Under the pieces are notes generated by a model that was not told the origin of the DNA, searched no databases, and saw only the letters and a list, made by a program, of their open reading frames with translations. From Flavobacteriales bacterium (GTDB lineage Bacteria; Bacteroidota; Bacteroidia; Flavobacteriales_C; GCA-002722245): a stretch of 38,423 nt of DNA. The stretch lies in assembly GCA_029251005.1 (NCBI GenBank), contig JAQXEE010000119.1, forward strand, positions 1 through 38,423, read 5' to 3'. A program made the position numbers and the translations under genes. This document shows, piece after piece, positions 1-38,423 of this stretch (within the stretch, counting starts at the first letter, position 1; every line of letters starts with the position of its first letter).

Positions 1-429
1 GGGGAAAAACAAGAACTGAATCCATTTTACAATAATACTTATAATATAGTATTTGTAATGTTTTGGTTGTTTCTTTATAAATAAATGTAAAAAGCGTTTT
101 TATTGTGTTAGTGGTTAAATTATATAACCTTAATATCTAATTACTTTCATTATTCAGAATTTTATTACTACCCGTTCACATAACACTAGTGCGCATCAAA
201 TAAGGCTTCTTATTAACTTTTTACAATTTTTTTTAAAAAACAAAACATCTTGTGCCTTTGATTAAAAAGATTATTTTTACATATAAATTATGAAGAGAAT
301 TATTTATTTTATTACAATTCTGCAACCGTGATTTTTTCAACTTAAATTAAAGTTTAAGAATCAATCAGCAATCAGGTTTTATTTGATTTACTCTCTAAAA
401 ATCAAGTTTTATTATAATTTTTAAATTAC
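1..429. other. gene-free 5' segment upstream of the SulP transporter gene
   Basis: This stretch is strongly AT-rich and holds no convincing open reading frame or RNA gene. It must contain the promoter of the transporter gene that starts at 430, but I find no clean TAnnTTTG -7 box close to that start. The window edge cuts it off, so any upstream neighbour is not visible. Confidence 0.5.
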
Positions 430-1968
430 ATGAAAAAAGTATTTAATTTATTTGATTTATCACAAAAGGTTAACTTTAAAACAGAAGTGTTAGCAGGTCT
501 AACTGTTGCGATGACGATGATTCCAGAATCTTTATCGTTTGCTATTTTAGCAGGATTCCCTCCGTTAATGGGTTTGTATGCTGCATTTATAGCTGGTTTA
601 GTGACTGCAATTTTTGGCGGTCGACCAGGAATGATTTCAGGAGGAGCAGGGGCAACAGTAATTGTATTAATTGCCTTAATGAAATCAAACGGTTTAGAAT
701 ATGTACTAGCTGCTGTAGCGTTAGCAGGAGTTATTCAAATTTTAATTGGAGCATTTAAATTAGGTAAATTTATAAGATTAGTTCCGCATCCTGTAATGTT
801 TGGGTTTGTAAACGGATTAGCCATCATTATATTCATGTCTCAGTTGGATCAATTTCAAACCCCAGGTGATGGAGGAATGGCCTGGCTTACGGGAACTCCT
901 ATGCTCATCATGGCTGGTTTAGTGGCATTAACTATTGTAATTGTAGTTTTACTACCTAAAATAACTAAAGCAGTGCCCTCTTCATTAGTTGCTATTATAG
1001 TTGTTTTTTTATTGGTTTACTTTTTAAAAATTGATACCAAAACAGTAAAAGACATAGCTTCGGTAAGTGGTGGCTTCCCCCCATTTCATATTCCAGATAT
1101 TCCAATAACTTGGGAAGCATTAATTTTAATTGCCCCATACTCTATGATAATGGCAGCAGTAGGATTAACTGAAGGTTTGCTTACTTTAAATTTAGTTGAT
1201 GAAATAACAGAAACAAAAGGAGAAGGAAATAAAGAATGCATTGCGCAAGGAAGTTCAAATATTTTAAATGGTTTTTTCTTTGGAATGGGAGGTTGTCCTA
1301 TGATAGCGCAAACCTTAGTTAACTTGTCAGCCGGTTCTCGCGCACGTTTATCAGGCATTATAGCTTCATTAACCATTCTTGCAATTGTATTATTTGGAGC
1401 GCCTATAATCGAAGAAGTGCCAATGGCGGCCTTGGTAGGGGTTATGATAATGGTTGCAGTAGGTACTTTTGAATGGGCAACATTAAGAATATTTAATAAA
1501 ATGCCTAAAAATGATGTGTTCCTGGTAATCATTGTTGCTGCAATAACAGTGATATTACATAATTTAGCATTAGCTGTATTGATTGGAGTTGTTATTTCCG
1601 CATTGTTTTTTGCTTGGGAAAGCGCTAAAAGAATTAGAGCAAAGAAGTATGTTGATGAAGATGGAGTAAAGCATTACGAAATTTACGGACCATTGTTTTT
1701 TGCTTCTACAACAGTTTTTACCGAAAAATTTGATGTCGCAAATGACCCATCAGAAGTAATCATCGACTTTAGAGAAAGTAGAATTTCAGATATGTCTGCT
1801 ATAGAAGCTTTAAACGTAGTGACGAATCGTTATCACAAGCTGGGTAAAAAAGTTCATTTAAGACATTTGAGTAAGGATTGTATTGTGTTACTAAAAAATG
1901 CTGAAGCAATAATTCATGTAAATATAATGGACGATCCAACTTATAAATTAGCTGTAGATAAAAGTTAA
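430..1968 (+). CDS. SulP (SLC26) family anion transporter with STAS domain
   Basis: Inner-membrane transporter of the SulP/SLC26 family, which moves sulfate, bicarbonate or other small anions, usually with H+ or Na+. The 512-residue protein starts almost directly with the transmembrane core. Residues about 20-75 carry the family signature (TMIPESLSFAILAGFPPLMG, then a glycine-rich ISGGAGAT stretch). Multiple hydrophobic segments run to about residue 395. A C-terminal STAS domain follows (about 410-505), with the IDFRESRISDMSAIEAL segment typical of the fold. Length is normal for bacterial SulP proteins. The ATG at 430 puts the first helix at the usual distance. It stands alone; the next gene has its own promoter. 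The substrate cannot be read from sequence: marine Bacteroidota members are often annotated as sulfate permeases, but bicarbonate uptake is equally possible. Confidence 0.93.
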   Translation: MKKVFNLFDLSQKVNFKTEVLAGLTVAMTMIPESLSFAILAGFPPLMGLYAAFIAGLVTAIFGGRPGMISGGAGATVIVLIALMKSNGLEYVLAAVALAGVIQILIGAFKLGKFIRLVPHPVMFGFVNGLAIIIFMSQLDQFQTPGDGGMAWLTGTPMLIMAGLVALTIVIVVLLPKITKAVPSSLVAIIVVFLLVYFLKIDTKTVKDIASVSGGFPPFHIPDIPITWEALILIAPYSMIMAAVGLTEGLLTLNLVDEITETKGEGNKECIAQGSSNILNGFFFGMGGCPMIAQTLVNLSAGSRARLSGIIASLTILAIVLFGAPIIEEVPMAALVGVMIMVAVGTFEWATLRIFNKMPKNDVFLVIIVAAITVILHNLALAVLIGVVISALFFAWESAKRIRAKKYVDEDGVKHYEIYGPLFFASTTVFTEKFDVANDPSEVIIDFRESRISDMSAIEALNVVTNRYHKLGKKVHLRHLSKDCIVLLKNAEAIIHVNIMDDPTYKLAVDKS

Positions 1969-2024
1969 TTAGCTCAAAGAGAATAACGCTTAATAAAGAA
2001 TACTCATTCCTTTAAAGACTTTGA

Positions 2025-2055
2025 TTGAGGTATATCAATCGAATCCTTACTTTTG
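2025..2055 (+). promoter_or_regulatory. Bacteroidota-type promoter for the 2084 gene
   Basis: TACTTTTG at 2048-2055 fits the -7 consensus TAnnTTTG exactly, and a TTG at 2025-2027 lies 20 bases upstream, matching the -33 element spacing known for Bacteroidota. It is the best two-part match I found. The expected transcript would start near 2062, about 20 nt before the ATG. Confidence 0.6.
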
Positions 2056-2083
2056 AAAAATTATTATAATTAATCTTTTATCT

Positions 2084-2476
2084 ATGTCTTATCAAGATGT
2101 TTTTGTTGAATTCTGGGAGCAAGTGTTAGAAAGTGGAAAAGAGGGTCAATTTGCCAAGCTAACAATGGCTAAAACTATTGGTAAGCCTGATCTAAGGAAT
2201 ATCTTCATGAGGCCAGTTGAGTCTGATGGTGAATTCAAAGTTTTACTTAAATTACGATACCGATCTAAAGAAACAGAAGATCAAGAAGATGAACTTACAC
2301 TAGATGAAGCTTTAGAAGTAGTTAAATCTCATCTTCAAAAGTCATTTTGGTCTGTTATTTTATTTACAACAACAAAAGATGTAATCTTTAAAATAAACCG
2401 AAAGGGAGCAGGAAGTATTTCTGAAAAGCAACCTACTTTTAGTGATGTTATTTTTGCTAAAATTGACGAGGATTAG
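2084..2476 (+). CDS. small soluble protein of unknown function
   Basis: A 130-residue, highly charged protein with no signal peptide or membrane segment. A recognisable Bacteroidota promoter precedes it, so it is very likely expressed. The N-terminal half has the pattern EFWEQVLESGKEGQFAKLTM, then AKTIGKPDLRNIFMRPV. From memory this resembles the N-terminal domain of some Bacteroidota class I SAM-dependent methyltransferases, where it precedes the catalytic part. Here the protein ends at an acidic tail (KIDED), and only 94 bp separate its stop from the end of the convergent gene, so no methyltransferase domain follows. It may be a stand-alone version of that domain or an unrelated family. No function is assigned; the resemblance is low-confidence recall. 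Confidence 0.75.
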   Translation: MSYQDVFVEFWEQVLESGKEGQFAKLTMAKTIGKPDLRNIFMRPVESDGEFKVLLKLRYRSKETEDQEDELTLDEALEVVKSHLQKSFWSVILFTTTKDVIFKINRKGAGSISEKQPTFSDVIFAKIDED

Positions 2477-2570
2477 TAATAAGCTAAATACTAGTATAGG
2501 ATATTAATGGAATGAAACATTTTGTAAAAGACTCTTTTTAATTGGATCTATTCTATTTGTTGCAAGTGAA

Positions 2571-3998
2571 TTAATCTTTTTTATATTCTGTTATTTTTTT
2601 AATCATTCCATTGAATATGAATCCATGAAATGGAAGAACTGAATACCAATAAAATCTACCTTTTAATCCTAAAGGTCTAAAAGTAGCTTTTTGAATTAAT
2701 TTATTTTCGATTATTTTAAATTCTAGCCAAGCTTCTCCAGGTAATTTCATTTCAGCATACAAAACTAATCGTCCCTCATCCTTATCTACGTAAATAACTC
2801 TCCAGAAATCTAATGCATCTCCTACATTAATGAACCTTTCTGAAGTACGACCTCTCCTTAAGCCAACACCACCTATAATTGTATCTATAAAACCTCTTAA
2901 TTTCCACAACCAATTTCCACAATACCAACCATTATTCCCTCCAAGCTTCCAAATATTATTAATGCATGATTCTCTATTCGAAAAAGCCATTTCTTTTGTG
3001 TCGGTAAAACATCCGTTTGTAGGTACATTTATAAATTCCGTGAGATTGTAATTGAAATCACTACTGATAAATGCATCTTTCCAGCTAGATATTACCTCGT
3101 CTCTCTCAATTTTATAAAAGGTTCTTTCTAAAGATTCTTTGTAACCTATTGGTTCTATGTTGAGAATTTTATTAATATCACTATTACGGCATACAACTTC
3201 AATTTTCATGCTATTTACGAGTGCAATGGCAAGATTGTAGGAGATAGATGTAACAAAATATAACCAGTAAGAAGAGAGTTTAGGTGTTATTATTGGAACA
3301 GTGATAATATAGCGCTTTAAGCTTCTCATTCTTCCAAACTGAAGAAGCATTTCCTTGTATGTTAGAATATCTGGTCCACCAATATCAAAATCTTTATTGT
3401 ATGTTTTTGAATTTAATAATGTTTTTGAAAGTATTTGTATGACATCTGAAATACCTATTGGCTGGCATTTTGTGTTTAGCCATTTGGGAGTTATCATAAG
3501 CGGGAGTTTTTCTACTAAATCTCGCATGATTTCAAAGGATGCACTACCTGATCCAACGATAATACCAGCTCTTAATGTGGTGAAATTATAGGTTCCTTTA
3601 CTAATTTCTCTTTCTACGTTTTTCCTCGATGTTAAATGTTTGGAAAGTTCAGATTTATTGATCATTCCACTTAAATAAACTACATGCTCAACTTTTGTTT
3701 TATTAATAGCATTTCTAAAATTGATTGCAGACTCTTTTTCTAATATTAGATAATTTGAAGAAGTTGTCATTGAGTGCACTAAATAAAAAGCTCCGTCAAT
3801 ATCTTTTGGAATGTTATCCAATGACTTTTTTTCTAATAAGTCAACTTCAATTATCGTTATTTTTGAACTAAGTGATTTTGGTGGATTGAATCTTTGAATA
3901 TCTCTAACACAGCAAACAACCTCATGTCCATTGTCTATTAAAATGGGTAAAAGTCGTTTTCCAATATAACCGGAAGCACCTGTTAGAAGAATTTTCAT
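2571..3998 (-). CDS. NAD(P)-binding SDR/epimerase-like protein with C-terminal DUF2867
   Basis: A 475-residue two-domain protein. The N-terminal part is an atypical extended short-chain dehydrogenase/NmrA-like Rossmann fold: the dinucleotide-binding glycine motif TGASGYIG is at residues 6-13, followed by DIDGAFYLVHSM and later SGMINKSEL and FTTLRAGIIVGSGS. The C-terminal ~150 residues look like DUF2867 (SERFINVGDALDFWRV ... LPGEAWLEFKI ... RFYWYSVLPFHGFIFNGMI), a domain commonly fused to such Rossmann folds in bacteria. Substrate and reaction are unknown. The gene lies 77 bp downstream of tyrA on the same strand, in the place where a DAHP synthase/chorismate mutase gene might be expected in this phylum, but it shows no link to aromatic synthesis. 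It converges on the 2084 gene. Confidence 0.85.
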   Translation of the reverse strand: MKILLTGASGYIGKRLLPILIDNGHEVVCCVRDIQRFNPPKSLSSKITIIEVDLLEKKSLDNIPKDIDGAFYLVHSMTTSSNYLILEKESAINFRNAINKTKVEHVVYLSGMINKSELSKHLTSRKNVEREISKGTYNFTTLRAGIIVGSGSASFEIMRDLVEKLPLMITPKWLNTKCQPIGISDVIQILSKTLLNSKTYNKDFDIGGPDILTYKEMLLQFGRMRSLKRYIITVPIITPKLSSYWLYFVTSISYNLAIALVNSMKIEVVCRNSDINKILNIEPIGYKESLERTFYKIERDEVISSWKDAFISSDFNYNLTEFINVPTNGCFTDTKEMAFSNRESCINNIWKLGGNNGWYCGNWLWKLRGFIDTIIGGVGLRRGRTSERFINVGDALDFWRVIYVDKDEGRLVLYAEMKLPGEAWLEFKIIENKLIQKATFRPLGLKGRFYWYSVLPFHGFIFNGMIKKITEYKKD

Positions 3999-4075
3999 TC
4001 TTTAAGTTTAACGAATAATATCATTTTTTGTTCACTTCAATTTTTGAGTTGAAATCAACATGGAATTGAACTGTT

Positions 4076-4924
4076 TTAAATTCCTTTTAAAACGCGTCTT
4101 ATCTCATTTACATCACCCATTAAATCGCGGAGTTCATCCTTACTTCCAGTTTCTATTTTTCGTTTGAAGTTTTCAAGGTTTTTGATATAAGCTTCTAAAG
4201 CTGTAGAAAGATGCTCTTGGTTTTGTTCGAAGATTGGAGCCCACATATCGGGGGAGGATTTTGCTAAACGTACTGTGCTTGCAAAACCTGAGCCTGCCAT
4301 GTTAAAAATACTTTTTTCATCTTTTTCGATTTCTAAAACTGTTTGTCCTAAAACAAAAGAAGTTATGTGAGAAAGGTGCGAAACATAAGCAATATGACGA
4401 TCGTGTTCTTGAGAGTCCATAAATTGGACACGCATATTTAATGTTTCGTATAGTTTTTTGCAAACATTAACAGCCGAAGGTAAACTCTTTTCCTCGTCAC
4501 AAATGATGGTGATTTTATTATCGTACAAACCATCAAATGCTGCAGAAGGTCCTGCGTTTTCAGTTCCTGCAATAGGGTGGGAAGCAACAAAGTTTTTTCG
4601 GTTAGGATGTTGGTCGGCTACCATACAAATTCCTCCCTTAGTAGAACCCATGTCGATAATAACTTGTCCTTCTTTAGTTTGATCCAGTAACAGTGGTAAA
4701 ACAGCTTTACCTGCATCAACTGGGATTGCTAAAATTATAATGTCAGCTAATTGAGCAACTTGGCTTAACCCGCAAACTTCATCAACAATATTAGAATCTA
4801 ACGCTTCAGAAGAGTGGTTAGGGTTGTTATCAACTCCAATAATTTTTGATGCAAAACCTCTTTTCTTTAAGCTTATCGCTAAAGAGCCTCCAATTAAACC
4901 TAAACCAACAACTCCTACAACCAT
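4076..4924 (-). CDS. tyrA: prephenate dehydrogenase (TyrA)
   Basis: Cytoplasmic enzyme that oxidatively decarboxylates prephenate to 4-hydroxyphenylpyruvate, the last committed step toward tyrosine. The 282-residue protein opens with the NAD(P)-binding motif GVVGLGLIGGSLA (residues 4-16). It then shows the family blocks IIDMGSTKG, SHPIAGTE and the helical DRHIAYVSHLSH motif that contributes substrate-binding histidines. It is a single-function enzyme: there is no chorismate mutase domain and no ACT domain. The start ATG at 4924 lies 1 bp after the stop of the aminotransferase gene, so the two are almost certainly co-transcribed and probably translationally coupled. It is the last gene of the tight pheA-aminotransferase-tyrA cluster. 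Confidence 0.95.
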   Translation of the reverse strand: MVVGVVGLGLIGGSLAISLKKRGFASKIIGVDNNPNHSSEALDSNIVDEVCGLSQVAQLADIIILAIPVDAGKAVLPLLLDQTKEGQVIIDMGSTKGGICMVADQHPNRKNFVASHPIAGTENAGPSAAFDGLYDNKITIICDEEKSLPSAVNVCKKLYETLNMRVQFMDSQEHDRHIAYVSHLSHITSFVLGQTVLEIEKDEKSIFNMAGSGFASTVRLAKSSPDMWAPIFEQNQEHLSTALEAYIKNLENFKRKIETGSKDELRDLMGDVNEIRRVLKGI

Positions 4925-4925
4925 T

Positions 4926-6086
4926 TTAAACGTTTGCTTTTATTCTTTTTAATGCTTCTTTAATATTTATTTCGTTGGCGCATAAACTTGCGCGAATATA
5001 TCTTGCACCGTTACTTCCAAATATGAAGCCAGGTGTTATGAAAACATCTGCTTTGTATAAGATGTCGTCAACTAATTTTTCTACATTTTCCAATGCATCT
5101 GGAACTTTTCCCCAAACAAACATTCCAACGCTATTGGAATCATAGGATATGTTTAAGTAATCGAACATTTCTCCGATAAGTTTTTTACGATTGGCGTAAA
5201 TTTCGTTTTGATCTTCATGCCATTTTATTGGATTGGATAAAGCTTTTATAGCTGCTTTTTGCAAGCCTAAAAACATACCGCTGTCCATATTACTCTTTAC
5301 TCTAAGTACAGTTGAGATATAATCAGGATGACCAGTTAGCCAACCAATTCTCCAGCCAGCCATGTTGTGCGATTTACTTAAAGAGTTTAATTCTAAACAA
5401 ACTTCTTTCGCCTCTTTTAAGTTAAAGATACTTTGCGGATTGGGGTTAAGAATTAAACTATACGGGTTATCGTTTACGATTAAGAATTTCTCCTTTTTTG
5501 CTAAAGTAATTAATTCCTTTAAAACAGATAAATCAGCCTGAGCGCCTGTTGGCATATGCGGGAAGTTTAACCAAAGTAATTTCACTTTACTTAAATCCTT
5601 TTGCTTTAATGCTTCCACATCAACGTTCCAGCCTTTATTTTCATCCAAATCATAAAATTCAATTTCAGCATCAACTAAATTGGTTACTGAAGTGTAGGTT
5701 GGGTAACCTGGATTTGGTACTAATACCTTATCTCCTGGATTAAGAAAAGCCATGCTTATGTGCATGATTCCTTCTTTAGATCCCATTAAGGGTAAAATTT
5801 CACCATCGGCTTTAAAATTAATTCCATACGTTATTTTCATCCAATTGCTTAATGCTTGTCTGAATTCAGGAATTCCTATGTAAGATTGATAACCATGAGA
5901 ATTGTCTTGTTGAGCTGTTCTTGTTAAAGCTTCAACAGTTTCTGCTGAAGGGGCAAGATCAGGACTACCAATTCCAAGGTTTATGATGTTTTTACCATCT
6001 GCATTTAATTGTCTTATTTCCTTTAATTTCTTGGAGAAATAATATTCCTGAACGTCGGATAATCTGTTTGCTGGTTGAATAATCAT
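4926..6086 (-). CDS. class I/II PLP-dependent aminotransferase (probable Phe/Tyr transaminase)
   Basis: Fold-type I aminotransferase of 386 residues. The PLP Schiff-base lysine is K238 in SLSKSHNMAGWRIGW, with GIGSPDLAPS near the N-terminus, a GYPTYTS block and the C-terminal phosphate/carboxylate arginine region RYIRASLC. Because it sits between pheA and tyrA with 1-2 bp gaps, the natural inference is that it transaminates phenylpyruvate and 4-hydroxyphenylpyruvate to Phe and Tyr. By sequence type it resembles the aspartate/LL-diaminopimelate aminotransferase subgroup, and databases often label homologues only as aminotransferase. At the usual NPTG motif it reads FPHMPTG, with Met where Asn normally contacts the PLP hydroxyl. 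I believe this is seen in relatives from the same phylum but cannot verify it here. Confidence 0.92.
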   Translation of the reverse strand: MIIQPANRLSDVQEYYFSKKLKEIRQLNADGKNIINLGIGSPDLAPSAETVEALTRTAQQDNSHGYQSYIGIPEFRQALSNWMKITYGINFKADGEILPLMGSKEGIMHISMAFLNPGDKVLVPNPGYPTYTSVTNLVDAEIEFYDLDENKGWNVDVEALKQKDLSKVKLLWLNFPHMPTGAQADLSVLKELITLAKKEKFLIVNDNPYSLILNPNPQSIFNLKEAKEVCLELNSLSKSHNMAGWRIGWLTGHPDYISTVLRVKSNMDSGMFLGLQKAAIKALSNPIKWHEDQNEIYANRKKLIGEMFDYLNISYDSNSVGMFVWGKVPDALENVEKLVDDILYKADVFITPGFIFGSNGARYIRASLCANEINIKEALKRIKANV

Positions 6087-6088
6087 TA

Positions 6089-6922
6089 TTATACTGTAAT
6101 ATCTACTTTTCCTTTTTTATACTCACCAAGAATTTCTAAGTTCACGGCAATTTCTTCTACTTTTTGCATTGCTTTTTTAAAGCTGCTGTAAAGTTCCCAT
6201 TCCATATCAACATGGAAGTTATATTCGTATGGTTTACCTACTATTGGAACCGATTGAATTTTAGTTAAGTTAATGGAGTAGGCTGCTAAAATGTTTAATA
6301 TTTTGGCTAATGCTCCTGGATCATGCGGAAGCTGAAAAAAGAGTGTTGCTTTGTTATCAGCATTACTTTTATCAGCTACTCGACTTAAAACTAAAAATCG
6401 GGTGAAGTTTTGTTTATTTGTTTCGATCCCTTTTGCTAATAGTTCTAATCCGAATATCTTGGCTGCAGATTCACTTGCAACTGCGGCAACGTTTTTAATT
6501 TTTTGATCAGCAATTTGTTTAGCACACAATGCTGTGTCTTCTTTTTCTTCTAGCAATACGCCATTTAATCCTTTTAAAAACTGACTACACTGACGAATAG
6601 CTATGGGGTGGGACTGAGCGATTTTTAAATCTTGAATCTTCGTTCCCGGTAAAGCCATTAAGTTCATTCGTATTCTTAAAAATACTTCACCTATTATGCG
6701 AAAGTTAAACTCTTGAAGCAGTCCGTAGTTTTGAAGCAGTGAACCAGCGATAGAGTTTTCGATGGCCATTACTGCAAAATCAGATTCTTTATTTTTTAAA
6801 CTATCACACAATTCTTGAAACGATAAACAATTTACCGTTTCAATTTCTTGTCCGAAATATTTATAAGCTGCCTCTTCGTGAAAGGACGACTCAATACCTT
6901 GTATAGCTATTTTCTTCTTCAA
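6089..6922 (-). CDS. pheA: prephenate dehydratase (PheA) with ACT domain, TTG start
   Basis: Converts prephenate to phenylpyruvate, the committed step toward phenylalanine. The catalytic part (about 3-180) contains IAIQGIESSFHEEAAYKYFG near the N-terminus, VMAIENSIAGSLLQNYG, a SHPIAIRQC block and the NFTRFLVLSR segment whose TRF carries the catalytic Thr. The C-terminal ACT domain (about 195-275) gives Phe feedback in this family; here ESRP is replaced by QSVP. There is no chorismate mutase domain (277 residues). No ATG lies near the needed start: the first in-frame Met is about 50 residues in, inside the catalytic domain. TTG at 6922 is therefore the best start (an ATT codon precedes it directly). 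It is the first gene of the operon, divergent from the macroglobulin gene. Confidence 0.93.
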   Translation of the reverse strand: MKKKIAIQGIESSFHEEAAYKYFGQEIETVNCLSFQELCDSLKNKESDFAVMAIENSIAGSLLQNYGLLQEFNFRIIGEVFLRIRMNLMALPGTKIQDLKIAQSHPIAIRQCSQFLKGLNGVLLEEKEDTALCAKQIADQKIKNVAAVASESAAKIFGLELLAKGIETNKQNFTRFLVLSRVADKSNADNKATLFFQLPHDPGALAKILNILAAYSINLTKIQSVPIVGKPYEYNFHVDMEWELYSSFKKAMQKVEEIAVNLEILGEYKKGKVDITV

Positions 6923-7090
6923 AATAAGGTTGCGTAAAGGGTTAAAGATATTTATTTTCTATTGAATAGTGGGGCTAGGGATTGTTTTTATTATGCGATA
7001 GGTTAACGCATGTGTTTATTTGTATGTTATTCATTATTTTTTAGTTTTTGCAGAACGCGTAAGCTATATAAGTTATGATTCTGCGGATAA

Positions 7091-7104
7091 TTAAGAATTC
7101 TTAA
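7091..7104. promoter_or_regulatory. 14-bp perfect palindrome in a divergent promoter region
   Basis: TTAAGAATTCTTAA is a perfect 14-bp palindrome within the 273-bp gap between divergent pheA and the macroglobulin gene. A dimeric repressor could bind here, but AT-rich palindromes also arise by chance, and no regulator gene is nearby. Confidence 0.25.
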
Positions 7105-7195
7105 CGAAAAATAAGTGAACGATATATAACATTCATTTTAAAGTTTATTATTTACAACTTATAAGTATTATTGTAGTGCTTTAAAAGCTTTTGAT

Positions 7196-10100
7196 ATGAA
7201 AACTAAAATTTTAAGTCTATTGTTTGTTGTTTCGGGATTATTTTTTGTGGCTTGCAATGATCAGAAAGAAATTAACAAGAGTTATGTTAATCCTGCATTT
7301 AGTAATTATGTAAGTGCTTTTAGCTCGGGAGATGTTTCAAAAGGGAAATCAATAAAAGTTGTATTGACAGAACCAATTGACACTTTGAAATTTAAATTGG
7401 GTGAAGCTTTACCTGAGGATTTGTTTGATTTATCACCATCTATAAATGGTGTTGCAAAATATTCGGATCCATACACAATAGAATTTACGCCAGAAGAATG
7501 GTTTAAATCAGGTGTGAAATACGATGTAGTATTTGATTTGAAATCTATTTTAAAGGTTCCTGAAGAATTTGAGGAATTTAGATTTGATTTTAGGACTTTT
7601 ATTTTGGACTACAATGTATTTTTAAAAGGGTTTGATAAAAACAGTACTTATGAAAAAGTAAACATTGCAGGTGAAGTAGTTTTTACAGATGTTATTGATA
7701 CGAGTGCTTTAAAAGATTTAATAAAGATTGAAGGCGTTAAACAACCTCAAATTCATTGGAAGGAATTAAATGAGTTTTCATACGAGTTCACCTTAGAGAA
7801 TTGTAATAGAGGAGATGATGAATATAAAATTGACTTTAAGTTTAAAGGAAAGGTTTTAGGTGTAGAGAAAGAAGATTATAAGTCGTTTGTAATTCCTGCT
7901 TTGGGAGATTTTAAAATTACAGATGTAAACGTTGATAACGGAGTTGAGCAATCGATAACACTAAATTTTTCGGATCCAATCAGTAATAAACAAAAACTAA
8001 ATTCATTTTTTAGAATGGATGGTATTACAAAACTTAAATCAGTTGTGATTGGTAATTCGGTAAAACTATATCCATCATCAAGAATTAATGGAGATAAGGA
8101 ATTACAAGTTTTAGGTGGTTTAAAAAATACGATGGGCTATAAAATGGCAAAAGGTAAAAACTATACGTTGAGCTTTTTTGCTATTAAACCTGAAGTACAA
8201 TTGTTAGGTAGGGGGAATATATTACCAACTGCTAACGAAGGATTACTCTTCCCTTTTAAGGCTGTAAATGTAAATTCGGTTGTGGTTACGATAACGAAAA
8301 TTTTTACCGATAATATTGGTCAGTTTTTGCAGGTGAATAACCTCTCAGGGACTTATCAATTACATAGAGTTTCGAGAAAAGTATTGAGAAAAAGAGTGAA
8401 TTTAAAATCATTAAAGGATGTAAATTTATCTGAATGGAATGATTTTAATATCGATTTAAGTGAGTTTGTAAATGTTGACCCTGGAGCGATTTATAGGGTG
8501 TCAATTGCGATTGATCAAAAAGGAAGTAATTATCCGTGTAAAGGTGTTTCTGCAAGTGATGAAAGCCTAACTGAAATAGAAGTTAATTCTAGCTTCGAAA
8601 GCTGGTCTGAAGGTGCTAAAAATGACAATGATTACGATGAGTATTATGAAGACTATGACGGATATTACAACAGTTATAGTTACAACTATAGTGACCGTGA
8701 AAATCCTTGTACACCATCTTATTATCGTAATCGTGAGGTAAGTAAAAACATATTGGCTAGTAATTTAGGTATAACTGTAAAAGCTGGTCCGGATCGTAAG
8801 TTCCATGTTTATGTCGCCGATATATTAACAGCAGTTCCTGTAGCACAAGTTGAAGTTGAATTATTGGATTACCAACAACAAGTTATTGGTATAGGAACAA
8901 CTGATTCTAAGGGAATGTTAACTGTTACTCCAAAGAGAAAACCATTTTTAGTGATTGTAAAAAGTGGGCAACAGCGGGGCTATTTAAAAGTTAGACAAGG
9001 CTTAAGTTTGTCTACAAGTAAGTTTGAAACACAAGGTGAAACAAATAAGAATGGTTTAAAAGGGTTCCTTTATACTGAAAGAGGCGTAAGAAGACCAGGG
9101 GACTCTATTTATGTTGCTTTAATGATTGAGGATCAAACAGGAAAATTACCGCAGAATCATCCTGTTCATTTCGAATTAATTAATCCAAAGGGGAAAATTA
9201 TTAAAAGAGCTGTTTCTATTGGAGATAAGGACGGAATTCATGTTTTTAGGACCAATACCGATATGGATGACCCAACAGGGAATTGGAGCTGCAAAGCACA
9301 TGTTGGAAACTCTACCTTTTATAAAAACTTAAAGGTTGAAACTGTTAAACCTAATCGTTTGAAAATCAACATGGATTTTCATCAAAAAATAATAACAAAG
9401 GATGATGCACCTCAAGCTGATTTATATGTGGAATGGTTGCATGGTGCTGTTGCTCGTGATTTAGAGGCGAAAGTTGAAATGCATTTGGAAGCAGATAATA
9501 AACCATTTAAACAACATCCTGATTATGTTTTTAAAGATCCTATTTATAGTTTTTCGGAATCAGATCAAATGGTGTTTGAAGGTAAGGTTAACAATGAAGG
9601 AAAGGCGCAGTTTAAGCCGACTATAAAAGTGGGACAGTTTGTTCCTGGAATGTTAAAGGCTTATTTTAAGACGAGGGTTTTTGAGAAAACAGGAGATTTT
9701 AGTGTAGATCGTTTTGGGGTGAAATTCTCACCTTTTAAAAGTTATGTTGGGGTGTCTGTGCCTAAAGGTTCTCGTTGGGGGAATGTTTTAGAAACGGGGA
9801 AAGATCATCAAATTGGAATTGTAGTTGTTGATGAAAAAGGAAAGAAACTGAATAGAAAAGGTGTTAAGGTTAAGGTTTACCGAATTGAGAATAATTGGTG
9901 GTGGGATAACTATAATCGTGATTTAGCGAACTATATTAATCGAAGAAGTACGGAGCTAATTATGGACACTTTGATGGATGTGAAAATGGTTGGTTCTTAT
10001 TTCACGATGCGTGAAGAATATCCAAATTGGGGTCGTTATTTAATTAGAGTTACTGATCCTGTGAGTGGACACTCGTCTGGTAGGTTGGTTACGGTTGATT

Positions 10101-12736
10101 GGCCTTATTGGAGAAGAGCTGAAAGAGATAATCAGGATTTCTCTACGATGTTAAATTTTCAAAGTAGTAAGAAGTCTTATCAAGTAGGTGAAGAGATTAA
10201 GGTGTCATTTCCAACTGGAGGGTCTGAAAAAGCATTGGTGACAATTGAAAATGGTACATCAGTCTTAAAATCGTTTTGGGTTGATACAAAAGAGAAGCAA
10301 ACCAACTTTACAATCGAGGCCACAAAGGATATGGCTCCGAATGTATTCGTGAGTATTTCGTTGTTGCAACCACACGGTAAAACGTTGAACGATATGCCTA
10401 TTCGAATGTATGGAACAGTACCGGTAGGAATTGAAAACCCTGAATCTCATATTAAACCTGTTATTGATATGCCGGATGAAATTCGTCCCGAATCTATCGC
10501 TACCGTTAAAGTATCTGAAAAATCAGGCAAAGGGATGATATATACATTGGCAATGGTTGACGAAGGGTTATTAGATTTAACTCGATTTGCAACTCCAAAT
10601 CCTTGGAAACACTTTTATGCAAAACAAGCGTTGGGTGTTAAAACCTGGGATATGTACGATAATGTGATTGGAGCTTATGGCGCTGAATTAAATAAGATTT
10701 TAGGAATTGGTGGAGATGGAGTAAACCGCAAGAAAGGTGGTCAGAAAGCAAATCGATTTAAACCAATGGTGCGATTTTTAGGAGAGTTTACTTTAGCTCC
10801 TGGAGAAAAGGCAGAACATAAAATTGACATGCCAAATTATATTGGGAGATGTAGGATTATGGTTGTTGCTCGAAATAAAAAGGCATACGGTTCAACGGAT
10901 AAAAGTGTGAAGGTTAAAAAGCCATTAATGGTTTTGGCCACTTTACCTAGAGTACTGGGTCCACAAGAGGAATTGGTAATTCCTGTAAACGTATTTGCTT
11001 TAAATGATGGTTTAGGTAAAGTAAAGGTGACCCTAAAGGTTAACGATATATTTAATCCTACTGGAGCTATTACTAAAACTATAGAATTTAAAAAAGCTGG
11101 TGATAAAATTATAGGCTTCCCAATTAAGGTTGCGAATAGAATTGGCTTTGGTAAGGTTGAAGTTATTGCAACTTGCGGAACGGAAAGTGCTAGACATGAA
11201 ATTGAAATTAATGTAAGAGCTTCTAATCCTGAGATTGATAATATTGTTGAGGTTTTAGTAAAGCCAGGAGAAACTTGGAAGAGTCAGGTTGAATTTCCTG
11301 GAATTGATGGAACTAATTCCGGCGCTTTTGAAGTGTCTACTTTCCCCGCAATCAATTTAACAAAAAGGTTGAGGTATTTAATTAAATATCCACATGGTTG
11401 TATTGAGCAAACAACTTCATCAGTTTTCCCTCAATTGCATTTGGATAAAGTGATGGATTTATCGTATTCTCAAAAACGAAAAATCATTGAAAATATCACA
11501 ATGGGGATTAATAGAATTACCAAGTTTCAAACCGATAGAGGTGGATTTAGTTACTGGCCAGGAGGATCTAATCCAAGTGAATGGGGAAGTAATTATGCGG
11601 GTCACTTTTTGTTAGAAGCTAAAGAAGCGGGTTATATGGTTCCTGCTCAATTGTTAGAAAACTGGGTAAATTACCAAAAGCGAATGAGTAAGAGATGGCG
11701 CTATTCTGGTAAAAATCGTTATGAGTTTAGCACGCAAGCTTATCGTTTATATGTTTTAGCGAAGGCTGGATATGCTGATTTTGCTTCTATGAATTACTTG
11801 AAAGGGAAAACAAGCCTACCGTTGATGGCTAGGTGGAGGTTAGCTGCCGCTTACGCAGTTGCTGGTAAACATGATGTGGCAAGTGAAATAACTAAGGAGT
11901 TAACTACTGAAGTTGCATTTTACAGAGAGTTGAGTTATTCGTTTGGTTCGGCAATTAGAGATAAAGCAATGATTTTAGAGACTTTAATTGAATTGAAAGA
12001 TGAAGACCGTGCTGTCTTTTTAGCGAAGAATATTGCTAAGAATTTAGGTGAGAAAAGTTGGATGAGTACTCAAACTACTGCTTATTCGTTATTGGCAGTG
12101 AGTAAATTTTTGGGTGTTCATGTTGGTGATGAAATGGAGTTTGATTATTTATTGGCTGGTAAGAGTACAGAGTCTGTGAATGCTAAAATTTCTGTTTATA
12201 AGAAGGAATTGGTTCCCGGGAAAGATGATCAGTTATCAATTAAGAATACGGGTAAGAGTTTGTTGTTTGTGAAGTTGGTTCAGAGTGGAGTCCCTACAAC
12301 GGATGATCGATCTGAGGAGCAAAGCCATTTGGTGATGAAGTTGATTTATAAGGATATGGATGGAAGAATTATTTCACCTGATACGATATTACAAGGAACT
12401 GACTTTAAAGTTGAGGTTACAGTTAAAAATCCTGGGACTAAAGGGTATTTAAGAGAGATGGCCATTAATCAAATTTTCCCTTCTGGTTGGGAAATTCACA
12501 ATTCTAGAATGGACTTGTTTAACTCGGAGGAAGGTTCGAGAGCTGATTATAAAGATATCCGAGATGATCGTATTTATACCTACTATGGTTTGGGTATTGG
12601 AAGTAAAAAAACGTTTACAGTAAAGTTAAATGCTTCTTATAAAGGAAAATTTTATTTACCGTCAGTGGAATCGGAAGCGATGTATGACAATACTATTAAT
12701 GCTCGTAAGAAAGGAAGATGGATTATCGTTAAATAA
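7196..12736 (+). CDS. bacterial alpha-2-macroglobulin family lipoprotein with thioester motif
   Basis: An 1846-residue envelope protein of the bacterial alpha-2-macroglobulin family, thought to trap proteases covalently. The N-terminus is a lipoprotein signal peptide (hydrophobic residues 5-19, lipobox FVAC, lipidated Cys20). Order of parts: N-terminal beta domains, an MG2-like domain (about 525-600 and GVRRPGDSIYVALMIED), further MG domains, then the thioester domain with GCIEQTTS (Cys1402 to Gln1405) followed by the alpha/alpha-barrel segment GGFSYWPGGSNPSEWGSNYA. The intact CxEQ indicates a thioester-forming member. An acidic tyrosine-rich insert lies at about 474-501. The family's frequent partner, penicillin-binding protein 1C (pbpC), is not adjacent. 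The next genes are a small lipoprotein and a metallo-hydrolase. A terminator follows the stop, so it is probably a single-gene transcript. The ATG at 7196 gives the correct signal peptide. Confidence 0.95.
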   Translation: MKTKILSLLFVVSGLFFVACNDQKEINKSYVNPAFSNYVSAFSSGDVSKGKSIKVVLTEPIDTLKFKLGEALPEDLFDLSPSINGVAKYSDPYTIEFTPEEWFKSGVKYDVVFDLKSILKVPEEFEEFRFDFRTFILDYNVFLKGFDKNSTYEKVNIAGEVVFTDVIDTSALKDLIKIEGVKQPQIHWKELNEFSYEFTLENCNRGDDEYKIDFKFKGKVLGVEKEDYKSFVIPALGDFKITDVNVDNGVEQSITLNFSDPISNKQKLNSFFRMDGITKLKSVVIGNSVKLYPSSRINGDKELQVLGGLKNTMGYKMAKGKNYTLSFFAIKPEVQLLGRGNILPTANEGLLFPFKAVNVNSVVVTITKIFTDNIGQFLQVNNLSGTYQLHRVSRKVLRKRVNLKSLKDVNLSEWNDFNIDLSEFVNVDPGAIYRVSIAIDQKGSNYPCKGVSASDESLTEIEVNSSFESWSEGAKNDNDYDEYYEDYDGYYNSYSYNYSDRENPCTPSYYRNREVSKNILASNLGITVKAGPDRKFHVYVADILTAVPVAQVEVELLDYQQQVIGIGTTDSKGMLTVTPKRKPFLVIVKSGQQRGYLKVRQGLSLSTSKFETQGETNKNGLKGFLYTERGVRRPGDSIYVALMIEDQTGKLPQNHPVHFELINPKGKIIKRAVSIGDKDGIHVFRTNTDMDDPTGNWSCKAHVGNSTFYKNLKVETVKPNRLKINMDFHQKIITKDDAPQADLYVEWLHGAVARDLEAKVEMHLEADNKPFKQHPDYVFKDPIYSFSESDQMVFEGKVNNEGKAQFKPTIKVGQFVPGMLKAYFKTRVFEKTGDFSVDRFGVKFSPFKSYVGVSVPKGSRWGNVLETGKDHQIGIVVVDEKGKKLNRKGVKVKVYRIENNWWWDNYNRDLANYINRRSTELIMDTLMDVKMVGSYFTMREEYPNWGRYLIRVTDPVSGHSSGRLVTVDWPYWRRAERDNQDFSTMLNFQSSKKSYQVGEEIKVSFPTGGSEKALVTIENGTSVLKSFWVDTKEKQTNFTIEATKDMAPNVFVSISLLQPHGKTLNDMPIRMYGTVPVGIENPESHIKPVIDMPDEIRPESIATVKVSEKSGKGMIYTLAMVDEGLLDLTRFATPNPWKHFYAKQALGVKTWDMYDNVIGAYGAELNKILGIGGDGVNRKKGGQKANRFKPMVRFLGEFTLAPGEKAEHKIDMPNYIGRCRIMVVARNKKAYGSTDKSVKVKKPLMVLATLPRVLGPQEELVIPVNVFALNDGLGKVKVTLKVNDIFNPTGAITKTIEFKKAGDKIIGFPIKVANRIGFGKVEVIATCGTESARHEIEINVRASNPEIDNIVEVLVKPGETWKSQVEFPGIDGTNSGAFEVSTFPAINLTKRLRYLIKYPHGCIEQTTSSVFPQLHLDKVMDLSYSQKRKIIENITMGINRITKFQTDRGGFSYWPGGSNPSEWGSNYAGHFLLEAKEAGYMVPAQLLENWVNYQKRMSKRWRYSGKNRYEFSTQAYRLYVLAKAGYADFASMNYLKGKTSLPLMARWRLAAAYAVAGKHDVASEITKELTTEVAFYRELSYSFGSAIRDKAMILETLIELKDEDRAVFLAKNIAKNLGEKSWMSTQTTAYSLLAVSKFLGVHVGDEMEFDYLLAGKSTESVNAKISVYKKELVPGKDDQLSIKNTGKSLLFVKLVQSGVPTTDDRSEEQSHLVMKLIYKDMDGRIISPDTILQGTDFKVEVTVKNPGTKGYLREMAINQIFPSGWEIHNSRMDLFNSEEGSRADYKDIRDDRIYTYYGLGIGSKKTFTVKLNASYKGKFYLPSVESEAMYDNTINARKKGRWIIVK

Positions 12737-12759
12737 AAATTTTCAGCTTTTTGCTTGAG

Positions 12760-12791
12760 AGATCGTACCTTTTAGGTGCGATCTTCTTTTT
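12760..12791 (+). terminator. rho-independent terminator after the macroglobulin gene
   Basis: Inverted repeat AGATCGTACC / GGTGCGATCT (one G-U wobble) with a TTTTA-like loop, followed by a C-interrupted T-rich run. It begins about 24 bp after the stop at 12736. Confidence 0.8.
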
Positions 12792-12987
12792 GCACCCATA
12801 TTTCCTAGTTTTCTTAATCATTATTTTAGTTTATGCCTAGCTAGGTTTCTGATCTTGTTTTAGAAATTTTAATAAAAGTGCAGTACTGGTTTGTATATAA
12901 GGCTCTTCGTTTTCGTGAAAACGACATATTATGATTGGTTGGTTTAATGGTTCGTTTAGTGTTCAGGTTAATTATTATCTTTAAGAT

Positions 12988-13746
12988 ATGCGCTGGTTTT
13001 ATTTGTTCCTATTATATACGTTTGTCGGTTGTTCAATTGATGAGCTTCCTCCTTGTGAGGGGGAAGGTATTGAAGGTGCTATTTGTAAAGAGTATCAATA
13101 TGTGTATGGAAGTTACAATGGTTTGAATGATTACGAATACGATAAGGCAGAAAGGTTGATTTCTAAAATAACCAAGCGTAAAAATGGTTCTAGTGAGGGA
13201 ACTACTAACTATGCTTATGACTCTGTTGGTAGAGTAATCTCAATAGATTTAAAGGCCTCTAACGGTAACTTGTTAACGAGTCGAGTTTTTAAATATGATG
13301 CTACAAGAATTCTAAAAGAGGAAGTAACTGGTCAACTCAATCAAACAACTCAATACATTTATTTTAACAACATATTAATTGCTAAAGAGAATTATAAAGA
13401 AGGGGCATTAGAGTCTGTAGATTCATTAGAGTATTATTCAGGGACATCCGTTTTGTATAGAGTTTTAAATTACAAGCAAGGGGTTTTAACTCAAATATTA
13501 TTGATAGAAAGCTTTTCGAATAATACAGAAAAGCGAAGCTATTTAAATGCAAATGGAGTTTTACAATCAAGCAATGTTAGGAGGTTTGACGAAGTAGGAA
13601 ATTTAATTGAAGACTTGAATTATAACTCTATTGGTGTTAATATTTTAAGAATATTGTATTCGTACAATCAAAACCAATTAAATCAAATAACGCGTTTTAA
13701 TGATTCTGGTGATGAATTTGAGCGAATAGAGTATCAAAGGTATTGA
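12988..13746 (+). CDS. YD/RHS-repeat-like lipoprotein of unknown function
   Basis: A 252-residue predicted lipoprotein: a short hydrophobic leader (residues 2-14) ends in the lipobox FVGC, with Cys15 as the lipidation site. The rest is a series of short beta-strand-like units of the form YAYDSVGRVISI, FKYDATRILKEE, RRFDEVGNLIEDLNY and YSYNQNQLNQITRFN. These follow the Y-D-x-x-G-R/N-L-I pattern of YD (RHS) repeats. It is too short to be an RHS toxin and has no toxin tip, so it is probably a small extracellular beta-structure. It is separated from the downstream metallo-hydrolase start by only 2 bp, suggesting co-expression. A near-promoter box TATCTTTA sits very close to the ATG and is not convincing. 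Confidence 0.8.
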   Translation: MRWFYLFLLYTFVGCSIDELPPCEGEGIEGAICKEYQYVYGSYNGLNDYEYDKAERLISKITKRKNGSSEGTTNYAYDSVGRVISIDLKASNGNLLTSRVFKYDATRILKEEVTGQLNQTTQYIYFNNILIAKENYKEGALESVDSLEYYSGTSVLYRVLNYKQGVLTQILLIESFSNNTEKRSYLNANGVLQSSNVRRFDEVGNLIEDLNYNSIGVNILRILYSYNQNQLNQITRFNDSGDEFERIEYQRY

Positions 13747-13748
13747 CG

Positions 13749-14495
13749 ATGGATGTTAAGGTTTTAGGATCGGGAAATGCTTTTAATCAGGACGAACGAT
13801 TAAATTCTGCTTATTTAATTAATTCTCAAAACAAGAATATATTAGTTGATTGTGGCTTTACAGTTCCTTATGCGCTTCAAAAGTTAAAATTTCCATTCTG
13901 TGATTTAGATTTTATATTCATTACTCATTATCATGGGGATCATTATGCGGGATTATCAGCATTGCTTTTGGGATTAAAATACATTTATCCCTTAGAAAAA
14001 GAACTTATAATTGTTGGACCTGGTGATGTGAGAAGAAAGGTGTTGGAATTGCTAAAAGTTCTTTACGGAGGAACAGAGGAAATATTGGATGAGCTAAATC
14101 TAAAATTCGTCTCTGTTGATCAATACGGTGGTAAATATAAAGAAGGTGATTTATGCTTTGAAAGTGTTTTGATGAAGCATTCCGAAAAGGCTGAGCCTGT
14201 GGGTTATCTTTTAAGATTAGAAGGGAGGAATATTGGTTTCTCTGGGGATACGTGTTGGCATGATGGAGTTGAGCCTTTTGTAAAAGCTTGCGACAAAGTT
14301 TTTTTGGAATGTAATTTTGCAGATAAAGTTGGCGAAGGGCATATAAGTGTTGAAGAGCTTGAATCAAGTAAAGCTATTCAACAATTAAAGCCACAAATAT
14401 ACTTAAGTCATTTGTATGAAGGTTCGGCACTAAAAGCTAAATTATTAGGGTATAATATTTTGTCTGATGGAGATGAATTAAATTTTAAATTCTAA
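13749..14495 (+). CDS. metallo-beta-lactamase-fold hydrolase, RNase Z-like
   Basis: A 248-residue cytoplasmic metallo-hydrolase of the RNase Z-like branch of the MBL fold. The zinc-binding signature THYHGDH supplies H60, H62, D64 and H65. Further metal-site blocks are VLMKHSEKAEPVGY, GFSGDTCWHD and YLSHLYEG near the C-terminus. It lacks the long exosite arm expected for a true tRNase Z, and the C-terminal region is short, so a substrate such as a phosphodiester or a small metabolite is as likely as tRNA. The reading frame extends to a TTG at 13743 overlapping the upstream stop, but the ATG at 13749 is the better start. It follows the YD-like lipoprotein by 2 bp. Confidence 0.88.
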   Translation: MDVKVLGSGNAFNQDERLNSAYLINSQNKNILVDCGFTVPYALQKLKFPFCDLDFIFITHYHGDHYAGLSALLLGLKYIYPLEKELIIVGPGDVRRKVLELLKVLYGGTEEILDELNLKFVSVDQYGGKYKEGDLCFESVLMKHSEKAEPVGYLLRLEGRNIGFSGDTCWHDGVEPFVKACDKVFLECNFADKVGEGHISVEELESSKAIQQLKPQIYLSHLYEGSALKAKLLGYNILSDGDELNFKF

Positions 14496-14551
14496 TTCGC
14501 TAATCATTGTTTTAAAAGTATCAGAGGATTGTAATAGAATAATTCTAAAAT

Positions 14552-14593
14552 AAAAAAGGGTTCAAAGTGTTAAAGTTTTGTAAACTCTTTTTT
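14552..14593. terminator. bidirectional terminator between convergent genes
   Basis: AAAAAAGGGTT at 14552-14562 pairs with AACTCTTTTTT at 14583-14593 (one G-U wobble) around a roughly 20-nt loop. The T-runs on both strands suit it to end both the metallo-hydrolase transcript and the convergent DUF4268 transcript. The long loop lowers confidence. Confidence 0.55.
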
Positions 14594-14718
14594 AGGAATA
14601 GCCTCATACGTTTATTTAGTTTATAAAACTAAGTTTAGTACTTGCACTAGTTAAGGTTAATATCCGTGAAATCAAAAAAAGTATTAAACTCTTTAGAATA
14701 TATATTGCTTTATCAATT

Positions 14719-15180
14719 TTAATCTTCTAAGTCTTTAAAAATGTCCTGACTCAAATCCCAAAACTCGTGAAGGGCAACGATGTTTTTTTCGATGAATTGA
14801 TATAGATTGCCCCATTGCGCTTCATCACTCATACTAAACTCATCTGTTTTAGTGTAAATTCTAGAAATTGCAAAGCCAGATCGAAGATATTGGTCTTTAA
14901 CCCATATTAAATCATCCATCGAATTTGAAAGTAATTTTCTTAATTCCTCAAATTGTTCAAAGAAAAGTTGACGAATACCATCATCCTCATTTGTAATATC
15001 AATACAAACTTTGGCTGTTTTATTATCAACTTCTATCCTAAATTTAACTGAATTCACCCCCGTTCTGTAATTCACCCAACGCATTTTGTTACCATATTCT
15101 TCGTTGTGTTTTTTCATATACACCCCGAAATTGGTGAAAAATCGTACTCTTCTGTCTTTTGCTTCTTGTTTGCTCCACAT
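14719..15180 (-). CDS. DUF4268 domain protein
   Basis: A 153-residue protein that matches my memory of DUF4268: N-terminal KQEAKDRRVRFFTNFGVYM, then VNYRTGVNSVKFRIEV, a beta-rich middle with a run of acidic residues, and a C-terminal helix NIVALHEFWDLS. Elsewhere DUF4268 occurs both alone and at the end of larger proteins, some of them restriction-like; here it stands alone with no nuclease partner in the window. The biochemical role is unknown. The gene is divergent from fbaA across 118 bp, and a -7 box lies on its own strand 25 nt before the ATG. Confidence 0.82.
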   Translation of the reverse strand: MWSKQEAKDRRVRFFTNFGVYMKKHNEEYGNKMRWVNYRTGVNSVKFRIEVDNKTAKVCIDITNEDDGIRQLFFEQFEELRKLLSNSMDDLIWVKDQYLRSGFAISRIYTKTDEFSMSDEAQWGNLYQFIEKNIVALHEFWDLSQDIFKDLED

Positions 15181-15205
15181 AGTGGTGGTAGTGTTTTTGG
15201 CTAGA

Positions 15206-15213
15206 CAAAACTA
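15206..15213 (-). promoter_or_regulatory. -7 promoter box for the DUF4268 gene
   Basis: Minus-strand TAGTTTTG fits the Bacteroidota -7 consensus TAnnTTTG and ends 25 nt before the ATG at 15180. No clear TTG -33 element is at the expected distance, so only the -7 half is supported. Confidence 0.45.
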
Positions 15214-15264
15214 AGCATTTTAGAAATCATGTGAAGATTAAAACACAGTTTACTTAGAATTGTG

Positions 15265-15272
15265 TATTTTTG
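15265..15272 (+). promoter_or_regulatory. -7 promoter box for fbaA
   Basis: TATTTTTG fits TAnnTTTG and ends 26 nt before the ATG at 15299. Its location shows that an upstream in-frame TTG at 15260 is not the true start. No clear -33 TTG is visible. Confidence 0.55.
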
Positions 15273-15298
15273 ATGCTCAATTCAAAACAAATAAGATA

Positions 15299-16387
15299 AT
15301 GAGCGACACAGCTGTAAAAATTGGATCTGGTGTAATAACTGGTGACAGTGTTCAAGAAGTTTTCAAAGTAGCAAAAGAAAATCAATTCGCTTTACCAGGG
15401 GTAAACGTTGTTTCTTCTAACAGTATTAACGGAGTTTTAGAAACTGCTGTAGCAGTTGATTCTCCTGTAATTGTTCAATTTTCTAATGGAGGGGCTCAAT
15501 TTGTTGCTGGAAAAGGTTTAGGAAATGAAGGTCAAAAAGGTGCTGTCGCAGGTGCTATCTCAGGAGCAAAACATGTTTGGGAAATGGCTGGTAGATACGG
15601 AGCAACTGCAATGTTACATACTGATCACTGTTCAAAGAAATTATTACCTTGGATTGACGGTCTATTAGACGCAGGGGAAGAGTTTTATGCAGCTAACGGA
15701 GTTCCGTTATTTTCATCTCATATGATTGATCTTTCTGAAGATCCTTTAGAAGAGAACATGGAAATCTGTAAAAGATACTTAGACAGAATGTCAAAAATGG
15801 GTATGACTTTAGAGATTGAGTTAGGAATTACTGGAGGTGAAGAAGATGGTGTTGACAATTCTGATGTTGATGAATCTAAATTATATACTCAACCAGAAGA
15901 GGTTGCTTATGCATATGATGAGTTAAGAAAAGTTTCTGACAAATTCACAGTTGCTGCAGCATTTGGAAATGTTCATGGTGTTTATAAGCCTGGTAATGTT
16001 AAATTAACTCCGAAAATATTAGATAACTCTCAAAAATTCTTGGAAAAAAGAGATGGTTTGGCTGATAAACCAGTAGATTTCGTTTTTCATGGAGGTTCAG
16101 GTTCTTCAGTTGAAGAAATTAGAGAAGCTATCTCTTACGGTTCTGTTAAAATGAACATTGATACTGATTTACAGTGGGCATTTTGGGATGGTATCAAAAA
16201 TTTCTACGGAGAAAATCAAGACTTTTTACAAAGTCAAATTGGTAATCCAAACGGAGCTGATTCACCTAACAAAAAATACTATGACCCAAGAGTTTGGTTA
16301 AGACAAGCTGAGGTTTCTTTCATTGAAAGATTAAAATTAGCTTTTGGTGATTTAAACAACATTGGAACAATGAAGTACTTTAAATAA
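15299..16387 (+). CDS. fbaA: class II fructose-bisphosphate aldolase
   Basis: Zinc-dependent aldolase that interconverts fructose-1,6-bisphosphate with glyceraldehyde-3-phosphate and dihydroxyacetone phosphate in glycolysis and gluconeogenesis. The 362-residue length matches the class IIA (FbaA-type) enzymes. Visible active-site blocks are LHTDHCSKK (catalytic D109, zinc ligand H110), the GITGGEEDGVDNS loop, AAAFGNVHGVY and VFHGGSGSS (zinc-ligand histidines and phosphate binding), and MNIDTDLQWAFW. The ATG at 15299 was chosen because the frame's upstream TTG lies before the -7 box and adds 13 non-homologous-looking residues. A strong palindromic terminator follows. It is a single-gene transcript, divergent from the DUF4268 gene. 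Confidence 0.97.
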   Translation: MSDTAVKIGSGVITGDSVQEVFKVAKENQFALPGVNVVSSNSINGVLETAVAVDSPVIVQFSNGGAQFVAGKGLGNEGQKGAVAGAISGAKHVWEMAGRYGATAMLHTDHCSKKLLPWIDGLLDAGEEFYAANGVPLFSSHMIDLSEDPLEENMEICKRYLDRMSKMGMTLEIELGITGGEEDGVDNSDVDESKLYTQPEEVAYAYDELRKVSDKFTVAAAFGNVHGVYKPGNVKLTPKILDNSQKFLEKRDGLADKPVDFVFHGGSGSSVEEIREAISYGSVKMNIDTDLQWAFWDGIKNFYGENQDFLQSQIGNPNGADSPNKKYYDPRVWLRQAEVSFIERLKLAFGDLNNIGTMKYFK

Positions 16388-16410
16388 AAAGTAACATTCA
16401 AAATTATATT

Positions 16411-16444
16411 AAAGTCCTACTGATTAATCAGTAGGACTTTTTTT
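16411..16444 (+). terminator. rho-independent terminator after fbaA
   Basis: A perfect inverted repeat with 15-bp arms at 16411-16440 (AAAGTCCTACTGATT and its complement) running into a T8 tract. It is one of the clearest terminators in the window. Confidence 0.92.
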
Positions 16445-16569
16445 GTTAAAGAAAAGCTCAATGTAACTCTAGCAATTACTTATTGCACTTTCAAGTACGC
16501 AGAATAATTAATTGGTATTTACATGGGGGCGAACTGTGTTTTAAATACTCGAAATTTTTTAAAATAAAC

Positions 16570-17343
16570 TTATACTAGATTTTTAATTATTCTGAGTTTG
16601 TGAGAATAAGAATTGGTTTCTGGATTGTAAATACCATTATGATCAAGGGCGTCTATTCTTACTTTTCCTGAGGCATGTATGATTTTACCTTTTCCGACTA
16701 AGATTCCAACATGTGTAATGCGTCCTTCATTATTATCGAAAAATGCTAAATCACCAGGTTCAGCTTCTTCTACAAAAGAATAACTTTTCCCAAGTGTAGC
16801 TTGCTGATAAGCATCTCTAGGAATAACAATGTTATTAATTTTATACACTAATTGAGAAAATCCGCTACAGTCTATTCCAAAAGGAGATTTACCGCCCCAT
16901 AAATAAGGTGCATTTAAAAACATTAAAGCATCTTCAACAATTTTATCTTTTGTTCCTATTTGAGTTGGAATAGTTATGTTTCCATTAAATTTAATCGTTT
17001 CACTCCCTAACTTTAAAACTCCGTTTTTATAATGTGGTAAAGAGCTTCCTCGAAGAATAGGGAGTAGATTTTGTTTGTACTTTATTACCTGAACTAAATC
17101 AGTCGTACAGTGGTAAGGTGAATTGGTGATTTGTGTGTATTCGGATGAACTTATAGAAAGATACTGTTTCTTACATATCCAACATTCGTAATTGTCATAA
17201 TGCACACGAACCTTAATAAACGATTTAGCTTCTTCTAACACACTAAAAACGTCTCCAAAAAGCAATTGAGTAGTCATTTCACTCACGTCAGAAGAATCTG
17301 CTCTTCCTGGAACAACACTTAAATCTATAATACCGTATTTCAT
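16570..17343 (-). CDS. NlpC/P60 (C40) cell-wall peptidase with SH3-like N-terminus
   Basis: A 257-residue cysteine peptidase that is likely to cut peptide stems of peptidoglycan (gamma-D-Glu to diamino-acid bonds in this family). Residues about 1-115 form SH3-like beta domains (GDVFSVLEEAKSFIKVRV ... YECWICKKQYLSI). The C-terminal NlpC/P60 domain has the catalytic Cys159 in GIDCSGF, His211 in RITHVGILVG and a third site at His223 in IIHASG. No signal peptide is visible, which is odd for a wall enzyme but common in Bacteroidota homologues with this architecture. It lies beyond the terminator that follows lolA, so it probably has its own promoter, yet none with a clean TAnnTTTG box is seen. Confidence 0.92.
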   Translation of the reverse strand: MKYGIIDLSVVPGRADSSDVSEMTTQLLFGDVFSVLEEAKSFIKVRVHYDNYECWICKKQYLSISSSEYTQITNSPYHCTTDLVQVIKYKQNLLPILRGSSLPHYKNGVLKLGSETIKFNGNITIPTQIGTKDKIVEDALMFLNAPYLWGGKSPFGIDCSGFSQLVYKINNIVIPRDAYQQATLGKSYSFVEEAEPGDLAFFDNNEGRITHVGILVGKGKIIHASGKVRIDALDHNGIYNPETNSYSHKLRIIKNLV

Positions 17344-17369
17344 ACAAAATAAAGATAAATGGTTTCGTT

Positions 17370-17402
17370 AAAAAAAAAGAGGAAGTTATTAGCTTCCTCT
17401 TT
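17370..17402 (-). terminator. rho-independent terminator after lolA (minus strand)
   Basis: AAGAGGAAG and CTTCCTCTT form a 9-bp stem around a 7-nt loop. On the minus strand it runs into nine T residues, 12 bp past the lolA stop. It ends the ftsK-lolA transcript before the C40 peptidase gene. Confidence 0.92.
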
Positions 17403-17414
17403 AAAGTTTTAAAC

Positions 17415-18191
17415 TTACTTACTTCCTGAGGTGTCATCGCAATCCCAATCTGGAGCTGGCCATCTTTCACAGTCGCAATTAAATTCAGCATCAGGAATTT
17501 CTAAATCGTAAGTAGCGTTATCAATTTTCACCGAGAATACTTTTGCACTTGTTTTTTCAAACAACTCAATTTCTTTTATTTCATGAGTGGTGTTATTAAC
17601 AAAAAGTGTAATTCTTCTATAGGGTTGCTTATTATCAGCATCTGGGTATAAATCGATCAATTCAAGGGTTTCTCCATTTATATTTTTTTGCCCCATGAAT
17701 CTGTATTTGTAACCTTTTTCATAAATGGTGAACATTTCTTGAGGAGAGAAATTATCTGGATCATTAAAATTTGCTGATCCAATCGTTACTTCTTTATCTT
17801 CTACAATTATCTCCGCTACTTTTTTTCCATCACTAATTTTAGTGGTACCAAAAATATCGTATGAGTAAGAATTCCCTTTTATCTGAAGCTTTCCTTTTTG
17901 CGATTCTTTCATGTCACCATTTTTAATAGTGAATGTGAAATCTAATGTAATTGTTTTTCTTGTTTTAGTTGTATTTGTAACTGCGTTTAAGATTGCTGTT
18001 GCTTCAGGGTCTTTTTGTGAGGTAGGGGCAAGGTTTGAAATAACATTAGATTCTAAAACACCAGCGGTTTCAAGTTTTGTGACAGGAGTTTCAATTTTAA
18101 CAATTACTGGAGTTACTAAAAGAGTGTTTTCAACGGGTAAATCTTCACCAGAAATAGATGCTGCAAAAAGTAATGCGAATATGCTTTTCAT
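17415..18191 (-). CDS. lolA: LolA-like outer-membrane lipoprotein carrier protein, extended
   Basis: Periplasmic chaperone that would carry lipoproteins from the inner to the outer membrane. A signal peptide-like leader is followed by a Pro/Thr/Val-rich stretch (about 20-58). The LolA-like core starts at DPEATAILNAV (61) and includes TITLDFTFTIKNG, GKLQIKGNSYSYDIFG, PQEMFTIYEKGYKYRF and LYPDADNKQPYRRITLFV. The C-terminal tail after about 235 is unusual: it carries Cys239, Cys241 and Cys251 among acidic and Trp residues and ends in a small GS-rich tip. Length is 258, longer than the roughly 200 of classical LolA. It starts 28 bp after ftsK, an arrangement I recall as common in this phylum. The family call is by motif pattern and context. 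Confidence 0.85.
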   Translation of the reverse strand: MKSIFALLFAASISGEDLPVENTLLVTPVIVKIETPVTKLETAGVLESNVISNLAPTSQKDPEATAILNAVTNTTKTRKTITLDFTFTIKNGDMKESQKGKLQIKGNSYSYDIFGTTKISDGKKVAEIIVEDKEVTIGSANFNDPDNFSPQEMFTIYEKGYKYRFMGQKNINGETLELIDLYPDADNKQPYRRITLFVNNTTHEIKEIELFEKTSAKVFSVKIDNATYDLEIPDAEFNCDCERWPAPDWDCDDTSGSK

Positions 18192-18219
18192 AATTCTAAA
18201 ATATATCGTTTAAAGTTAA

Positions 18220-20961
18220 TTAAATAGTTTTGTTATTTAGGTTAATCAATTTCTGTTCCAAACTTACTTCATCAGGAATTAAAACTTGTCGAGCCTTGCT
18301 TCCTTCAAATTGTCCTATGATTCCAGCAGCCTCCAATTGATCAACAATTCTACCCGCTCTGTTATATCCTAATTTTAATTTTCGTTGGAGTAGTGAGGCT
18401 GAACCTTGTTGGTGCAATACTATTATTCTTGCTGCTTCTTCAAACTTATCATCTCGATCATCAAGGTGAACATCTGTGGAACCTGAGTCTGCATTTGGAT
18501 CATTAAACTCAGGTAAAAGATGTGCATCTGAGTAACCTCTTTGCTCACCAATAAATTCACAGATCTGTTCAACTTCAGGTGTGTCTACAAATGCACATTG
18601 AATCCTAATAAGATCATTACCTGTACTTAAAAGCATGTCACCTCTACCTATTAATTGATCAGCGCCTCCAGCATCAAGTATCGTTCGAGAATCTATTTTA
18701 GATGTTACTCTAAAAGCAATTCTGCATGGGAAGTTAGCTTTAATAGTACCTGTGATAATGTTTACAGATGGACGTTGCGTTGCAACAATTAAGTGAATTC
18801 CAATTGCACGTGCTAATTGAGCTAAACGTGCAATAGGTGTTTCAATCTCCTTTCCTGCGGTCATTATTAAATCGGCAAATTCATCAATAACTAAAACAAT
18901 GTAGGGAAGAAACTTATGTCCTTTTTCAGGGTTTAGTTTTCTTTTTTTGAATTTTACATTGTATTCTTTTATGTTTCTACAATGTGCGTTTTTAAGTAGT
19001 TCATATCGTTCATCCATCTCTACACAAAGAGAGTTGACAGTATTAACTACTTTTTGTGTGTCGGTAATAATTGCCTCGTCCTCTCCCGGAAGTTTTGCTA
19101 AAAAGTGACGAACAACTTTGTTAAATAGCGTCAATTCAACTTTTTTAGGATCAACCAATACAAGCTTTAATTCAGAAGGGTGTTTTCTGTAAAGTAAACT
19201 AACCAAGATAGCGTTTAATCCAACTGATTTCCCTTGACCAGTAGCTCCAGCCATTAAAAGGTGTGGCATTTTAGCTAAGTCAATCGTATATGTTTCGTTG
19301 GTAATAGTTTTACCTAATGCAAGTGGTAATTCCATTTCAGCTTCTTGAAATGCTTTTGATGAAATTGCTGTGTGCATTGATACAATATCTGGGTTTGGAT
19401 TTGGTACTTCAATACCAACAGTGCCTTTTCCTGGAATAGGTGCAATTATACGAATACCTAATGCTGCAAGTGATAAGGCAATATCATCTTCTAAGTTTTT
19501 AATTTTCGAAATTCGAACACCAGGAGCAGGAATAATTTCATACAATGTTATTGTTGGTCCGATTGTAGCTTTAATCGAATCGATTTCGATTTTATAATTT
19601 TTAAGCGTTTGCACAATGTTGTTTTTATTTCGCTCTAAAATAGCAGGATCAACAACCTGTTTCACTCCAGCATCATATTTGTTTAATAGTTCCACTTTAG
19701 GGAACTGGTAGCTTCCAAGATCAAGAGTTGGATCGTATTCACCAAATTCTTTCACTTTTTCATTTATTTCTTTCTCCGTTAAAAGTTCTTCTTTTTGAGT
19801 TGTTTCTTCTACTTCAAAAGAAATCTCTTCATTGCCTTCTGGTTGTTGTTCAGGAACTTCTTTATTAGCTCCTAGTTCTATTACTGATTCTTCAGTGTCG
19901 TCAGTTAATTCTTGAATGTTTTTTTTGTTTGATAGATCTTCTCTTATGCCTACCTCGGTTTTACTAGTTAATGTTGGTGTTTCGTCTTCAATTGTATTTT
20001 CTATTTCCAAATGAAGATTTATTGAGGGTTCTTCAGGTGATTCAACCTTTTCTGATATTGTAGATGTTATATTTAAATCAAAACCCAGTTTTTCAGTAAT
20101 TTCTATTTCTTGATTTTCAACCTCTTCTGCTGATTTGTCTATTTCTGAAGTTTCTTGTATCTCAATATCCGGCACAGGGTGAATTGTTTTGAATGATTTT
20201 TGTGGGTTGATGAAACTGTTTTCTGATGCTACTTCGTTTTCAAGCGATTTGCCTTGGTTATTAAAAAATGATTGAATTAATTCATCAATTTTTATATTGA
20301 ACGTAAATCTTGAAATAATAAAAAGAAAGAAAAGAAGTATGAAAATAATACCCCAAGTACCTGCTATGTGATCGAGCCAAATGTTAACCTGACTTCCTAA
20401 AGCACCTCCATAATTGAACTCACTATTTTTTAAGATTAAACCAAAAAATGTTGCCAACCAAAGCATTATAATTAAAGTGATTTTGAAAGATTTTTTTAAT
20501 GGTAAAATATTTTTTTTAAAAGCAAACTTCAATCCTGCAATAAATAAAATAAATGGAATCCCAAAAGCTGCAATTCCAAATCCTTTATGCATTAGCATAT
20601 GAGAAAGTTTAGCACCAATAGTTCCCATTTTATTTTTAGGTTCTTTTTCGTAAGAAAAATTATCATTAAAGACTTCAAAACCTGTAGTACTCCAATTTTC
20701 AACTTTGTCTTGATCAAATTCCCATGTAAAAAAGTAAGAAATAAAACTTAAGGAAAGAAAAGCGGTTAGCATGATAAAGGCTAGTCCAAGTATATATCTA
20801 TTTCTTTCGTTTTCTAAAAAAGAATAAATAGGATTTGTTACTTTATTAAGTGAAATATTTTTTGATGCAGTACTTTTCTCCTTTTTCACCACTTTTTCTT
20901 TGGGTGGTATCGGAGTGCTTTTAAATGTATTTCCTTGTGATTTATTTTTATTTCCAAACAT
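18220..20961 (-). CDS. ftsK: FtsK/SpoIIIE DNA translocase
   Basis: Septal DNA pump that clears the terminus region and couples chromosome dimer resolution to division. Four hydrophobic segments lie near the N-terminus (first at roughly residues 50-78 from the ATG at 20961). A long acidic, Glu/Thr/Ser-rich linker of about 200 residues follows, then the RecA-like motor with Walker A GATGQGKSVGLN (near residue 570), Walker B LVIDEFADLIM and RAIGIHLIVATQRPSVN. The C-terminal winged-helix gamma domain is intact (GSASLLQRKLKLGYNRAGRI). The frame runs to a TTG at 21030, but the ATG at 20961 (913 residues) is preferred: a near-consensus box TATTTTTA lies 26 nt upstream on this strand. lolA follows 28 bp downstream. 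Confidence 0.95.
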   Translation of the reverse strand: MFGNKNKSQGNTFKSTPIPPKEKVVKKEKSTASKNISLNKVTNPIYSFLENERNRYILGLAFIMLTAFLSLSFISYFFTWEFDQDKVENWSTTGFEVFNDNFSYEKEPKNKMGTIGAKLSHMLMHKGFGIAAFGIPFILFIAGLKFAFKKNILPLKKSFKITLIIMLWLATFFGLILKNSEFNYGGALGSQVNIWLDHIAGTWGIIFILLFFLFIISRFTFNIKIDELIQSFFNNQGKSLENEVASENSFINPQKSFKTIHPVPDIEIQETSEIDKSAEEVENQEIEITEKLGFDLNITSTISEKVESPEEPSINLHLEIENTIEDETPTLTSKTEVGIREDLSNKKNIQELTDDTEESVIELGANKEVPEQQPEGNEEISFEVEETTQKEELLTEKEINEKVKEFGEYDPTLDLGSYQFPKVELLNKYDAGVKQVVDPAILERNKNNIVQTLKNYKIEIDSIKATIGPTITLYEIIPAPGVRISKIKNLEDDIALSLAALGIRIIAPIPGKGTVGIEVPNPNPDIVSMHTAISSKAFQEAEMELPLALGKTITNETYTIDLAKMPHLLMAGATGQGKSVGLNAILVSLLYRKHPSELKLVLVDPKKVELTLFNKVVRHFLAKLPGEDEAIITDTQKVVNTVNSLCVEMDERYELLKNAHCRNIKEYNVKFKKRKLNPEKGHKFLPYIVLVIDEFADLIMTAGKEIETPIARLAQLARAIGIHLIVATQRPSVNIITGTIKANFPCRIAFRVTSKIDSRTILDAGGADQLIGRGDMLLSTGNDLIRIQCAFVDTPEVEQICEFIGEQRGYSDAHLLPEFNDPNADSGSTDVHLDDRDDKFEEAARIIVLHQQGSASLLQRKLKLGYNRAGRIVDQLEAAGIIGQFEGSKARQVLIPDEVSLEQKLINLNNKTI

Positions 20962-21115
20962 ACTCTTGTTGTATTCTTCTAAATAGGTAAAAATAGAGGA
21001 GAAGACCCTTTGTTTCAGCTGAAAAATCAAAAGTTATAAACGAGAAACTATTGAGAAGTGGAATAAATAAAAAAAGCGATTTTGTTTTGGATGGCTTTTT
21101 GAGGGAAATGTTTTT

Positions 21116-22756
21116 TTATTTAAAAAACTGATCAAAACTAACCCAACCTTTTCTTTGGTATACCATATCGGGAAAATTTGGAAAGTTATCAGGCTTGACA
21201 GGACTTGCAAGAAATTTATTTAATTCAGCTTTATTTGAAATATTATTTGTTTTTACTACACTTAATGCATTTTCATAACTCATAAATTTTCGCCTCTCTT
21301 TTCTGTGCTTCGCACTCCATAAAAAGTCTTTAAATCCTTTCCATCCTTTTTCCTCGTATTTCCGAACAACATTAGCTGGGATGTCTACAGGTTTTTCAGC
21401 TAAATGATCATATTCGCCTTTACAATAAGAAACCCACTCGACGGAACTAGTAAGTCCAAGTGTGCGAACAAATTTCCGGGCTTCAGAAAACTTTCTATAT
21501 TCTAAATGAGCATAAGGGAAAGCTTCAGAACCGATCCAATCACCGATTCCAATCCAACCTTTGTCTTTGTATACTCCAGATGGGTTTGCAGGGATGTTAT
21601 TTGGTCTTTTAGGTAGGTTGGGAGACTTTCCTGAAATATATTTATGCCATCCTTTGTAATCCTTTATTTTTAAGGAATTCACGAACTCCTTTGCTTTCTC
21701 GTAAGGAAGGAACTTACTGTATTTTTGACGGTGAATATTACTTTGTAAAAAGTCTTTATACCCTTTCCATCCAATGTTCTGGTATTTTCGAGCAACATTT
21801 GTAGGGATATCAAATGGTTTTTTTGGAAGCTTTGGAAGGTCACCTTTGCAGTATTTAATCCACTTTTCCGAAGAAGTTAATCCAAGCCCGCGTGCGAATT
21901 CTCGTGCGCTTTCAAAGTCTCTGTATTTCCTTTTAAAAGGAGCAATAGTAAAGGTGCCAAACCAATCACCGTAACCTTTCCAACCATTTCCTTTGTATAC
22001 TAATTCTGGAGAGTTTGGAATATCATTAGGTTTGGGGTCTTGATTAGGGAGTTCACCTTTAATGTATCTCAGCCATTCTTTAAGATTCTTAAGATTAAGC
22101 TTATGAACAAAATCTCTAGCACTTTGAAAATCCCTAGCATTTGATAATCTGCGTAACCTTCTATGTTCTTTGGCATTTAAAAAGTCGTTCATTCCATTCC
22201 ATCCTATATCTCTATATTTTCGAGCAACGTTTGTTGGAATATTATTTGGTTTTTTAGGTAGATGAGAGAATTCACCTTTACAATAGCGAAGCCAGTATTC
22301 AGATGAAGTTAGACCCAATTCTTGAGCAAATTTTCTTGCATCTTCAAAAGGTCTGTATGATTTCGACTTGCGTTTGTTCTCGGTTCCTAGCCAATCGTTA
22401 TATCCATTCCATCCTGATTTTTTGTAATAAATATGAGGAGATGCAGGTATCTCTGGTGGTTTTAACCCGAAATCATTTGGGTCCCAATTACACCATTTTT
22501 TCCATTCTTCGGTATTATTAAATCCTTTTTCACGAACTTTATTTTTTGCATCTTCATAAGAGAGAAATGGGACTTTTTCAAAAGATCCAAGCCAGTGTTT
22601 CCAACCATTCCAAGCCTTGTAGATTTCGTCTGGATTTGGAGGGATATCTGAAGGTTTTAAGTTCTCAATGGTGCAGTATATTGCCCATTCGTAACGGTTT
22701 TTTAAACCCTGTTTCAATATAAATTCTCTTGCTTGAACGAAATTTCGAAACTTAAT
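21116..22756 (-). repeat. eight tandem coding repeats, unit about 215 bp, super-period 432 bp
   Basis: The protein units correspond to DNA units of about 213-216 bp. Alternate units are more alike: TATTTTCGAGCAAC occurs at 21783 and again at 22215, exactly 432 bp (144 codons, two units) apart. The divergence between copies is considerable, so these are old coding duplications, not a fresh DNA repeat array. Confidence 0.8.
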
Positions 22757-22765
22757 TTTTGACAT
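21116..22765 (-). CDS. eight-repeat protein, phage-integrase-repeat (INT_rpt)-like, no catalytic domain
   Basis: A 549-residue basic, Trp/Lys-rich protein made only of eight tandem units starting near residues 4, 65, 136, 208, 280, 351, 422 and 492. The last six are spaced 70-72 residues apart. Each unit has a shared plan: an aromatic-rich entry (YRxFExAREF), a leucine/glycine step (LGLTSSxxW), W-x-x-Y-C/I-K-G, a proline patch (KPxxIP), then KY or VY and GWxGxxDWxG. This is the pattern I recall for the Pfam phage-integrase repeat (INT_rpt), which has no proven function. Units 3, 5 and 7 share NVxRKY and DFL; units 1, 2, 4 and 6 share GW followed by DW or HW and G, and unit 8 is divergent. No tyrosine-recombinase, helicase or other domain is present, nor signal peptide. 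A -7 box 24 nt upstream supports the ATG at 22765. Confidence 0.85.
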   Translation of the reverse strand: MSKIKFRNFVQAREFILKQGLKNRYEWAIYCTIENLKPSDIPPNPDEIYKAWNGWKHWLGSFEKVPFLSYEDAKNKVREKGFNNTEEWKKWCNWDPNDFGLKPPEIPASPHIYYKKSGWNGYNDWLGTENKRKSKSYRPFEDARKFAQELGLTSSEYWLRYCKGEFSHLPKKPNNIPTNVARKYRDIGWNGMNDFLNAKEHRRLRRLSNARDFQSARDFVHKLNLKNLKEWLRYIKGELPNQDPKPNDIPNSPELVYKGNGWKGYGDWFGTFTIAPFKRKYRDFESAREFARGLGLTSSEKWIKYCKGDLPKLPKKPFDIPTNVARKYQNIGWKGYKDFLQSNIHRQKYSKFLPYEKAKEFVNSLKIKDYKGWHKYISGKSPNLPKRPNNIPANPSGVYKDKGWIGIGDWIGSEAFPYAHLEYRKFSEARKFVRTLGLTSSVEWVSYCKGEYDHLAEKPVDIPANVVRKYEEKGWKGFKDFLWSAKHRKERRKFMSYENALSVVKTNNISNKAELNKFLASPVKPDNFPNFPDMVYQRKGWVSFDQFFK

Positions 22766-22789
22766 TTTTTTTAAAAAAATAGTTCACTT

Positions 22790-22797
22790 CAAAAATA
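22790..22797 (-). promoter_or_regulatory. -7 promoter box for the eight-repeat protein gene
   Basis: Minus-strand TATTTTTG matches TAnnTTTG and ends 24 nt before the ATG at 22765. No clear -33 TTG is seen. It indicates expression from a native-type promoter. Confidence 0.5.
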
Positions 22798-22864
22798 ATG
22801 TTTTTTTCACATTATAATGGATGATGTTTTTAAATTTATAGAGAACGCGTCCTTTGCCTGTTTA

Positions 22865-22879
22865 AAGGAATGATTCCTT
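22865..22879. promoter_or_regulatory. odd-centred 15-bp palindrome between divergent genes
   Basis: AAGGAATGATTCCTT reads the same on both strands apart from its central base. It lies in the 263-bp gap between the repeat-protein gene and argS and could be an operator, though nothing else supports this. Confidence 0.25.
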
Positions 22880-23004
22880 CGATGAGCTAGTTAATTAAGC
22901 TAATTTTGATCAAGTTTGGTTTGTCAATATCATGAAAATATAAACCTTATTGTTTATTTTTGAGGCAGAAAATAGAAAGCCTTATCCTATTTGAATAATT
23001 AATG

Positions 23005-23012
23005 TAATTTTG
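23005..23012 (+). promoter_or_regulatory. -7 promoter box for argS
   Basis: TAATTTTG matches TAnnTTTG and ends 16 nt before the argS ATG. Two other TAnnTTTG matches lie upstream at 22901 and 22955. No convincing -33 TTG is placed for any of them. Confidence 0.45.
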
Positions 23013-23028
23013 CCTCAAATTTTCAACC

Positions 23029-24807
23029 ATGTCAATAGAATTGTCTTTATCTCAAAAAATCAGTGAAACTGTAAATAGGTTGTACAATACAAATGTAGAG
23101 GCATCAGATGTTCAAATTCAAAATACACTTCCTGAATTTAAAGGTGATTTAACCTGTGTTGTTTTCCCCTTTTTGCGGTTTTCTAAAAAGAATCCTGTTC
23201 AAACTGGAGAAGAAATAGGAACTTTAATTGTTGACGAAATGGAAGAATTCACTGGATTTAATGTAATTAAAGGATTCTTGAATTTAGAGTTAAGTGTTGC
23301 TAATTGGGGAGAAATTTTAAATTCTATTGCATCTAACGAAAGTTATGGATCTATTAAGTTAGACGTTCCTAAAACTATTATGGTTGAATATTCTTCACCA
23401 AACACAAATAAACCACTTCACTTAGGACATATTCGGAATAATTTTTTAGGGTATGCAGTTGCAGAAATTTTAAAGTCGAATGGTAATAAGGTTTACAAAA
23501 CTCAAATAATTAATGATCGTGGAATTCATATTTGTAAGAGTATGATAAGTTGGCAGAAATTTGGAAATGGTGCAACACCAGAATCTGAAGGTTTAAAAGG
23601 AGATCATTTAGTTGGTAAATATTATGTTGAGTTTGATAAGCATTACAAGGCTGAAATGGCTGATTTAATAGAAAAGGGCTTAACTAAAGACGAAGCAATG
23701 CAAGAAGCTCCCTTGTTTAAAGAAGCTCAGGTAATGTTAAAGAAATGGGAGGATGGAGATAAAGAGGTAACAACGCTTTGGCGAAAAATGAACCAATGGG
23801 TTTATGATGGGTTTAAAACCACTTACGAAGCAATGGGTGTTGATTTTGACCAACTATATTACGAATCCAACACTTACCTATTAGGGAAGAAAGTTGTTGA
23901 CGAAGGATTAGAAAAAGGTGTTTTTTATAGACGTGAAGACGGATCGGTTTGGTGCGATTTAACAGCGGATGGACTAGATGAAAAGTTAGTTCTTCGAAAA
24001 GATGGAACTGCAGTTTATATGACTCAAGATATTGGAACCGCAATTGAAAGAGATAATGATTTCAAAATAGATGGAATGATTTATACTGTAGGTAACGAAC
24101 AAGAGTATCATTTTAAGGTATTGTTTTTAATTCTTAAAAAATTAGGATACGATTTTCATGAAGGGTTATTTCATCTTTCTTATGGAATGGTTGAATTGCC
24201 ATCAGGTAAAATGAAAACTAGAGAGGGAACAGTTGTAGATGCTGATGACTTGATAAAAAACATGGTAGAGACTGCTACTAAGGCAACTGAAGAGAAAGGG
24301 AAGTTAGAAGGATATACTGAGGAAGAAAAAGTTGAAATCAACAGAATGGTTGGTATGGCTGCTTTGAAGTATTTCTTACTAAGGGTTGATCCCAAAAAAG
24401 GAATGGTTTTTAATCCTGAGGAGTCTATTGATTTTAATGGAAATACTGGTCCTTTTATTTTATTCAATTGTGTTCGAATCAAATCTTTAATCAGAAAGAA
24501 TAACTCTTTTGATTTTGAAGGGGTTGTTGTGCTTGAAGTTTCCGAAAAGGAAAAAGCTTTGATTAGTAAATTGAATGATTACGAGAAGGTTTTAGAACAA
24601 GCAGGTGAAAATTATAATCCTGCTTTAATTGCTAATTATTCTTATGAATTGGCAAAAGAATACTCTCAGTTTTACGCATCTCATTATATTCTTAATGAAG
24701 GAAATGAGGACTTGAGAAATTTTAGATTAAACTTGTCTAATCAAGTTGGACGATTTTTGGAAAAAGCTCTAAATATTTTAGGAATAGAAGTGCCAGAAAG
24801 AATGTGA
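23029..24807 (+). CDS. argS: arginyl-tRNA synthetase
   Basis: Class I aminoacyl-tRNA synthetase that charges tRNA-Arg. The 592-residue protein begins with the ArgS N-terminal additional domain. The HIGH-type motif HLGHIRN is at 131-137 within VEYSSPNTNKPLHLGH, and the KMSKS-region equivalent reads LPSGKMKTREGTVVDADDL. A C-terminal all-helical DALR anticodon-binding domain ends in ALNILGIEVPERM. Length matches the family. It is followed by 273 bp of AT-rich sequence before hisH and is likely transcribed alone. Nothing unusual is seen in the active-site motifs. Confidence 0.97.
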   Translation: MSIELSLSQKISETVNRLYNTNVEASDVQIQNTLPEFKGDLTCVVFPFLRFSKKNPVQTGEEIGTLIVDEMEEFTGFNVIKGFLNLELSVANWGEILNSIASNESYGSIKLDVPKTIMVEYSSPNTNKPLHLGHIRNNFLGYAVAEILKSNGNKVYKTQIINDRGIHICKSMISWQKFGNGATPESEGLKGDHLVGKYYVEFDKHYKAEMADLIEKGLTKDEAMQEAPLFKEAQVMLKKWEDGDKEVTTLWRKMNQWVYDGFKTTYEAMGVDFDQLYYESNTYLLGKKVVDEGLEKGVFYRREDGSVWCDLTADGLDEKLVLRKDGTAVYMTQDIGTAIERDNDFKIDGMIYTVGNEQEYHFKVLFLILKKLGYDFHEGLFHLSYGMVELPSGKMKTREGTVVDADDLIKNMVETATKATEEKGKLEGYTEEEKVEINRMVGMAALKYFLLRVDPKKGMVFNPEESIDFNGNTGPFILFNCVRIKSLIRKNNSFDFEGVVVLEVSEKEKALISKLNDYEKVLEQAGENYNPALIANYSYELAKEYSQFYASHYILNEGNEDLRNFRLNLSNQVGRFLEKALNILGIEVPERM

Positions 24808-25080
24808 TTTTCTTCAAACAAGATAGTGGTGGAATCAGGTCTAAAATAATTTATTTACCATTTTTTTATTCGTTTTGTTGTTGAAAATCAATTTTCTTCA
24901 TGTTGAAAGAAAAAAATGATAAATGAAAGACTAATACGTTGTTTTAAACCTTTTTTCAAGTGTTGAATTCAGTATTAACATTTTTTAAATGGTGTTTACT
25001 TTGGTAGTGAGCAGAAGTAATTTGAACTTAACTTCTGATATCCATTCTTTTTTCGGAAATTTGCAATTCAATAAAATTAA

Positions 25081-25662
25081 ATGAAAATAGTTCTTATTGA
25101 TTATGGTGCAGGTAATGTCCAATCTGTTAAGTATGCGCTTAACAGGTTAGGGATTGAACCTAGTTTAACCAAAGATCACAACGAAATAAAATCTGCCGAT
25201 AAAGTTATTTTCCCAGGAGTAGGGTCTGCAAAGGCTGCGATGGAACAATTAAAAGCTTCAGGTTTAGATGAATTAATTCCAACGCTCATACAGCCTGTTT
25301 TAGGTATCTGCGTGGGTATGCAATTGATGTGCAAATACTCCGAAGAAGGTAATGTTAAGTGTTTGGGTATTATTGATTCAGAAGTAAAGAAGTTTAAACC
25401 AGGCTTGAAAATACCGCATATGGGTTGGAATAATATTTCAGATTTGAAATCTCCGTTGTTCCAAGGTTTACCAACCGAACATCAAGTTTACTTTGTTCAT
25501 AGTTATTATGTTCCCTTAAATGAATACACGATTGCAACTACCGATTATTCAAATGATTTTAGTGCTGCAATCAAAAAAGATAATTTTTATGCCGTTCAAT
25601 TTCATGCTGAGAAAAGTGGAGATATTGGAGAGCAAATTCTTGAAAAATTTTTAGCGTTATGA
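25081..25662 (+). CDS. hisH: imidazole glycerol phosphate synthase, glutaminase subunit HisH
   Basis: Class I glutamine amidotransferase that passes ammonia to HisF in histidine synthesis. The catalytic triad is visible: Cys77 in GICVGMQ and His175/Glu177 in FHAEKSG. The N-terminus has IDYGAGNVQSV, and FPGVGSA supplies the oxyanion region. The 193-residue length is typical. It is the first gene of a three-gene group: its stop overlaps the hisA start by 4 bp (ATGA), so the two are translationally coupled. A near-consensus box GAAATTTG lies 17 nt upstream of the ATG. HisG, D, C and B genes, which often precede it, are not here. Confidence 0.97.
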   Translation: MKIVLIDYGAGNVQSVKYALNRLGIEPSLTKDHNEIKSADKVIFPGVGSAKAAMEQLKASGLDELIPTLIQPVLGICVGMQLMCKYSEEGNVKCLGIIDSEVKKFKPGLKIPHMGWNNISDLKSPLFQGLPTEHQVYFVHSYYVPLNEYTIATTDYSNDFSAAIKKDNFYAVQFHAEKSGDIGEQILEKFLAL

Positions 25663-26378
25663 TTATAATTCCTGCAATTGATTTAATTGATGCCAAAGCA
25701 GTGCGATTAACAAAAGGTGATTACAACCAGAAAAAAATATACAATGAAAGTCCTTTAGCTGTTGCACAAGAATTTGAAGCAGCTGGTTTTACACATTTAC
25801 ACTTAGTTGATTTAGATGGTGCTAAAAGTGGACACATCATTAATGATAAAGTACTAAGAAATATTACTTCAAATACAAATTTGAAAGTGGATTTTGGAGG
25901 TGGTGTTAAAACCAATGAAGACATCGCTTTAGCATTTGAATGTGGAGCTGTTCAAGTAACTGGTGGAAGTATCGCTGTTAAAAACAGAGAAGTTTTTGAA
26001 GGTTGGTTGAAAGAGTATGGTGATAAAATCATTTTAGGAGCTGATGTAAATGAGCGAAAAATAGCCGTATCAGGTTGGCAAGAAACGACTGATATGGATT
26101 TGTTTACTTTTCTAGCCGATTATCATTCTAAAGGAGCCAAATATGTAATCTGTACAGATATCGCCAAAGATGGTTTGTTACAAGGAAGCTCAAACGATTT
26201 GTATGCTGAAATCATGCAAGAGTTCCCAAAGATCAAGTTAGTAGCATCGGGTGGAGTTACGACTGAAGATGATTTAAAGAAATTAGAAGACATGGGTGTT
26301 TACGGAGCAATTGTTGGTAAAGCAATTTATGAAGGAAGAATTTCATTAGAAACATTGATTAAATATCACAACGTTTAA
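25659..26378 (+). CDS. hisA: ProFAR isomerase HisA
   Basis: Isomerises the ProFAR intermediate of histidine synthesis to PRFAR, the substrate of HisF/HisH. It is a half-barrel-derived TIM barrel of 239 residues: IIPAIDLIDAKAVRLTKGDY at the N-terminus (catalytic Asp in AIDL), FGGGV at the phosphate site, and a second catalytic Asp in TDIAKDG followed by ASGGV. It overlaps hisH by 4 bp and precedes hisF by 3 bp. Confidence 0.97.
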   Translation: MIIIPAIDLIDAKAVRLTKGDYNQKKIYNESPLAVAQEFEAAGFTHLHLVDLDGAKSGHIINDKVLRNITSNTNLKVDFGGGVKTNEDIALAFECGAVQVTGGSIAVKNREVFEGWLKEYGDKIILGADVNERKIAVSGWQETTDMDLFTFLADYHSKGAKYVICTDIAKDGLLQGSSNDLYAEIMQEFPKIKLVASGGVTTEDDLKKLEDMGVYGAIVGKAIYEGRISLETLIKYHNV

Positions 26379-26381
26379 GAT

Positions 26382-27137
26382 ATGTTGTCAAAACGAATAA
26401 TTCCTTGTCTGGATATAAAAGATGGGCGTACTGTAAAAGGTGTGAACTTCATAGGTTTAAGAGATGCAGGCGATCCTGTTGATTTAGCTGAACTATATTC
26501 GAAAGAAGGAGCAGACGAATTGGTGTTTTTGGACATTACGGCAACCCACGAAAAAAGAAAGACTTTATTGGATTTAGTAACACGAGTTGCCGAGCGAATA
26601 AACATTCCTTTTACAGTTGGTGGTGGTATTTCCGAAATTGATGATGCTTATGCATTGTTAAAAGCTGGAGCAGATAAAATCAGTATTAATTCTGCAGCAG
26701 TAAAACGCCCTGAATTAATCAACGAATTAAACACTCATTTTGGCGCTCAATTCGTTGTTGTTGCTATTGATGCAAAAAAGACTGAAGATGGTTGGAAAGT
26801 ATTCTTAAGAGGTGGTAGAGACCGCACAGAGTTAAACCTTTTTGAATGGGCTAAAGAAGTTGAAGAAAGAGGGGCTGGAGAAATCTTGTTCACTTCAATG
26901 AATCATGATGGAACAAAATCTGGATTTGCAAACGAAGAGTTAGCGCGTTTGTCTGAATCATTAAATATTCCAATCATCGCATCAGGTGGTGCTGGTACGA
27001 TGGAACATTTTAAGGACACCTTTATCGAAGGGAAATCAGATGCCGCGCTTGCTGCAAGTATTTTTCACTTTAAAGAAATTTCAATTCCGGATTTAAAAGG
27101 TTACTTGAAACAGGAAAAAATTCCAATAAGATTATAA
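26382..27137 (+). CDS. hisF: imidazole glycerol phosphate synthase, cyclase subunit HisF
   Basis: Cyclase subunit that uses ammonia from HisH to form imidazole glycerol phosphate plus AICAR. The 251-residue TIM barrel has [18 protein letters not shown] at the N-terminus (catalytic Asp11), [13 protein letters not shown] (the second catalytic Asp) and the phosphate site [11 protein letters not shown]. Only 3 bp separate it from hisA. In many relatives hisIE comes next; here a terminator-like hairpin and a 698-bp gene-free stretch follow instead. Confidence 0.97.
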
Positions 27138-27143
27138 TAAATG

Positions 27144-27167
27144 GCCGATTTAAAATCAGCTTTTTTA
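27144..27167 (+). terminator. probable terminator after hisF
   Basis: GCCGATT pairs with AATCAGC (one internal mismatch, three-nt loop) and is followed by six T residues, 6 bp past the hisF stop. The stem is weak. Confidence 0.5.
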
Positions 27168-27701
27168 TTTAACCACAATTTGTATATTCTGTGCAGCTAT
27201 ACAGTTTTAATTATAGCCTTCTTTTTTACAGCAGTTTTATTAAATTTTTATGTTTTGATTTTAAATTACTTTCACTGTATCTTAAACTGTTTTTTTTGTT
27301 GAAATTGTTCGGAGAATGCTGTACTCGACAAAACATCTTTTTTATCGGGCAATTATAGGTTCCCATATTTATCAGCTTGTATTCTACAGCAGTTTTTTTT
27401 AAAAAAAAACTATTTTCAATTCTTTTCGCGCGCATTGTATTCTTGATTTAGTTACTCTTCAGGAAAAATTATTTAGCCGTATTCAATTTAAATTGATGTT
27501 TTTTTCACCATCAGATATTTTTTAGATAAATGGCTTTAGGCAGTTGGTGAAATTTGTTCTTGGATTATTGATTTTACCTAGGATTGATTCTTCGAAGTTT
27601 AACGTTTTGGTGGCGATATTTTTTTTCTGTAAAAGGGGATAATTGTATTTCGGATGATTTGATAAACCCAACTTGTGATTTTTTGCCTTTTCGGTAATAG
27701 A

Positions 27702-27724
27702 ATTAAGATTTGGTAAATCTTAAT
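27702..27724. repeat. perfect 10-bp-stem hairpin downstream of the carboxylase gene
   Basis: ATTAAGATTT and AAATCTTAAT flank a 3-nt loop (GGT). It lies 112 bp past the carboxylase stop on that gene's transcript. There is no long T-run after it on the minus strand, so a standard terminator is uncertain; it could be a 3'-end stability element. Confidence 0.5.
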
Positions 27725-27835
27725 GTAAACTTCCAATTAAAAATAGAAGAATAAAGCAGTTTCAAAACATCTAAATTAGAAGCTTTGAAATTAACATAAT
27801 TGATAGAAATTATCAAATAAAGTTTTTGGTAGATT

Positions 27836-29464
27836 TTAAGTCTGAATAACGCCAGGGTTAAATTGCTTTTTAATAGGAGCTTGGTTAGCAGCTTCAATTC
27901 CCATACTAATTACTTTTCGTGTGTCTTTAGGATCGATAATTGCATCAATCCAAAGTCGAGCAGCAGCATAGTAAGGAGATGTTTGAGCATCATATTTTGC
28001 CTGAATAGATGCTAGCATTTCTTTCTGATCTTTCTCACTAACCGTCTCTCCTTTTGCCTTTTTACTACTCATTTGAATTTGGAGTAAAACCTTAGCAGCT
28101 TGAGTACCTCCCATAACAGCAATTTTAGCAGTAGGCCAGGCTACGATCAATCTAGGGTCAAAAGCTTTTCCACACATTGCATAATTTCCGGCTCCGTAAG
28201 AATTCCCCATAACAATAGTGAACTTTGGAACTACAGAGTTACTCATGGCATTAACCATTTTAGCACCGTCTTTAATAATACCAGCCTGTTCTGATCTAGA
28301 TCCAACCATAAAACCAGTAACATCGTGGAAAAAGATTAAAGGTATTTTTTTTTGATTACAACCCATTATAAAACGAGCTGACTTATCTGCGGAGTCATTG
28401 TAAATGACTCCGCCAAAATGCATTTCTCCTTTTTTAGTTTTAACTACTTTACGTTGATTCATCACAATACCTACACTCCAACCATCGATACGAGCATATC
28501 CACAAATAATAGACTTTCCAAAATCAGCTTTGTATTCAGTGAATTTAGAATCATCTACCAAGCGCATAATTATTTCCTTAGAATCGTAAGGTTTGGCTCG
28601 GTCAGAAGGAAGTATTCCGTATAAATCTTGAATAGGGAATTTAGGATTTTTACTTTTTTCTCTTGAGAATCCTGCGTTTTCGGGAGTGCCAAATTTATCA
28701 ACTAGATCACGAATAGTCTCTAAGCACTCTGTATCAGACTCACATTCGTAATCCGTAACACCCGAAATTTCACAATGCGTTTCTGATCCACCTAATGTTT
28801 CGTTATCGATTGTTTCACCAATAGCAGCTTTTACCAAATAAGAACCTGCCAAAAAAATCGTTCCCGTTTTTTTAACAATCAAGGCATCATCACTCATTAT
28901 TGGTAGGTAAGCACCTCCAGCAACACAACTTCCCATCACAGCTGCAATTTGAGGAATCCCCATTGAACTCATTATGGCATTGTTTCTAAATATTCTTCCG
29001 AAGTGTTCTTTGTCTGGAAAAATTTCATCTTGCATTGGTAAGAAAACACCTGCAGAATCCACTAAATATATGATTGGAATTTTGTTTTCCATTGCAATTT
29101 CTTGCGCTCTAAGATTTTTTTTTCCAGTGATTGGAAACCAAGCTCCTGCCTTAACTGTAGCATCATTTGCAACAACAATAACTTGTCGTTTTTTTACATA
29201 ACCTAAAATAACAACAACTCCGCCGCTTGGGCAGCCTCCATGTTCTTTATACATTTCGTTACCAGCAAATGCTCCAATTTCCTGTGAACTTGATTTTTTA
29301 TCCAGTAACTTCTTAATACGTTCTCTGGCAGTTAGTTTTCCTTGACTATGTAATTTTTCGATTCGTTTTTCACCACCGCCTTTATGAACATCTAAGAGTT
29401 TCCTTTTCAAATCGGAAACCATCATGCGCATTTTGTCTTCATTGTTATTGAATTCAATATTCAT
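27836..29464 (-). CDS. acyl-CoA carboxylase beta (carboxyltransferase) subunit, MccB-like
   Basis: Biotin-dependent carboxyltransferase subunit of 542 residues. It closely follows the pattern of methylcrotonyl-CoA carboxylase beta: DSAGVFLPMQDEIFPDKEHF, then FGRIFRNNAIMSS, VMGSCVAGGAYLPIMSDD and GTIFLAGSYLVKAAIGE. The second crotonase-like half contains GFMVGSRSEQAGIIKDGAKM and GNSYGAGNYAMCGKAFDPR. Substrate could be methylcrotonyl-CoA (leucine catabolism) or another branched acyl-CoA. The biotin-carboxylase/biotin-carrier alpha subunit it needs is not in this window. It sits 55 bp after recR with no own promoter box visible, so it may be co-transcribed with the recR operon. Confidence 0.92.
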   Translation of the reverse strand: MNIEFNNNEDKMRMMVSDLKRKLLDVHKGGGEKRIEKLHSQGKLTARERIKKLLDKKSSSQEIGAFAGNEMYKEHGGCPSGGVVVILGYVKKRQVIVVANDATVKAGAWFPITGKKNLRAQEIAMENKIPIIYLVDSAGVFLPMQDEIFPDKEHFGRIFRNNAIMSSMGIPQIAAVMGSCVAGGAYLPIMSDDALIVKKTGTIFLAGSYLVKAAIGETIDNETLGGSETHCEISGVTDYECESDTECLETIRDLVDKFGTPENAGFSREKSKNPKFPIQDLYGILPSDRAKPYDSKEIIMRLVDDSKFTEYKADFGKSIICGYARIDGWSVGIVMNQRKVVKTKKGEMHFGGVIYNDSADKSARFIMGCNQKKIPLIFFHDVTGFMVGSRSEQAGIIKDGAKMVNAMSNSVVPKFTIVMGNSYGAGNYAMCGKAFDPRLIVAWPTAKIAVMGGTQAAKVLLQIQMSSKKAKGETVSEKDQKEMLASIQAKYDAQTSPYYAAARLWIDAIIDPKDTRKVISMGIEAANQAPIKKQFNPGVIQT

Positions 29465-29519
29465 AGCGGTGATTTTTAAATCGTTTTATGTAATTATTTG
29501 GTATAAGGTTTCGCATCAA

Positions 29520-30134
29520 TTAAGATTCGTAAGGAACTCTATTTAAAATACTTTTAGCCAACGTCACTTCATCTGTGTATTCTATTTGTTCCCCAAATGA
29601 AACACCCCTAGCAATTGTAGTGACTTTAACATCAAGACCATTTAATTTTTTATAAAGAAAGAAATTGGTTGTGTCGCCTTCCATGGTAATTCTCAAAGCC
29701 AAAAGAACTTCCTTGATTTCAGGGTTTTGCTTAACGCGATCAATTAAAGATTCTATATTTAAATCGGTTGGTCCAATTCCATCCATTGGAGAAATTACAC
29801 CACCTAAAATGTGATACTTACCTCTAAATTGATGTGTGTTTTCAATTGCTAGTACGTCACGAATATCCTCAACAACACAAATTAATTCGCTATTTCGAGA
29901 AGGAGAGGAGCAAACACTACAAATTTCTAACTCGGTTAAGTTATGACATGTTTTACATTCGTGAATGTTGCTTTTCAGTTCAGCTAATGTTTTACCAAAG
30001 CCTTTTAAAAAATCATCATCTTGCTTTAATAATTGTAAAGCATAACGTTGCGCAGTTTTTCTTCCAACACCTGGAAGGGCGTTAAAATAACTAGCCAGGT
30101 CGTTGATGAATTTTAATGATTGTGGATTATCCAT
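29520..30134 (-). CDS. recR: recombination mediator protein RecR
   Basis: DNA-repair protein of the RecFOR pathway that helps load RecA at gaps. The 204-residue length is typical. It has an N-terminal helix-hairpin-helix (LPGVGRKTAQRYALQLL), a four-Cys zinc finger (CKTC ... CSVC, about residues 58-75) and a Toprim domain (ICVVEDIRDVLAIENT, then GVISPMDGIGPTDL). Its ATG directly abuts the maf stop with no gap, so the two are translationally linked. The acyl-CoA carboxylase gene follows at 55 bp. Confidence 0.97.
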   Translation of the reverse strand: MDNPQSLKFINDLASYFNALPGVGRKTAQRYALQLLKQDDDFLKGFGKTLAELKSNIHECKTCHNLTELEICSVCSSPSRNSELICVVEDIRDVLAIENTHQFRGKYHILGGVISPMDGIGPTDLNIESLIDRVKQNPEIKEVLLALRITMEGDTTNFFLYKKLNGLDVKVTTIARGVSFGEQIEYTDEVTLAKSILNRVPYES

Positions 30135-30719
30135 TTATAGAGTGAAAACACCTTCTTTACTGAGTGCATTGTATAATTTATTCAAAGGAAGTCCCATAAT
30201 GTTATAATAGCAACCATCAATTTTTTGGATTTTAGCTTGTCCAATCCATTCTTGAATTCCGTATGCTCCCGCTTTATCTAAAGGTTCAAATTTATTCACG
30301 TAAAAACGTGCTTCATCTTCGGTTATTTTATCAAATGTTACTTTAGATGAGTTGCTAAAGGATATTTTACGATTATAAAACTGCAGGCAAACACCGGTAA
30401 CAACGTAGTGCTCCTTACCGCTTAACTCCTGAATCATACTTAATGCATCCGTTTTATCATTAGGTTTCCCTAAAATACGATTTTGATAGATAACAACTGT
30501 GTCAGACGTGATAACAACCGTATTTTTTGCTACTTTTCCGTTGTATGGATCTCCTTTTAATCGAGCCAAGTATTCGGGAACATCAAATGGAGATATTTCA
30601 GGAGGGTATGCTTCATCAATATTCAAAACTTGAATTTCAAATTCTACTCCCAATTGTTTTAACAACTCTTGTCTACGAGGTGATTTACTCGCTAATATTA
30701 CTTTTTTGTGTTGAACCAT
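30135..30719 (-). CDS. maf: Maf-family nucleoside triphosphate pyrophosphatase
   Basis: House-cleaning enzyme that hydrolyses non-canonical or pyrimidine NTPs to NMP plus pyrophosphate. The 194-residue protein has the N-terminal signature LASKSPRRQELLKQLG, the metal-site TSDTVVIYQNRILGKP, and the C-terminal block GAYGIQEW followed by YYNIMGLPLNKLY. It lies 2 bp after the ubiA-family gene and abuts recR. The kdsC-ubiA-maf order recalls what is commonly seen in flavobacteria. Confidence 0.96.
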   Translation of the reverse strand: MVQHKKVILASKSPRRQELLKQLGVEFEIQVLNIDEAYPPEISPFDVPEYLARLKGDPYNGKVAKNTVVITSDTVVIYQNRILGKPNDKTDALSMIQELSGKEHYVVTGVCLQFYNRKISFSNSSKVTFDKITEDEARFYVNKFEPLDKAGAYGIQEWIGQAKIQKIDGCYYNIMGLPLNKLYNALSKEGVFTL

Positions 30720-30721
30720 TA

Positions 30722-31678
30722 TTAAACGTTTGTTGCGTAAAGAACAGTAGTTATAACTCCAGTAAGCATAATGATTTTCACTAAATTACTTGCTGTTTGA
30801 TAGTCGTCATTCGATCGAGCTTTGCTTAAGTCGTAAACCAAAAAGACTGATGGGATAATAATTAATAAATAAGCGTAAAAGTAAAAGAACCAAGTATTAA
30901 AAGGATTGAAGTCCAACTCAATGTGAAGCAAATATGCACATGACCCAGCAAAAACAATAGCTAGTAAGTATACAATTGCTTTAGTTACTGTTGTCCCTAA
31001 AGCAATTGGTGCTGTTTTTCCACCAACAGCATAATCACCTTTTTCGTCTTGTAAGTCTTTAATTATTTCACGAATCATAGTAAGTAAAAAGGCAAAGCCA
31101 GCCAGTATAATTGAAAAATTAAATAATACTTTTAGTGGACCTTGTAAAATACTTTGTTTGAACAGGTTGATGTACCCAATTCCTTCAAAAACTAAATATA
31201 CTAAGGGAATGAATGCTGCAGCAATCGCAACAAGAAAATTTCCTATTAGTAAAGAGTTCTTAAAGTAAGTTGAATAAATCCATAGAATTGCAATAGTAAA
31301 AAGATGAATTAAGGCCAATTGGTAATCTCCTTGTTTATCTCCAATATAAACTGCAATAATAATTCCTGCAATATTAAAAATTAGGTAAAGTGAATGCGCT
31401 AACTTCTGAGAAACCCCTTTGTTTATAATGACCTTATTTGGCTTGTTAATTAAATCTGCTTTAATATCATTTAAGTCATTAATAATATACCCAGCCCCCC
31501 CAATTAAGGCTACACTAATACAAAGTAAAAAAGTTTCCAGTAAACCAAGGGTAGAATGACTCATCGAAAACAACCTTCCGATGGCTACTTCAAAAACACA
31601 ATACTTTAACAACAAAATAGTAAGTGCAGATATTGCTAAGTTTTTCCAGCGAATTAAATTTAGAATCGATTTTACCAT
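30722..31678 (-). CDS. UbiA-family prenyltransferase (GGGP transferase-like)
   Basis: A 318-residue polytopic inner-membrane prenyltransferase with about eight hydrophobic segments. The two magnesium/diphosphate-binding motifs are present: NDLNDIKADLINKP (residues 67-80) and REIIKDLQDEKGDYAVGGKT in the second half. Flavobacterial homologues in this gene order are usually labelled geranylgeranylglycerol-phosphate geranylgeranyltransferase, but the prenyl acceptor cannot be read from sequence; quinone or lipid roles are possible. Its ATG overlaps the kdsC stop by 7 bp and maf starts 2 bp after its stop, so it is in the middle of a tight operon. Confidence 0.93.
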   Translation of the reverse strand: MVKSILNLIRWKNLAISALTILLLKYCVFEVAIGRLFSMSHSTLGLLETFLLCISVALIGGAGYIINDLNDIKADLINKPNKVIINKGVSQKLAHSLYLIFNIAGIIIAVYIGDKQGDYQLALIHLFTIAILWIYSTYFKNSLLIGNFLVAIAAAFIPLVYLVFEGIGYINLFKQSILQGPLKVLFNFSIILAGFAFLLTMIREIIKDLQDEKGDYAVGGKTAPIALGTTVTKAIVYLLAIVFAGSCAYLLHIELDFNPFNTWFFYFYAYLLIIIPSVFLVYDLSKARSNDDYQTASNLVKIIMLTGVITTVLYATNV

Positions 31679-32202
31679 ATGTCTGCTTGATCTTTAATTT
31701 CAGGATTAAACCATTTATCTTGAGCTCGCATTACTTTTTCAATAACGTCTCTAACACATCCTTTTCCACCATAAATAGGAGAGATGTATTGAGATATTTG
31801 TTTAATCTCAGTAACCGCATCTCCAGGGCAGGTTGGTAAACCAATTGTATTCATAATCTCATAATCAGGAACATCATCTCCCATGTAAAGAATTTCCTCG
31901 TCTTTTAGATTATAAGTTAATTTTAATTCGTCAAACGAATCCCATTTGTGAGCAGCGCCCATGAAAACATCATGAATACCTAAGCCTGAAAAACGTTTTC
32001 GAACGATCTCATTTTTACCACCAGAGATAATTGCAACTCTATAACCTTTCTTAACGGCTAATTGCAATGCAAAACCATCTTTAACATTCATTGTTCGTGA
32101 TTGTTCGCCTGTTGGTTCAAGAATTACAGATCCATCTGTTAAAACTCCATCAATATCAAAAATGAAGGTGGTGATTTTTGTTAAATTTTCTGGGTATCTC
32201 AT
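31672..32202 (-). CDS. kdsC: HAD-family Kdo-8-phosphate phosphatase (KdsC-like)
   Basis: HAD-superfamily phosphatase of 176 residues that dephosphorylates Kdo-8-phosphate in lipopolysaccharide core synthesis. Motif I is FDIDGVLTDG (D16, D18), motif II lies in VAIISGGKNEIVRKR, and motif III/IV in ILYMGDDVPDYEIM. It is a short C0/C2-lacking HAD protein of the length typical for KdsC. The other Kdo genes (kdsA, kdsB) are not nearby. It heads the minus-strand operon with its own -7 box and overlaps the UbiA gene by 7 bp. Related phosphatases with other sugar substrates share these motifs, so the substrate is inferred. Confidence 0.88.
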   Translation of the reverse strand: MRYPENLTKITTFIFDIDGVLTDGSVILEPTGEQSRTMNVKDGFALQLAVKKGYRVAIISGGKNEIVRKRFSGLGIHDVFMGAAHKWDSFDELKLTYNLKDEEILYMGDDVPDYEIMNTIGLPTCPGDAVTEIKQISQYISPIYGGKGCVRDVIEKVMRAQDKWFNPEIKDQADIW

Positions 32203-32222
32203 GAAATTAAAATAAGTTGTTG

Positions 32223-32230
32223 CAAAAATA
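32223..32230 (-). promoter_or_regulatory. -7 promoter box for the kdsC operon
   Basis: Minus-strand TATTTTTG fits TAnnTTTG and ends 20 nt before the kdsC ATG at 32202. It lies just past the phnA terminator. The upstream sequence gives only a TTTA at the -33 side. Confidence 0.55.
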
Positions 32231-32237
32231 TGTTTTT

Positions 32238-32269
32238 AAAAATGCTGTAAAGGTATTTGCAGCATTTTT
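32238..32269 (-). terminator. terminator after the PhnA-type gene (minus strand)
   Basis: AAAAATGCTG and CAGCATTTTT form a perfect 10-bp stem around a 12-nt loop, with the T-run at its end on both strands. It separates the PhnA-type gene from the kdsC operon. Confidence 0.85.
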
Positions 32270-32304
32270 AATTCAAATTATGTTGTGGAAATAATGTGTT
32301 TGAG

Positions 32305-32886
32305 TCAACTTTTTTTTACGTATTTAGATAAAATAACTATGTATTGACCTTCAACTCTTCCTTCAATGTATTCAGCGTTGTTGGGGTCTAATTTAATGTT
32401 TTTAACAGCAGTACCACGCTTTGCAGTAAAATTTCCACCACCTTTAACATTTAAATCTTGCGTTAAAACAATAGCGTCACCATCTGTTAATCTATTTCCG
32501 TTAATATCTTTATGAATAACAATCTTCTCAACCGATTCATCCAATAAACCTTTTTTAGCCCATGCTAATACATCGTCTTCAAGATAAATCATATCCAATA
32601 AATCTTGCGGCCAACCCTCGGAAGCTAATTTCGAAAGCATTCTGTAAGCAACAACTTTAACCGCGTCTATTTCACTCCACATACTTTCATTTAAACATCT
32701 CCAGTGGTTTGAGTCTGCCGTTTCAGGATTGCTTAATTGATCGTTACAAGTTTTACAAGTCATAATGTTATCCTGCCCTCCGCGGTTAGATGTCGGTTTC
32801 ACTTCAAAAACAATTAAGTCATTAGTTGCTGTACATAATTCACATTGATAACCGCTTCTTTCTTGTAATTCTTGTTCGATGTTCAT
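32305..32886 (-). CDS. PhnA-domain zinc-ribbon protein
   Basis: A 193-residue cytoplasmic protein. N-terminal zinc ribbon: two CxxC pairs (CELC near residue 16 and CKTC about 30 residues later). Between them and the C-terminal PhnA domain lies a helical insert of about 60 residues. The PhnA domain reads DINGNRLTDGDAIVLTQDLN, then GNFTAKRGTAVKNIKL and ends GQYIVILSKYVKKS. The E. coli protein (YjdM/PhnA) is only about 111 residues, so this is the longer form common in this phylum. Despite the historical name, PhnA is not a component of carbon-phosphorus lyase, and no phn genes are nearby; the function is unclear. It is divergent from the 477-residue gene. Confidence 0.9.
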   Translation of the reverse strand: MNIEQELQERSGYQCELCTATNDLIVFEVKPTSNRGGQDNIMTCKTCNDQLSNPETADSNHWRCLNESMWSEIDAVKVVAYRMLSKLASEGWPQDLLDMIYLEDDVLAWAKKGLLDESVEKIVIHKDINGNRLTDGDAIVLTQDLNVKGGGNFTAKRGTAVKNIKLDPNNAEYIEGRVEGQYIVILSKYVKKS

Positions 32887-33006
32887 ATTGCGAATTTTAC
32901 ATAAAGTTAGCGCGAATAATCAAATATTCTATTGATTAATTTTTCTCCAACAATTTCATTAGATTTACGTAAATAGTAGTAGTTAAATCTTCTTAAAGGC
33001 TTCAGA

Positions 33007-34440
33007 ATGGAAGGACAGGTATTAGATGCAGCAGCAAAAGCATTATCAATTAATTTAGATAAAACCATTTATGGCGCTTTTGCAGAGATAGGAGCAGGAC
33101 AAGAAATTGCTCGAAACTTTTTTGTAGTTGGTGGTGCATCTGGAACAATAGCAAAATCATTAAGCGCTTATGATATGGCGATGAGTGATGCTATATACGG
33201 AGAAAGACCAGGAAGGTATGTTTGTCAGGGTCGTTTAGAGCAAATGCTAACCTACGAGTATAATCGCCTAATTAATGAGCTGGGTCCTAAAAAACCGGAG
33301 AAAAGATTTTTTGCAATAGCGAATACAGTTGAAACAATCAATTATGACCGATCCAATAAGTCTCACGGATGGATGGGTGTTCGATTTCAGTTAAATCCAG
33401 GAGAAGAATATAATGATGTCATCATTCACATCAGATTATTAGATAGAGAAAATATTCTACAACAAGAAATAATTGGAAAACTAGGAGTTAATTTGCTTTA
33501 CGGTTGTTATCATTTGCACCATTCCCCAGAAAGTATTTTAAAGCACATGAACGATGGGTTAATCCCAGGGCGTATGCAAATTGATATGGTAAGCATGAAA
33601 GGCCCCCTCTTTAAAAATGTTGATAATCGATTACTGAGTCTATGGTTGGTTAAAAACAAAATGGCTGATGCTGTAATGTTTCAACCAGACGGTAAACCAA
33701 TTCACCCAACAGAGGTTCTCTATAAAAAGGAGATTCTTGCGATGCGCGGAAGGTTTCGTCCGGTAACGAAAGTTCACTTAGACATGCTTAAAAATGGAAT
33801 GAAGCAGTTTGAGAAGGATGACAGAGTGAAAAATAAAAAGAGAATTACAGTTATTACTGAATTAACGCTTAAAGATTTAAGTGGAGAAGAAGGTATAGAT
33901 GAAAAAGACTTCTTAGATCGAGTTGATATTTTAACTGCTTTAGGTCAGACAGTACTGGTTTCTAATTTCCAAGAATATTATAAGTTGGTGCAGTATTTAA
34001 CACGTTATAACACAGGTGCGCAGTTGGCTTTAGTTTTAGGCGCGAATTCGTTAATTAATGTATTTAATGAACGTTTCTACAAAAAGCTGAATGGCGGATT
34101 AATGGAGGCTTTTGGGTACCTGTTTCATAAAGACGTTCGGTTGTATTTATATCCTTACAAGTTTGGAGACGAGGTGATTAAGGCTGACAATATGATCATT
34201 CCTGAGAAATACGAAGAGTTGTACAGTTTTTTAAAGTCCAGCAATAAAATTGTGGATTACGAAAATTACGATAAGGAAAACTTGCACATCTTTTCTCATA
34301 AAGTATTAGAGAAGATTACGGAAGGTAATACAGCCTGGGAAAAAATGGTCCCGCCAATAGTAGCCCGTATAATTAAGGAGAATAACTTTTTTAATTACCG
34401 AAAAAAAAAATTCTCTAAATCAAGAATGAGTTTTCGTTAA
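33007..34440 (+). CDS. conserved-looking 477-residue soluble protein of unknown function
   Basis: I cannot assign a function. The protein has no signal peptide or membrane segments. It contains blocks that look strongly constrained: TIYGAFAEIGAGQEIARNFF near residue 20, GASGTIAKSLSAYDMAMSDA, a RYVCQGRLEQML stretch, SNKSHGWMGVRFQLNPGEEY, and GCYHLHHSPESILKHMNDG. The second half has ITVITELTLKDLSGEEGIDE, LGQTVLVSNF and a Rossmann-like LVLGANSLINVF. From memory, homologues in databases carry conflicting labels (nicotinate-nucleotide adenylyltransferase, TonB-dependent receptor), neither supported by visible motifs: there is no adenylyltransferase HxGH motif and no beta-barrel signature. The start ATG at 33007 fits; no clean -7 box precedes it. 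A strong terminator follows. Confidence 0.85.
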   Translation: MEGQVLDAAAKALSINLDKTIYGAFAEIGAGQEIARNFFVVGGASGTIAKSLSAYDMAMSDAIYGERPGRYVCQGRLEQMLTYEYNRLINELGPKKPEKRFFAIANTVETINYDRSNKSHGWMGVRFQLNPGEEYNDVIIHIRLLDRENILQQEIIGKLGVNLLYGCYHLHHSPESILKHMNDGLIPGRMQIDMVSMKGPLFKNVDNRLLSLWLVKNKMADAVMFQPDGKPIHPTEVLYKKEILAMRGRFRPVTKVHLDMLKNGMKQFEKDDRVKNKKRITVITELTLKDLSGEEGIDEKDFLDRVDILTALGQTVLVSNFQEYYKLVQYLTRYNTGAQLALVLGANSLINVFNERFYKKLNGGLMEAFGYLFHKDVRLYLYPYKFGDEVIKADNMIIPEKYEELYSFLKSSNKIVDYENYDKENLHIFSHKVLEKITEGNTAWEKMVPPIVARIIKENNFFNYRKKKFSKSRMSFR

Positions 34441-34472
34441 AAACAGATAAATTAAAACTAAATAATTTTATT

Positions 34473-34501
34473 AAAAGACCGATTTTCATCGGTCTTTTTT
34501 T
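34473..34501 (+). terminator. rho-independent terminator before fmt
   Basis: AAAAGACCGAT and ATCGGTCTTTT form an 11-bp stem with a TTTC loop followed by more T residues. It ends the transcript of the 477-residue gene 33 bp past its stop; the fmt -7 box starts only 14 bp later. Confidence 0.93.
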
Positions 34502-34514
34502 GTTAAAAACAATC

Positions 34515-34522
34515 TATCTTTG
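34515..34522 (+). promoter_or_regulatory. -7 promoter box for fmt
   Basis: TATCTTTG fits TAnnTTTG and ends 18 nt before the fmt ATG at 34541. Any -33 element would lie inside the upstream terminator; no TTG is at the ideal spacing. Confidence 0.5.
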
Positions 34523-34540
34523 TTGCTCTAAATTACTGTT

Positions 34541-35485
34541 ATGAAAATTGTATTCCTTGGAACTCCCGATTTTGCTGTTGCATCTTTAAAAGCAACTGTT
34601 GAAGCCGGTTTTGATGTTGTAGGTGTTGTTACAACACCAGATAAAAAAGCGGGTAGAGGAATGAAATTACAGGAATCTGCAGTGAAAAAATATGCTTTTG
34701 AAGTGGGATTGAATATTTTACAACCCACTAGTTTAAAAGATGAGGGCTTTTTATCGGAATTAAAAGCTTTAGATGCTGACATTCAAGTTATTGTTGCTTT
34801 TAGGATGTTGCCAGAAGTAGTTTGGGGGATGCCTAGATACGGAACGTTTAATTTACATGGTTCATTATTACCCGATTACAGAGGTGCTGCACCAATTAAC
34901 TGGGCGATTATGAACGGTGAACAAGAAACAGGTGTTTCTACTTTTTTCTTAGATGCTAAAATTGACACAGGTGAAATTATTGATAATACTATTGTTAAGA
35001 TTAGTTTAGATGATACGGCTGGAGAATTACATGATCGCTTAATGGAGGTTGGAGCTGATTTAGTTGTGAAAACTATTAAGGAGATTGAATCGGGAAATGT
35101 ATCTACAAAAAATCAAGATGATATTTTAAATGGTCGCCAACCCAAATTGGCTTACAAGATTTTTAAAGATACTTGCGTAATCAAATGGTCTAAATCAGCA
35201 GAAGAAGTGCACAATCACATAAGGGGTTTAAGTCCATACCCCGCGGCTTTTACTACTTTGAAATTTCCTGATGGAAAACTATTGGGCCTTAAAATTTTTA
35301 AAACTCAGAAATCTGATAAGACAGTAGGAGAGAAGTTGTTACAAATGGATGGTAAAAAGGAATTGTTTATCGGTTGTAAAAACGGCGCCTTGAAAGTACT
35401 GGAATTACAGTTGGCAGGTAAGAAGAGAATGCCTGTGGCAAGTTTTATTCAAGGAGTTAACCTTGAAGGAGTTGAGATTGTTTAA
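34541..35485 (+). CDS. fmt: methionyl-tRNA formyltransferase
   Basis: Formylates initiator Met-tRNA using 10-formyltetrahydrofolate. The 314-residue protein has an N-terminal Rossmann-type fold (MKIVFLGTPDFAVASL), the formyl-folate site NLHGSLLPDYRGAAPINW with catalytic N104 and H106, and D142 in IDTGEI. The C-terminal beta-barrel that binds tRNA follows (RGLSPYPAAFTTL onward). The basic loop KKAGRGMKL expected in Fmt is at about 35-43. The gene ends 6 bp from the convergent PKD-protein gene, with no terminator seen between them. Confidence 0.97.
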   Translation: MKIVFLGTPDFAVASLKATVEAGFDVVGVVTTPDKKAGRGMKLQESAVKKYAFEVGLNILQPTSLKDEGFLSELKALDADIQVIVAFRMLPEVVWGMPRYGTFNLHGSLLPDYRGAAPINWAIMNGEQETGVSTFFLDAKIDTGEIIDNTIVKISLDDTAGELHDRLMEVGADLVVKTIKEIESGNVSTKNQDDILNGRQPKLAYKIFKDTCVIKWSKSAEEVHNHIRGLSPYPAAFTTLKFPDGKLLGLKIFKTQKSDKTVGEKLLQMDGKKELFIGCKNGALKVLELQLAGKKRMPVASFIQGVNLEGVEIV

Positions 35486-35491
35486 ATTAGC

Positions 35492-36547
35492 TTACTGTTT
35501 TAATATAAGCTTGCCTTTTTGAAGAACTTTTACCTTTTTAGAATTTTCATAAGATAAAACGTAAGTGTAAGTGCCTGATTTGCATTGTTTTCCTTTGTTT
35601 TGTTCACTGCCGTTCCATTTTTTATTCACGTTATTTCCTTTGAATACTTCTCTTCCTGAAGAATCATGGATGATGAATTCGTTTACAGAAATGTTTTCAT
35701 CATTAATTCCAAATGTGCTTTTATTTTTCCCATAAACTGGTTGAAAAAATGGAGGTAAAGGAATTTTGTATTCTTTGTTAGCTTTGATTTTTTGCAGACT
35801 ACTATCTATGCATCCATATTCATTAATTACTTTTTGTTTAACAGAGACTTCTTGGTGACCAGGAACTTGAATAAAGCCGTTTTGTTGATTAATTAATTCA
35901 TCGTTAATTAGATATAACAAACTATCCGATTTGTTGTGACTATTGATTTTTATTACTGCTGGGTTGGTAAGTATTACACTGTTAATATCGAACCCAGTTT
36001 TGGGGTTTTTGATTATTTCAACAGACTGAGATATAGAGTCCCAGCACCCGTTTTTGTCTAATACTTTTAAGTGAATATTTGTTTTTTCGTCCTCTGAAAA
36101 TTGATGTTCCGGGTTCTGCTCTAAAGAGTATTCACCATCACCAAAGTCCCATATCCAGCTTTTTACGCTAGCTGACTTTGCGTAGGTGTAATCTGTAAAC
36201 ACAACCTTTTTATCACATAGATTTTTAGGGTTGAAAAAAGCAAAAGGAGCTGCTTTGATATCGATTGATTTAAGTTTTGAATAAGATTTACCTTTTTGAG
36301 TTTGAATGGTAAGATTTACATTGTAAATACCTGATTCAGAATATGCGTGAACAGGGCTATTATCCGTAGAAATACTGTTGTCTCCAAAATCCCAAAACCA
36401 GAATACTACCTCATCGTCAACTGCAGTACTTAAGTCTTCAAAATAAATAAGATTATTGATACAGTGATTATTGTAGCTAAAGTCTGCTAGATTGGCGAAA
36501 GAAATACTGTATGTTAAAAATAAGGAAAACGAGAGTATTTGTTTCAT
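35492..36547 (-). CDS. secreted PKD-domain protein with type B (CHU_C-like) T9SS C-terminal domain
   Basis: A 351-residue surface or secreted protein. It has an N-terminal signal peptide (about residues 1-18). Two PKD domains (about 22-97 and 101-178) each carry the WDFGD motif at 52-56 and 133-137. A less clear middle region follows. The last ~85 residues resemble the gliding-motility-associated/type B C-terminal domain used for export by the type IX secretion system: an INDENISVNEFIIHDSSGRE stretch corresponding to the usual FxIxNRWG, then VFKGNNVNKKWNG and SGTYTYVLSYE ending in GKLILK. The first part of that motif (FTPNGDG) is degraded, so export is inferred. It converges on fmt and is divergent from the M48 protease gene. 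Confidence 0.85.
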   Translation of the reverse strand: MKQILSFSLFLTYSISFANLADFSYNNHCINNLIYFEDLSTAVDDEVVFWFWDFGDNSISTDNSPVHAYSESGIYNVNLTIQTQKGKSYSKLKSIDIKAAPFAFFNPKNLCDKKVVFTDYTYAKSASVKSWIWDFGDGEYSLEQNPEHQFSEDEKTNIHLKVLDKNGCWDSISQSVEIIKNPKTGFDINSVILTNPAVIKINSHNKSDSLLYLINDELINQQNGFIQVPGHQEVSVKQKVINEYGCIDSSLQKIKANKEYKIPLPPFFQPVYGKNKSTFGINDENISVNEFIIHDSSGREVFKGNNVNKKWNGSEQNKGKQCKSGTYTYVLSYENSKKVKVLQKGKLILKQ

Positions 36548-36666
36548 TTGTTCTTCTGTTACGAGAAAAAGCTTAAAAAGTTTTCAATATAAGTTTAAGT
36601 TATTAACATTGAATTCGATTAGGCTACTCCAGTGAGATTGAATAATTACTTTTATGAAAAAATGAA

Positions 36667-37452
36667 ATGAGAAATTTCTTAGTTTTATTACTATTAATTG
36701 TTTTTGGATGTTCAAAGGTTCCAATATCTGGGAGGCGACAGGTAAGCCTAATCCCCGAAAAAGAATTAATTACAATGAGTCAATCACAATATGCTACCTT
36801 CTTAAGCACTGTAAATGTTATTGAAAATACAGATCAGGCTCGTTTAGTTGAAAAAGTAGGTTTAAATATATCTAACGCTGTTAACATGTATATGGAAAAT
36901 CATGGGAAGCTAAATAGAATTAAAGGTTTTGATTGGGAGTTTAAATTGGTAAACGACCAAACAGTAAACGCTTGGTGTATGCCTGGTGGTAAAATTTGTG
37001 TTTACACAGGTATTTTGGATATCACGCAAGACGAAACAGGCTTAGCAGTTGTTATGGGCCATGAAGTTGCACACGCAATTGCAAGGCATGGCAATGAGCG
37101 GATGAGTAAAGGCTTGTTAACGCAAATGGGTGGAATTGCATTAAGTGTTGCACTGTCTAGTAAAGGATCCGAAACACAGCAGCTATTTCAAGAAGCATAC
37201 GGAATGGGTAGTGGTATTAGTGGTTTAGCGTTCTCTAGAAAGAACGAATTAGAATCGGATAAATTGGGGTTAGTATTCATGGAGTTGGCAGGTTACGACG
37301 CTAGTAAGGCTCCAGATTTCTGGAAAAGAATGGCTTCTAACGGTGAGCAGCCACCCGAATTTTTATCTACACATCCAAGTGATGAAAGAAGGATTAGTAA
37401 GATTAACGAATTTCTTCTTTCAGAAACTTTCAGAAAGCATACTAAATACTAA
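36667..37452 (+). CDS. M48-family zinc metalloprotease, lipoprotein
   Basis: A 261-residue envelope protease of the M48 (Ste24/BepA/LoiP-like) family, likely acting in outer-membrane protein quality control. The leader ends in the lipobox IVFGC (Cys15). The zinc site is GHEVAH (H132, E133, H136), with the third ligand expected at the Glu of NELESDKLG (about 194-198). NAWCMPGGKICVYTGIL lies upstream, and the conserved STHPSDERRI block ends the domain. Unlike BepA there are no TPR repeats, so it resembles the single-domain form. A near-consensus box TACTTTTA is 12 nt before the ATG at 36667. hisIE follows 64 bp downstream on the same strand. Confidence 0.93.
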   Translation: MRNFLVLLLLIVFGCSKVPISGRRQVSLIPEKELITMSQSQYATFLSTVNVIENTDQARLVEKVGLNISNAVNMYMENHGKLNRIKGFDWEFKLVNDQTVNAWCMPGGKICVYTGILDITQDETGLAVVMGHEVAHAIARHGNERMSKGLLTQMGGIALSVALSSKGSETQQLFQEAYGMGSGISGLAFSRKNELESDKLGLVFMELAGYDASKAPDFWKRMASNGEQPPEFLSTHPSDERRISKINEFLLSETFRKHTKY

Positions 37453-37516
37453 TCAATTTAGAGCTTCAGCTTTTACATAAAAGCCTTAACTTTAAACAGA
37501 ATTCAAAAGTCAGATT

Positions 37517-38113
37517 ATGAACATAGATTTTTCAAAAGGAGACGGATTGGTTCCTGCAATCATTCAAGACGCTAAAACAAAGAATGTTTTAATGTTGGGT
37601 TACATGAATCAGGATGCGTTTGATAAAACAAACGAGACTAAAAAGGCAACGTTTTTTTCGAGAAGTAAAAACCGTTTATGGACAAAAGGTGAAGAAAGTG
37701 GTAACTTCTTAAATTTAGTTTCCATTAAAAACGATTGTGATAATGATACGTTGCTAGTCCTTGTTGATCCTGTTGGACCAGCTTGTCACAGAGGAACAGG
37801 CAACTGTTGGGATGAATCAAATGATGAAAACAAGTTGCAATTCATCTCTTCTTTAGAAGATAAGATTGAATCAAGAAAAAATTCAACTTCTGAAAAGTCT
37901 TACGTTAAGTCTTTACTAGAAAGCGGAATTAACAAAGTAGCACAAAAAGTCGGTGAAGAGGCTGTAGAGGTGGTTATTGAAGCTAAAGACGACAATGAGG
38001 CTTTGTTCTTAAATGAATCGGCTGATTTACTATTTCATTATTTAGTTTTACTACAAGCAAAAGGATATAAGCTAGAAGATGTTGTAAACGTCTTAAAAGA
38101 AAGAGCTAAATAA
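37517..38113 (+). CDS. hisIE: bifunctional phosphoribosyl-AMP cyclohydrolase / phosphoribosyl-ATP pyrophosphatase
   Basis: Fused enzyme for the second and third steps of histidine synthesis. The N-terminal HisI domain (about 1-105) shows MLGYMNQDAF, ATFFSRSKNRLWTKGEESGN, and the zinc-site segment DCDND plus PACHRGTGNCW. The C-terminal HisE domain (about 112-198) has the helix with GINKVAQKVGEEAVEVVIEA and the metal-binding NESADLLFHYLVLL. Length (198) and domain order are normal. It is separated from hisHAF by about 10.4 kb containing unrelated genes, and follows the M48 gene by 64 bp. A near-consensus TAACTTTA box is about 22 nt upstream, so it may have its own promoter. Confidence 0.97.
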   Translation: MNIDFSKGDGLVPAIIQDAKTKNVLMLGYMNQDAFDKTNETKKATFFSRSKNRLWTKGEESGNFLNLVSIKNDCDNDTLLVLVDPVGPACHRGTGNCWDESNDENKLQFISSLEDKIESRKNSTSEKSYVKSLLESGINKVAQKVGEEAVEVVIEAKDDNEALFLNESADLLFHYLVLLQAKGYKLEDVVNVLKERAK

Positions 38114-38137
38114 GCTGTATCAAAATAAATTTTCAAT

Positions 38138-38168
38138 AAAAAAGCTGACTTTTCGGATGGCTTTTTTT
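38138..38168 (+). terminator. possible terminator after hisIE
   Basis: AAAAAAGC pairs with GCTTTTTT around a loosely structured loop of about 14 nt, with a T-rich end. The stem is mostly A-T, so it is weak, but it is placed 25 bp after the hisIE stop as expected. Confidence 0.55.
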
Positions 38169-38280
38169 ATTGATCTAAGTTTTGACTTTTGAACTAATTG
38201 TTCTTAGTTGAGCTTAATTTAATAATCCAGTTTAAATTCTCATATTTTTTCAATTCGTTTCCTAAAACTAAGAGCAGTAT

Positions 38281-38307
38281 AACCAATTTTGGATTTAAAA
38301 ATTGGTT
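38281..38307. repeat. perfect 10-bp-stem hairpin near the window end
   Basis: AACCAATTTT and AAAATTGGTT flank a 7-nt loop. No T-run follows on either strand, so it is not a standard terminator; it could end a transcript arriving from beyond the window or be an operator. Confidence 0.4.
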
Positions 38308-38423
38308 AAAGTTAGAATCGTTGTATTTGATTCAATCCTTGAGATTAAATGCTGGTTCTTTAAGTTTCTTATCAAAGAAAGATGAAGTTGAATGAATTTA
38401 CTTTTTTTTAAAAATGAAAAGAA

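Follow-up and report, generated by a model that had tools for sequence, protein, structure and literature searches.

A conserved, enzyme-free array of integrase-type repeats beside ftsK in a genus of marine Flavobacteriales

The window analysed here, a stretch of 38,423 nucleotides from a genome of a marine Flavobacteriales genus, encodes a protein of 549 residues made only of repeated units. Its gene lies on the minus strand, and the plus strand of the same interval (21116-22765) holds numerous stops. The gene and its units, with their scores against a model of the family, are as follows:

22765 (ATG) to 21116 (stop), minus strand: coding sequence of the repeat-only protein, 549 aa (from the ORF list and translation; orthologues L007, L008 and L009)
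22589..22750, minus strand: unit 1, residues 6-59 (63.3 bits)
22388..22567, minus strand: unit 2, residues 67-126 (68.0 bits)
22178..22357, minus strand: unit 3, B type (TNVARKY, with an HR-rich linker behind), residues 137-196 (71.8 bits)
21959..22135, minus strand: unit 4, residues 211-269 (72.4 bits)
21746..21925, minus strand: unit 5, B type, residues 281-340 (71.4 bits)
21533..21712, minus strand: unit 6, residues 352-411 (68.1 bits)
21320..21499, minus strand: unit 7, B type (NVVRKY), residues 423-482 (71.3 bits)
21122..21286, minus strand: unit 8, the most divergent and fastest evolving, residues 494-548 (48.6 bits; 47-69% identity between orthologues)

The eight units are of ~55-60 residues, spaced by 66-73 residues, and there is no other domain: unit 1 starts at residue 6 and unit 8 ends 1 residue short of the C-terminus. 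Their consensus is Y/F-R-x-F-E-x-A-R-x-F-x-x-x-L-G-L-x-S-x-x-E-W-x-x-Y-C-K-G ... K-P-x-x-I-P-x-x-P-x-x-x-Y-K-x-x-G-W-x-G-x-x-D-W-L-G. When the protein is compared with itself, the top peak is at an offset of 142 residues, and the second at 71. Units 3, 5 and 7 share 60-68% identity among themselves, versus 18-45% for the remaining pairs. Because these three are near-copies, the array has a two-unit super-repeat of 142 residues and is better described as an alternation. The initial annotation had read the whole product as eight units of about 71 residues; the eight units, with nothing else, stand, but the alternation with its 142-residue period fits the array better. The protein is basic (104 K+R versus 62 D+E, pI 9.7) and has a mass of 65 kDa; the repeat regions of the seven relatives examined have pI values of 8.7-9.9. 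No other gene of its genome carries such units.

Catalogued as an "integrase repeat", the unit is known but nearly unstudied. Our search of the literature and of structures returned almost nothing on it: no DNA-binding experiment, solved structure or functional paper on the INT_rpt unit was found. The initial annotation had assigned the repeats to this family. A Pfam scan with INT_rpt (PF14882) gave no match to the protein at E ≤ 1, and none in the whole genome from which the window comes; the Pfam, PHROGs, NCBIfam and PADLOC profiles gave weak sub-threshold matches to the protein or none. Homology was recovered by another route. The repeat-only protein of the sister genus (554 aa; G007, L005) matches INT_rpt with 36.9 bits, above the cut-off of 26.5. 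The best plasmid match in a tblastn search is a VPA1269/GmtZ protein (L031), with gmtY adjoining, which aligns across residues 6-549 of the window protein (E 7e-18) and itself carries eight INT_rpt units (174.5 bits) plus Integrase_2. A model made only from the INT_rpt-positive plasmid proteins L031 and L033 retrieves all eight units of the window protein (118.3 bits; best of 200 shuffles, 4.4 bits), and an HMM built without any sequence of the window genus or the sister genus gives 386 bits, with eight units of 40-58 bits each (best of 200 composition shuffles, 7.9 bits). Models of the helicase, IS66 and sister-genus arrays score 430, 288 and 362 bits, respectively. Since homology was shown in this way, we class the protein as a divergent INT_rpt-like array that, taken alone, falls under the curated threshold. 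The type first proposed was thus correct, shown transitively through the sister-genus protein and GmtZ, and the negative outcome of the direct search, which was to have told against it, is overturned by homology. Chance or low-complexity repetition without a common fold, to which the negative single-sequence Pfam scan could point, has virtually no likelihood left: it is refuted by the shuffles, 200 of which reach at most 8.7 bits against 118-430 bits for the protein, and by a repeated fold that is predicted with confidence.

This fold was modelled with AlphaFold2 for units 5-6 from 51 alignment rows (pLDDT 89.9). Each predicted unit comprises a helix of ~10 residues, a turn, a helix of ~8 residues, a proline loop and two five-residue helices. 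The full-length model shows eight beads (mean pLDDT 81, pTM 0.33) joined by low-confidence linkers, as would be expected of beads on a string. No relative of the protein or of its unit was found in the PDB by sequence or by fold (Foldseek). The predicted two-unit fold matches a viral protein of 309 aa, a length shared with ORF338 of Xanthomonas phage XacN1. Giant-virus SF2 helicases also match it, but less strongly. Helix-turn-helix-like profiles match the first pair of helices, with HTH_50 exceeding its cut-off of 27 in a single orthologue (33.5 bits); in the window protein itself these matches are below cut-off. The positions that vary between units and yet are fixed across orthologues cluster in helix 3 (SPxxxYK, alignment columns 45-49) and around columns 59-60, plus 19 and 23, and we regard them as candidate DNA-reading positions.

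The order argS - repeat gene - ftsK - LolA-like - NlpC/P60 - fba is kept in all four genomes of the genus that contain the region, with repeat proteins 75-88% identical to that of the window; a fifth assembly lacks argS and ftsK along with the repeat gene. Units 1-7 are 68-95% identical to their own orthologues, far above their identity to neighbouring units. Between the two closest genomes, the dN/dS of the repeat gene is 0.118 (ftsK 0.138, argS 0.082), indicating strong purifying selection, and among 26 genes its codon usage is the nearest to the window average. No mobile-element, phage or integrase gene was seen among the ORFs of the window, nor any tRNA, and the domain scan found no catalytic domain in the protein, in line with what had been said of the surroundings from the sequence. 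Synteny, dN/dS and codon usage likewise back the earlier suggestion of a domesticated or free-standing gene: it looks like a domesticated, vertically inherited array. A recent horizontal gain is ruled out by codon usage and synteny. So is the decay of an adjoining enzyme, as the 263 bp upstream hold no enzymatic or GIY-YIG remnant.

The DNA flanking the gene bears on its relation to ftsK. Three features were annotated:

22790..22797, minus strand: TATTTTTG, possible -7 box of the repeat gene, with no TTG partner at 17-23 nt
21071..21100, minus strand: weak hairpin and U-run after the stop (-3.3 kcal/mol, z -2.9), missed by the generic scan
21028..21038, minus strand: TATAACTTTTG, between the hairpin and the ftsK ATG, identical in the alignment of four of four genus genomes

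The repeat gene stops 154 bp ahead of the ftsK ATG (20961) on the same strand, which agrees with the first estimate of about 155 bp. At the place of the weak hairpin, three relatives of the genus have a strong terminator-like hairpin with a U-run (-17.6 to -20.9 kcal/mol, z -5 to -7), and TATAACTTTTG is probably the -7 region of the ftsK promoter. These hairpins and the conserved promoter-like box suggest that the repeat gene and ftsK are separate transcription units; on account of the hairpins we reject an operon of the two. In the sister genus, separate contigs carry argS and ftsK, and the repeat protein is on a 3.7-kb contig without either. The ftsK neighbourhood is therefore kept within the genus (four of four genomes) but not beyond it, and this genus-specific adjacency provides no evidence for a role in segregation or for any functional tie to FtsK. 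A native-type -7 box had also been noted before the start of the repeat gene. The motif TATTTTTG is indeed there, but it carries little weight because it has no -33 partner and occurs 36 times within the window. Between argS and the repeat gene lies a palindrome, AAGGAA-tga-TTCCTT (22865-22879), which is possibly an operator; the closest relative (G004) retains its arms. Just upstream of argS, a 9-bp inverted repeat (TTTGAGGCA at 22959-22967 and TGCCTCAAA at 23011-23019) is absent from G004.

An array without an enzyme of its own might act in trans, as a targeting subunit that recruits a helicase, a nuclease or the Xer/FtsK machinery to a chromosomal site, e.g., near dif. The repeat gene adjoins ftsK, three tyrosine recombinases are encoded elsewhere in the same genome, and the nearest units outside the family include Mrr-helicase arrays (G163, 41% identity over the aligned region; 430 bits). 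However, the hairpins of the three relatives and the conserved box stand between the repeat gene and ftsK, the sister-genus relative is on a contig without ftsK or argS, and no fixed enzyme partner was seen. We consider this arrangement unlikely.

The proteins that carry the unit are varied. Units are C-terminal to Mrr_cat_2, ResIII and Helicase_C in the Bacteroidia sequences L022 and L023, and to RNase_H_2 and DDE_Tnp_IS66 in L024 and L025, with the IS66 part also in L026; in a genome of another class, L061 shows by sequence similarity an RNase_H/IS66-like architecture with four units. Across the phylum the units are rare, present in 11 of 395 genomes of the class sample and 2 of 395 of the phylum sample. 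Viral contigs gave nothing when scanned with peptides from the window protein or from L022, or with a first DNA motif, and a second, degenerate DNA motif of the unit retrieved 38 ORFs. Twelve of these have GIY-YIG ahead of 2-5 units, two have Mrr and a helicase, two (on large contigs) a helicase and a methyltransferase, and one a treble-clef domain; some are repeat-only (e.g., L075, L085). In L091 and L104, DUF559, DUF2726 and PvuRts1I-like (PD-(D/E)XK-like) matches follow the units, all weak and under cut-off. Free-standing arrays thus occur on viral contigs and also on plasmids (L032, L033). The initial annotation knew the repeats as attachments of recombinases, which holds for Integrase_2 in GmtZ but is too narrow, as other DNA enzymes carry them; nor are the homologues always beside an integrase, as it had proposed to check. 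With fusions to several kinds of DNA enzymes and other free-standing arrays, the lack of an integrase is not strange in itself. C-terminal modules of DNA-cleaving or DNA-transfer enzymes, such as GIY-YIG and IS66, classically choose DNA sites. The common denominator of the partners appears to be DNA targeting, and we infer that the unit is a DNA-targeting module.

Several of these architectures deserve a record of their own. RNase_H_2 (with a Cas4/RecB-like N-terminus) followed by an IS66 DDE domain and 2-4 units (L024:1-3072, L025:4646-7618, L026:5250-7037, L061:2383-5748) is an unusual architecture for a transposase. At least three Bacteroidota genomes have it; L024 and L025 belong to a single genome. 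Mrr_cat_2 and an SF2 helicase precede 3-8 C-terminal units in L022:5502-8981, L023:8471-11416, L068 and L097, and G055 (L027) holds a broken copy of such a protein. The viral GIY-YIG nucleases with tails of 2-5 units (L072, L084, L069, L078, L092, L081 and others) are possibly an undescribed class of homing endonucleases. On another viral contig (L083:3284-5065), an HNH-looking stretch (CCALTG...SVDRIDSDGAYTIDNIQWV), unconfirmed by Pfam, lies ahead of five units. The free-standing array of a Shewanella plasmid (L032:3868-5783) is directly 3' of a gene for a replication-terminus binding (Tus-like) protein.

This range of partners bears on two further explanations. The array might be a relic or an immunity component of a mobile or defence element (a homing endonuclease, a transposon or a restriction helicase), the leftover units masking sites for protection. 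Every identified fused homologue is a mobile-element, viral or restriction-like protein, and PADLOC restriction profiles match the enzyme part of the helicase fusions. Yet the window protein has no PADLOC match, its housekeeping locus is conserved under strong purifying selection, and there is no enzymatic remnant upstream, and we find this explanation very improbable. Alternatively, the Trp/Pro/Gly-rich beads could form a scaffold that binds a partner protein or RNA, also in the enzymes that carry them. The helicase fusions and the Trp/Pro-rich surface would permit this, as would the flexible bead string of the full-length model, but the partners of the unit are overwhelmingly DNA-cleaving or DNA-transfer enzymes, GIY-YIG and IS66 included, and we deem a scaffold quite unlikely.

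We therefore favour, as the probable explanation, a stand-alone, multivalent, sequence-specific DNA-binding array without catalysis. Architecture, charge and helix-turn-helix-like helices suggest the DNA binding, and unit homology, the DNA-enzyme partners, the bead fold and domestication are all consistent with it; the fusions to SF2 helicases would fit RNA or protein binding too. Each unit would be a small helical bead, made of a helix-turn-helix (FExARxFxxxLGLxSxxEWxxYCKG), a KPxxIPxxP loop and two short helices around YK..GWxGxxDWLG, and flexible basic linkers would join the beads. The array would bind a long DNA site, with a short stretch contacted by each unit, much as modules at the C-terminus of a homing endonuclease, transposase or recombinase would, minus the catalytic domain. 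It may act by occupancy, as a regulator, an architectural protein or a road-block, or else compete for an enzyme at the site or recruit one there; we propose a regulatory or architectural role. No target site of the array was found. If the target is read unit by unit, it should hold a sub-site repeated three times, since units 3, 5 and 7 are near-copies. The window protein is thus a testable object: a string of beads with a predicted three-fold repeated target.

A bolder version, doubtful though conceivable, is an array that reads DNA in a modular way, with a TALE-like logic but an unrelated fold. Helix 3 and adjacent positions would let each unit recognise a short stretch, mobile elements and giant viruses would use the units to aim unrelated enzymes, and the genus would have domesticated an array as a stand-alone chromosomal DNA-binding protein. 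If the units are indeed modular, they would make a new kind of DNA-reading scaffold. The presence of the unit on several unrelated DNA enzymes and in a conserved enzyme-free array would recast the "integrase repeat" as a general DNA-targeting module.

One of the closest named systems is the VPA1269/GmtZ protein of Gamma-Mobile-Trio elements, which shares the unit and its landmarks, has eight units in L031 and matches the window protein end to end. The window protein differs in lacking the Integrase_2 (tyrosine recombinase) domain and GmtX/GmtY neighbours and in lying off a mobile element, and its units, besides being longer, diverge too far to reach the Pfam cut-off. By sequence, the C-terminal arrays of the Mrr_cat_2 and SF2 helicase proteins (L022, L023, L068, L097) are among the closest, with 42-57% identity to units 1-7 and likewise eight units in L022, but the nuclease and helicase parts (Mrr_cat_2, ResIII/Helicase_C) are missing from the window protein. 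The viral GIY-YIG nucleases (L072, L084) have the unit where homing endonucleases carry their DNA-binding modules; they have only 2-5 units, and a catalytic domain that the window protein lacks. In GIY-YIG homing endonucleases, the C-terminal region binds DNA and chooses the site, and that of I-TevI includes a helix-turn-helix (PMC1564403). NUMOD and other DNA-binding modules of homing endonucleases are alike in working, as small modules strung behind nucleases; the first two helices give sub-threshold NUMOD-like and HTH matches, short of significant membership by sequence. The repeat-only relatives (L005 of G007, L075, L085, L032 and L033) are free-standing arrays like the window protein, but they are found on viral contigs (L075, L085), on plasmids (L032, L033) or on the 3.7-kb contig (G007). 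Among these arrays, conservation as a chromosomal gene is shown only for that of the window.
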